Below are positions 1-64,000 of a stretch of DNA of 64,000 bases, piece by piece; positions within the stretch are counted from its first letter, which is position 1; each line of letters begins with the position of its first letter. The position numbers and the translations under genes were made by a program. Source of the stretch: Sipunculus nudus (taxonomy: Eukaryota > Annelida > Sipuncula > Golfingiida > Sipunculidae); the NCBI GenBank assembly GCA_026874595.1, contig CM049309.1:40811079-40875078 (forward strand). Direction: 5' to 3'. A model generated the notes under the pieces. That model did no database searches and was not told where the DNA came from. It saw only the letters and a list, made by a program, of their open reading frames with translations.

Positions 1-150
1 GCAGTGGCCATTGTTATTGCTGTTGATGGTGATAGTGATGATTATAAACATGATCATGATGGTGTTAATGTTGGTGATGAAGGTGGTAAGTCCATCATCT
101 AACAACAATGGTGATCATAATGATAATCACTTCAGTACAGTGATATAGTT
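1..150. repeat. Low-complexity GAT/GTT-rich sequence
   Basis: Loose runs of gatggt, gatgat and ttattg triplets extend over the first 150 bases. No reading frame or structure of note. Confidence 0.6.
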
Positions 151-159
151 GGGTCCACA

Positions 160-625
160 CGCTCAGAGTCAGAGTGCAAGTCTAAACCACACGAGTCCAA
201 GTCCGAGTCCCTGAGGTCAGAGTTCAAGTCCACCTTTTTCAAGTCCAAGTCCAGAACATCTTTATTTAAAGCACCTTAAGATTTGAATTTAAAATCACCA
301 TCTTTATTTTTATGTAAGTTTGAACAAGGTTTTTACTTTTAAAACTGAAATACATTCAACTTCCAGTGCTGAGATATAGTTTGACAATTAGTCTTAGTAA
401 CTTTTTTTTGTAATATTTTGTCATTAGTTTGCACACTGAAGTCTTTATGGGTGCATTTCTAATCTGAATGTGAGGCCTAACATGGCATATTTTCTTGCAG
501 GACTTGAAATTGACTCAGCCTGTTTTCTCGAGCCCTGTCCTCTAAGTCTGAGTACAAGTCTGAGTCCAGGACCTTAAGTCCAAGTCCCTGAAAAAGTGGA
601 TTTGTGTCAGGACTCCAGTCCCACA
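160..625. repeat. Two blocks of degenerate AAGTCC/GAGTCC hexamers around an AT-rich core
   Basis: At about 165-255 and again at 530-625 the sequence is built from gagtcc, aagtcc and gagtcagag hexamers (for example gagtccaagtccgagtcc). The 270 bp between is AT-rich and unrelated. The hexamer blocks at both ends suggest one mobile unit or two eroded minisatellites; no target-site duplication was recognised. Confidence 0.55.
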
Positions 626-850
626 TCACTGCTTCAGAAATAATCTTTTATAGATTTTTTTGGTGGAGGTAACCGCCTCCATTTTGCAATGCTTGCTTAA
701 CTAAGCATATGTACATCTGCAGAATTCCATCCTTGTTTTGGACTACATGACGGGATTACACGCTATAATTCTGGCGTCAACTAGGCTCTGTGTACTGTGG
801 TTTGTTTTATATTGACAGGGCTCAATTTTCGCACTCAAGCAATTTTTTTG

Positions 851-1812
851 CAGACTGGTGGCGCCACCAGTATTTTTCGATTTTTTACGAATAGTTTTCT
901 CTATTTTTGAGACCTTTAAAAATGTGAACATCTGTTTACAGGGCACAAATCGTATAGACTGGACCTAAAATCTTCATTCTTGACACTCATTCAGTGAGAG
1001 ACCTATGAAAAGTCTCCATGGAAACCAGAAATTAGGTCTCTGTTACCCATATCCTTTGAGCTATGGCACTCCAAAGTACAGCTCAGAATAAGGAAAATTT
1101 GATACAAAACAAGTATCTGAACAACAAATGCATAGATCACCATAATTGTTTGCATGGATATTGATCATGGAGTGTTTCATCAGTTTCTGCAGACTGGTGG
1201 CACCACATGTATTTGTTCAGCTTCTTTTACAATTTTTTTTCTCTATTTTTGAGTCCTTTAAGGATATGAACATCAGTTAACTGGGCCCAAATCATAACAA
1301 CTTGACCTAGAATCTTCATTCTTGACACACACGGAGACCCATGAAAAGCCTCCATGGAAAAATGAAATTAGGTCTCTGTTACCTGTATCCTTTAAGCTGT
1401 ATGCCTCCAAAATATCCCCCATAATAATGAAAAATTTGATACAAAAACTGCAGTATCTAAATAACTACAACACTGATGGTCAAGATTTTTGGCATACATA
1501 ATGATCATGAGGTGTTCCATCAGTTTCTGCAGACTGGGTGTGCCACCTCTATTTTTTCAAATTTTTATGAATTTTTTTCTCTATTTTTGAGTACTTTAAA
1601 GAATAGGTTATCTGTCAACAGGGTACAAATCGTAACAACTGGACCTAGAATCTTCATTCTTGTCATGCAGGGAGGCCTATTAAAAGTGTCTGTGGAAACC
1701 TGAAATTAGGTCTCTAATTCCCATATCCTTCAAGCTATAGGACTCCAAAGTATCCCTCAGAATAATGAAAAATTTGATACAAAAGCTGAAGTATCTGAAC
1801 AACTACCCATGT
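851..1812 (+). repeat. Tandem array, about 340-bp unit, 2.8 copies
   Basis: The phrase cagactgggtg / cagactggtggc recurs at 851, 1190 and 1530. Each is followed by the same order of landmarks: tctctatttttgag, then acctagaatcttcattcttg, then aaattaggtctctgttaccc and aaaatttgatacaaaa. Copies are diverged by substitutions and small indels. No coding potential. Confidence 0.85.
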
Positions 1813-1851
1813 CCGTCATTCCGTCCTTCCGTCATTCCGAAATCAAACAGT

Positions 1852-3115
1852 TGTACGGACTTTTTTTCGCAATGCCTGCAGATATTGGCCTGATTTTTGG
1901 TGTGTGGGCAGATATAGACCAGTTACAGATTGTGTTCACGTTTTGTCCCGGTTGACCTACTTTTGACCGTTTTACGGCTTCTAAACTTAAAAAATTTCAT
2001 GAAAAATAGAAATTTTATGACAAATACACATGTACGGACTTTTTTTCACAATGCCTGCAGATATTGGCCTGATTTTTGGTGTGTAGGCAGATAATGACCA
2101 GTTACAGATCGAGTTCGCGTTTCGTCCAGGTTGACCTACTTTTGACCATTTGACGGTGCTCTAACATAGAAAATTTCATGTTAAATATAAATTTTCATGA
2201 CAAATACACTTGTACAGACTTTTCTTCTCAATACCTGCAGATATTAGCCTAATTTTTGGTGTGTGGGCAGAAAATGACCAGTTACAGATCGAGTTCACGT
2301 TTTGTCCCAGTTGACCTACTTTTGACCATTTGACGGTGCTCTAACATAGAAAATTTCATGTTAAATATAAATTTTCATGACAAATACACTTGTACAGACT
2401 TTTCTTCTCAATACCTGCAGATATTAGCCTAATTTTTGGTGTGTGGGCAGATAATGACCAGTTACAGATCGAGTTCACGTTTTGTCCCAGTTGACCTACT
2501 TTTGACCATTTGACGGTGCTCTAACATAGAAAATTTCATAAAAAAGTGCACATGTATGGACTTTTTTTGCAGTGCCTGCAGATACGGGCCTGATTTTTGG
2601 TGTGTAGGCAGATAATGACCAGTTACAGATCGAGTTCTTGTTTTGTCCCAGTTGACCAACTTTTAACCATTTGACTGCTCCTGAACATAGAAAGTTTCAT
2701 GAAAAATAGAAATTTTCATAACAAATGCATATGTACTGACTTTTTTTCCTCAATGCCTGCAGATTCCACCCTGATTTTTCATGTGTGGGCAGATAATGAC
2801 AGTTACAGATCGAGTTCGCATTTCGTCCTGGTTGACCTACTTTTGATTGTTTTACGGCTCCTAAACATAAAAAATTTCATGAAAGACAGAAATTTTTATG
2901 GAAAATGCACATGTATGGACTTTTTTTCACAATGCCTGCATATACTGGCATGATTTTTGGTGTGTTGCTTGATAATGACCCGTTACAGATCGAGTTTTGC
3001 CCTTGTAGACCTACTTTTGACCATACGACACCTCCTGAACTTAATAAATTTTTCAAAATTTTACAAATGTTTCTAATTTGCCCCAGGTGGGGGCATTCAT
3101 GTCGTTCCGACACAT
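1852..3115 (+). repeat. Satellite-like tandem array, about 180-bp unit, 7 copies
   Basis: Monomers begin with tgtacggact or variants at 1852, 2031, 2211, 2391, 2553, 2732 and 2912. Each carries aatgcctgcagatattggcc, ggtgtgtgggcagataatg, ccagttacagatcgagttc and gttgacctacttttgacc in the same order. The spacing is 179-180 bp, apart from one 18-bp deletion before the 2553 copy. Monomers starting at 2211 and 2391 are nearly identical. The array ends at about 3115 in gccccaggtgggggcattc and tcgttccgacacatctag, a motif I associate with bivalve repeats. Confidence 0.9.
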
Positions 3116-3252
3116 CTAGTTTTCTCTATTTTTGAGATATATAAATACAGACACAATCTTGGCCTGTTGGTTAATCTGTTTGATGCTTCAGTTGAATGGG
3201 TATATACTACCATTCAGATGATAAAATTTCCTTTTGCGAATCTCTTCCTATT

Positions 3253-3291
3253 CAGCTGAGCGTCATGACCCATGGGTCACTTGTTTTTTTT
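3253..3291 (+). repeat. Short dispersed repeat end containing GACCCATGGGTC
   Basis: The phrase cagctgagcgtcatgaccca followed by tgggtcacttgtttt recurs with few changes at 60705-60741. It contains the palindrome GACCCATGGGTC. It is probably the terminus of a dispersed element; the rest of the element is not recognisable here. Confidence 0.6.
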
Positions 3292-3499
3292 ATATAAAAC
3301 AATATCGTGGACATGTCACATGTTGCGATCAACATAATCTTCATTTGGATTATATTCATTTCCAACTAATGCCCATTATTGTCACCTGATGGCAACTACA
3401 GAGACTATTTTCCCATGACAGAAAGGTTTCATATCTGCGCTGTTTCAATTTTGTGGCTTTTCCCCAACTGCGAATATCGCAAATTTGAAACCACCGTGA

Positions 3500-3765
3500 A
3501 TAACAAGCCAAACACAGTATCACTCCTGCGGGTCCTGGGTGTGTGTCATCCCCATTGCTGTGTCATAACTCGGAGTAACCCCTAAAAAGCACACTCGTTT
3601 GTGAGTGCAACACAACTGTTGTGCACAGTCTCACCATTAAGCCTGCAGAGCGCTCACCTTTGGGTTGGAGCCGACCATGAAAAATCTCACCACCTCGGCT
3701 GAGTTTTGAACTCATGATCTTCCGGCTTTGAGCCCTGTGCTCTACCCCTGATCCACAGAAGCCAG
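3500..3765 (-). mobile_element. tRNA-derived SINE, reverse orientation
   Basis: On the minus strand, reading from about 3765, the sequence starts ggcttctgtgg, then an A-box-like aggggtagagcacag and a B-box-like gagttcaaaactc, as in a tRNA gene. It continues into a body (ctctgcaggcttaatggtg, cactcacaaacgagtg, ggggttactccgagttatga). The same order appears on the + strand at 33073-33320, so both are copies of one SINE family. The 3' end near 3500 is uncertain. A SINE of this kind would be transcribed by RNA polymerase III and moved by an unrelated LINE. Confidence 0.8.
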
Positions 3766-3999
3766 TAGAAATAATGTATCTTGTTAATTCATAATGATTA
3801 AAGTAGTCATGGTCCATCCAGGATTTTGGGAAGGGATGGGTTTACAGTTTATGCTGCAGGACTAGTACACTAAAACCTCCATAAATTCTGGAAGCAGGAG
3901 GTAGGGGTTTGTAAAAATCCATTCCACCAGCCTGAGTTGACCTGTTTATAGAGATAATGCTCTTATAAGTTGATATTTTTCAATAAATTCTATTCAATA

Positions 4000-4412
4000 A
4001 ATAAAAATTTAACAATAAATCTCTAGTTTGTGTTTCACTTTTTTTTTACTCTTTACAATGATCTGACAGGTGAGGAGTCTCCCTGCATGAGTAGCCATCT
4101 TTGTTTTAGCTGGTTATATTTTTATAGAGTTTACATGACATTGTCCAATGAGCAGCTGTCAGTTGATGTTGTTTTTGCATGTGACCAATGACCTTGACCG
4201 CCATGAGTGTTGCTGATAAGTTGTGAAATATAAACTTATTTCTCATATTTTATTAAAATAGTTTCTTAAATAATGTGCGAGGTAAGTAAGAACTTACTTT
4301 GTTGAAAATGAAGCCCTTTAATCTTCTACCACAAATTAATATTTTTTTTCCATTGAAATGTAACTAATAAAATTCCCATAACAAAAAAAAACAGTGGACA
4401 GGAGAGGATGAA
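4000..4412 (-). mobile_element. MITE, family 1, copy in reverse orientation
   Basis: The reverse complement reads tggtcacatgcaaaaacaac, tgacagctgctcattggac, atgtcatgtaaactctata, then accagctaaaacaaagatgg. This is the core of the elements at 19211-19725 and 56829-57328. The terminal tract ttttttttttgt preceded by cctgtccactg is kept at the 4412 end. The other end is eroded beyond about 4000. Confidence 0.75.
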
Positions 4413-4478
4413 ATAGATTATAGCCTAAAACAATCAGGTACAGCCATTTAAAAGACAATTTCTCCAAGCAGGTAGGGG

Positions 4479-4496
4479 TGGGGGGGGGGGGGAGGT
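4479..4496 (+). repeat. Poly-G tract
   Basis: An almost pure run of G. Such runs are unstable and error-prone in sequencing, so the length may not be exact. Confidence 0.8.
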
Positions 4497-4946
4497 TTAA
4501 CCCACACAATTCCCTCTCTGTAGTAGCAGTAGTGATGAAGATGATGATGATAATGATTATTAAAATGATAAGGGTGTGGTACAGAATTAGATGCTAACAA
4601 TGGTTGTGTGAATACTATGGCCAGGAAAGTTTCTTAATTTTAACTTACGTCCACTTGCATGGCACCTCCTTGAAGAATACACTCTGGTTTCCTATTCTGT
4701 CTTCTTCATTTTTACACAGGAGTCCTGGGGCTGTGTAACAAGGGACTGCAAGATAAGGACACAGTCAAGCCAAGTATCAGAATATTCCAGATGATCAGTA
4801 TACTGCAGTTTGATAAAGGAAGCTGTCCATATATGAGTATTTAGTGTTTAACATTTGCACGCTGCCACTGGTGTATACATAATTGATAGTGTTGACCTAT
4901 GTAATTGCTGCACCTATGTATACACACACACATGTATATATACATA

Positions 4947-5095
<149 letters not shown>

Positions 5096-5099
5096 GTGG

Positions 5100-7250
5100 C
5101 ACAATTTCCTTTTGCAATGTGTGGGTGGGGGGGGTTTGAATCTCAAATTGCCTAGACAAGATTGCGACTGTGATCTTGCCTAGACAGATTTTTCACTCAC
5201 CTAGACAAGATCACAATGGTAATCTCTGTAAACATTGATAAATATATTACTTGTGAACTATAATTATCCATTCATTGTTCAAATACTGGAAGTCTGAGAG
5301 TAAACATCTTTCATATGTCAATTACAAAAATATTTTAGGAAATCAGATTAGATCACCATCATAATCTCACCTATGCAGATTTTCTGACACACACATACAC
5401 ACACACATATATAATGGAGAGGAAGAGTGAGTAAAAGTAAATATCTATTTAATTATTCTGTTAGAAGTAGCCAGCTATTGCTAAGAAGAAAGACCACACA
5501 AAAAGACAATATGCAGTAAACTGAAAATATGACATAATTATGCAAGAAAAAAAAGAGCCACTGCTGGACATAGTGACTGACCTTTGACCCTTAGTGTTTC
5601 TTTCCTGCAGCCCAAAGCTTGCTGAGTTGAATTGTCTATTTCTGGGTCTTGGCAGTAATATCTTCATACTGTCAAGGTATATATTTGTACATGCATATTC
5701 ACATAAGTCTTATGATATACTATGGTAAGATATCATCCATGGAGTGACTGACAGTTTATTCAACTTATTTACATGAACTCTCTAACAGCCAATATTTCTG
5801 AAAAAAATAAAAGATAATCCAAGTCAAATCCATTACTGATAATCTTATCACTAATACCATCATTCTTATAAAAAAAGAAAAAAATAATTATTTTCATCAT
5901 GATAATGAGCCTCATCAAATAATATTTTTCAATGTTCCATTTTTTATAAACAAATGGAATTCTCGAACACTATCCAAATCCCATAAAAGAAAGGAACATT
6001 ATCTTCATAGTATAGTCGTATCAAATCATTCACTTAATTTAGAGTTTATTCAAAATTTATACCAGGAACATTAGGAAAGGAAAATGTTATGTTTACAGTA
6101 AGTCACCAATCTTTTCAAGGATACTGTCCCAACAAGAGAGCTGAACAGTCTGGGAGGTAGTCTTGTGGCGCCATCTGCACAGGGTCTGCAGTACTTAATC
6201 CAATCTGGCTGAGCACAGTCAGAACCACAGCTGCCTGAATAATCAGTCTCTTCAGTACATGCCTGAAACTTTCCCATAAGTGACTTCTCCTGTATAATTC
6301 CATATTTATATCACCAGACAAAGAACTCATTAACTCATTACAGGCAGATTAGCCATCCAAAAATTTTCCAATCATTTCTCAAACTGGCTCAAAGTTTCAT
6401 CCATAACACTTAGCTAGTGTTACATATATATGTTCACATGGTGTACAGTGAATATATTTTTATTGTTCATGTGATTTTGATCTTCAGTTCTGGCTAAGAA
6501 CTCTTTAATACAGGTCCCTCTAATACATAATCTGAAAAAAAAAAATAAATGAACATCTTAAAATCTTTCCTGAGATGAAACTGTTTTATAATTCTGAATT
6601 ATCAAAACCAAAAACAGGAGTGGTAAATGAATAAATTAGACTATATAACTTTCCATAAAGTTATATTTGTAGATTAGTTAATGAATCTTTACTCATATTT
6701 TACTTAAATTTTGCTTCTATATGGTGTCCCATCTGAACGGTATGATACCTAATACAACAGGATTAAGATGGTCTCACTGAGGACTCAACTCGCGCAGACC
6801 AAAATAGAACATGAAAGGCCCAAAGTAACCATATATGGACCATACCATAACAATTTCGTCTGAATTTGGAAAAAAAAATAATGGCCAGTTTTATTCATCT
6901 TTCCTGAAGTATTTTGCTGCTTGGATACTAAGATGCAGGTTTTTCTAATAAAGCTAGGCTGTAAATCAGTTAATGATCAATATCTTTTAAAGAGATCCCT
7001 CAAGTTTATTCAGTTATTAAAGAGAGACAGAATGTTTATGTAATGTTTGTGACAGATACAAATATCTGACAAAAGTGAAAATATCTGAAGACTCCAAAGA
7101 TGTCTGTTATATGCTGATGTTAACCTTGATTAGATTCTCTTGACTTTATGAGACAGCCAACTCTGTGTATGAATGCCTGCCCATAATGCATCATGGTTAC
7201 CATAAATACAAGCTACCATTAATATAAAAACTTATAATATCATGCAAAAC
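5100..7250. other. AT-rich DNA without recognisable features
   Basis: Both strands were read. Only short open frames occur (for example minus strand 6071-6330), and none resembles a known domain. Small purine- or A-rich runs are present. No RNA gene or transposon end was recognised. Confidence 0.6.
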
Positions 7251-7258
7251 ATTTAAAT

Positions 7259-7495
7259 TGTTCTTACTTATAACATCTGGATCATGATTCTACCATGCGA
7301 AATATTTAGTTGTTCTTACTTGTAACATCTGGATCATGACTTTACCTTGCAAATATTTAACTGCTCTTACTTGTAACATCTGGATCATGATTTTACCATG
7401 CAAATTTTAATTGTTCTTACTTGTAATATCTAGATCATGATATTACCATGCAAATTTTAATTGTTCTTACTTGTAACATCTGGATCATGATTTAA
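7259..7495 (+). repeat. Minisatellite, about 50-bp unit, 5 copies
   Basis: The phrase tgttcttacttgtaacatct followed by ggatcatgattttaccatgc recurs at 7259, 7311, 7362, 7412 and 7462. Spacing is 50-52 bp. There are no unique spacers, so it is not a CRISPR array. Confidence 0.92.
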
Positions 7496-7499
7496 TGTA

Positions 7500-9535
7500 T
7501 GCTCTGTTTTCTTAGTACTGTCTGCACAGCAGAACTACAGGGGAGCTCTCTGTTTCAGAATCTCTACAGAATGCTTATGACACATTTACTGTGCATACCG
7601 GAGGTTTGCTTTGAAAACTTACATTGGTAAAAGTATATTAGCCTGACATTTATTTATGATACCTCTTGGTGAATAACATACATAATGTATGGCATTCTTA
7701 TATGCTAAATATAAAGCATCAGCCCTAAATTTAAATGGGTTATCAACAAGACAAATTAAGTTTGAATAAAAGTATTATTTTACTTTGAAATAATGCTAAA
7801 TAAAGCAAATTGTAACAATTTTCATAATAGATTTTTTAGCAATTACTCAAAGTGTCATTTAAGTTACCTGAAGATAAACTGTGGATATAAACAATTATAG
7901 GAATGTTATTATATCTTGGTTCTCAGTGTATATCATGCTGATTTTGATGTGCAAAAAATCTGCAGACTTGTTAGCCAGTTTGAAGTTCCCCATTAATTGT
8001 GATCGAGTGAGTGAGTGAGAGTGGGAGAGAGATGAAGCTGTATTTATTAAATCAAGATTCAATCAAGAAATAGTTTATTACACCTTAACTATCTTTGTAT
8101 TGCGAGTATTTTATAAAAGAAAAAGTATGAATCATATAGTTAAGGTCCCATTAGGCTAAACAGCTTCCCCTTTTCTGTACAGGTAACTGAGTTTACCAGT
8201 GTTAATCCTTAAACAGCACAGGGAGCTAGATTATGTATACTCCTTGCTGTTTCAAAAGGACCCAATGCTTCCTTGACATAAAGAAGTGTCAGTAGATGTT
8301 CAACTGAAATCACAGCTAACTTACAAACAGAAGAGAACCTAAATGATAAGTTCATAAATCTAGAGAGTGGGAGAGAGAGAAAAAGAGAGGAGAAGGGATA
8401 AAATTGACACTGTTAAGTATTATATCCTAAGAATTTAAACATAATTAACTCTGCAGAATACATATGTACTATATCATAAGAATTAAAACAGAATTAATTC
8501 TGTAAAATACTTGTTTCCCTTTTTCCTAAGTTAAAAAACACTAAGTAAGTAAAATACATTTCCCTCCTTTCTTGTTATGTTGATTGAGCATTTTTACATG
8601 ATTTACAAGAAAATTTGAATTTGGCCTGTAAACAACATATTTTGCTCCTACAATACTTTCTTTTACTAAACCTAGTGGTCTAAACTGTAATCAATTTCTC
8701 TCTGGAATATTTCTGAAAATTCACTTAATCTTATAACATGCATGGCTTGATGAAACACAGGTAAAGGTAAGGAAATATTTTAATTTCTAAAGTTAACAAA
8801 CACCCTGGTCCCAAATGTGTCACTGAAAAGGGAACAGCAAATCAGTGTTATATATAGGGATGCAGTCAGAGTGAAACCCTATCTGAGGACCACCCCTCTG
8901 ACATGACCACCTAGACAGCAAGACCAATTTTTGTCATCCATCCTGGAGATGGCTAAGTTAGTGAGATTTTATTCTTAATATTGTGTAACACAAGCTACAA
9001 GTATTACACTGTTTGCGGATCAAAGCCAAGTGATAATAAACAAATACCATAACTGATGGGACCTTTGTGTAATAAAATGTTTATTGGTTAACAGAAATCT
9101 TTGACATTTCATTAATGTAGTTGGCTAGACAACAATGAGGTACAATGAGGACTGGAAAGTAAAATGAAACAGCAACATGACAACATATGACAATCAAATG
9201 GTAAATACAAGGCAGTATTGATAATTTTCATTTCACAAAAGCCCTCATTTTCAAGGTTTCATTTGGTCCCTTTAATTCTAAATTTTAATAATTGCCTTTT
9301 TAATTGTATGGTTTAAAAATATTTTTAGATATTTTGTTTTGACTGGCTTTCAGGTACAGCACATTAAGCAGTCAATTCTGATAGTTTATTTTGGAGCCAC
9401 TATAGAACGCGGGCTTCGCTTCTATTGAGGAACATATAAATAAAATTGTCTACTCTCATTCCCTATTTTAACTTCTACTTTTCCCTGTAGATGTCCCTAC
9501 ACTCAACTCTTCTAACATAAACAAGTACTAAGCAT
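7500..9535. other. AT-rich DNA without recognisable features
   Basis: Contains short gagtgagtgag and gagagag purine runs at about 8000-8035 and 8365-8395. No coding exon, RNA gene or repeat array was recognised. Confidence 0.6.
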
Positions 9536-9540
9536 CAGAA

Positions 9541-9612
9541 GTCGCCTGAATTGGGAATCGAACCTACAATCTCTAGACTAGGAGCCCTACACGCTACTAA
9601 GTGAGCCGTGAA
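9541..9612 (-). mobile_element. tRNA-like relic, reverse orientation
   Basis: The minus strand reads ggctcacttagtagcgtgta, an A-box-like start. About 30 bases later it reads ggttcgattcc, a perfect B-box consensus. The spacing suits a tRNA, but the T-stem does not pair well (tgtag against ccaat), so a working tRNA is unlikely. It is better read as the head of a tRNA-derived SINE or a tRNA pseudogene. It is not the same family as the elements at 3500 and 33073. Confidence 0.5.
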
Positions 9613-9671
9613 GACGAGATACCAGCAGGAGCAAGTTTTGTTCATTTATATATGTGATTGAAGAGGCATCT

Positions 9672-9809
9672 ATGGCGAAAATGGGAAACCATTTACTATT
9701 TTAACAGGAAAATTAAGCTTAAGGTGGGGGCTCCGCCCCCATGGCGAAAATGGGAAACCATTTACTATTTTAACAGGAAAATTAAGCTTAAGGTGGGGGC
9801 TCCGCCCCC
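9672..9809 (+). repeat. Perfect tandem duplication of 69 bp
   Basis: The units 9672-9740 and 9741-9809 read identically. Each begins atggcgaaaatgggaaacc and ends aaggtgggggctccgccccc, and each carries one GC hairpin. No substitutions between the units were seen, which points to a recent duplication. Confidence 0.93.
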
Positions 9810-9843
9810 ACACCCCCGTTCAGACGGGGAACCCAGGTTCCCC
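9793..9843 (+). other. Three adjacent GC hairpins, two sharing one strand
   Basis: Hairpin 1 (9793-9811) pairs GTGGGGGC with GCCCCCAC across TCC. Hairpin 2 (9814-9829) pairs CCCCGT with ACGGGG across TCAG. Hairpin 3 (9826-9843) pairs GGGGAACC with GGTTCCCC across CA. Hairpins 2 and 3 use the same GGGG at 9826-9829, so they cannot form together. The module is strikingly GC-rich for this window and probably belongs to a mobile element, but I do not recognise which one. Confidence 0.8.
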
Positions 9844-9889
9844 GGACCCCTCCTCCTCTAATATAATAAACTCCAGCTATGAGCAAAAT

Positions 9890-10545
9890 TAAATACGGGA
9901 ATTCTGAGGAAAATGATATGTATCGGCCTTTTCCAAGAAACAATTTATTATGCGACACCCGTTGTACCGGCCGTAGGCTGAAGCCCGGTTTCTATAGTTC
10001 TGCCGTTTATTTTAATTAGAGGCCATTAAATTTAAATTCCAACCTGTTCAGTTCATTAGTCAGAGAAGTACCGAGAATTTACTGACTTTTATTTGCATCG
10101 ATTTGCAACTGTTGACGTTAACGCCGGTTTAGTGAGTCACAATTCACACAAGGAAACTTTAGTCATTCAAATAATAAAATCTGCATATGTAAACGGGCCT
10201 ATAAAATATTCACGTCTTTAATTAGAAGTATGATAGCTTATAGTCACCACTACGCTACACTCAAATGATAAACGGCCGAGCGAAAATGAAAAACAAGACC
10301 AATTACCAGCTGGCTACATCCTCCTTCCGTACCACATTCCTAAACAACCCCCAATATCGCCCTTGTGTTTATCGAGAGTTCACAAGGTCAAGGTCGTTTG
10401 GAATTAGGTCAGGTGCGTCCATATTTCAGATATTTGTTTTGGGTGGGTGCTGTCCATTTCTGTGCGACAAAAGTTTCGAGAACTCACAGCGTTCAAATTA
10501 ACTGGTCAGCCAGGGAACGCAGTTGAGCGATTTTATTCCCTTAAG
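9890..10545 (+). promoter_or_regulatory. CpG-rich segment ending in a strong splice donor: candidate promoter and 5' exon
   Basis: CpG dinucleotides are visibly denser here than in flanking DNA, for example in accggccgtaggc, gacgttaacgccgg and aacggccgagcg. At 10541-10551 the sequence TTAAG|GTGAGT is a near-consensus donor. Just downstream, at about 10697, is a TGACGTCA site. The segment lies 16.6 kb upstream of the first coding exon, which needs a 5' partner. The link is inference: no TATA box or clear initiator is visible, and the segment adjoins a repetitive GC-hairpin module that could itself explain the CpG content. Confidence 0.25.
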
Positions 10546-10549
10546 GTGA

Positions 10550-11960
10550 GTTTGGAGTGTTTTGTTCTTCCATGTTTTGTCTGTTTTGTTTTGTGAACGA
10601 TAACAAGTGAACTGTGGAGTGTGGGGGTTTCCGTGTGGCATGAAGCCAGCGGTACGTGCTGTGTAAGACGCGGGGTGAGAGATCTCAGTGACAGGTGACG
10701 TCACCCGACCTGGGTACCCGCCAGTCATAAATATTATGCAATGTCTATGCTTAAGTGGATGCCTTAAACAAAGCCTGTGTATTGTCCAGAACAATTGTTC
10801 TGTTGGCACTATGCTCTGCCTGTTTGAATAAACAGCTGCACGATGTTTAAACAATTGCAGTCTGAACAACAACTGTACCAGTACTGATATTTGATATATA
10901 ATTTATGAGAAGTCTGTTTGAGAACATATTGACAATATTATTATCCTAATTGCTTGCCTTGAAAGATACCAGAGATTTTGATTGAACTGCTTGTGTACTA
11001 CAGTCACAAATCCCTGGTCTTTTATACTACAGGAATAATTATTATATATATAGAAACGTTGTCACAATAATTGTTTAAAACATATAAACATATTGCTGAA
11101 AAAAAAAATAGTTTAAAAAATTATGATATCTTATCTGATCTGTATTTGTGAAAGAATTGGCAAATTATTAGTTGAAAATATTGTAATAGTTTAAGGTACA
11201 TTACAATGCACTTTAAATACCTAAAATAACATACTGCAAGTGCAAAACATGATCTTCAGCAGTTTAGAAAAATGAATTGATTATCTTATATGTGCAGCTT
11301 TAGGACCTTGTCTTCAAACAAGAATTAGAACAGAAAGCTCATTTATGTACCTGTCCAGGTATTATGTAGAATAGGTTGTAATATGGGGGTAGGAAATTGT
11401 TTGCAGTGTTGGCCCCTGTGTTTTAAAAATTGCAAATCAGTGCAGGTTAGCCCAGTCTTTCACTATAATTTTACATACATGCTCAAAAATTTACATATAT
11501 GGTCAGTGACCTCCTACAGTTGTGTTCAGAGAGCTGTACTATGAAAGGTACCAGGGTTTCTTTCAGAGATTAAATGATGTTTTCCGTTGTTGCAAAAAGG
11601 TAAAAAAGGACTAAGTGGTCAAATACTTCAACCTTGCTCCGTAGCATAAATTTCGTGACATGGTTTTACATCTGCAAATCCATTGAGATGATAAAATTTG
11701 AGGATTTTGGGTTGAAATTTCATTCTGAGTTAACAAGAAGAAGAAACCATGTATCAAATATATTGATTCTTAATCGTAATGTACCCCACAATATGTGCCT
11801 GATTCATTCTGAAAGATTGCAGCAAAGACCACATAAGAATTAAATTGGTGAATAGAAATAACTGTCAGGCAGCAGATATAGGGAGTCAGAAGGACAATTT
11901 TGTCCATGCAGTCCCTGGTTCTTTGCTGTATTTTATTGACATGATTTTGAGTCAGTAAAA
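10550..11960. other. Sequence without recognisable features
   Basis: It starts with moderately CpG-rich DNA to about 10750, including ggtgacgtcacc (10696-10707), a palindrome. It then becomes AT-rich. The minus-strand open frame at 10498-10872 has no recognisable domain. Confidence 0.55.
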
Positions 11961-11967
11961 CTGTAGT

Positions 11968-11997
11968 CCCCCTCCCCCCCCCCCCCCCCCCCCCCCC
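11968..11997 (+). repeat. Poly-C tract, 24 C plus flanking C-rich run
   Basis: An uninterrupted C run from 11974 to 11997 follows tccccct. The opposite strand is a long G run and could form a quadruplex. The length is likely approximate. Confidence 0.9.
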
Positions 11998-12727
11998 AGC
12001 ATTTTACACATGACACATAAAGTGGTTTTAGGTGCATCTTAGACATACTGTCAAATATTCTTGTATATCAGTATTGCATCATACTAATTCCACATAGTTT
12101 TCTGAAATTAGGATAATGACGTAATTTAGCCATAAAACTAGGGCAAACAGCATGCTTAAATAAATGCTATTGGCTCGTCTTTTATTCATCAGATTTGGAC
12201 CAAACTATGCATTATTCATCAGTTCGCTTAAAAGTACCTATTTTGCTCACGACCTTGACTAATGCTCTCAAGGTAAAGTAACACAAGACTATGAGCATCC
12301 TTAATTTGTTTCTCCCTTTACAACTTCTGCGCTTACTCCACTCCAGAGCTATAGTATTGCAGTATGACATATTGATATGATTTCCTGAAATTATGTGACT
12401 ATGGGGCACTTCATGTATTTGCATGCAAATACAGCTTTATCTAGTTACTGGTTACTTTCACAAGTCTAACATTTGTAACACAACATGCTTCCATGTCATT
12501 TTGGTGCACATACATAAAAAATACATCAAATCTGATTATCATCCCAATCCTATTGCACAGGAAGAAGATATCTAGACGATATACTAAAAGACAGCTAGAG
12601 ATCTTTGTGAGTTTGACCCTCAGCAGTGATCAGCTGTGTATTGATCCTATTTTTTTTTTACAATTTTCATTTAATCATTTTTAATCATTTTATATCATCA
12701 GGTGTATTTTGTTATTTAATTTATTTT

Positions 12728-13745
12728 GATGATAACTCCTGTTTCGATTCTCATAAGGATTTCAAACTTTATATATAAATGCCCCACCACTAAAGCAAGA
12801 ATTGATTTTGGGGTCATGAGGTCAAAAGTGTCAGGACTCAAATTTATAAAAACTTTTTGGATGCATTTTCAGCCAAACTTTCCATACCAGTCTTTCCATC
12901 TTACACACATATGACACCTGCCAACAGGGGAACATCTCTATCAATCTTGGAGTTACAAGTTCAAAGGTCAAAGTCATAGGAGCCATCTGTCCACAACTTC
13001 ATTTACAGATGATAACTCCAGTAGGGATTCTTATATGGATTTCAAACTTAATATATTAATGGCCCACCACTAAAGCAAGAACCCTATTGATTTTGGGGTC
13101 AAAGGTCAAGATGTCAGGACTCACAATTTTAAAAATTTTATGGATTCATGTTCAGCTAAACTTTCATTGCTAGTCTTTTCATCTTACACATATATAACAC
13201 CTGCCAACAGGGGAACATATCTATCAGTCTTTGGGTCACAAGTTCAAAGGTCAAGGTCAAAGGAGCCATCTGTCCACAGATTCATTTCAAGGTGATGATT
13301 CCAGTTGGGATACACATATGGATTTCAAACTGGACTTTTATATGGCCCAACACTAAAACAAACATCCTTCCTCATTCAGGGACATGAGGTCAGAGGTCAA
13401 GGTCACAATTCCCACATCTTAAAACAGATTGTAGATGCATTTTAAGCAAAAACTTTCATACCAGACTTTCTATCTTACACATACAGCTCACCTGCAGATG
13501 GGCAAATATCCCTTTCCCTACTGGGGTCACAAGGTCAAAGGTCAAGGTAACAGGAGTCACCTGTACACACATTGATTTCAAACCCTTTCATGACTCCAGT
13601 TTGGATTCACATATAGATTTCAAACTTAATATATATATGATCCACTGAAAAAGCAAATACCCTACTGATTTTGGGGTTGTGAGGTAAGAAGTCAAGGTCT
13701 CAGTACTCATATTTCTAAAAAAATGTGTGAATACCTTTTAAACCA
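12728..13745 (+). repeat. AGGTCA-rich tandem array, about 285-bp unit, 3.6 copies
   Basis: The phrase gatgataactcc (or variants) recurs at 12728, 13008, 13294 and 13589. It is followed by ggatttcaaactt, cccaccactaaagcaaga, ttttggggtcatgaggtc, acctgccaacaggggaac and aggtcaaaggtcaaggtca. The unit is homologous to the array inside 23036-24995. Copies are well diverged, so the array is old. Confidence 0.87.
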
Positions 13746-14112
13746 AACTTTTCTTGCCAGTCTTTCCATCTTTGCTCAAGTGTTTAAATACTGTTTTGGG
13801 TCAGTTTCCTCTGTCTCTGTATGTAATCAGGTCTTTTATTATATATTTCCAAGCATCACTCAGCCCACACTAGAAGTCTATGGGCCATCAGCGGGGGCCC
13901 TTCCTGACCTGTCAGTATTTATCTAGTTTGACAAAATAAGGTATTAAAGTTTAATGGCGAATATTGCATACAACATACGTCACATGTCAAATTAATTAGA
14001 TAGAATATGCTGCATCAGGTTAAATCTCTTTTAGAAGAATGTGTCTTCAAAACTTTTACAGACGTGGTGCCATTAAGTGAGACAACCCTCCTGCTTTCTA
14101 ATTAAAATCATG

Positions 14113-14316
14113 CTACCAGCTGTGCGGGGTGCACAGTTGATGGAACAGCCCCATGTGGACAGGCTCTCCCTGGTCTGGAGAACCCCGCGAACAGATTCTG
14201 GACAAAATGTCTTTGTAAATTTGCACAAACTCTTGTTCAATTGCACCATTGCGGAGATAGAACTTGTGTTCATGTCTCCTTATGAAATCCGAAGATATGC
14301 CGTCATCAAAATCCAT
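14113..14316 (-). other. Unrecognised 67-codon open frame, possible exon or relic
   Basis: The minus strand encodes 67 residues beginning MDFDDGISSDFIRRHEHKFY and ending TPHSW. It lies in a patch (14060-14330) that is more GC-balanced than its surroundings, and its composition looks protein-like, with charged helical stretches and few low-complexity runs. An in-frame TAA precedes the ATG directly. I recognise no domain. It could be a fragment of a transposon protein, a small gene, or chance. Confidence 0.18.
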
Positions 14317-14900
14317 TTACCAGCGAAGATTAATATATACATGCACACTTTCAAGTGACAGGCAATGCCGATGTTTAAATTAAACAGACTTTAATGGTGT
14401 TAAATTATAAATACTACTGATGTAGTAGGTAAGCCTATAATTGAAGTTTCAGAAACAATTGGAATAGTTTGTTGCCTGTCTTAAATAAAAAAAAAAAAGA
14501 ATTTCTATTCTGGTGTGGGAACATTTTTAACTCTGACAGACACTCTGGAAGTGAATGTCGGTATAAGATCCCCGCATGCCATGCAGTTCCAGCAGTCCCA
14601 ACTACTGTGATATTGTGATATAAGAATGAGAAAAAAAAAGAAAATATATTTAGTATACAATACATGAAAACAAAGACAGATTTAATTATTGTGCCTGATC
14701 TTATTAATAGTTGATACATGTATATAATTAATTGATTTAAAGACATTCAATGCAAGTCTAAAATTATATGTTAAAAGGATTGGAAAATACAATAAATACT
14801 GATAATATAAAATTAATGAAATTAACAAAATCTATTTATTTTGGAAATTATTGACATTTAAACTGGGACTTAAAGATTACACGTCAATATTAGACTTTTA

Positions 14901-16985
14901 AAACAAATTTTTAGCTCAGATGACTTATAGTTGTGGTTCATTGTCCATCGTCCCTCCGTCCATCTGTTGTGCCGTTGGTCCGTCTGTCCTGATGTCCGTC
15001 CGTCAGACTGGCATGTTTTGACACCATTGGACCTACGAATCTGAAATTCGCCATACAGTTAGATGTCCCCAAAATCTCCTACCATGCCGAAAATTGGGTC
15101 AATAGGACTTTGTTCCTTCGAGATATTAAGGAAAAACCTCAATTTTTTATTAGAAATCTATTTTCACACTTCAGGACTGCCTAATATCAAAACCACTCAT
15201 CTGGTTTTCTTCATATTTACCATAAATATTCCTCTATATAGTTCCTATGTACATGCCAGAAATTATGTCTGTATTATTTAATTTAAAAAAGTTATGGGCC
15301 CAAATATAACTTATGGACTTTGTAAAAAAAATCAGGAAAGATATTTGGTCACTTAAGACCAAAAGTGTTAAAGGTAGGGACTTTTTTCAGTAATACAACT
15401 TTAATTGATCAAAATTTAATTGTATACCAAAAATTAGATCAAAATCTGTTAAATTTTTTTAAATATTGGCAAAAATATAAAATTGGTACCTTAAATTTTG
15501 CCCAAGTTTGACCATGGCACGTTTTTTTCCTGTAAGTACTGTGGATATAATTTTCACAGCATGTTTTTGTTAGCATTTAGTCTGTTAACACCAAACATTT
15601 GAAACCAGTTGATCAAAAACTGTAGATTTTATTCAAGTTTTCAAGCACCATGTCAGATCAAGTTTACATCAAGCTAGTGTTATGCAGTTTGCTAGAGTTC
15701 AGCTCCCCAGCTTCAGCTCTAGTTCCTTAAATTTACCATACAGTTAGATGTCTCCAAAATCCCTTACCATGCCAAGAATTTGATCACTAGGACTTAATTC
15801 CTTTGAAATATTAATGAAAAACTTCATTTTTCCATTAAAAGCCCATTGTTACACTGTAAGACTGCCTAATATCAAAACCACTGATCTGACTTTGATCATA
15901 TATAATATACATATTTTTCTATACATTGGCTATGCACATGCCAGAAATGATGTCAGTATTGCGTAATTGTTTTAAGTTATGGGCCCAAACATAATGCACT
16001 TTGTAAAAAATCAAGAAATATATTTACTCCCTTAACAAGAGGATCGCTGAAGCTAGAGATTTTTTGTCAGGGTTGTAACATTATTTAATCAAGATTCAAT
16101 TGAATACCAAAATTAGTTCTGAATTTTTCAAATTTTATAAGTTATTAGTATAAATATGAAATTAGTACCTTAAATTTTGCCCAACTTTGACCATAGCACA
16201 TTTGTTTCCTGAGAGCACTGTTGATATAATTTTTCATATCATGCACACATAAGGATTTCATCTTTGTAGTTTAGAAAGCTGAAAGAAATTGGCCAAATAT
16301 TGTAGCTTTTATTAATGTTTTTATGAGACCATGTCAGACCCAGGCTTAATCCAGCCCCTCTTCAGTCACCTTTATGTTGACCTTGTTGACCTTTCATCAG
16401 ATTATGCATGCTTGAGCGAAGCATACACTGGGGCAGCCAGGCAGCTAATGCCCAGCCACAGTTAATCCAGGTGTCCAACCCAACTCATCTAGTAGTTGTT
16501 TTGAAAAACAACAAAACAATAAACATAAATTAATAATTTTGTATTGGTTTTTTAAAACAAATTGAAGAAAAATTAATAGAAAAGGAATTTGTCAGTTGAT
16601 GAGTAACAGAAAATTAAATTGCAGTTACTGATGATGTAAGAATCTTGTATTGATGGATAGAATGTCAATGTTATTCCAAATAACACCATGCAGTCACCTA
16701 TGGTATTTTTCAGTGAAATTTTAATCATAAAAAAAATAAATCATATTATTCATTACTAATCATTAGGGATCATATGAAGAAAAATTAATGATAGACAAAG
16801 ATGCAGTTGATAATATTAATCTAGATTCCTACTGTGTCTAGTGTGTAGATTGATGTGAATGTAGTCCAAAGTGAATATGTTACATTTATTTTTTTAATAT
16901 AAATAAAAGCCATAAAACCAGGTACTTATGAGCATTATTTAAATTTGTGAATTTTGTATATTCTGGATTCTCAACATTTATGTCT
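14901..16985 (+). mobile_element. Dispersed repeat A, about 2.1 kb, with an internal duplication
   Basis: It starts at tttttagctcagatgactta (about 14909) with a degenerate (CCGT)n stretch. Two related halves follow (about 15040-15640 and 15725-16330), both containing agatgtccccaaaatc, actgcctaatatcaaaacca, atgtacatgccagaaat and aagttatgggcccaaa. It ends near tatattctggattctcaaca (16960-16985). The whole segment is repeated in the same orientation at 58113-60150. No intact protein is encoded. The ttttagctcag start resembles abundant bivalve dispersed elements. Confidence 0.85.
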
Positions 16986-17639
16986 TTTTGAAAATTGAAA
17001 ACTTTGTATGAATTTTAAAAAGCCACTTACAGGGAATGGTGCTTACTTCTCCCTTTGGTAAAATCCCTTGCATCAAATTCAGTCAGTAAATAATATTTCC
17101 TATATCTATGGTTTTCCTTTATCATAATTTTTTTAATTAATTAGAACATAAGAAATTAAAATCTGCAATTTAGGAATCATTTGGTATAAATTGGGTCAAG
17201 ACTGTGCAGGATTTAAAAAAAAATTTATCCTCAATCTATTATTGAATCAGATTGTCTCACCAATAATTGACTTTAAAAATTCTACTAAATTATAATAATT
17301 CCCTGCAGTCTGCTCTGTGTATATCTAGCTGTATATCTATCAAGGGCCATTATTTTTAGGCAGATTTAATGTATTTTGTATCTGACTCTCTGTTTGGTGG
17401 TATAAGTGTTTGATAACTAAGTAAAGCATCCAGGATGATTGCAAGAAATAAAAAAGTACAGTTGTGCAGCATTTATGGAATTTGAACAAAGGAAGACTCG
17501 TGACTATTCCTGCAAGAATATTATGTGTATTTAGTGATGATTATTTTGCAATGTTGAGTATTCAGTTTATGTGTTTATGAAAAGGAACCACAGGAATGTC
17601 AGTTATACACATACATGGTCAGTGTGGATGTCAGTAATG

Positions 17640-17850
17640 AAATATGTGTCACAGTGTAGATGGGAATCCAACTGAGTTCGGAACTCATCCAGTTGAGATG
17701 TGATTTTCCATCTCAGCAGTTGAGATGGGGATAGTCACTGTTATTCCCATCTCAAGTAGTTAAGATGGGAATATTCCAATGTACACTAGTTCACATTGGG
17801 ATATCCAGAAGTCAGCCAGTTCACTTTGGGATATCCTGAATAGCTACCTG
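17640..17850 (+). repeat. Cluster of short inverted and direct repeats
   Basis: agatgggaat and its complement occur several times. The best hairpin is 17743-17772, where attcccatctcaa pairs with ttaagatgggaat at 12 of 13 positions. Two direct copies of agttcacattgggatatcc follow at about 17789 and 17819. Cause unknown; possibly a degenerate foldback element. Confidence 0.6.
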
Positions 17851-18339
17851 AAACCTATATTACAGTTTTATATTTTCTGGCCTGTTCATTGTTTGTTCTA
17901 TTTGATATATAGACAAACAGGTGGTATGGCTGTACATCAGGTTAGCAGAACCAAAAGTAAAACTGAATGTCGGTGACTGGTAAATTGATAAAGCTAGCCA
18001 ATAATTAATGTTCCAGCTCAACCTGTCCCTCTGTGCACCTTCTACCACATTATTACCCTGCTGTAGAAGACAGTCACCAGCTCTGGGATACAGCAGCACA
18101 TTCATCAGTGACTGAATCAGGCTCATATTTCACCTTCTGACCTAGCGAGCAGGGAGATTAACACCGCTAAATACCAAGCTGCTGTTTTATCATGTTACAT
18201 ATTAACAGCAGCTCCGCTCTCTTGGTATTATTGTCATCTTTTAAAATGTCAGTGACAACAGGAGGTCCACTGAAAAAAGTCGGTGGCATTTATGATTCAG
18301 AGAGAAAATAAAAAATTGTAAAAATACAAAGTATCTGAC

Positions 18340-18560
18340 GATAAAGTAATCGTAATCATAATTGATTACATACATAAAGTACCACTCTTTAAGATAAAGT
18401 AATAGTAATTGTAATTGATTACATTAATTTACATACATAAAGTACCACTCAATAAGATAAAGTAATTTTAATTGTAATTGAAAACATACATAAAGTACCA
18501 CTCTTTAAGATAAAGTTATTGTAATTATGCTTGATTATATACATAAAGTACCACTCATGT
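18340..18560 (+). repeat. Minisatellite, 53-63-bp unit, 4 copies
   Basis: gataaagtaat begins copies at 18340, 18393, 18456 and 18509. Each ends in acatacataaagtaccactc. The unit is AT-rich and holds attgtaattgatta-like homeodomain-type core sequence. Confidence 0.88.
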
Positions 18561-18694
18561 CTTAAAGATAATTATTTAAAATTGAGAGGAGGATCTGTAA
18601 TCTCATCTGTTTATCTCTATCTTACTTAAGTTCAGTATCAGAGTACAAAGTCAAGAAAATAATTACATGGATAGGCACAATTACTCTTGTATTA

Positions 18695-19093
18695 CCCCTT
18701 TCACACAGCAAATGTAAATCAGTTTGAAACAATTTTGAATGTGAATTGAGCATTAAGTCATTGACAGCAGTCCAAAGCATTTTCAACCTTTTTTTCCAAA
18801 CTGTTTTGAATACAGTTAAGAAGGTGGTTTGAAACTGTTTTCAAGTGCTGTGTGAAAAACTGTGAATGCTCAATTTGCATTAAAAACAGGTTAGACCAAG
18901 TTTTAAGCAGCAAATGGATCACAGCGCAAGCAGCAATGCTTGTGGCAGCATGTTGTTACATTGTTCCACAAGTGAAATGTGCACCTCATGCACGGGTGCT
19001 AGATGTCCATGTGAAAGCACAATTTGGTTTGAATCCAATTTGATCAATCCGCTGCGCTCAAATTGTTTAAAACCCATTTTCAGTGTGAAAGGG
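18695..19093. mobile_element. MITE, family 2, 399 bp, TIR CCCCTTTCACAC
   Basis: The left end is cccctttcacacagc and the right end cagtgtgaaaggg. ATTA flanks both sides (18691-18694 and 19094-19097), a likely 4-bp target duplication. The interior is full of gtttgaaac and aaactgttttgaa motifs, as in the related element at 35556-35926. No transposase is encoded. Confidence 0.82.
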
Positions 19094-19210
19094 ATTATGA
19101 GATGACTCAAGTTAGTATACAAGTCTCAAGATGACTTAGGTTGACTTTTGACAAATTTTCATAGAGAGGTTGATGTTACTCTTGGAAGAGATAATTATAG
19201 TCTGTTTTAT

Positions 19211-19725
19211 CCCCTCACCTTTTTTTTTTTGCTATGAAAATTTTTATTAGTTACATATCCAGGGAAGCAATTATAGTGTAGGGTAGAGGATTAAAAGACC
19301 TAATTTTCAACAAGATAAACAAATTCCTACATTACACCTTATTAAAGAAACATAATTACTTAAAAATATGAGAAATCAGTCTACCTTTTACAACATATCA
19401 GACCAACTTATGGCAGTCAAGGTCATTGGTCACATGCAAAAACAGCCTCAATTGACGACTGCTGATTGGATGATGTCATGTAAACACTCTAAAAAATATA
19501 ACCAGCTGAAACAAAGATGGCTACTCATGCAGGGACACATCATATGTGCCTGATCATTGTGAAGAGACTAAACTGTTGTGCAACATAAACTGAGGATTTA
19601 TTGTAAAATTCTTAATTGCAATGTTGGATTGTCACTTCCATATGTAGTTTTCTAGAAATTATTTAAAAAAGTAAACTTTTAATAAAATAATCTACAAAAA
19701 AAAAACAGTAGGACAGTAGGTGGTG
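19211..19725 (+). mobile_element. MITE, family 1, about 515 bp
   Basis: The left end cccctcacct plus T10 is roughly inverted at the right end (A10, then cagtaggacagtaggtggtg). The core matches 56829-57328 and, reversed, 4000-4412: gctgattggatgatgtcatg and aaacaaagatggctactcat. No protein is encoded. Confidence 0.8.
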
Positions 19726-19729
19726 AAGT

Positions 19730-22700
19730 GGACTATAGATGATCCAGATGTGAATCTTTGATAAAGTGTTTTCCTTGTCAGTGTACTGTACATGTAAAAG
19801 GATACTGATATATATGAGGGAGGTCTTGAGACAAGAAAGATAATAAATAGTTAATGTACAGTCTGTTTGTCAAAGTAGTTGTGAATAACGGATGGTTTTA
19901 GCCGTGGATTTTCCTTTCTTGTTTTGCCTCGCAATAATATTTGTTATGGAGCAAAATATGGATTATTCAGTCTTTTATGCTTCTTTGGCAGGGAACCAGA
20001 AATATGTTTTAATATGTAGAAATTTTGTGAAAGCCTCGTTACATGGCACTAAATTGGTTAATAAAATTGAAATATTTAGATCTGTGACAGACAAAATGTT
20101 TAGGTATGTAAAAACTACATATATTAAATGATTCTTATTGCACAAAAATTTGAAACAAAACAGTCATTTACTTATCAGCATGAATTTGGTAACAGATATT
20201 TGGTGCTCAGATTTTGTTATGAAATTGTAATTTAAAAAATAGCCGTAAAAGCAGTTAGCTATAACCCACGGGGAATCAGATCTCAATAGAATATTGATGA
20301 ATGCACCTTAATCCATGGGCATAGCCCATTGCCATTGGCAAGCAGACCCTGAGAATCCTATAGAAAATTCATGAATGCACATTAATACATGCTGTTATTG
20401 TAAAATATGAAAGGTAAGATGTCCAGAAACAGAAGGTCAAGAACTTTGCTGGTTGTCAGTGAGGCCGGCTACAAATCACTGGGCTGACTGTTCAGCCAGC
20501 AGCTAACAGGCCATTTGTATTATATACAGCCAGCCCCTATCTGATTGTGTGACACTGACACAAGACATACAGCTCTGATAAAGAAATACAGGAGAGCTGC
20601 TGCAGCAGCAACTTATCTGTATCAGATCAGCGACTGGACCAGCACTGATGAGAGTGACCAGAATATATCTAACACAAGGGTGGCTGTTACGGCCAATGCA
20701 GTTTCTTACATGAACACTTCTGGAAATTTCCAGTACGGAAGAAATTAGTTCTTCTAGATATTTCCTACCTAAGAAATGTTTAGATATCATGAAAGAGATT
20801 TACAAAGATGATAAGAAAAAGCTGAAGACATTCTGACTGGAGTGATATACTGGTCAATGCTTGGTCATGCCTTATGCTAGATTTGATTTATCCTTGTCTA
20901 CAGTTTTGAAATACTAGAATGTCACAGGTTAATTAACCTGTGCAAAGCAAAAGTTTTTTTACTTGATTTTTTGTGTGTGTAGGTGTCCACAAGATATCTG
21001 AAGTATGGTATCACCTATGTTTTTGAAATTTATTATATTTGATGGTATTATAATAATCTCCAAGAAGTTCAAGTTTGGTTTAAATTCAAGTGTAAATAAC
21101 CCCAGAGTGAGTGTTTTATGGTTTTTATAGCACATATGCTCATAGCATGTGATGATATGGCCATCTTTAGAGTGCGAATAATGACATCACAGAGGACATT
21201 GACATCTCTCCAGGTGATGTTTCCAAATTAAGGGGGGGGGGGGGGGGGGGGAGGTTGGCATGGTTGTTGTTTGTTGTGTTTAAAAGTCAAGGACAGCAAT
21301 ACCATGATGTCCAGGGTGTATTTTTTTTTAATTTTCAATTAAAAAACTTCTCGGGAATAACATTATGTGGCATTATGTCTATATGGTACTGTGATTATCC
21401 AGGCTTGTTTATATTTTTGGGTACATAGCTCAAATCTGTTTCCATAATAAGTAAGGCCTCTGTTTCAGCAATATGGATTCTGATAGCTGGAGACTGAGCT
21501 TTCAGTTTTAGAAAAAAATGTTAGCTGGAACATGGAGAATATATTAATTTATTAGATGCAGTGATTTATTGGAACTGTATTTTGTGCTGTCCATCTTTAG
21601 CAGGAATTCTGTATCTGTTAATAGTCAATTTTAATAGAAATGTCAGGTAAATGCAGGGCGTCAGCTAAATTGTTCTAGATGGACCAAGGCTCATTAGAAT
21701 CGAGTTTACTCAGTGAGGGTAAAGATAAACAGTTCTTTATCTGTCTTAATGGATGTATTGTAATTACTCGGCCCTCAGAATATTGTGTCTCCTGTACTTA
21801 GGGCTTGGAGAAAAATGACCAGCAGATAGAAAGAAAAATTGTCCTTAGCTTCAGACCAGAACCTATAGCGCTTCTGGGATTTTGTAGACAACACTGAAGT
21901 AGACTCTTTTAACCCCCTCCAACTCTGCGTCCCCTGCCACCCCTCTTGCTGTTTAAATTCAGTTTGTTGTTTTGTGAGTGAAGGCTGGAGTTGTGATACT
22001 ATCACTGATAGTGACTTGAGGCTTGTGTAGTTACATGTGAAAGATTGTCCCACAAGTTGTTGAGGTCATTCATGTCACTTTGTCTTGTATTCCGGTTGAC
22101 ACAGAGTAGGTGATCAGTCCAGAGTTTTTTCTTCCTTCATTTTTGGGCCAACCTTGCCATGTTTGAAGAGAGAGAAGCTTCCCCGCTCTGATGGCCAACA
22201 CCCATTCATTTCTAACCATTGTGTTTCAGTGCACCATCCCCGATTATGGGTCAAAGAAAAGTTGATGCAAGCCTGTCTGTCCTAAAACAGATAGATGATC
22301 TTCCTTAAACCGAAGTTAATGTATTACCGTATTGTGTCTAAGCTTAGGTTTTGGGCCCTCACACTTTCTTAATGTTAGTCTGACATGAAAGCTGCTTGAT
22401 AAATTATGAGTTTAAATGGCAGCTGCTGGCTGGTACCATAAAGGATCCTTAAAAAAGACTGACCTCTTAATGATTAGGATCTACAGATTATGGTCTTTGT
22501 GTAGAAAAGATGTCTTTCTTCATGGATAAGGTTTACAGGGAAGCTTGGCTTTATGGAATTTCTCAGTGTTGGTGACATGTTAAAGGGCCAGGGTGTTGTG
22601 TGAGGACACAGCCCTGCCCCACTCCTCATTGTGACTAACAGGCCTGACAACTTCTCATATTCAGGCCACTTGTCATCTGGTCTTCCTGTCACTTTTTACA

Positions 22701-22940
22701 TCAGCAAGGCTTTAAACATTTCTGATTGTCAGCTGAGCTATTATTATTGCTAGATGAGCCTTTCTTGTCTGTTAATTTATCTGTCAGTTTGCCAGTACTG
22801 AGCTGTAAATTTGAACACCAAGAGGAACAATTAAAAAAACAGTATTTACATAGATATGGAAACTGACATGGCAGCTGTACAAAGGTGTAGTATAGGGAGA
22901 ACCTGGATTCTATATCAGGCACTGTGTTCACATAAACACA
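19730..22940. other. Mostly unique DNA, no recognised exon
   Basis: A weak two-unit repeat lies at about 20270-20395 (tgaatgcac...ttaat...catg). A G20 run lies at 21232-21251. The patch at about 20470-20760 is GC-balanced with a 67-codon open frame (20545-20748), but it shows no domain. The tract 21900-22700 is likewise GC-balanced and unassigned. Confidence 0.55.
21232..21251 (+). repeat. Poly-G tract, 20 G
   Basis: An uninterrupted G run, capable in principle of a quadruplex. Its length is likely to vary and may be misread. Confidence 0.9.
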
Positions 22941-22944
22941 AATT

Positions 22945-22951
22945 TTATATA

Positions 22952-22994
<43 letters not shown>

Positions 22995-23028
22995 TTAATA
23001 TATAAATAAATATATATATATATTAAAT
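22945..23028. repeat. AT-rich simple repeat with inverted halves
   Basis: A (TA)n run is interrupted by tatttatttaatatataaat and followed by a second TA run. The two sides are complementary. It abuts the left end of the 23036 element. Confidence 0.9.
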
Positions 23029-23035
23029 GAATAAT

Positions 23036-24995
23036 TGTATCCCCAGACAAAGTCGGGATACTATGGTTTCACGATTGTCCTGCCGCCGCCGCCACAGAAA
23101 AAACCTTGTGAGCAGGATAACTCAAAAAATATTTCACTGATCTTTTTCAAACTTAACATTTGTATAGATATAGGTTAGGGGACGAAGCCTATATAAAATG
23201 GGGTCATGACCTATGCTAGGAGAGTGACCTTGACCTTGAATAGGTCCATTTTTGCTGAAAATAACACAAATTCTTAAATATCTCAAGTAAGCTTGCATGG
23301 ACTGGTCCAAAAATCAAGGTGACAGAAGATCTTGGATAGCCTTGTGATATACTGGAAACTGGTGGCGCCACCTATTATCCTTTTCTTGTTTTTACGCCTT
23401 TTAATACCCCCATAATTGCCACTTGACAGTACTGTAAGCATTATAAGTCAAAAGCTAATGGACATATTTCTTTCATATTATGCACATAAAGAGAGATGGG
23501 TTATGGGATGAGGTCTATTTACATTAGGGTCATGACCTTTACCATGAGAGTGGCCTTGACCTTTAATGTGTCCAATTTTGGTGAAAATCACACACCTCTT
23601 ATGATATCTCCAGTGTTGATAGCCATATGGATTTCAAACGTGACTTATGTATGGCCCACCACTAAAGTAAGAACCCTATAGGTTCTAGGGTCATGAGGTC
23701 AAAGGTCAATGTCACTGGACTTGCATCTTAAAAGATACTGTGGATGCATTTTAAGCCAAACTTTCATCCCAGGTCTTCCATCGTGCACATATAGTTCACC
23801 TGCCAAGAGTGGAAGACCCCTATCAAATTTGAGGTCACAAGGTCAAAGGTGAAGGTCACAGGAGCCATCTGTCCAAAAATTAGTTTCTGGATGATAATTC
23901 CTGCATTTATTGATGTATAGATTTAAAACTTGACTTGTATATGTCCCATCGGAAAAGCAAGACCCAAATTGATTTTGGGGTCATGAGGTCAAAGGTCAAG
24001 GTCACAGGACACATCTTTAAAAAGATGTAGATGCATTTTCAGCCAAACATTTCATCTCAGATATTTCATCTTGCACATATAAATCACCTGCCAAGAGAGG
24101 AAGAACCCTATCAATTTTGAGGTCACAAGGTCAAAGGTGAAGGTCACAAGAGCCATCTGTCCAAAAATTAGTTTCTGGATGATAATTCCTGCTTTTATTG
24201 ATGTATAGATTTCAAACTTGACTTGTATATGTCCCTTTGGAAAAGCAAGACCTGAATTGATTTTTTGGTTATGAGGTCAAAGTCAAGGTCACAGGACACA
24301 TCTTTAAAAAGATTGTGGATACATTTCAGCCAAACAATTCATCTCAGATCTTTCATCTTGCACATATAGTTCTCCTGCCAAGAGTGAAAGACCCCTATCA
24401 AATTTGAGGTCACAAGGTCAAAGGTGAAGGTCACAGGAGCCATCTGACCAAAAATTAGTTTCTGGATGATAATACCGGCTTTTATTGATGTATGGATTTG
24501 AAACTTAACTTGTATATGTCCCATTGGAAAAGCAAGACCCGAATTGATTTTGGGGTCACAAGGTCAAAGGTGAAGGTCACAGGAGCCATCTGTCAAAAAA
24601 TTAGTTTCTGGATGATAATTCCTGCTTTTATTGATGTATAGATTTCAAACTTGACTTGTATATGTCCCATTGGAAAAGCAAGACCCGAATTGATTTTGGG
24701 GTCATAAGGTCAAAGGTCAAGGTCACAGGACACATCTTTAAAAAGATTCTGAATTCTTTTTTTAGCCAAACATTTCATCTCAGACATTTCATCAGTCCCA
24801 AAATCAAGTTGACAGAAGATCTTGGATAGCCTTGTGATGTGCCAAAAGGTCAAGGTCACAGGACCAACATCTTCAAAAAGATTGTGGATGGATAGATGCA
24901 AGAAACAATAATTGCTTGCCAAGTGTCAGTATATGCTGCTAAAAATTGGGGCCTATTCTTAAAGGGGGGGGGGGCGTAATATGTCTGGGGATACA
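23036..24995 (+). mobile_element. TIR element, about 1.96 kb, filled with AGGTCA-rich tandem units
   Basis: The ends are perfect inverted repeats, tgtatccccagaca at 23036-23049 and tgtctggggataca at 24982-24995. Inside, units of about 286 bp (gatgataattcc at 23892, 24178, 24466; a half-unit at 24612) each carry aggtcaaaggtcaaggtcac and aggtcacaaggtcaaaggtg. They are homologous to the array at 12728-13745. A G-run lies just inside the right end. No protein is encoded and no clear target duplication was found. Confidence 0.83.
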
Positions 24996-24999
24996 CTGG

Positions 25000-27150
25000 C
25001 ACCTGCGGGACCAAGAAGTGTCTGTATATGTATATATTATACAGATCTGGATATGGTAACATTGTATATGTGTGATGCATCATAGATTGAGGTAGGTTAT
25101 AAGGCCATGATAAAATTTTTGTTGGAAGATAATTTAACAGAAGCATCTGACATATGACATATATAGGACCCTTTCAAATGGCAGTTGTGAAAATTAACAG
25201 TTCAGTTTTATTTTGAATAAGATATTATTTTTGTCATTTTACCAGGTTTTAACCATCAAGTCTTACATTGTATTTTAGATGCTTTAGCATTTTGGTATTT
25301 ATAGGATCAGGCACTGAGAACTCATTATTTTGTATTTCATTTCCTAGTCAAAAACTAAAACATCAGTATCGTAGTCACACCAGACTTGATCAGTGTCGTG
25401 TAGTTGTAATAATGTGATGAACACGCTGGGCTCTAATCAGTTCGTATTTAATAGATTTTCAGCTGATTAATCTTGGGTCTGGTGTCTTGTAAGGTGAGGG
25501 CCTGTGTGTTGGCTGCATTGATAACACAGACAGTCAATACCGCAAGATCTAAGTTGTACACTCCTCAGCACTGGGTTATAAAATATCGCAAAACTTCATG
25601 GTCCCTATGGCAACCGTTCATCAGATGGCCTTCTGATTTTCTTTACAGCTTGATGTGATATTAATTCCGTCAAAGCCGGGCAGGTAAATTGGTACTGAGT
25701 TATACGAATTATCTACAGTGCCTGTTGTTCACTTTGACGGCATGCACAAATGCCAGAACCCAGTTGGCTGTTTCCTATGACAAGAAAATAATAGAATGTC
25801 GGAGGCTTATTGAAAAAGAACGCTCCACAGTTCGTAGACTGGAGGACCCACCGAAATGAGCCAGACTCTCTGGCTGCCCACCATAATGTGATTATTGTTT
25901 TGTAAGTGGACAGCTAGGATTACAAATACCATCTACTTCACCCCAATACCCAGGCCTGTAATCAGTCACTCATTCATACACTGACAGTCTCCAACAGAAA
26001 CCACTGTCTTCCTTGATGGAATTATCTCTACCATGTGCAGTGGTATTAACTTATTCATCTTCATCTGATGTTGTTATTGTTGTGGATTATGACTGATGGC
26101 ACAAGTGATAAAATTAAATACACAAAATCAATTCTGTTTAGTTAGTTTAGTAGTCATCTCTGGGGGATATTAAAAAAACACCTGGTTTATTGACTGCTGC
26201 AGTCATAACAGTGGGCTTCTCTGTCACATTGTCAGTCATGCAGGGTTCATTAGTTTTCAGTTGCATCACCAGTAGTACAGTTGCAAAAATTACTGAGTAA
26301 ATCTTTTTAAGCCATTGTCTGTTAAGTTTGATTTCTTTGGATTGCCATAATTATTTAAAGCAGACACCCAGTGTAATTACCCAAATAAATCAGGTTTATT
26401 ATCCATTTAATGTACTTGGTATTTTGCATTGTTGTCTTTTTGTTGACCTAATTCATGGATAAAACCTCTGGTTTCAAGAAATAATATGTAGGGAGGTTCA
26501 TGACTATTCCAGAATATCATAGGCTTGTGTCTGTAGGTTTGCATTTATAATGTCAAGTAGAAAAACCTTAATTCAATTTAAAGTGTCAGTTGATTAAAAT
26601 ACAAAACCACCATTTTTCTTTGTTTAAGAAGTTGTGATCATTAAACAAAAATGTTCAGTTAGGTTCCCTTTCCAAGTTTACAGTTTGAAATAGAAATCTG
26701 CATTCTAATGAATGCAAGCCTCCACCGTGTGAGGGGGTCCCTATTGAGGGATGTCCCATACCATGTTTGTATTCACCTATTCAACCTATATTCCCAGGTT
26801 TATTCATGCAGAAGTGAATGTACTTTTGTGAATATTCCTTGATGTTCCTGAATCTGGATCATGTTCCAGATCTAAACATTAAATAAATAAATGATTCATT
26901 TGACCATTCCCAAAATGCCCTGAAGATTTCATGAGATTCCATTCATGATTGCCTAAGTAATTTTGTGAACAAACGCACAAACAGGGATGAAGACATACTC
27001 TCCTGGTGAAGGTTATAAAGTCAATGGAGGGGAAGATGGCGATAAACAGCACAGGGATGATTGTCAACCTGTTAATGTTGTTAATGTTTAAACTCGATAT
27101 TATCTGGTAATGACTAACAAGTCTGACATAGCTTTATGTTTTATTTACAG
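25000..27150. other. Unique DNA upstream of the first coding exon
   Basis: No repeat array is present. The patch at about 25380-26050 is GC-balanced and could hold conserved non-coding sequence, but no exon or RNA gene was recognised. The last 20 bases form the acceptor of the 27151 exon. Confidence 0.55.
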
Positions 27151-27199
27151 ATTTCACCTGTGGGACATTATCATCAAGGGATGGCAGTCCACCAGACAG
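27151..27199 (+). CDS. MPDZ: MPDZ/PATJ-like scaffold, first coding exon found (start codon at 27181)
   Basis: This 49-bp exon has a pyrimidine-rich acceptor ending at 27150 (ttatttacag) and a perfect donor (CAG|GTAAGT) at 27199/27200. ATG at 27181 has G at -3 and G at +4, a good initiation context. It opens the peptide MAVHQT and leaves one base (G), which joins AG at 41185 to make a Glu codon in frame with the L27 exon. That exact phase match is the main evidence that the exon is real. The 30 bases before the ATG are also open in this frame, so an upstream start cannot be excluded. Because the exon has its own acceptor, at least one more 5' exon must lie upstream. A short N-terminal leader before L27 is usual in MPDZ/PATJ proteins. 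The exon is too short to identify alone; the assignment comes from the next two exons. Confidence 0.72.
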
Positions 27200-28266
27200 G
27201 TAAGTCATCCTCACCCAACCTCATCCTAGCTAGAATCACCAAGTCCAGGTTGCCGTAACTGATGGAACATTCCCTATTAATAGTGGAACAGTGTTGCCAA
27301 ATGGGAATGCTCCAACAGTAACAAAGTCAGTTACACAGACCTTTCCTTGCGCTCAGTTCCTGGTACTAGCTATAGGTTCAAGATACTGCAGGAATACAGA
27401 ATCATTGGTGCCTGCCCTATCCACAGTTTGTTTAGTCTGAACTTGAAAGTTCAGACAGCCCAAAGCTTGTCCAGTAACAAGTGTCCAGTACAGCAGCCAG
27501 CTGGTAAAGGTCGGCATGATTAGCTTACTACAACAGCATCCTCACTTACTGACTCAAATATACTTCTCTGTTTACAAAATAAACTGCCAAGCTAAGTTAA
27601 AGGTGCCTATTCAGATGTCTGACATTTATTGGCTCAAGATAATCCCTATCTCTTAGTCAACAATGCTGTGTTTACTAACAGCATGTAGATAAACAAGCTT
27701 ATAAATCCGCCACAGGTTATCACTTTCAGAACTTTTCCTAACAGGACAGCTAGAGTTCATTAATATTATATTTACTCAGAGTCAGCCAGAAATGCTAGAG
27801 AAATGGTTGGCGAAATGGTAGGCTTTTACAGCATCATACTTTGATTTATCCCTTGTGGATCATTAATGCATCTGTTCTGATCTTCTCAGACTTTGATATT
27901 CCTTGTGCAGTATGAAAACAACCAACTTGTAACCAGTACATATTATTAATGTGTGTACTGTGTACATATATTAAGAATGTCTGAAAACAATAATTGACAC
28001 ATATTGTAAAAGATTTTTGTCAGTGTGTACCTCCATGCTGTCAGTGTGGGTGTTTGTTATGCATGTGTGTGCTTTTAGTATGTCTGGTATATATCAGGTG
28101 ACATTACAGGTGTCCTCAAGATAAATCTGTATGGTGCATTTGAGGTTGATACTCATGGATTGCCTACTCACTGGGCAGAGGAAAGAATTTCCAGATTTGC
28201 TGCTTACAATTCATTTCATTAAATGAAGAGTCATGAGTCCATATAAAGCCTGAAGTCCTTGTTTAC

Positions 28267-29141
28267 CACAGGCACTCGTTTCCAGCACTAAAATGGCCTA
28301 GAAACCGAAAACACATTGAGTATTGGCGATATACCCATTATAAGAGAACAAGGTAATGAACTCCATCGCTACGCGGGCAAGACAACTTTTTTTCACAAGT
28401 CCAAATTCCGGAGAATTATCCACTTCACAAGCATGATCGCGCGCCTTTTTGTTCAAAAAACATCTTTATTTACAAGATTAAACTTCCAAATATAAAAGTT
28501 CCCACACTAATCGCGAATTCAAGCACGTTTATTTCAGCTGCGACGCCGTCATTTGGCATGTATACATTTACTAGTTGCGGAAGTTGACGTCACCCCGGGC
28601 TGAATGGATTTCCCCCGAGCTGGCGTCTGTGATTGGCTGCATGGTACCAGTCGTTTTCTACATCTCTTTTAGGCACATAATTCAAACAGCTGTTAAATTG
28701 TCAATGAAGTTGAAAATCAGTGGGCATGGCATGCAAACACAACCAGGACCATTAAATCACTTGTTTTGTATACATTAACGTCTGTTCTATAACCATAACA
28801 TACATTATGCCCGGGGTGACGTCAACTTCCGCAACTAGTAAATGTATACATGCCAAATGACGGCGTCGCAGCTGAAATAAACGTGCTTGAATTCGCGATT
28901 AGTGTGGGGAACTTTTATATTTGGAAGTTTAATCTTGTAAATAAAGATGTTTTCAACAAAAAGGCGCGCGATCATGCTTGTGAAGCGGATAATTCTCCGG
29001 AATTCGGCCTTGTGAAAAAAAGTTGTCATGCCCGCGTAGCGGTGGAGTTCATAACCTTGTTCTTTTATAATGGGTATATCGCCCATACTTAATGTGTTTT
29101 TGGTTTCTAGGCCATTTTAGTGCTGGATTCGAGTGCCTGTG
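28267..29141. mobile_element. Foldback transposon, 875 bp, with 334-bp inverted arms
   Basis: The left arm (28267-28600) and right arm (28809-29141) are near-perfect inverted repeats around a 208-bp centre. Ends read CACAGGCACTCG and its complement CGAGTGCCTGTG. TTGTTTAC directly flanks both sides (28259-28266 and 29142-29149), an 8-bp target-site duplication. The inner ends meet at cgtcaccccgggc / gcccggggtgacg. The arms are unusually CpG-rich for this window (gacggcgtcgcagctg, gcgcgcgatcatg). No transposase is encoded. An 8-bp duplication fits the hAT superfamily and some others. The few differences between arms suggest recent insertion or ongoing arm conversion. Confidence 0.93.
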
Positions 29142-29184
29142 TTGTTTACCCTAACCACTGTGTCAACTGCATGGCACAGGATAC

Positions 29185-29510
29185 TTTCCCCCTGAAATTA
29201 ACAGACCTATAAAATTACATAGACAGCTTTTCTCTTGGACCTTTTAAATGACAAAGAACACTTTCTTCCTTAAATCAACAAATCTATCAGTATAGATGAC
29301 TCAAAAGGCCTTTTCTCCTGAAATCAACAGACTTATGAAAAGACACAAAAGGCCTTTTCTCCTGAAATCAACAGACTTATGAAATGACACAAGAGGCCTT
29401 TTCTCTTGAAATCAACAGACTTATGAAATGACACAAGAACCCTTTTCTCCTGAAATCAACTGACTTATGAAATGACACAGAGCCCTTCACTCCTGAAATC
29501 AACAACCCCA
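29185..29510 (+). repeat. Minisatellite, 44-bp unit, about 5 clear copies plus degenerate ones
   Basis: ttttctcctgaaatcaacag followed by acttatgaaatgacacaaga recurs at 29311, 29355, 29399, 29443 and about 29486. Degenerate copies lie upstream from 29185. It starts about 40 bp after the foldback element. Confidence 0.9.
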
Positions 29511-30734
29511 TGGAATGCCCCTGAATCAACTGTTCACCTTAATACAGTGGTACATTTCATGTAGATTAGTTCTGTTTTCACCCAAGACATGAAAGCTACA
29601 TGTGTCCAGGGCAAAGCTTTTTATCCATGTTTATATAATGGCAAATGGCTGAATCACAACAGTAAGTGAATAAACATTAATACCCCACTTAAAACACTAA
29701 CGTGTTGCAGAATATCCTGTCAATGATACCACTATATTAATGACAAGACCAAACATCTGTCACCTTAACAGATTAAATATGTAATAAAATCAGATGTATA
29801 CATATAATAGGCCTAAAAACTCCATAGGCCACTGCCCTGTCTAAAGTCACTGATAACCTTTTATGATATACATGTACCACAGATTAATTTTGCTCATCTG
29901 ATATACTATTTTTTTCCCAGTGAATGCAAATATCATTCAACAAATCATTATAATTTAACACTGTTAAAGTGTGGTTATATTCAGTGTGCCTACAAAATAA
30001 ATTTGAGCCTTGAAGTTCAAAGGCTTTTCCTTCTAAATCATAAGGGACATGTCTTAAGAGGGAATGTTCTTTTAAACAAACTTGTGCAGCATGAAATTGA
30101 GGTTACCAAGGACTTCAGATTTCTAAACCAGAGCAGTTTCTTTTCTGCTTCAGTGTATGTAATATGAAACTGATCCATGGCTAAAAGCACGAGGCGGACA
30201 CTCTCAAGGAGATGAAATTTAGAACAAATTTAATTGTTTCCAGGAGAAAATATGTTGGTGATTTTAATGAGGATGGCTTGGTGTTACAGCTGCAGGCTGA
30301 TTTTCACAGAATAAAAGAGAAACTCGTGAGATGTTTGTCACATTCTCGGGAGTCGTAGATTACTGTGCCTGCAGGGTGTTCTTAAATTGCCAGACTCCAG
30401 CGAAGAAGTGTGAGGGAATTAACCTGGTTCTCTGTGATTTGAAGACCTGGAAAATGGCGGGTGTCGCTGCTTCAGGGCAGACTTTGGACTATTGGTGGCT
30501 TCAGCTCTGACGGGGCTGCCTTAGGGAAAAATAAAAGAAAAAAGCATTTCTGTTGTGGTTAAAAATATGCCTTTACACTTGATAGTTGCTGGTTTGTTGG
30601 AAGACTCAGTGATATTCTTTAAAATGTGTGTGTTTTATCACAGGCATATTAACTTTTTTTTTTGTCAGCTTTAATTGTACATATTTTTCATCAAATACCA
30701 AACCAATTTAAACAGTTTGCCTGTAAGCATCCTA

Positions 30735-30965
30735 CAAGATGTCATTTTTACTCAAAAGGAACTTATTCCTGATGGGCACTGTTGGATGGCCAGGACTGCT
30801 TGTCTCAACTGTCAAACTTTAAAACCCAAATTTGTTACATTTCAAGGAAACACCTCCTGCTTGCATTTTATGTGCATATGCTTACAAAATATTACATATC
30901 CCATGAAGTCCTTACCCAAAAAAAAAACAGTGTATTTTACCATTAAACAACTCTTATCTAACATA
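30735..30965 (+). repeat. Dispersed repeat, copy 1 of 2
   Basis: The block gatgggcactgttggatggc, gttacatttcaaggaaacac, gcttacaaaatattacat, gaagtccttaccc is matched in the same order and strand at 63450-63675. The type is unknown and there is no shared long open frame. Confidence 0.7.
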
Positions 30966-33072
30966 TTTTAACCAACTACATTATCCTCTTCACTACATTG
31001 TTGCCTTCACAGTTGGGTTATATAGAAGCCCTGGTGCATTGTGGGGGGCAGATTTTGAAGCCCACAAACCCTAACCACCAGAGTGGTACTCTTGTGAGTC
31101 TGTGCAGTGTGGCTTGAGTGAGCAGATCAGTAAGTGAATTCTGGTGCAGTGGGGGACACATAATTTATATATGGTGACCTCTACCACCAGCACTTTGCTG
31201 TTAAACCAGAAACATAGTATATTCCGCTGTCTGCTTCTTTCCTGTAGAGGAACAGAATACAATCATGTTAAGTGTCCTGGATGTATGGGTGTGGGGGCTG
31301 AGAGGTTTTGGAGTTTGTCACCACCCAAGTATTTTGCAAGTCTGTACATAATCTGTGATAGTCTTTTGCAGACTTTAGTGGTGCTTCATACCCAGTGCTT
31401 GAACAGCCTGTCAGGAGAGAACATACTGTTCATATCAGAAGATTCAGAACAACTTGTGTAAAACCTTATATAAATTTATGAATTTGGCAGACACCCAGGA
31501 ATATTAGACAACATGCAGCTAGTGGCCAATCAAATTAATAGCAGCACTCTCCAGCAGCACTCTCCAACTGGCATTGACTGCTAAGCTTGTAAAGCTAGAA
31601 ATTAAAAAAGGGTATATAACTAACTGATGTCTAACAAAGCCAACTTTGTAATCTCCTTCTTCCAAAAAGAGACGTTCACCTTTTAAATTTATAAACTTTT
31701 GAGGAAATCTATCAACTGATAATTTCTAGGCATGGCTGGAACAATTCTGTTAAATGTTATATAAATCAGGTATATCTGACGGCAGTTATTTTTAGACTTG
31801 ATTGACAGGCTTGGTGCTAATATTTTGTCCCTTTCCATATTTACACATTGTAATTCTTAGCTTAGTCACAAACTATTTTTGGAGCATTGTAAAACCCAGA
31901 CACTTGCAGGAAAGGCCCATGTGACACAGCCTTGGGTTTCACCATGTTTTAAGTAATCTTGTATTTGTGTCATATTATCTAACTGTACTGATACTTAACA
32001 TTTAATCCAGTGGTAAGATAGTATTCTTAGGTAATGCAGTGAGAAATTGTTTGATTTGTGTGATAATTGTTTAATTAATCCAAGCCTATCTTCTCATGAG
32101 CTTATGATCTTGGTAATAGAAAGAAATCATGTTAAAAATGGGCTTTACAGTTCTGTGTGCCAATTATCCACACTTATTCTTGTAATGTAGGAAATTTGCA
32201 GCAACTTGCCACCAAAAAATGCAAACTACCACAGCACGCAGGCACAGAAGACCACATACAGTTAGAAGCCAGCCCTAAGCTACATGGCCCTAAAACATGG
32301 TGACAGCTCTTTACGGCTACTCATCTGATGTTTACTAACTTTAATTCTCAGCCCCAATCATAAGCCATATTTGTCAGTGCCAATAATGTTAACATGTTGA
32401 GAGCATGGAGACCTATCCTAACATTTGCATGAGAGGATCGGATGTGAAACCATCTCAGCTTCAGCCCAGCCCAGTACATGGGTTTCATCACGTTTTTGTG
32501 GCCTTGTATTATCTAGGGAAATTATTATCTCCCCAAGGCTGCTTTTCGGTTGACAGTATCTTGTTACTTGCTGTAGATTTAAAGATGTCACAGCCTGTAT
32601 TACTGACCCGCCATGGTTGATCAGTACCTGGGATGTTGAGTATGAATGGTTCATATACCCCACAAAATCACCATCCTCAGATAGGTGATTTTACGAGGTA
32701 GTTTATTATACAAACATCTGACAAGTTTGGTTAAATCAGCCACAGGTTTGGAAGTCCCCTGGTAATCCATAGAAAGTCAAGTAATTCAAAACCTGAAATT
32801 CTAGGACTTAAAATTCAGGAAATATCAGTTTAATATTTAGAGTCATGAAATTTAATTGTCTGAGAATTAGAGAAATGTTTATATAGATATATACCTATTA
32901 TCTTAGAACTAAAATGAAGTCATCCATGATGATGTTATGATGAAGTTATGCGAGTCTAGCATCCCTTGGAGAAGGATGCACAAGCTCCATGTATAGCTGC
33001 AAAAATTCCTGACGCTGACAGGTAAATGTGTATGTCCATCAGGTATCTGTTAAATATAAGAACATGATGTGT

Positions 33073-33320
33073 AAACCTGCTTCTGTGGCTCAGGTGTAGA
33101 GCACAGGAATTAAAGCCTGGAGATTATAAGTTTGAATCCCAGGTAAGGTCGGCCCCACCCAGGGTGAGGGCTCTGCAGGCTTAATGGGAAGGCTGTGCCC
33201 AACGGCCAAGTTTCACTCACAAACAAGTGCACCTTTCAGGGGTTCCTTAGTGGTATGACCCAGCATTTGGGATGACTACACACGCAGGGCCCACCGGGTG
33301 CAGTAGTCACCAGGCCTGAA
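33073..33320 (+). mobile_element. tRNA-derived SINE, forward orientation
   Basis: The head reads cttctgtggctcaggtgtag followed by agcacag (A-box region) and gtttgaatccc (B-box region). The body runs through gggctctgcaggcttaatgg, ttcactcacaaacaagtg, ggggttccttagtggtatga. This matches, in order, the reverse-oriented copy at 3500-3765. A working tRNA is not implied. Confidence 0.82.
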
Positions 33321-35555
33321 TAACACTAGTATTTAAAATGACAGGAAGCTTGTGATACTGCCTTGTCACGTTGCCTGAAACCAGAATGGAAATCTGCAAA
33401 TGAAAAATACTTTGTTAAGCCAGCATTAAAAAGTGGAGTGGGTTACCTCCAACAAAAATACATAAAAAACCAGGATGTGTAATGATTATATTGCCATTCT
33501 TGTCTGACCAGTGCTGTATCCACAGTTTTTGTCATGGAGTCTTCATGTCCGCAACTTTAGAAGTGCATAAAAAAATTCATGAACATGTCTAGAAATACTG
33601 ATTGAAATTACAAGAATCACCTGACTAACATATCAAGAAATCGTAGTAATTAGTAATGAATGGGTTATTGTTGTTCAATTACAGAAGAAAAGGAAAAGAG
33701 AAATTAATATTTTTTAATAGAACAAAAGGAATAAAGAAATGATAAGAAATAGAATATTAAAATGCTTAACCAGAATGTAACCCTTAAACTCACTGAACAT
33801 TATGTATATAGGAAAAGGATTTAAAACCTTGTTCCTTAAGTTTCATAGACATGTTTATGCCTAGTTCAGAATAAAAAAAAATAGTATACTTACATACATT
33901 TTTAACTTACAACTGAAACATGGTCGTTATGTTGATCTATTTCTTTTAGTGTATGCATTTACTGACAGCATATAGTGGTATATAGTACAAATGGCAATGC
34001 TTTGTCTGTGCTAGTGATAGTATGTGATTTATTGACTATATATGTACGCAAAAAACTCAGGTCGAGTCATCGTATGAGTTTTACTCATGAGATTCATAAA
34101 TACCCTTGACCATATGTTAGACCGTACACCCAGAACCATTTAAAGGTCCCATGGAGCTCATAAATGTTTCTACTTGCCTTAGAGCACTATAGCAAACCTC
34201 TTATCAGTTCACGAAACGTCACCTTGGTTAAACATTTACCATGACAAATTCTGCTTAAAGAATAGCCAAAGAAAATACTAAAATCAAGATTGCTGTTTAC
34301 TTTGGGAGGAGAGCATTAAAAGCCTTGCACACAAAGGGAGATAACCACAGAAGACAAGCAAAATTATCCATGAATAAAAACTGTAAAAATATTACAGTCC
34401 CAGTGGTAGTGGAGCATCAGATCTCTGTTGGCTGTCCTTATTTTTCATTCCAACAATCGCATTATTTTGCCGTTATCATCCTCTCTGCAGGCAGAGCTAG
34501 TTTTTCCAGTTTTTTATTTAACTAGCACGATATCGCAGCTTGCCGCTGAAGTTCATGATGTGAACAATAGGAGAAGGTTTTGTTTTCCCGCCCAAGAGAC
34601 ATGCTTCAGATATCAAAGAATAATGTGACATTTCCTGTGCTGTCCCCATGTGTTATATATACCCAGTATGTATAAGTAAAAAGTGAATAATAAACTTGCG
34701 CTCGGGTTTCATATAGAAAGCTGCCAAATAAGCAATGGAGCTAACACAAGCTGTGATCCCAGAAGAATTCTAATAGCATTGAAAATAGATTCATTCAGAT
34801 GCTGGGGGTGTTTGCCATGCGGTGAAATGGCAGCATTGAATTCTGTAGTGATTAATTAACAGGGAGTCGCTTCTTATTTACCCAGCTGTCACTGTGATTA
34901 TCAGTTTCATCAGCTTTTGCATTCTCTTTCCCAGGAAAATAATTCTGCTTCTTTGAAAATTAAACACAAAGAGCTCAAACTGCTGATGTGCCATAGTCAA
35001 GCAGACTTTTAATTCCGACTCGAGACGTTCTCGTCTCTCGTATGGTCATTGATGTGAATCTCCTAAGATAGTGTCTCTCTGATTATGCTGCTGGTTCCGA
35101 CCAAATTGATGTATCTCGATTAGCTTTTTGCTCTCATTTATTCCTTTGATCGGGCTTGCAAATAGAAATTATTTAAAACAAGCAAGAAAACACAAGTTAA
35201 AGATAAAACTGTTTAAGTCAGGTATCAGGGGAAAGAGCAACATTATCGGAGCCCATCAAAGAATTATCTTCCTGGAAGAACTGCCGAGGGGCAGCTCGAG
35301 ACATGTTCATTAAGTAATTGCTTTTGATTTATATCTCTAAAAATTGTTGAAGAAAATTTAATGTAATTTTGATTATCTTGAATCAGAGGTTTGGCAGGAC
35401 TGAAAAGAAGTTCATGCCAGAATCAATATAGTCTTATTCTACAACATGTATATGCATGGTATTTGGAAATGAAAGGACCCAACACTGAGGTGCTCACAGA
35501 CATGTGACCAGTGTTTCTACAGAAAATATTCACTGAGGATCCTGTTCCAATTATA

Positions 35556-35926
35556 CCCCTTTCACACACAAATCATTTTCAAACTGATTTGGGCAAAGCA
35601 GTTTGGTCAAACCAAAATAGTACATTTACAAGGGCATCTAGCACCAATGCGGGCTGTGTACATTTCACGTGTGGAACAATGTAACAAGCATTCAAGCTTG
35701 CGCTGTGACCGAGTTGCTGCTTGAAAACTGGGTCCAAACGGTTCCAGAGCGTTCACACAAAGCGGATAAAATGGTTCGCTTTCAAAATGGTTTGAAACCA
35801 TCTCCTGAGCTTGATCCAAAACATTTTGGCCAAAATGGTTCAAAAACGCTTCAGATTTCCTTGTGAAAGCTCTAATGTGCATTCAAAACGGTTTGAAACC
35901 AGTTTGTATTTGTTGTGTGAAAGGGG
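35556..35926. mobile_element. MITE, family 2, 371 bp, TIR CCCCTTTCACAC
   Basis: Ends are cccctttcacacaca and tgtgtgaaagggg, flanked on both sides by TATA (35552-35555 and 35927-35930). The interior has many gtttgaaacc and aaaatggttt motifs and matches 18695-19093 in plan and in phrases such as gtggaacaatgtaacaa (there: ttgttacattgttccac in reverse). Confidence 0.85.
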
Positions 35927-38045
35927 TATAAAAGTTATGTCATTGTTTTGAAGTATCAGTCCCAAACATAGATTAAAATTACTGTTAATCATAAATTTAC
36001 CCACTGATCATACAGCTAGATGAATGAGTACAAAGATATGGGTGAAATATTATATTCCAATGAATTGAATACTGGCACCTGTCTGTCACATGATAACTAG
36101 CTGGACTTGAATAAAACCTTCTTCTCCTGCCAAAAATGAACATTCTGAAAAATAAGGTTTAATATAATCTTAAAATTATTATTCCCCTACCTCAGCAGAA
36201 ATGAAATTTTAGTCCTTATCAGTCCTTCCTGTCCACCTGTCTGTCCATCTGTAATATTTCACATGCGACATGCATCTCAAAAACCAGTACTGGTTTTTCA
36301 ATGGCACTGATGGCAGTCATGTCAGAGTATTAGTTTATCAGTCATATATTTTGGACTTGATTATCACCAAAAAGCAGAATCTTCTTTTCTTAGCTTTTCA
36401 AATGCTTATATAAAAAAAGCAATAACAAAAGAAATAAGTTTATTTTGCATTTGCTGAAATTTTACAAATATTAAGCTGAGCACCGGTAGCTTATTAATAC
36501 CTGTGTGAATTAACACAAAACTTACAAATTAGTTATTTCTATATGGTTGCATTCCTTTCAACCTAAAACCATGGAGATTTCCTATATCACATAAGTTTTT
36601 AGTGTGGAAACATGCTATATAATTTAATGAGGTTGCCTTAATGCTATACCCTTATCTATTATCACCATGTATAATCATGACATTAGTATGTTCTTACTTT
36701 TGATTTTGTTACACTTGCATTTTATATTTGTTTAAGATACTTTTGCATTATTTCTTTTGATTTTATTATATATGCATGTTATATATATTCTTTCTTAATA
36801 TTTGCATGTTAATTGTTTATATAGATCTATTGATTTTGTCACATTTGAAGTATATCTACCGTGAAGGGAGCATATGATTAAGTTTAAATTAGACTTAATG
36901 TCTTACAGAGAATGGAGAGTCTGTTTAGAGCTCTTGAATGAAGCAGGGCCTTGGCTGTGTTAATTATCATCATGTCTGCCCTGTCTTTTCTTAGGGACTA
37001 TTTTTTCTGAGAAAGATTGGTGTGAAATTGCAGCCGGCCTGTATGTTTCCACCCCAACACTGTGATTGGCAAGGACCCCATATCCAGGTTAGCTCCCGGC
37101 AGAGTTGTTATTACTCATATCGAGATTAGATGGTCCTATATTGTCATCATCGGCAGATGGTGTCGCTGGCTGTCAGATCTGGCCCATGATCAAAGTGAAC
37201 CTAACACTCCTTGTTTGATGCCAAGTCTCTGTAGATCTCCACACAGTCCTGTTCTACAGCCATGTACGCCATTCTTTGACAAGTTCCATGTATATCATTT
37301 ATTGAAGACAGTTCCCTCTGGTCACCAGACCCTATTTTGAAACAGTCCTCTGATCTACAACTTGATTACTACAGGACATGCATTTGGACAAGTTGTCCAT
37401 GCATATGATCATAAACTGATGATACATATATCATTTTGGTTTAATCTTTTTGCAGTGACATTACTAGGTCTCACTTCTGAGAAAGTGTCACAAAATATAA
37501 CTTTAAACACATGAAAGGCCATATTCATTTTATCGTTTTATGGTTGGAGTACTTTTTGGTGAAATAATCTCCAGCGCTGCATGCCATCTGATGGAGCGTA
37601 TTGAAATATTGGTGAGATTTGTTTATCTTTGAGCTGTTTCTTATGAAGTGTTATGACAAGCAGCTTATATCAAGCTGTGTCAGCCTTCTGCTTGTCTGGC
37701 CCAGTTTGTCATCTTATTGCTTATATTTGGCCTGACCCATATTTGGTTAATTTTATATCAAGGATTTTCCTTTTTGCGCAGTTGCTATGGCTCATATGTC
37801 CTTGTTTTATGATTTCATAGATCTTTCTCTCTCAGTTGTTGTTAAATACATGTATGTTTAAAATATGGGGCAAAGCCAATAGTCCAGAAATTGTTCTTTC
37901 TGTGAACTTGTGTTGTGAAGACATGCATTTTTAAAATGTAGGGCATGGCCTGGTTGTATATGACTGTTGAACAGAAGATCCCTGGTTTGAACTAAGTCTG
38001 TACCTCAAAGACAAAAGGAAACATCTAAAAAGATCCTCAAAATGA

Positions 38046-38097
38046 GGCCTTAACGTCTTAATAATAATAACTAATATTAATAATAATAATAATTTAT
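38046..38097 (+). repeat. (TAA)n microsatellite, imperfect
   Basis: A run of aat/taa triplets with two interruptions. Confidence 0.85.
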
Positions 38098-40940
38098 CTA
38101 GACGACACATATCTAAATGACAAGAATCTGCTCAAGGCTCTTAACAATACAACATATAAATGACAATCATGCACATTTTAAAAAGAAAACAATGTAAAAT
38201 ATATATTTAAAACCTAATCACAGAGTTAAGATTGATAAAATAATGCAATAAACACTGAGACATAGCATATTTCCTATAATTTAAATAATCAGTCAAAGTA
38301 TGCTTGCTTTAAATAGTGGGTCGTTAGTGCACTTCTAAATTAAGCAGCGGATTCGGTTTTTTATATTATTTGGTAAACTTTGCCAGAGTTGGGGCTCTGT
38401 ATATCTCTTACATTTTTTGAGAGTATACACAATTACATTCACCAAAATACCTGTGTATGATGTCATAGTGACAAACATAAGTATGGAGACATATTATGTT
38501 AAAACCAAAGTGTCGTCACAAGAATAATGACAGTTTATTCTATTCACACAATGGTAAAATGTGCCAAATCAATATCAACCCTTAAAAATTATTATTGTCA
38601 ATGAAACATGCAAAATGAATGTTTTAGTTGAACAATGGTTTTTGTAGATAAATCCTTAACACAAGCATTTCAGACTGTACTGTAATACCTCAAAATAATG
38701 ACAAATAACTTGACTTAAGTAAAGTGGTCACATTTTCAAGTTTGTCGTCTAAGCAAGGTATCATAAGTTATATAAAGAGCAAAAGGGAAGTGGGAACTTT
38801 AACAAGTGTTCATTATTTAGAGGTGGTCACTGAACTGGAGTGTTTGTAAGGTGAGGTTTTACTGCAGTAGCCTCTAAATACAAATCAGACATATTTGCCT
38901 TTTGTAATCCAGATAAAAAAAAGATTGTTATTTTATATTCATTAATTAAAAATTCCTGCTGTTTTTTTTATCATATACTTTTTATCTGATGTATTTAGTG
39001 CAAATGCAGTTTTGATTAATGTTAATCATGATGGAGAATGATACATAATGGATAAAGATAACTTTAAACCATCATATTCTAAAGCCAGGAATCAGAATAC
39101 TGCCTGACATTTCTGACTGCCATTAGCAATATAAGCAAAAAAACACAGCAGCAGTTTTATGTTATACAAAACCAGTGACCTTTCTATAATCTTTATGTTT
39201 CTGATTTAACATAAAGTCAGAGTCGATATCACTTCTTTGTGTTGTTCAACCAGCTTGCCTTGGCTACTTTCTCTCTATTCATTTCACTTTCTCTCTTGAA
39301 TCTGCTTTCAATCATTTTGATTAAAGATAAGTATAAAAAAGATCATTAGGATATTTAAAGTCTTGTGACAGAGTTGCTGGGATCATATTCATTGGTGACA
39401 TGCACCAAGGTATTCGGGTACAGCATTTTTGAGCATGTTTGATTGTTCTTGAATTTGGATACTTGAAATTTAAAAAAAAAAAATTAAATTATGGAAGCTG
39501 CAGTAATTACTAAATAGAGGCTATTCAGTAGAGTGCAAGTATTAAATACTTCAGCTGAACCTGAACATTCAGGAAGTTGGAAAATAAAAGAAAGCAAGGT
39601 TCTAAAAATATGTTAATTTTGACTTTAATCATAGAAAGGTAGTCAGAGAACACATGGCTACCTCTGCCAGGACCTTAATCAAACTTTGCTGTACTCTACA
39701 TAAATAAACATGTCATGTCTCACCTGTTCCAGAACAAAGGCACCCCCTTTACTAGTGATTGGCTCAAGCCCTTAGATCAAAAACATATCACAGAGACCTT
39801 AACTACCTGTACACACCTCTAGGTACTACACAAAATTTCATCAAAATCTTTCTATAACTGAAAGACAGGCCAGCCATGGTGAAAGCATAATACTCAGCCC
39901 CTTGACAGAGATATAATTATTTTTTATCTGTACTGGAGCTTGTTATAGATCATAATAAAATTTAATGTCTTATCCAGGCCAATCATCACAAAAAGTTTCA
40001 TGGATCCTGTCACAAATGACGGAATTAACAAAGAAGCAAATCCTGATGAAGACATAGCACTCCTTGCTGGGAGTAAATGGAATTAAACTATTGATCAGGG
40101 GTTGGAAAAAAAAAATTTTAATTTGTATGTCATAATTGATTACTCTACAAAATATTGGATGCTGGGATTATGTTACATAAAATAAGGCCACTCTCCAGCA
40201 GAGGAGAAATCTATTCTCCCTCTGCGTGCAGACTTTGCTGCTGGGAACATGATCGGTATTGACACACGTGTGTATCTTACTCTGTTGTGAATTTGCCTTG
40301 GCTTGGTTGGTGAGATGGTTATTTTCCTGTACATGATTTGTTCCTTGTTGTGAGAAATTCCCCACCAGGTCGACCAGATAATCTGTGGTCTGTAGTGAAC
40401 AGTGAGCCCCACTGGCCAGATCTTTTGACCTAAGAATAACATAAAGTGAGGGAAACTTGTCTGGCTGTCAGGGTCATGACCTCTGGCTGACCTTTGGTTA
40501 TCTGTTGTGGTTTCTGTGGCTAACTGAATTATTACTAGGTACTGGTTAAACACCCAACCATGTTCTACCTGTCAAACAAACTTCCCTCCTTGATACAGCC
40601 AGATAAAACCAGGCAATTACTCCACATGTATTAGCTTGGTATAGTGTTTTGGGAATGTTTCCTTCATTATCATTGTTAACTGTACCAGCTGAAGCATCTG
40701 CTTGTAGGTTATCAGTGGTTAATCAGTTCTAATATGATTAATAATTAATATTTTGTGAGCTTTAGGATATGGAGACTGTGTTTTATCTGTACTGTGTTGT
40801 CAATCCATAAAGCTTTTTGTCTTTCTGTATCTAGTATCAATTTTGTATATAACACAATTTTCATTTTCCATTATAACTGTGTTGCCGTGATATCGAGTCT
40901 TGTGTTACTCATCATGGCCTTGGTACCTCTTTGAAAATGC

Positions 40941-40987
40941 AGGTCATATTGACCTAGTTTGTATAAAAAATCGGGTCAATGTCACCT
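40941..40987 (+). promoter_or_regulatory. ERE-like palindrome pair 1
   Basis: AGGTCATATTGACCT (40941-40955) is a perfect inverted repeat of AGGTCA with 3-bp spacing, the oestrogen-receptor/IR3 consensus. GGGTCAATGTCACCT (40973-40987) is a second with one mismatch per half. The pair sits about 200 bp before the L27 exon and has the same layout as the pair at 41699-41746. Function is inference; it may be part of a short repeat. Confidence 0.5.
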
Positions 40988-41184
40988 GATTCTTTCAAAG
41001 TATTACTTTTCAGTTTATTTTTTTCTACCTCTGTTTGGAATTCTATAAATTTCATACAGTATGAAGGGTTCTTGGTATTAGGCTAGGGCTCAAGATTTTA
41101 ATTGATGAAAATTTTGCAGGAATCTTAATTTTCAAATCCTGTGCAGTGTGGCATCAATTAAGTTTTTGACTTTTTTTTTTACAG

Positions 41185-41438
41185 AGTGCCATCATGCCTT
41201 AGAGCTGCTGGAGAGACTGCAACAGAAGCTGGAGGAGACTGGGGACAGCAGCCATGACCAGGAACTGACCCAGCTCATCTGTATGCTGGACAGTCCACTT
41301 TTCTCTCAGCTTCTTAGCATCCAGGACTCTATCCAGCAGCTGAAGAGGGTGTCGCAGCAGCAGTCCCTGACCATCGATGACTTTGACATCACATCCAGCG
41401 GAGAAGTCATCTTTGCCAATGGAATTAATCAGTCCCAG
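41185..41438 (+). CDS. MPDZ: MPDZ/PATJ-like scaffold, exon encoding the L27 domain
   Basis: This exon completes residue 7 and encodes residues 8-91. Its acceptor is a T10 tract plus acag ending at 41184; its donor is CAG|GTAATT at 41438/41439. Residues 8-60 or so (ECHHALELLERLQQKL through SPLFSQLLSIQDSIQQLK) are a clear L27 domain, a helical module that heterodimerises. In MPDZ and PATJ the N-terminal L27 binds PALS1/MPP5, linking the scaffold to the Crumbs apical-polarity complex at cell junctions. The SPLF plus L-Q-x-S-x-x-Q-L pattern is close to what I remember of human MPDZ and PATJ. The following segment SLTIDDFDITSSGEVIFANG recalls the post-L27 region of insect Patj. The intron phases are 1 on the 5' side and 0 on the 3' side, so skipping this exon would shift the frame. 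An alternative acceptor two bases on gives an early stop. Identity as MPDZ/PATJ family is strong; choosing between the two paralogues is not meaningful in an invertebrate. Confidence 0.93.
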
Positions 41439-41698
41439 GTAATTGAAGTCTTTAATATTTCATATGTTTTAACCATGTTGCCAGCAGCTCCATCTACACA
41501 GAACTCAAAATATCATAAGCTCAGGTAGATGTATTTGTCAGCCTGCCATATTAGAATTTCAGAATTTCATATCAGAATTTTGTTTCTGTTAAAAACAACC
41601 ACTGTGAACAGTTGGTGGAATTAAAATTTTGTTACAGCTATTACCTTATGATTTATATAAACACAGAAAATACATCATATACAGCTGAGCTAAAATAT

Positions 41699-41746
41699 AG
41701 GTCACTGTGATCTGGTTATTTGGTAAAATTTAGGTCACAGTGACCT
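41699..41746 (+). promoter_or_regulatory. ERE-like palindrome pair 2
   Basis: AGGTCACAGTGACCT (41732-41746) is a perfect IR3 and equals the classic vertebrate vitellogenin oestrogen response element. AGGTCACTGTGATCT (41699-41713) has one mismatch. Both are followed by ggttat. The pair lies about 260 bp after the L27 exon. Confidence 0.5.
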
Positions 41747-42363
41747 GGTTATGAGAATATTTTATGAAATTCAAGTTACCTGCTGAACTACAGAATCCCA
41801 GAAATATGTTACTTAACTCATTGTTTAGTAAAAGCATCAGTTTATATCTCTACTAAATGCAGTTTAAAATTTTATTATGAAACAACTTATTTTTTCCATC
41901 AATATGTCATATTAAGATGGTTTTTGTATCTAGGCACAGTGGTGTGCTACATTAGTCACCTGTGTGAATTAGATTTACTGGATTTCTCCACTGAGTTAAA
42001 CACAGAGAATTTTTGGAGCACCCATCACTTACAGGTGATGGACCTTTCTTCTTCCCAGTCTTCATGGCAGTTAAAAAAGTAAATGGCACCATAAAAGCAA
42101 TTAACTTGCATATTCAGCCTGCCATATTAAATGTAGCAGGTTCCCCATTGATATTTCACAATGGATTACTGTACACATCTGCGGATAAGCCTAAGCTCAT
42201 AAACCATCAGTCACAGCCTTTGAAAGGCCACACTTTGCAATAAAGCAGCTCTTACTGGGAAACCTGGGCTGAGCTGCCTTAAATTCAATTTTAGCACAAA
42301 TGGCCATGTGTCGTTTCTTGCGCACAGTTTCAGACGGCATATCGGTCTTAAATTGAATTCTTT

Positions 42364-42375
42364 GCTGACGTCAGC
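42364..42375. promoter_or_regulatory. CRE-type palindrome GCTGACGTCAGC
   Basis: A perfect 12-bp palindrome containing TGACGTCA, the CREB/ATF consensus. It lies in a more GC-balanced patch of intron 2. Function unproven. Confidence 0.35.
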
Positions 42376-43936
42376 GATGGCCTCCCAAAGTGAAAACCAT
42401 GAAAATTGATTGTCATTTCTTCCAAATTGGCAACAAAATTGTAGCAGGCCGTTGAAATAATTCACTGGAAGCACTTTGTGGTTTCGTGTCCATGGTTTTC
42501 ATTGTCGTCTGTCATTGCCCGTTTATAACCCTCAGGTGGACTTCAGCTTCCTTATTAAGTGATGCAACTTCAGACTCTTGCTCTTACCACTTGGTTAGAT
42601 TCATTAAGAGCCTTTATGATATTTGTTACTTGTTTTTATTGTCCTCTATTCATCTGATAGGTGATAATCAGCTAAATCAGGTTCCAATTAGCCAAATATT
42701 GAATCCTTAAGGCTGAATGCTCTGATAATGACTTGTCCAGAAAAGCATTATGGTGTTTCATCAGGCCAATTTTAAAGAAAAATGTTTCCTAGTAACATCT
42801 TTATTTTCACATAGTTTATTAAATGTTTTGTTAATTGGCTTTAGTTCTTATATATCATAAAAAAATTTTTGTTGCTTTACATACTGTCTAAAGATATAAT
42901 AAAACATGATAATATGTCATTTCTCTAACACTAAATTGTGTTTAATACTTTGAACCATTCTTTTTTTCTAAAACTTTATATCATATAGTCATCACACACT
43001 GCCTCTGGTCATTAAGATACTCTGTATCTGCTACTCATCAAGTGCTTTTCCCTATATGCGTTTTGCAGCATGGCAAATGCATATAAGTCCGGCCCAAATG
43101 AAGTCACATGAGGGGTTTCCCTGTACCCGTGCTATCCTCGTGTCTTTGAGTCCATTCACATGTGTCAGGAAGGCATGCTATTGCCCAGTGGCAACCGCAT
43201 ACAAAACCCATATATGCAAAAGGATTCAAGTTGGCAGTGCGGCAATCTGACACCTACTAAAAAGCGGCCAGTGTTGGTTATAGTTATTGTGTAAATTCCC
43301 TATCATACCAAAGCAAAGCCAAAGCATACCTGCTAAAAGTTGAACTAAAGAAATTATTTCAGTGCAGAAGGAGTTCATAAATGGTTTCTGATCTTAAACA
43401 TAATGAAGTTATGTTTAAAAAAAGACATTATGATAAAAGTAAGCCAGTGAACACTACAGGTTTTGAGAACCAGCAAAATTAATATTTATTACAATAACCA
43501 AGCCTATTTTTTTGTGGAGTGCTATCTTTGTATCTGTTGTATCATCAATTGGACTTTGAAATAAAGTATATATTTAATGTCATCTAATGTCCATCTGTCT
43601 GACTTGTCACCTTTTCAGCAAAATAGAACAAAACATGACAGTGTAGGTTTTTGTGAACTATACTGTTTTACCTTATTTGTTCTATATGTGAGGAGTTCAT
43701 AATAAAATCTTCCAGAAATTCTCTCTCCCTGATATGACAGTGATCTAGCATAACAGATTGTTTGCTAGATTATTGTTTCATTTAGAAATTATCACCATGA
43801 AAAGTTAAACAAATCTTGCCTTTGTAAAATATGGCAAATATTTTTAGGTTTGATTAGATGGATAGGCCATTTTGTATGATCCATGTGAGTTCTGTTTTCC
43901 CTAAAACAGTTTAGATTAATCAGCAGTTTATTCTGG

Positions 43937-44110
43937 GGCCTGGACAGTCAAGTGGTAGTGAGTTGGGCTCTCTCTGCTGGTGACCCAGGTTTGATTCCCG
44001 GCTTGGCTATAAGATTGTTGAGGTGACCATCCCAGGTTGTGGTTTTCTCTGGATCCTCCAGATTCATCAGCCTCTAGAGACTACTGAACACCACCATCAG
44101 TGCTGGCATA
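43937..44110 (+). mobile_element. tRNA-derived SINE of a second type
   Basis: The head reads ggcctggacagtcaagtggt, then agtgag (A-box region) and ggtttgattcccgg (B-box region). It is followed by gttgaggtgaccatcccagg and tgtggttttctctggatcct. The latter resembles a body segment shared by several invertebrate SINEs. It differs from the family at 3500 and 33073. Confidence 0.7.
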
Positions 44111-44400
44111 AGTTGTTGAAAATATTTGAAAACTATTTTCTGTCCCAAAACCCTTTTCTGCATATTTTAAGAATATTCTTTAAAAATGCTGTTTGGCCAA
44201 AAGCAGATATGCAGATATTGCGCCAGTTTAATGAAATATAATAATATATCATGTAAAAATTAAGTGTTTACTTTGCGACTCTTTTGTGTTATTTATGCTG
44301 ATGAACTGTTGGTGGCGTCTTCCCGGTACTGCTAGACGGTACTTTCCTCAATGGTACACTTTCTGTGTCTGTGGCCGTGTGTGGTGTTTGTTAGACAACA

Positions 44401-44690
44401 GTGACGTCATAAAGACGTCACAATGATCATTTGCACTTCACCTTCAATTGACTAACATCATCAGTTTGCCTGGCTTGTTTGTTATAAGTTCTCCGGCAAT
44501 AAAAAGTTGTAAATGCTGTAGCCTGTTTTTCATGTTTTGGATTATTTGTCCTGTACAAAGCAAGGTAAGGCCTTGATTATTAAGCAGGCAGACAGCGGAA
44601 TAGATCCTGCAACCTTTGGATCAGAAAGGTTTACGCTGCTTCACTTGTATGAAATATTATTAAAAAAACATGCAGACATGTGATGGGATG
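44401..44690 (+). repeat. CRE-containing dispersed repeat, copy 1
   Basis: It opens with gtgacgtcataaagacgtca. Landmarks attgactaacatcatca, ttggattatttgtcctgtac, aaggtaaggcc, tcctgcaacct and aacatgcagacatg are matched in the same order at 55800-56080. It ends about 180 bp before the PDZ1 exon. Confidence 0.65.
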
Positions 44691-44870
44691 GACTTTACAT
44701 GTAAAATAAATTTATATTTTTTATTCATGCATATACTTAAATGCTTCTGAAGGACATAATATACATGAACATATTATAATTTAATTAATCTGACTTTATA
44801 TAAATGTTTCCTGTAGGACCATTAATCCTCAAGAATTTTTATATATTTTGTTTTTTTCACTCTCTGCCAG

Positions 44871-45130
44871 GCTAGCATGGACTCCGGAGGTAACTATGAC
44901 TGGGATGGAGGTGGAGAAGACAGGAGGCCCCCATTTTCTACAAACACCTACAACATTGAGTTTCAGCGATCACTGGAGTCTGTAGCCCAGGGACGAGAGG
45001 TAGAGACCATCCAGTTGGACAAATCTGAAAACCCCAGTCTGGGTTTCAGTGTTGTGGGCCTCAAGAGCCAGAATCGGGGAGAACTGGGCATCTTTATACA
45101 AGACATTCAGCCCAATGGATTGGCGGCAAG
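44871..45130 (+). CDS. MPDZ: MPDZ/PATJ-like scaffold, exon encoding linker and first half of PDZ1
   Basis: The acceptor is a T/C-rich tract ending tctctgccag at 44870; the donor is AAG|GTAAGT at 45130/45131. The exon enters in phase 0 directly after the L27 exon and encodes residues 92-177 plus two bases of the next codon. Residues 92-115 are an acidic, Gly-rich linker. From about residue 120 comes FQRSLESVAQGREVETIQL, followed by the PDZ peptide-binding loop SLGF (about 147-150), SVVGLKSQNRGELGIFIQ and DIQPNGLAA. This matches the start of PDZ1 of MPDZ, including RGELGIF. PDZ modules bind C-terminal tails of junctional and membrane proteins; the full protein would be expected to carry many. 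The domain stops where the family usually continues with a D-G-R-L segment, and that next exon was not found in the window. If intron 3 were retained, the donor itself would supply an in-frame TAA at 45132. Confidence 0.94.
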
Positions 45131-45292
45131 GTAAGTCACGTGACAAAATCAAGGAGAAATGCATGATGGGATTGATGAAAGTCCCATGAGAAGAATATAA
45201 GATGTCAAAAGTTAGCACAGTATTATTTTTATTATTTAATAACATTCATCTGGACTTTTGATGGTGTGACATCAACAACACAAAATCTCATA

Positions 45293-45724
45293 CAGGGCTC
45301 AACATTAATGGTTACAGACTTGCCCGAGGCAAGTAAAAGTTCCAGAAAATCATGGTAGGGTAACCAAAAGTCTGCCCCTACTCGCCCAAACAGGTAGTGG
45401 ATCCAACAAAATTTTTCTCCCTAAGGCTTGAATCTGAAGTGATCTCTTTCTTGGAGAAATGAAATCATATTGATAATACCACTTTACCTGAAATTATCTG
45501 TACATTTATCCGTACATATAGTTAATACTAATTAAAAATATAATTATAAATGTTTGAACATGATTGCTGTCTAACATGCAATAAAACAAGCTACACAATC
45601 ATGTTAAACACACACTCCGTGTTCCCAGCTGCATTTTCTGACTTGAGAAAGGCAAGAAAAATGTCATGTCGGGCAAGTTAAGCTAAATTTTACTTGCCCA
45701 ATCAAAAGTCAAAGTTGAGCCCTG
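45293..45724. mobile_element. hAT-like MITE, 432 bp, TIR CAGGGCTCAAC
   Basis: Perfect 11-bp inverted ends CAGGGCTCAAC and GTTGAGCCCTG. TCATA lies directly outside both ends, a 5-bp direct repeat and likely target duplication. Inner flanks also pair (acttgcccgaggcaagtaaa against ttttacttgcccaatc). CAGGG ends are typical of hAT elements; the usual 8-bp duplication is not seen. No protein is encoded. Confidence 0.8.
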
Positions 45725-47079
45725 TCATAGAATGGGTATTTCAGAACAAGGCAGATCAGCAGATGTTTTATAGGTATATGTATTGCCAATCTTCTTATGA
45801 GCAGACCAGATTCTGCAATAAGCTGAATCTACAAATCCAGGTATTCAGTTCAACTATGTTTACTGAAAGTAAGTTTCTCCCAAGTGCTGGCTAACATTTC
45901 TTAAAAAGGTCCATCTTTTTAATATGATTAATTCAGGGAAGCATACATATTATGAAGGTAAATTCTAAAAGTTGGCAACTGGTTTCTGTAAACCAGCATA
46001 CCAAAATAAATTGTGAAAACTCCCCAATGTAGTGTTTTATGACACATTGTCATAGGTTTTGAAAAATAAATTGACTATTATGTATACATTATAGTGAGAT
46101 ACAAGTCTGAGTAGATATAAGTAGCAGAGGAGCTGTAAATAAATTAAAAAGCAAATTTAAATGAGAACTTAATTGGACTGACATTCCTGACAGTTCAGAC
46201 CTGGTTATTTCACAAAGATACATCCATTTTTGGGAAAAAAAGTTGTGTTATTGACTTGGGTTTGTAGTAACTGTAGCCATTCATCTCAGTTCCTTATTAT
46301 TAGGACAGAAGAAACAGACATTGCCAGTGATGAACGATCAACATAATCAGAACCGTCAGAATGTTTTTGTCATGGAAATGTATTCATTCACTCTCCCTGT
46401 AATGTGTGTAGGTATTGACACTGTCTGAAGAGGCGTGAGCTTACACAGGTGTCCCGGTTATTAAACATGAATGAAAATCAGGACCAGCTTCTAATGGTCC
46501 CTCGTACCACTCCACTTATGACTGGAGACCTTCCACTAAGGTCCCTGAGCTGGGTCAGTGCTTTATCTTATGGTTCTAGTAGGGCTTGTTCTGGGGCGAC
46601 TATGACATATTGATCAGATGCTTTCACATTTTATTGATATGTCTTGCTGAAGGGTGCTGGAGCAGGGTGAGAGAAGGCTGTATTTAGTACAAGGGTGTAT
46701 CAGCCTTGCTACAAGAACAGGAAGGAATGCAGCATACTCTGTCTGCAGACTAACAGACTGAAGAGTGCTTGGTTTAGGTGGTGAAGTTTGACTAATTTAA
46801 GCCATTTCTCTGATGGGCTTCAGATGGCTCAAAGCAGATCTACAACACTTAAAGTGTCTGAAAGCCTTTAAGAATTCTGTTCCATTACAATGTAACACCC
46901 ACACAGAATTAATTATTTTTAATTTCACATTTCCTGGATCAGTTAAGTAAACATATTATTTGGGCCCCCTTCAGAAGCAGTGCCCTATAGTGATCACCAT
47001 GTCAGTCTGTCCATCCCTCCTTGTGTCTTCCGTACTTCCATCTGTCTGTCAGTGGCGCTTTCTTTCGAGTGCGATATCC

Positions 47080-47395
47080 AACAAGAACATGCTTGATCTT
47101 TCTCAAATTCACAGTGATGATTGGTACCTATGATGGCTCCAGACCTATTGAATTACAGACCTGTCGGAATTCTAATATGGCCACCAGATCACAATTGATG
47201 ATTTTCTTTTGCACATGGTTTATCAACAAGAATATGCTTGATCTTTCTCATATACACTGTAATGATTGGTACCTATAAGGACTCCACCTTATTGAATTAC
47301 AGGTGTGTCAGAATTCCAATATGGCCACCAGAGCACAATTGGTGAATTTCTTTTACTCGCAATATCTCAACAAGAAAATTCAGTTCAAATATTGG
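47080..47395 (+). repeat. Tandem repeat, about 144-bp unit, 2.2 copies
   Basis: caacaagaa begins units at 47080, 47223 and 47368. Units share tgcttgatctttctca, atgattggtacctat, cctattgaattacag and aatatggccaccaga. Confidence 0.88.
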
Positions 47396-47444
47396 TTATA
47401 AGAACTTATAACGATGCCCAAGTCTTACCCAGAATCACACGTAA

Positions 47445-47478
47445 GGCCATCCTTAAAAATTTCTGTGTTGGGGCTAAC
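47445..47478 (+). repeat. Short dispersed motif, copy 1 (inverted partner at 51283-51316)
   Basis: ggccatccttaaaaatttct followed by gtgttggggctaac recurs as its reverse complement at 51283-51316 with one or two changes. Probably the end of a dispersed element. Confidence 0.65.
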
Positions 47479-48469
47479 ATTGGTCCAAAAAAAGTCATCA
47501 GGTAGGGAGGAAAAAAATATTTTTTTTAAAGGAGGATCTGGAGTTTACTACACCTTTTTTTACCGGATATTAGCATATGCGAGGTTTATGTCAAATAACG
47601 TACCCGTACTCCATTCATTCCTTGCCTCGATACCATTGAAACATGCACAACAAGGTATCTCTGAACAGATTTTGTGTTTTATTACAGGCTTAAAATCCTG
47701 TACTTGGGTTTAACCCTTTACTGTTTGTATTTGGTTGTCACAAAACACCCCCCTTACTGTTCAGATTAATTCTAGGTTTCTCACACTTTCAATATTGACA
47801 CACTGTACATTAATGTTATGATTGATAATGTGATCAATTTTTGGTGGATCCTTATGAAATTTTTAACAAATATTTCAGAGATACCAAGCAAGAGGTTAAT
47901 GACTTAACCAATCATAAATTTTACATATATCTATTAGTAGAACCAGGTAAATTAGGTAAATTCAGGTAAGTATATTGTCTTTATTGTTTTAGCATATTTG
48001 TACATGAATGTCTATAGTATATCCGAGTGAAGACATCGTAGAATTTAGGAACAATAAGGGAATTATCATCCGCCAGTACCTGGTGTGTTGTCATGGAATA
48101 CCTAGGTAAAACAGGTTAATGAAATATGATTAAGGTTATTTAATTTATTATAGGTTGGGAGTTCGGAAATAAATTAGACAAAACAATATATGATTTGTTT
48201 GAAGAAATTTATAAGAAAAAAATAAACTTGTATATTTGACATGAAATATCATGTTGATTTAAATAAGGGTAAATTGCAATTGCCTACCTGTTCAGGTATG
48301 AAGAACTAATTAAGACCAGGTGAACTTCAAAGAAAGGTGATAAAAAATGTAAACTGACAGATTTATCCATCAAATATGTATAAAACCCTATGAAAGTAGC
48401 CAGAAGTCTACCAGAATGGTAAAATCTAACATTTATAAATGTATTTCAACCTTTGAAATGTTAACTTAG

Positions 48470-49260
48470 ATCGTTTTGGTACTCCCGGTAAAGCGTGTAT
48501 TTCCCGTTTTGTCGCCCAGTGACAGTTCTTTTCGGGGAATCCCCGTGGAATTGCATGATGGTTAACAGTGTCAAAACGATGTCAGACGTCTTTTTTTTAT
48601 CTTAAGACATAATAAACATTCTCGAATTTCAGTCAGTAAACTTTACTGAACATCTTTTCATATTTATTTTGTTCAAAACATATTCTGAGATTTGTCAAAG
48701 CACGAGGTCTATCGAGCGGCCAGTCCGACGGCCGCCATCTTGAAAATTTGTGACATCGCTCGACCTTCATAACAGGCATCATAAACACAGAAAATGGCTT
48801 TAGGAATGAGAAATATTCACATTTTAAGTACAAAATGATAATAATTTAGATAGATACCGATCTTTTGTGGAAGTTTTATTTGAGTTATTGTCATAACAAC
48901 CCGGCACGGTCAGTTGAAACATTGCGCTTGTTGGCGAACCTTGTGTCACTTGCCGACTCATTTCAACCAATCGGCTTGCCAACAGTCCTAATTAGAATTT
49001 AAATAATATTCACGAGAAATTCCCATGTAAATAGATAAAAAATTATCAACTTTACGGTAGGGGTGTCCCTAAACAATATGGAAATGTGTTCAATGGCGTG
49101 GCATTGATCTTTAACGCAAATAATTAGCAGGGAAAATTGCATTAGGACGGTGAGTCCATCGTGCGTTATCGTGGCTTATTAATACAGCGTATTAGTTTTG
49201 TGACGGGAGTCCAGGGGGCGTCCCAAACAGCAACCGGTTAAAATGTTTTAGTACATGCTT
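48470..49260. promoter_or_regulatory. CpG-rich islet with a YY1-type motif
   Basis: CpG is visibly denser than in flanking DNA. gccgccatctt at 48731-48741 is a perfect YY1 consensus on the minus strand, which reads aagatggcggc. There, ATG opens only 9 codons before a stop. An atcgttttg/caaaacgat inverted pair bounds 48471-48571. Possible alternative promoter, but no transcript evidence. Confidence 0.25.
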
Positions 49261-49589
49261 TGAACATGTATATGTCAAACATTCACGTATTTGAAAAGTT
49301 ATCAAGTACTTTTCCAATAATGGTCAAGCATGTTATCATGGAAGCATTATAACTGATGTATATCCCATTGCACAGGTTCGCATTAGGCCTGTAAGCCTTG
49401 TTCTGGATCTCACATGAATTTGAAGACAATTTTATTTTGTGTTGTATGCAAGTGCCAGAATTGTAGGAATGAGTGCAGTTTGAGATTTCCTTTGCAAGTG
49501 AAGAGGTATAATTAAGAAGGACGGTAATAAATGAACTCTTTAGTAATAGTCAATGCCTAATAAGGTAGTAGAATATATAAAATGTTTAT

Positions 49590-49935
49590 ATAAATATATG
49601 TAAAACTGTACTTTTTGAAAGATGAAACCATATATTGGATGTCGGTACCCTGATTAGGAATTTTATTTCTTCGGTGTTGATGTATATACAAACAAAATCT
49701 TGGTCAAGTTCGAAGATGGGCGACCTTGACTTATTTCTGATCGTTTTAGAGCGAATTATAGAAAATAACTGGCGTGTGTTAACATTTACCATGTGAGGAG
49801 GATATCTCCAAAAGTATTCAACACAGAAATTTCATTTCTTTGGTGCTGATACATATCAACAAAATCCCGGTCAAGTTCCAAGATGGATGACCCAAGGTCA
49901 CAGAGCTTATAATAGAAAAAAACTTAGGAGCTTAT
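49590..49935 (+). repeat. Tandem repeat, about 169-bp unit, 2 copies
   Basis: tttcttcggtgttgatg (about 49667) and tttctttggtgctgata (about 49835) begin matching stretches. These continue through aaaatcttggtcaagttcga and agatgggcgacc. Confidence 0.75.
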
Positions 49936-50219
49936 TTCTAAGGAACCACTGGATGGATTGTTTTGGAATATGGAATGGTCATTGGCCTTGATGATCTCGA
50001 AAGTGCTGCATGACTCACAAAGACTGGGGCCAGACTTAAAAAGTTCATACCTCTCTAGTTCCAATTCACAACTTGAACAAAAGACATATGTACAGATATA
50101 CATCCATGTGAGAACAAATATTACATGAATACTTGTTACTGTTACCACCCATAAATACTGCTCTTTTGGCTGAGGGCTTTTGTCAGCTTTTGCTGATATT
50201 CTAGTATTTTTCTGTAATT

Positions 50220-51070
50220 AATGACTGAGCGAGCAATGTTGATCTCTATCTCGTCTACGTCTAAACAAGAAATGCCGTACGGTCAGGAAATATCTGTTTA
50301 TTATAAAAGCTATTAATAAAATGAAATAAATTTACAAAGGCAGGTAAAAAGAAACACATCCAAAAAAAATACAGTTGCCTATATGCTATGCCTGTTCTGA
50401 TCAGCTGTGGCCGGTAGAAACGATGTGTCAGACACCTCGCAAAACCCTGTCATGATCGCCACAGAACTGACAAAATCACGCAACTCTTGTAATACCAAAC
50501 ATCTGATTTGTGGAGATCGTGCGTTGCACATCGTCAGTTGCATATTCCATTAAATAGGCCCGCTTCATTTGCTTGATATAGGCCTACTCACGGTGCCACC
50601 GTGAGTGTTGCTGAAAAATTATAACCAGCGTAAGCGACACGATGTCAGTGAACATTTTCCCGCCAAAATAGTGATGAATGAAGTCATATGGGGTGAACTT
50701 TTACTACGGACCTCTTATTGGCTCTCTGGCTATGACGCGTGACCGCTCCGCCAATCACAAGATCGTTTGCGTGGGCCAGGCACGTGATTATGCAAATCAA
50801 CATGTCACATGGTTTAAATGCCAACATTGGTAAGTTGACAGTATGAATGTCGAGAGAACTTTCATTTAATCAGTTAATGCGATAGCGGTAAGCTTCCGCT
50901 TTATTTGAAATCAAATAAGAACCATTTCTAATTGCTCAATATTTTTTTTTCAGCCTGTTTCGCCAGAACAACGAAATTTGATGGTGGTTTCCCGGCAGTT
51001 TTTCTACTCTCGCGCCCGAGTGTAGCGATCGTTCAACGTGTATATATATAGGCACAACCTGACTAATTGT
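50220..51070. promoter_or_regulatory. CpG-rich islet with promoter-type motifs
   Basis: Motifs cluster within 85 bp: an inverted CCAAT (50717-50721), CCAAT (50751-50755), E-box CACGTG (50781-50786) and octamer ATGCAAAT (50790-50797). A donor-like ATTG|GTAAGT follows at 50829/50830. A 21-bp palindrome lies at 50586-50606. This could be an internal promoter of the MPDZ-like gene or of an unseen transcript. No initiator, TATA box or open frame confirms it. Confidence 0.3.
50586..50606. other. Perfect 21-bp palindrome
   Basis: ACTCACGGTG and CACCGTGAGT are exact complements around a single C at 50596. Symmetry of this kind suits binding by a dimeric factor; which one is unknown. Confidence 0.85.
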
Positions 51071-51282
51071 TAGGGCTCAAATTAAACGATCGGCAACGTT
51101 GGGTAATACCTTTCATTATGGAAATTAAGTGCATCTAAAAATGTAATAGAAGGACTATTTTTCTAGCACATGAAGGCAGATTTTTACGGGCCCAGGTGCT
51201 TGTGGCAGATCATATAAAAATATTAATTTGCAGATATGACAAAAAAAAATTCCAAACGCAGCCAAAAATCACGACCGGCCGG

Positions 51283-51316
51283 GTTAGCCCCAACACAGAA
51301 CTTTTTAAGGATGGCC
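51283..51316 (-). repeat. Short dispersed motif, copy 2 (inverted partner of 47445-47478)
   Basis: gttagccccaacacagaact followed by ttttaaggatggcc is the reverse complement of 47445-47478 with one or two changes. Confidence 0.65.
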
Positions 51317-51675
51317 TAAATTTTTTCAACAACATGTTCTGTTGAGGTTTTGTACTCAGAATGACATCCAAGCTTTGGACATGTTTTTGAACTAGCTTTG
51401 GAACCATTCATTAGCTATGTGATCTAAGTATTAAACCATATGTCATGTAATTCATCTTGTGGAATTCATGTCACTAACATGATTTACTTTAGGCAGCTCA
51501 GGTTTAAATATCATGTCTCTTTTTAAGACAAAGAAATTGTCACCATTTCAGAGAGAGTACCAGCGGTCATTGTCACTGTTTCAGGAAGAGTAAGATGACA
51601 AGAAGAGGTTTCTTGTTATGTTATCTAAACCAGAAGAGTATAACATTGTCATCAGATTAGTAAGAGTACAATCAG

Positions 51676-52129
51676 CAGGCCTGCCAAATCACTCTTTTTA
51701 AAAGATTCACTCTTTTTTTTTTAGGATTTCCTGAAAATGACGCTAATTACTCTTTTTTCACTCTTTTTTCGGCAGCACTTTTTTTTCATGAAAGAATCCT
51801 GATATATACATTTTCTCCCCTGCTTTTTACCGTCCAGTTATAACAAGAATGGGAAATTTGGCAGTTTTTGTGTGCAAATGTCCAGCATGTGTCACAACAT
51901 GTGGAAAATGATGTTATCTTATTGTATTGGGATGTGCGCCATGTATATTTCTGACTTAGGGAATGATATGTGTCAGTATATATATACAAATGTGCTATGT
52001 GAAGCTCATCTTTATTCAGTCTGTGATAAAAAATGGGGAATTGACGTTAATTTTACTCTTTTTTCACTCTTTATTTCAAAGACATCTGCACTTACTCTGT
52101 TTTTCTGTCATTTACCTTTGGCAGGCCTG
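51676..52129. mobile_element. hAT-like MITE, 454 bp, TIR CAGGCCTGCCAAA
   Basis: Perfect 13-bp inverted ends: CAGGCCTGCCAAA at 51676-51688 and TTTGGCAGGCCTG at 52117-52129. Just inside both ends are actctttttt-type runs. Outside, TCAG flanks both ends (51672-51675; 52131-52134), offset by one base on the right. No protein is encoded. Confidence 0.78.
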
Positions 52130-53408
52130 GTCAGAAGGAAAAGTTAAATTTCTTGAAATGAAACTTTTCTTCAACCTTGAAATAGTCATATCATTCTACA
52201 CATTTCAAGAGGAGTAAGACTAGGAGAAACAAATTCTTGAAATAAATCTGCTCTGAAATCTGGTTTTCATCTCATTGAAACCATTTCAGGAAGGCTGGAA
52301 GAAACAGTGTCTCAGAGAGCAAGACAAGAAGAAAAGCTTTCATAAAATGGAGCATTGTTGATATGAATTCCTACATACTGGACCATATTGGTCTTCTTGT
52401 TGATTGATTCAGGCTTGTTCTGTAGTCATGTTTCTTATGTCCGAGAGCTTGACAGATAATTAGTCACATTACCATGGCTGTGGTATCCAGGCTTTTAGGA
52501 GCTGTTTCAGCTTATACATCCAGCAAGACTAGTAATCTTGCTAGACAGATGACTGGATGCTTGGCTGCCTCCAGATGGATGACTACATAATGCATTACAG
52601 GCCAGCTTAACCCTCAGATCAACACACTTTTCTTTGATGTAAGTGGCTCAGTAGCCTTTGATGTGAGTGGCCCTGACTGATTAAGCTGTCAATCACAAGA
52701 AATGGAGGCTACTGACTGCATCAACCTTGGCCTTGTCTTGCTTTCTTGTTGCAGTCTCCAGGAACTTAATTGCTGTCTTTCCTGGGAGACTGCCGTTCAT
52801 CATCACTTGTTATTCGTTCATCATCACTTGTTAATCGTCTGGCCTATCTTGGGATTCTGATGCCACCATTCTCGGTCATTTATATTAAGCAACTTTTCAT
52901 GTAACCATCAGACATCAGTGGCAGGTCATAAATATTTTATTCAGATTTATCTATCATAGTCTACACACTTGCTGTTGAGTCACAGAAATATTTAGAAAGA
53001 CCAAGTTATTGGTCATCTTTTAAAAAAAAATAACCAATGAAAAAATTATCTAATAATTTGCTCACAGTTAACACTTTCCTGATTGGCATGATTTAAATAA
53101 TGTATATGAATATCAAGACTGAGTTTGTTGTGGCAATGTTTATTTTCAGACAAACACCAGCTGAGAAGTGACCTCATTTGTATAGGTACTCGTGATAAAT
53201 GGTGTCACAGTTGTAAGTTTAAAGGAAAAGTCTCATAGAAAATAAAGAGTCAAATATCTACTTGTCTACACCTTGAACTTTAAACAATGTTATGTACATT
53301 TTATAACAATAATAATTTGATAATTAACAATTAGAAAACCCTAGAGAAAATGTTGACAGTCAGAGATACCATACTTAAAATACTTTGCCCAAATTCAAGC
53401 TGATCATA

Positions 53409-53578
53409 GGTACCTTATTGCTGAGAAATTGGTACCTTATTGCTGAGACATTGGTAGCTTATTGCTGAGACATTGGTACGGCATCGCTGAGACATTTGTA
53501 CCGCATCACTGAGACATTGGTACCGCATCGCTGAGACATTGGTACTGCATCGCTGAGACATTGGTACTGCATTGCTGC
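53409..53578 (+). repeat. Minisatellite, 22-bp unit, about 7.7 copies
   Basis: The unit ggtaccgcatcgctgagaca and two more bases repeats with small changes; early copies read ggtaccttattgctgaga. Spacing is constant at 22 bp, with no unique spacers. Confidence 0.93.
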
Positions 53579-55799
53579 ACCCTTAGAAATGGCAGTGATA
53601 TTGAATCATGTTCAGGAAAGAAAGAACCTTAGTTAAAGTAACAGGAATGGTTTATTCTAATAAAAGAATTCTGTGTACATTCTCTGTAAAGAATTATCCT
53701 TGTAAGTTGCTTTCACTTGTCAAGCATATGTGGATTAAATCAGTTTAATCTGAACAGATAAGCTTGGCACAAGGTGTGAAAAGGGCCTGCATTTTCTCAA
53801 GTACAGAACAGATTAGTTGTCCATTGAGGCAGCAGGGGGCAGCATAGTTAGGTATGAGCATTGGTTTCTGTTTACAGAGTTTTTACATACACTGATATGC
53901 ATAGGTGCTTACCACAGCTATAGCTTATATAAATGGTGTTTGGCATAATGGGTGAATGTATTGTTCTGAGTTCATTCACGTATCAGTTTACTGTCACAGG
54001 ATTGGTGGAATTCATTCTGTTTGAAGTATACTTGATGTTATGGTATTGATTGACAGGGAACAGACCATGTATGCCTTAAAATTAGTAAGCAGGTATTGAT
54101 CTGGGGGTTCACATGAATAATGCATTGCTTATTGACAGAGGTTTCCCAGGATAACTATTGACGCTTCTAAGAAGCCCCTCTTGTGCTTGCTTTGTCATTG
54201 AACACCTGAGTTCAGTGTTAGAATCCCTACGGTACTACCAGCATGTATTTAGGCAGCAGAGCCCCTAAGTTAATTTGTTATGTATACTTTCCATCAGATA
54301 ACATACTACTCTCCTGTCATATTTGTATTTTGGATGCATGACAGGGTACAGCTCTTGTGTTAGCTTGTGATCTCTCCATCTTAGCTTCTCTTCTTTCATA
54401 TCAATAAGTTTGAGACAGTAACAGATTCATTTATTTTTTATGACAAATAGTTTATTAGCTGTAACTTGTTACCTAGTATTTTACTTTCATATTTATGCAG
54501 GTTTAACTCTTACTTTCTTTCTCAAAACTTCACTCTCTTTTTATATCAACATGTTTGAGACATCAGCAGGTTGATTTATTTGTAATGACAAGATTCTCCA
54601 ATTAAACCCACAACCTGCCCTCTCCTATCATATTTGCATAACCAAGGAGTTTATAACATCTCTTTTTTGCCTTTGAGCAGCGAGCTTTAAGTCCCCCGTC
54701 AGAACATTCAACAAGGCCGACTCGAAGTTGGAACTCAGTTTGTTTTAAACTCCTTGGTATAATGTTGAAGCTGACAACATAGACTTCCATGAACTGTGGA
54801 TCTATTTACCTTCTGAAAAACTTCTATTCTGTTTTCATGTCAAGTTTTTAAACCACAGTGGGTTTACATATTCATAGTGGAATTTTATTCGCCATGTCAA
54901 AACCTACTCTACTTATATAACTTTATTTTTTTTACCATCGCATATTGTAATGATTCATTTGTCATGTCCATGTTGTTGAGGACGCCGAAGGTCACAAGAG
55001 TGACAATGTCAGATAGGAAGTTACATGATGACAGACAAGTATAAGAGTATAGAATGCCAGCCAGGGGCGCTAAAACAGGATTGATTTCAAATCCCCATTG
55101 CTTAGGTTGTATGCCATTTAGTGGGTGCTGCAAAGATATAGTGGAGCATACAAGTAGCACCTATAGAAGAGGTATTTACTTTGGTAACAATGCTGTTATA
55201 ACAGTGCTGGACTTTCAGGGCCTTGGCTGGCTGCTTGGATGGAGACCTTCTGTGTCAGTATTGACAGAAGTATTTATGAAATAATGGCTTTACCTGAGAG
55301 AGAAGGGAGACATATTGATAACTATGTACCTTCATGTATTGGCTGGCTTTGTGCAGAAATGGGAGCATTGTATCAAATGCGTCAATATCGTCATCATAAT
55401 GTAAACCGGTATGCTTCATGATTATGGCATCAGTGATGGAGTGTCTCTGTATTACAGGCTCAGGAAAGTGTCAGTTATACTTTATAATAGGCTGAGCCTT
55501 GATTCATTGAAATAACTTATATTTATATAAAGATTACAAGTGAAACCCAGGTTGAAATTAGATTGAACCCATCAGAGGGAAAACAAAAAAGGAAATGTTT
55601 AAAAGGAGGATTTATTCGAAAAAAATGTCCTCAAGGACTCTAATAAATGGAACATTCAGAAAACTTTTGACCTTAATTGACCTATCCACCACAGCCCAAA
55701 TGCTCCGCCCTTATAACTTATTATTATAATGAGCCCCTAAAACGCTCCTACACATATGGACTTCCATGCCCATGGTAGCGAGAGCTGATTATAACATAA

Positions 55800-56080
55800 T
55801 AATGACGTCACAAAGGGCGATGGTGCATGACGTCGTATTGACTGACGTCATCAACTGGTATCACCTGACCATTGTTTACTATATCGCAGTCATATATGAA
55901 CTGTGTTGCAATATATATTGGATTATTTGTCCCCATACAAATTATGTGCCAGGTAAGACATTATTATTCACTCCGTAGTCGGAGGAATGGCTCCCGCAAC
56001 CTATAGCCTAGAAACTTTTTATACTGTCTCCATCCTATAATAAAATATCCCAGAAAACATGCCAACATGGGTACTGATAG
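55800..56080 (+). repeat. CRE-containing dispersed repeat, copy 2
   Basis: It has TGACGTCA at 55803-55810 and at about 55842, and TGACGTCG at about 55828. It then follows the landmark order of 44401-44690, including ttggattatttgtcc and ccaggtaagac, a splice-donor-like sequence. Confidence 0.65.
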
Positions 56081-56828
56081 TATTTACAGACTACACGTGT
56101 TCTGTTTGACAGAGCTCTGTCAAATTATGCAAAATTTTGTTGCTGTCAGATGATTGACGTTTTACAATGTTTAAGGTCACCTGATTGGTTGCTCCTTAGT
56201 CCCATGCTTATGTTTATTCATTGAATGAATATGTGATTAAGGTTGCATAGAGTTCATGGATAGGTCAATTCCTGTAAACATTTTAGTGTGACTTCATTTA
56301 TAGTCATCTACCAGTGACACTAATATATTAGTGAAATACACAGTTCATGTTTATACCAAGCAGAAGCATGTAATATGTTTAGTAAATAGATATGATTAAG
56401 TAATTTTTAGCTCATTTTGTACATTGTAATTCTTAATTCTTTGGGTTGTTTTAGTATGAAAACATCATTATTTCCTTGACTTAAAAATAGTTATTGTTAC
56501 TGATCAAAGGCACCAGATCACAAAGTTATCGAAATATTCTAGATATCTGGTAATATCCAATTAAAATGCCACATGACATACTGGTAATTGATTTACATAC
56601 AGATACAATGTTCATAGATAAAATGTTACAGGATTTTACTGGTGTTGTCCTTGGATTGCCACTACACACATAGTATGTGGGGAAAAATCCCAAAAAATTA
56701 TGATATTTCTTCCCAATCATTCATTGAAATGCATTGAATATGCAAAAATGTATGTTTGTTATCATCTATAATATAATCTCACAAGTCTTATCATATTATC
56801 ATGCTTCATAATTAAGCTCAGGAAATTT

Positions 56829-57328
56829 CATCCCCTCGTGTCCAGCTGTTTTTTGCTCTGAAAGTTTTTATTAGTTACATTTTAGGGGGGAAATTATAGT
56901 GTAGATAAAGGATTAAGGGGTCTAATTTTCAAAAAAAGGTAAATAAATTTCTAGCACACACTTTATTTAAGAAGCAGAATTATTTAAGAGATATGATAAT
57001 TAAGTCTACATTTTACAACACCAGACCCTCCTATGGCAGTCAATTTTTTTGATACATGCAAAAACAGCATCAGTTGACAGCTGCTGATTGGATGATATCA
57101 TGTAAACACTCTGAAAAATACAACCAGCTAAAACAAAGATGGCTACTCATGTATGGACACATCTGATCTGCTAGAGACCAAAAAGAGTTGTGAAACATAA
57201 ACTGGAGATTTAATGTAAAATTCTTAATTGCCATATTAGGCTCTCACTTCCATATGGATTTTTCTAGGAATTTGTTGAAAAGTTCAAATTTTGAAGAAAT
57301 TATCTCCAAAAAAAATCAGATGGTGGAA
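56829..57328 (+). mobile_element. MITE, family 1, about 500 bp
   Basis: Same core and orientation as 19211-19725: tttttattagttacattt, gctgattggatgatatcatg, aaacaaagatggctactcat. Terminal tcccctcgtgtccagctg and caaaaaaaatcagatggtgg correspond to the ends of the other copy. Confidence 0.8.
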
Positions 57329-58005
57329 CAGAATGTAGTATGGAAAAGTGATTGAGCAGTAAGATGAAGTGAAATGTAACAACCCACAGTGACCTTCCAT
57401 TTCTATTTCCATGGAGACCTATTGTTTTACTACTTCCCAACAAGAAATATGCCCACTTCCTAGAAAATTCCAAATAAATAAAATTATTGATAAGATGGAT
57501 GGTTTCTTAAGTGTTTACCCAACTGTCTATTTACTGTCTATACCCAACTTCTGGATAAGGGTGCTGTACAAGCGAGAGAAAATTGTGATTGCATTCTGGT
57601 TACCATGGTGACTTCACATTCCTCTAGACTTAGTTCAGATATGACACAAGTTATTTCATTGCTGTTAATCCAAGATTCTGATCTTCTAAATAAATTATAT
57701 AAACCTGATAAAAAATGTAAATTTATCTCTTTTATATGTTTGGTCTCATAGTAAGGGTCTTTCAACAGTTAGGATTCTCAGGTTATTAAAAAAATGTATG
57801 CTTTATCAAAAACAAGTGGAACTGTGAACCTTGGTCATCTGCATGCTTCATTTGCCAGTCAGAGCCATCTGCAGGTCATATCTTAAACTTGTATAAAAAA
57901 AAAATCTTTATTGCCTATTAAAAAAAGTCTGACTGAGCTGAGGTACTGTTGTAGCCAGGAGTCTGCTTAACCTGGGGATGCAGGACAAAATTTTTCCCAG
58001 TCAGT

Positions 58006-58019
58006 CCCCCCCCCCCCCC
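58006..58019 (+). repeat. Poly-C tract, 14 C
   Basis: An uninterrupted C run. Confidence 0.9.
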
Positions 58020-58112
58020 AGTGATGTTCAGATCAAATTAAGTGTTCTAACCTTGATGTTAAAAAAAATGATATTTTATAACAATGGATTTTGTAACACT
58101 GATTGAAAAAAA

Positions 58113-60150
58113 AACAATTTTTTAGCTCAGCTGACTATAAGTCATCTGAGCTATAGTCGTGGTCCATTGTCCGTCGTCCGTCCGTCTGTCCGTCCGTCCG
58201 TCCGTCCGTCCGTCCGTAGATGTGGCACGTTTTGAAACCGTAAGACCTAGGAATCCAAAACTTGGCATAATGTTAGATGTCCCCAAGATCTCCTATCAAG
58301 CCGAAAACTGGGTGTTTGCAACTTAGTTCCTTTGAGAAATTAAGGAAAAACCTCAATTTTTTATTAAAAACCTATTTTCACACTTCAGGACTGCCTAATA
58401 TCAAAACCACTTATCTGTTTTACCTCATATTTACCATAAATATTCCTCTATATAGTTCCTATGTACATGCCAGAAATTATGTCTGTATTATTTAATTTAA
58501 AAAAGTTATGGGCCCAAACATAATGCATTTTGTAAAAAATCAGAAAAGATATTTGATCACTTAACACAAAAAATGTTAATGCTATGGACCTTTTTTCCAG
58601 TAATATAACTTAAATTAATCAAAATTAAATTGTATACCCAAAATTAGATGAAAATCTTTTAAATTTTTTAAAATATTAATAAAAATAAAAAATTGGTACC
58701 TTAAATTTTGCCCAACTTTGACCATGGCACGTTTTTTTCCTGTAAGTACTGTGGATTTAATTTTCACAGCATGTTTTTGTTAGCATTTCAACTGTTAACA
58801 CCAAAAATTTGAAACCAGTTGATCAAAAACTGTAGATTTTAATCAAGTTTTCAAGCACCATGTAACATATTGTTTACATCAAGCTAGTGTTATGCAGTTT
58901 GCAAGAGCTCAGCTCCCCAGCTTCAGCTCTAAGTTCCTTAAATTCGGCATACAGTTAGATGTCTCCAAAATGCCCTACCATGCCAAGAATTTGGTCACTA
59001 GGACATTCGAGATATTAATGAAAAACTTCATTTTTCCATTAAAAACCCATTGTTACACTTCAAGACTGCCTAATATCAAAACCACTGATCTGACTTTAAT
59101 CATAAATAATATACATATTTTTCATTCTCTATGCACATGCCAGAATGATGTCAGTATTGTGTAATTGTTTTAAGTTATGGGCCCAAACATAATGCACTTT
59201 GTAAAAAATCAAGAAATATATTTACTCCCTTAACAAGAGCATTGCTGAAGCTAGAGATTTTTTGTCAGGGATGTAACATTATTTAATCAAGATTCAATTG
59301 AATACCCAAAATTAGTTCTGAATTTTTCAAATTTTATTTAGTATAAATATAAAATTAATACCTTAAATTTTGCCCAACTGTGACCATGGCACGTTTGTTT
59401 CCCGTGAGCACTGTTGATATAATTTTCATATCATGCACACATAAGCATTTCAGCTTTTTAGTTTAGAAAGCTGAAAGAAATTGGCCAAAAATTGTAGCTT
59501 TTATTAATGTTTTTTATGAGACCCTGTCAGACTTTGGCTCTCTCCAGCCCCTCTTGAGTCACCTGTATGTTGACCTTGTTGACCTTTCATCAAATTATGC
59601 ACGCTTGAGGCGAGGCATACATGGAATCCAGGCAGCTTATGGCAAGCCACAGTTGATCCAGGTGTCCAACCCAACTCATCTAGTAGTTTTAACCAAGAAA
59701 TAACAAAAAACAATAAATTAATAAATTTTTAATGGTTTTTAATAACAAATTAAAGAAAAATAGAAAAGGAATTTGTTAGTTTATAATAACAGGAAATTAA
59801 CTTGCAGTTACTAATGATATAAGAATCTTGTATCGATGGGTAGAATGTCACATATTCCAAATAATACCATGCAGTCACCTATGGCATTTTCCAGTTCAAT
59901 TTTAATGATAAAGAAGTAAATCATATTATTCATTACTAATCATTAGGGATCATATGAAGGAAATTAGACAAAGATGCAGTTGATAATATTAATCAAGATT
60001 CCTGCTGTGTCTAGTGTGTACATTGATGTGAAATTAGTCCAAAATGAATTGTTTACAGTTATTTTTTAATATAAATAAAAGCCATAAAACCAGGTACTTA
60101 TGATCATTATTTAAATGTGTGAATTTTGTATATTCTGGATTCTCAACATC
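58113..60150 (+). mobile_element. Dispersed repeat B, about 2.0 kb, second copy of 14901-16985
   Basis: Collinear with 14901-16985 along its length, including both internal halves and ttgttgacctttcatca, ccaacccaactcatctagta and tatattctggattctcaaca. Its start is better preserved: tttttagctcagctgactat with a clean (CCGT)n microsatellite at about 58166-58216. A roughly 40-bp hairpin around ctgactataagtcatctgag lies at the start. Confidence 0.86.
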
Positions 60151-60704
60151 ATTGTTTGGTGAAAACTGAATAAATTCCAGACATGGTGCAAATACTTTGT
60201 TATTGTATTTAAATACGAATATAATTTTGTACTCCATTATAAAATTTCTTGCATAAAGAATGGGAATTCAGGTAAAAATGAAAATATATGAATACTCGTG
60301 CAAATACTTTCAAAATGTATTCATGAATGCATTCATGAATATATTCTTTAATATTATTTTAATAATCATATCAGTTATATTTCATTTTAAAAAATCATAT
60401 GATTCTCTTATTATTTTTAATAAAAATTATATTTGGGACAATATTTGTATTTTTTTTAATAAATAGTTAAACTCTTATATTATATGTTCTGCTTATAAGT
60501 TATATGGCCAAGTCAAAATCTGTGTGACAATAGTACTCCATTTGTTAATAAAATAAATGAAATCAATCCTCTTCCCTGTCTCCAAAGGTACTATCAAAAT
60601 CATACATAAGCTAAACAACAACAACTCATAATACAGCTTATATTTATTACCACACAAAACCAGCATGTGCCTCATTTCTAAATAATATTTTTTTATCATA
60701 TATA

Positions 60705-60741
60705 ACAGCTGAGCGTCGTGACCCATAGGTCCCTTGTTTTA
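60705..60741 (+). repeat. Short dispersed repeat end, second copy
   Basis: cagctgagcgtcgtgaccca followed by taggtcccttgtttt matches 3253-3291. The central palindrome has one change. Confidence 0.6.
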
Positions 60742-62796
60742 AAACAGATTTTATTGTTTTTGAAGTAATGCTTGGGTTAAGGTGGGGGGATGACTTTGAC
60801 GGGGGAAAATTTTATCTGTACACCAGCTTAACCTGTGGAATCTCCCAGACCAGAGGCCAAGTACTGCCTGTGTGAGAGCTGGTTTGCTAGCATGAGAAGA
60901 CTGTTGGTTATCTTCTGTTACGCTGTTTCTGATTGGTTCAAGGGCCATTTAGATGTCTGAGGTCCAGGCCCTTCATTTTCCAGACAGGAGAAACTCTTGC
61001 TGAACCAGAGTTTTTGCTAATCAATGTAATTTCAGTTTCCCCAAGCCAGTCCTAGATTTTTTTTTCTGAAAGTAATCATTAAGATTTATTTTTTTAACAC
61101 ACAGAAGATCTTGATCTTTTATTTCTCTCAGCTCTGAAGAAATTGTATTAGACATTTCAAAGAGTACAAAAAATATTTTAAAAGTATCAGAAATCTAAAA
61201 TTCCTGTTATGCCTTAGAGGTGAATTTTTCGCATATACACATATACATGATTTTGGAAATGCCCCTAAATCCTTTTTTTTTCAGGATTTTCACTGCAACC
61301 ATTTTAGCTTTCCAATTAACAGTGGTTATTGTAGTTTCTTAGTGTTCAGCCGGGGTGGCAGTTGCGTCTACTGATTGCTAAGGCCTGCGGTATCTACCGA
61401 GCCATGCATGGGTAAGAACAACAATGGCTACACCAATGTAAGGTTCATGTAGCAGTGATGTTTCCTATAAATCCTCTTTTGTCCAATTCTGTTCAAAACT
61501 CTTTGTGCAGTGATATTTCCTGTAATGATATTTCCTCTTTTGTACTGATCTATTTTTGAATCCATGAGTCTTGGGTTCATTGAATAGCCAGCTGGTATAT
61601 CCTTAAATGATTTATTTCTATTTGACTCCTGTTATCAGAGAGGAATGTCTATAGAGAGCGCGGAACCACTCACCTGGCGCTTGAAAGTGCTGACCTAGTT
61701 TATTCTGACCACCAGGTGGTTGGGCCATGCTGAATGTTTTAATGGTAACTTTATGGTAGAATTGCCAGACCAAGTGCTTGAAAGTGCAGGTGGATTTTAC
61801 GAAGGGGCTTGTTAAATGGTTGAAATAAGACCAGTTATTGTGGTATGCAGCTTGTTACATTCAGTAAGATTTGTTATTGCTTATAAATGCTATAAAAAGA
61901 CACTGCCACTTTATATTATTAAAAGGTTGTGTTCCTTTGTAATTTTTTGTTTAAATGTGTTCCATGGTAATCTGTGTAGACATGACCACTTTGTCTGGTA
62001 TTTCATCTTTGTTGCCTCTGCCAAAACACATTGACATAATTTGTTAGTTGGTTGGTTAGTTGGATAGTTGGTTTGACTCTAATCACAATAACTCAAGATT
62101 TTTTTAGTGGATGTTCAAGAACATGGTGAGATGATTGATATGGAAGTCATGAATAATCAGTTTTTTGGTGGATTATTTCATCCTGAGGATGGCTTCAGTC
62201 TATCCCATTTTATCACTATAAAACCAGCATAGACTGAAGGCTTAATCTTATGTTCAGGCTGTTCTTTGGACAATAAAAACTTTTGATAATATCACTAGAC
62301 CAACCACAGAATATTTTGGAAAATGTCTAAAAACTTACATTTTTTCTTATCTAGAGACCTTCTGCTTATACAGTAGAACATCATTCAACCAAACACTGTT
62401 TATCCAAAAAAAATTATTCATCTGAAATAGAAAATAGAGAACTGAAATTTTTACTGTTTATCTAAAATCCAAACAATGAAAAAAAATATTCAACAGTGAA
62501 TGTAATTCCAATTTTTCAGGGCCAATAAGATTTTATTCAATGTATTTCACATAATAAATTGATTAAATTGATGAAAAACCTAACGAAAAAATGCTGTTGC
62601 GAATGTTTGTTTTGGACTGGTTCAATTAATTTATGTCTGTCATCTCTGTTAAACTCTGGCAAACATGATGACGAACATGATGAATCATGTGAACTTATTT
62701 ATCCGAATGATCGTTTATCTGAACAGAAACCATGTCCCAGAGCTTTTTAGATAAATGATGCTCGACTTTACTTTAGATGGACTGAATTATGACAGA

Positions 62797-62872
62797 TGGT
62801 TTTTAAGGCATTTCCAAACAGGTGGTTTTTAAGGCATTTCCAAACTAATGGTTTTTAAGGCATTTCCAAACA
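62797..62872 (+). repeat. Minisatellite, 26-bp unit, 3 copies
   Basis: tggtttttaaggcatttcca and six further bases begin at 62797, 62823 and 62849. Confidence 0.92.
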
Positions 62873-63449
62873 ATATTTTCTTGAATGTTTACAAGCTGCA
62901 TTATCCTTTTATCATCTTTTAATCACATCTATTCAGCAGAGAACCATTCTGCCTGACATTTACTTTGACCTCCTGATTAAGGGTTCATATGCAAATGAGA
63001 CATCAATATGCAAATAGTCAGACCTTTACTGATAAGTGATATGTCTGTGCCAACTGTCAAAATATCACTGCAGGTGCAGTGGAGCAGTGTGCTGTCATTT
63101 CACTTGAATATTAAATGAATTCTGAGAGCCAAAACTCACATCTTTGAACACCATTATACTTTTAGTTCAGTTAACTAATAAATTAGAGAGATTATCTGAC
63201 GGGGTTTCCATCTGAATCATTTATCTCAGTATTTACTATTATTAGTTAAGAATGTAAAAAAAAATCTGTAATTCGATCATTCCATCACCCCTGCTCATCT
63301 TAGTTTTATGGGATATTTGTATCTTAGTTTTAGAAAAGAAAACAGCAGACAGGAGAAAGTATTTGTATGTGTCATTGGGATTTGAAATGTATGGAACATT
63401 TGACAACATTTTCTTTAGTGATTACAGAGCTTTATCTTCTTTGGTGTCC

Positions 63450-63675
63450 TATGAAAAATCACCCTTCCACCAGAGGTCATTTCTACTTGAAACTAATCTC
63501 TTCTGACTGGGCACTATCTGAAGGCCGGGACTTCTTGTCCTCACTGTCAGACTTTATAATAAAAATGTGTTACATTTCAAGGAAACAGCTGTTTACATTC
63601 CACATGCGCTTACTTACAAAATATTACTTAATCTGTAAAGTCCTTACCTACAAAAATATTTTACCCAAATGTGAA
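63450..63675 (+). repeat. Dispersed repeat, copy 2 of 2
   Basis: Matches 30735-30965 in order: gactgggcactatctgaagg, gttacatttcaaggaaacag, cttacaaaatattact, aagtccttacc. The open frame 63367-63837 runs through it and is therefore probably not a gene. Confidence 0.7.
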
Positions 63676-64000
63676 TATAGAAATAAAATCTTCAACCCCT
63701 ATAAGCCCTTCCATCCTAAGGAGGAAGGCTTTATAATGAACTATAGGCCGGCAGAAAATCTTTGGTCGGTGTGGTGGGATATTGAATTGTGTGAGCATTC
63801 CAGCAGCACATTCAGTAGTGCCAGTGATTGGAGGTAGGGGGCAGCAGTTGTTTCTTGTAGTTCCAGGAAGGCCACAGTTGTGTGCAGGAACACTGATCAA
63901 TGGACCAATGAAATTAATGGCAACTGCCTCATATTAATATCCAGTGTGTGGTGGCTGCCAGGCATAGATAATGCATAGTCTGGGCAAGGTTGTGTGTCCC

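Follow-up and report, generated by a model that had tools for sequence, protein, structure and literature searches.

The 875-bp foldback element at positions 28267-29141 of the window (the 64,000-nucleotide stretch of Sipunculus nudus DNA analyzed here) is very probably a non-autonomous, internally deleted derivative of a two-gene transposon of the P superfamily, about 13 kb long, whose transposase would move it in trans. At the level of sequence this reading is supported by common ends, a common duplication length, homology of both arm and centre, two coding regions and the repeated linkage of the two genes. The element itself is of an ordinary non-autonomous foldback kind, and its source seems to be a variant of the P superfamily not described before. 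The original prediction could not assign the element to a family; the assignment has now been obtained through large elements that encode a P-type transposase.

Table 1. Features of the window element and the nearest recognised exon (positions are those of the window)
Feature	Positions	Strand	Size or evidence
Left target site duplication TTGTTTAC	28259..28266	.	8 bp
Left terminal inverted repeat arm, begins CACAGGCACTCG	28267..28609	+	Left-end match to large P-type element
Centre, about 190 bp, kept across the family	28610..28799	+	Comparison with copies and large element
Right terminal inverted repeat arm, ends CGAGTGCCTGTG	28800..29141	-	Arm alignment
Right target site duplication TTGTTTAC	29142..29149	.	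8 bp
L27-domain exon, PATJ-like (PALS1-associated tight junction protein) gene	41160..41420	+	Pfam L27_2 3.2e-13; PATJ L27 domains top the PDB matches

The predicted foldback transposon and its 8-bp target duplication are borne out by the two inverted arms and by the same octamer on both sides (Table 1). Alignment of positions 28267-28610 with 28800-29141 gives 94.5% identity over 344 columns, in keeping with the earlier description of the arms as almost identical, and the termini, CACAGGCACTCG and CGAGTGCCTGTG, are perfect over 12 nt. The inverted-arm structure stands with revised dimensions, the arms being slightly longer than first given (about 343 instead of 334 bp) and the centre shorter (about 190 instead of 208 bp). 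The perfect duplex that had been envisaged has to be given up, because the 334-bp arms differ by 13 mismatches and 3 gap columns over 335 columns. All 13 mismatches fall within the outer 190 columns, and the inner 145 columns contain a single 1-nt gap. The repeat listing of the window holds no inverted repeat longer than these arms, and no tandem repeats inside the arm. The CpG richness noticed earlier is pronounced, with observed/expected ratios of 1.30 and 1.35 in the arms vs. 0.14 in the flanks and 0.32 in the window as a whole. A protein encoded in the arms was considered and set aside, the two open frames there, which overlap and are 90 and 93 amino acids long, being without a Pfam match.

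A search of the genome (1.43 Gb) with the element sequence, as had been proposed, uncovered a dispersed family: the 30-letter end has 177 exact matches (91 + 86), compared to 0 for the reversed control, and the places of the first 100 of the 177 are spread over many contigs. The arm search scored 40 of 643 candidates and the centre search 40 of 178, and all copy numbers given here are accordingly lower bounds. Twenty-four distinct full-length copies of 872-878 bp, the window copy included, were obtained as the best matches to the window copy and not as a random sample. They differ from their majority sequence by 1.7-4.6%, the window copy by 3.3% (rank 21st of 24), and 22 of them have a perfect 8-bp duplication. 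With the same structure present elsewhere in this way, we rejected an assembly artefact at a single place, and such an artefact is unlikely for the window locus. Among 18 further close end pairs, 16 measure 79-181 bp and two measure 413 and 706 bp, with a perfect 8-bp duplication in 11 of the 18; this second size class is little more than ends. By eye, 4 of the 16 short pairs were recognised as carrying arms of the large-element type. Three short end copies on one contig (C4:55650242, 55665671 and 55681105) have a spacing of 15.4 kb, which suggests a tandemly duplicated segment. Five solo arms bordered by unrelated sequence (L062, L067, L078, L083 and L086) were tried as ends of large elements and discarded, having no partner end in the fetched DNA; they are read as truncated copies. 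The inner 26-mer of the arm found nothing in viral contigs.

Taking all sizes together, 40 of 50 distinct end pairs carry a perfect duplication, and the symmetrised consensus of the 40 distinct duplications is GTYNNRAC. The Drosophila P element has the target consensus GTCCGGAC, which the duplications match at a mean of 3.2 of 8 positions, a value that 0 of 5000 shuffles attained (shuffle mean 2.1). Their palindromy is barely over that of shuffles (0.34 vs. 0.27, p 0.03).

The original prediction had taken the likeness of the arms as a sign of youth, a conclusion that the family comparison does not sustain. Within a copy, the left arm diverges from the right by 5.8% on average; between copies, left arms diverge by 4.5% and right arms by 5.3%. 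Because the divergence within copies exceeds the same-side divergence between copies, the arms must for the most part have differed already in the founders, and their likeness does not serve as a clock. The mean divergence of left from right arms between copies is 6.7%, and the lower value within copies leaves room for arm exchange or subfamilies. At the diagnostic columns 248, 271 and 293 the left arm of the window copy has right-arm letters, as only 1 of the 24 left arms does. This fits a transfer of right-arm sequence to the left arm in the window copy, which would explain its identical inner arms. On another contig (C7:60954386-60956184, locus L016), two copies whose 875 bp are the same throughout lie as mirror images with 49 bp between them and have different 8-bp duplications, CTTTGGAC and CTTGGCGC. 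Such an arrangement, seen in this one pair, is consistent with a recent short-range hop, and "local hopping" is known for the Drosophila P element (PMC7776569). Recent movement in the family is suggested by this pair together with the nearly identical arms and the perfect duplications.

The 12-nt ends of the window element recur, as an inverted pair, at two large elements, each of them bounded by a perfect 8-bp duplication. One, at C8:5063691-5082626, is 18,936 bp long with AGCAAGGT at both outer flanks, and the other, at C16:5759114-5772430, is 13,317 bp long with GTTCTATT at both outer flanks. The sole difference between the arms of the C8 element is one 3-nt gap, and the C16 arms have one mismatch in the first 342 columns. 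The difference in size is mainly due to an insertion of about 5.6 kb nested at a duplicated TTAA within the C8 transposase gene (L110 ~1250 to L111 ~1870); such TTAA flanks are what piggyBac or Kolobok transposons would leave. Positions 1-377 of the window element align to the left end of the C8 element with 89% identity over 380 columns, and its positions 311-524 (28577-28790 of the window, including the inner arm end) are 73% like the left subterminal stretch. Because arm and centre both match this left end, the window element reads as a left end plus a right arm with the middle gone. From the arms of these large copies the window copy differs by 11%, and its direct parent may belong to an unsampled subfamily. 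Besides the insertion, the C8 transposase contains a further frame break, and that of C16 is broken upstream of the first catalytic motif; neither sampled large copy thus has an unbroken transposase frame.

The DDE transposase with an RNase H fold of the P type, characteristic of the P superfamily, was recognised in the large element by its match to PF21787 (TNP-like_RNaseH_N). In C8 the gene lies on the + strand, with the match at L110:1-1254 (25.5 bits, cut-off 24.6), and continues at L111:1931-2878; a match to PF21789 is weak (0.031). A helicase-linked paralogue on contig C15, a 798-aa open frame, matches PF21787 at 63.4 bits (E 3.6e-17) and aligns to both C8 exons (466 columns at 27% identity, 292 columns at 39%). 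In both proteins, DEM, D..H and E were picked out by eye as candidate catalytic motifs. No Pfam match was obtained for the GTP-binding insertion domain, while the stretch between D..H and E is present and aligns between the two families. An N-terminal THAP domain, usual in the superfamily and not universal, gave no Pfam match in the transposases scanned, and the + strand of L109-L111 contains no in-frame C2CH of THAP spacing, a scan that would miss an intron-split domain. The N-terminal parts instead match the RFX DNA-binding domain at 24.1 and 16.5 bits, values under the Pfam cut-off of 27 and from stretches chosen post hoc, so that the transposase start is apparently RFX-like rather than THAP. 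Comparison with the PDB by sequence gave no match for the 316-aa exon (E up to 1) or for the 798-aa transposase, whether taken whole (E up to 0.1) or by its start (E up to 10); for the 418-aa exon there were just 4 matches, all weak and to unrelated chains (E 0.25-0.35). The 798-aa transposase likewise found nothing in viral contigs.

The second gene of the C8 element, on the strand opposite the transposase, encodes a helicase with matches to PIF1 (PF05970, 59.2 bits, cut-off 25.9) and Pif1 2B (30.3 bits, cut-off 23.9), and its nearest PDB sequences are PIF1. A Walker-A-like GQAGTGKS was found by eye in an upstream exon, and the end of the last exon encodes a C-terminal PHD finger (26.4 bits, cut-off 24). 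The frame is divided into two overlapping frames in C8 and is a single 976-aa frame without a stop in C16; the helicase exon is 100% identical between the two over 272 residues. To place both genes in the genome, 92 of 92 candidates were scored for the transposase (74 matches, 51 loci) and 141 of 183 for the helicase (99 matches, 32 loci at E <= 1e-6, loci merged by hand). At 18 of the 32 helicase loci a transposase match lies less than 10 kb away, compared to about 0.02 linked loci expected by uniform chance (computed with 31 of the 32); the other 14 have none within 10 kb. The genes are arranged tail to tail at 11 linked loci, head to head at 6 and on the same strand at 1, i.e. on opposite strands at 17 of 18, and the same-strand case is a fragment whose locus has a tail-to-tail match as well. 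The linked loci include near-identical duplicates, and the 18 pairings are therefore not 18 independent events: the head-to-head loci C3:37352600-37364000 and C6:30953780-30965180 are about 99% identical, nearly all of the fetched flanks included (1,801 and 2,070 bp), and with the likeness extending so far the ends of these relatives were not found. Because the transposase exons at linked loci span 31% to 98% identity to the query, the pairing appears to be old in this genome.

Among the known P elements with foldback ends, Galileo of Drosophila comes closest according to the published accounts consulted. It is described as having a P-superfamily transposase and Foldback-like inverted ends of 0.5-1.2 kb (PMC4168063, PMC3688188), and it shares with the elements studied here the unusually long inverted ends and the foldback appearance. 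It differs from them in its duplications, mostly 7 bp of the form GTANTAC, and in its THAP transposase; here the duplications are of 8 bp and fit GTYNNRAC, no THAP was seen, and a PIF1-PHD helicase is present, so the window family does not belong to Galileo itself. The Drosophila P element and the zebrafish THAP9/P-like elements also show 8-bp duplications, an RNase H transposase of the P type and internally deleted copies (PMC7776569). Their ends, in contrast, measure 31 or 13 bp and not about 340 bp, they have a THAP domain, the Drosophila P element is 2.9 kb long, and the descriptions available name no helicase gene (PMC7776569), whereas the large element has one. DDE transposons with a helicase gene are described as KolobokH (PMC9587614) and AcademH (PMC10799480); both belong to other superfamilies, however, and in KolobokH the helicase is RecQ and not PIF1, the target of Kolobok being TTAA (PMC9587614). 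The pairing of a P-superfamily transposase with PIF1 was not found described in the open-licence literature searched, and a P entry with a helicase may exist in Repbase.

Foldback architecture is also typical of the sea urchin TU elements, Drosophila FB and plant foldbacks, and TU duplications are 8 bp. The arms of TU and FB contain tandem repeats, in contrast to the arm of the window element with none listed. To our knowledge, the best-studied members of the P superfamily carry a transposase gene only. With the large element, this superfamily would gain an accessory helicase along with a chromatin-reading finger.

An 8-bp duplication, within the 7-8 bp of the P superfamily, is on its own also common among hAT elements, and a family described as Mutator/Foldback, Tm1, has been published. 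It is nevertheless very unlikely that the window element is a non-autonomous member of hAT or Mutator, linked to the P-type elements only by coincidentally shared ends. The two large elements that have these ends and 8-bp duplications encode a P-type and not a hAT transposase, the homology to the large element extends beyond the arm into the centre, and the window element starts with CACAG, which fits the P consensus 5'-CANRG and not the hAT consensus YARNG. A functional role as RNA, the intronic hairpin being selected for editing or small-RNA production, appears very improbable. The predicted hairpin is strong, the whole element folding at -625 kcal/mol vs. -217 (sd 8) for 20 shuffles, and its RNA would form one long, near-perfect hairpin; foldback copies would fold so wherever they are inserted, however, and the copies are spread over many contigs. 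Moreover, no Rfam family matches anywhere in the window at gathering scores.

The derivation of the window element from a P-type transposon being preferred, there is still the question of whether the helicase belongs to that transposon or is a stray passenger without a role, e.g. a Helitron fragment lodged inside it. PIF1 helicases are typical of Helitrons, the C8 element already holds another nested insertion, and 14 helicase loci are without a transposase in the neighbourhood. On the other hand, Helitrons encode a Rep/HUH nuclease fused to the helicase and make no target duplication, while the large elements have inverted ends and 8-bp duplications, and the Helitron N-terminal domain is absent from the 12 C8 frames scanned, which are part of the frames of that element. 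The pairing at more than half of the helicase loci, almost always on opposite strands and with transposase exons of widely varying identity, as well as the identity of the helicase exon in both large copies, likewise argues against a passenger, with the caveat that some loci are duplicates and that the order is head to head at 6 of 18. On balance, we consider a passenger unlikely.

For the window element the most likely course of events is as follows. Internal deletion would have kept the inverted ends of about 340 bp and some 180 bp of left subterminal sequence, the rest being lost. The P-type transposase of the large element would bind the long ends of the window copy and excise it, and reinsertion would follow by cut-and-paste at 8-bp staggered, GTYNNRAC-like sites. 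The PIF1-type helicase may unwind the long hairpin ends, aid their replication or otherwise take part in transposition, and the PHD finger may read chromatin and guide the complex to particular chromatin. It has long been asked why foldback elements have inverted ends of hundreds of bases and by what means hairpins of this kind are replicated and excised; a P-type transposon equipped with a PIF1 helicase would provide an answer open to test. A broader proposal, which we regard as possible if rather doubtful, is that animals harbour a branch of the P superfamily with very long foldback ends, an RFX-type transposase and a PIF1-PHD helicase dedicated to the hairpin ends, in which architecture and cargo co-evolved and of which the window element is a non-autonomous offspring.

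The nearest recognised exon encodes an L27 domain; it belongs to a PATJ-like gene and lies about 12 kb downstream from the window element (Table 1). An exon 1 upstream of the element was not found, and intron 1, in which the original prediction placed it, is a tentative location. The left flank is single-copy, and this genome therefore offers no duplicate of it that could serve as an empty insertion site. A 44-bp tandem repeat of about five copies occupies positions 29296-29504 of the window and starts 147 bp to the right of the element's duplication. Farther away the window contains tandem arrays at 845-2996 (unit about 340 bp) and 23688-24737 (unit about 287/146 bp), a pair of dispersed repeats in opposite orientation that are 83-85% alike (4049-4251 and 19363-19566), and a second CpG-rich patch at 50201-51375 with up to 43 CpG per 875 bases vs. 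a mean of 9.
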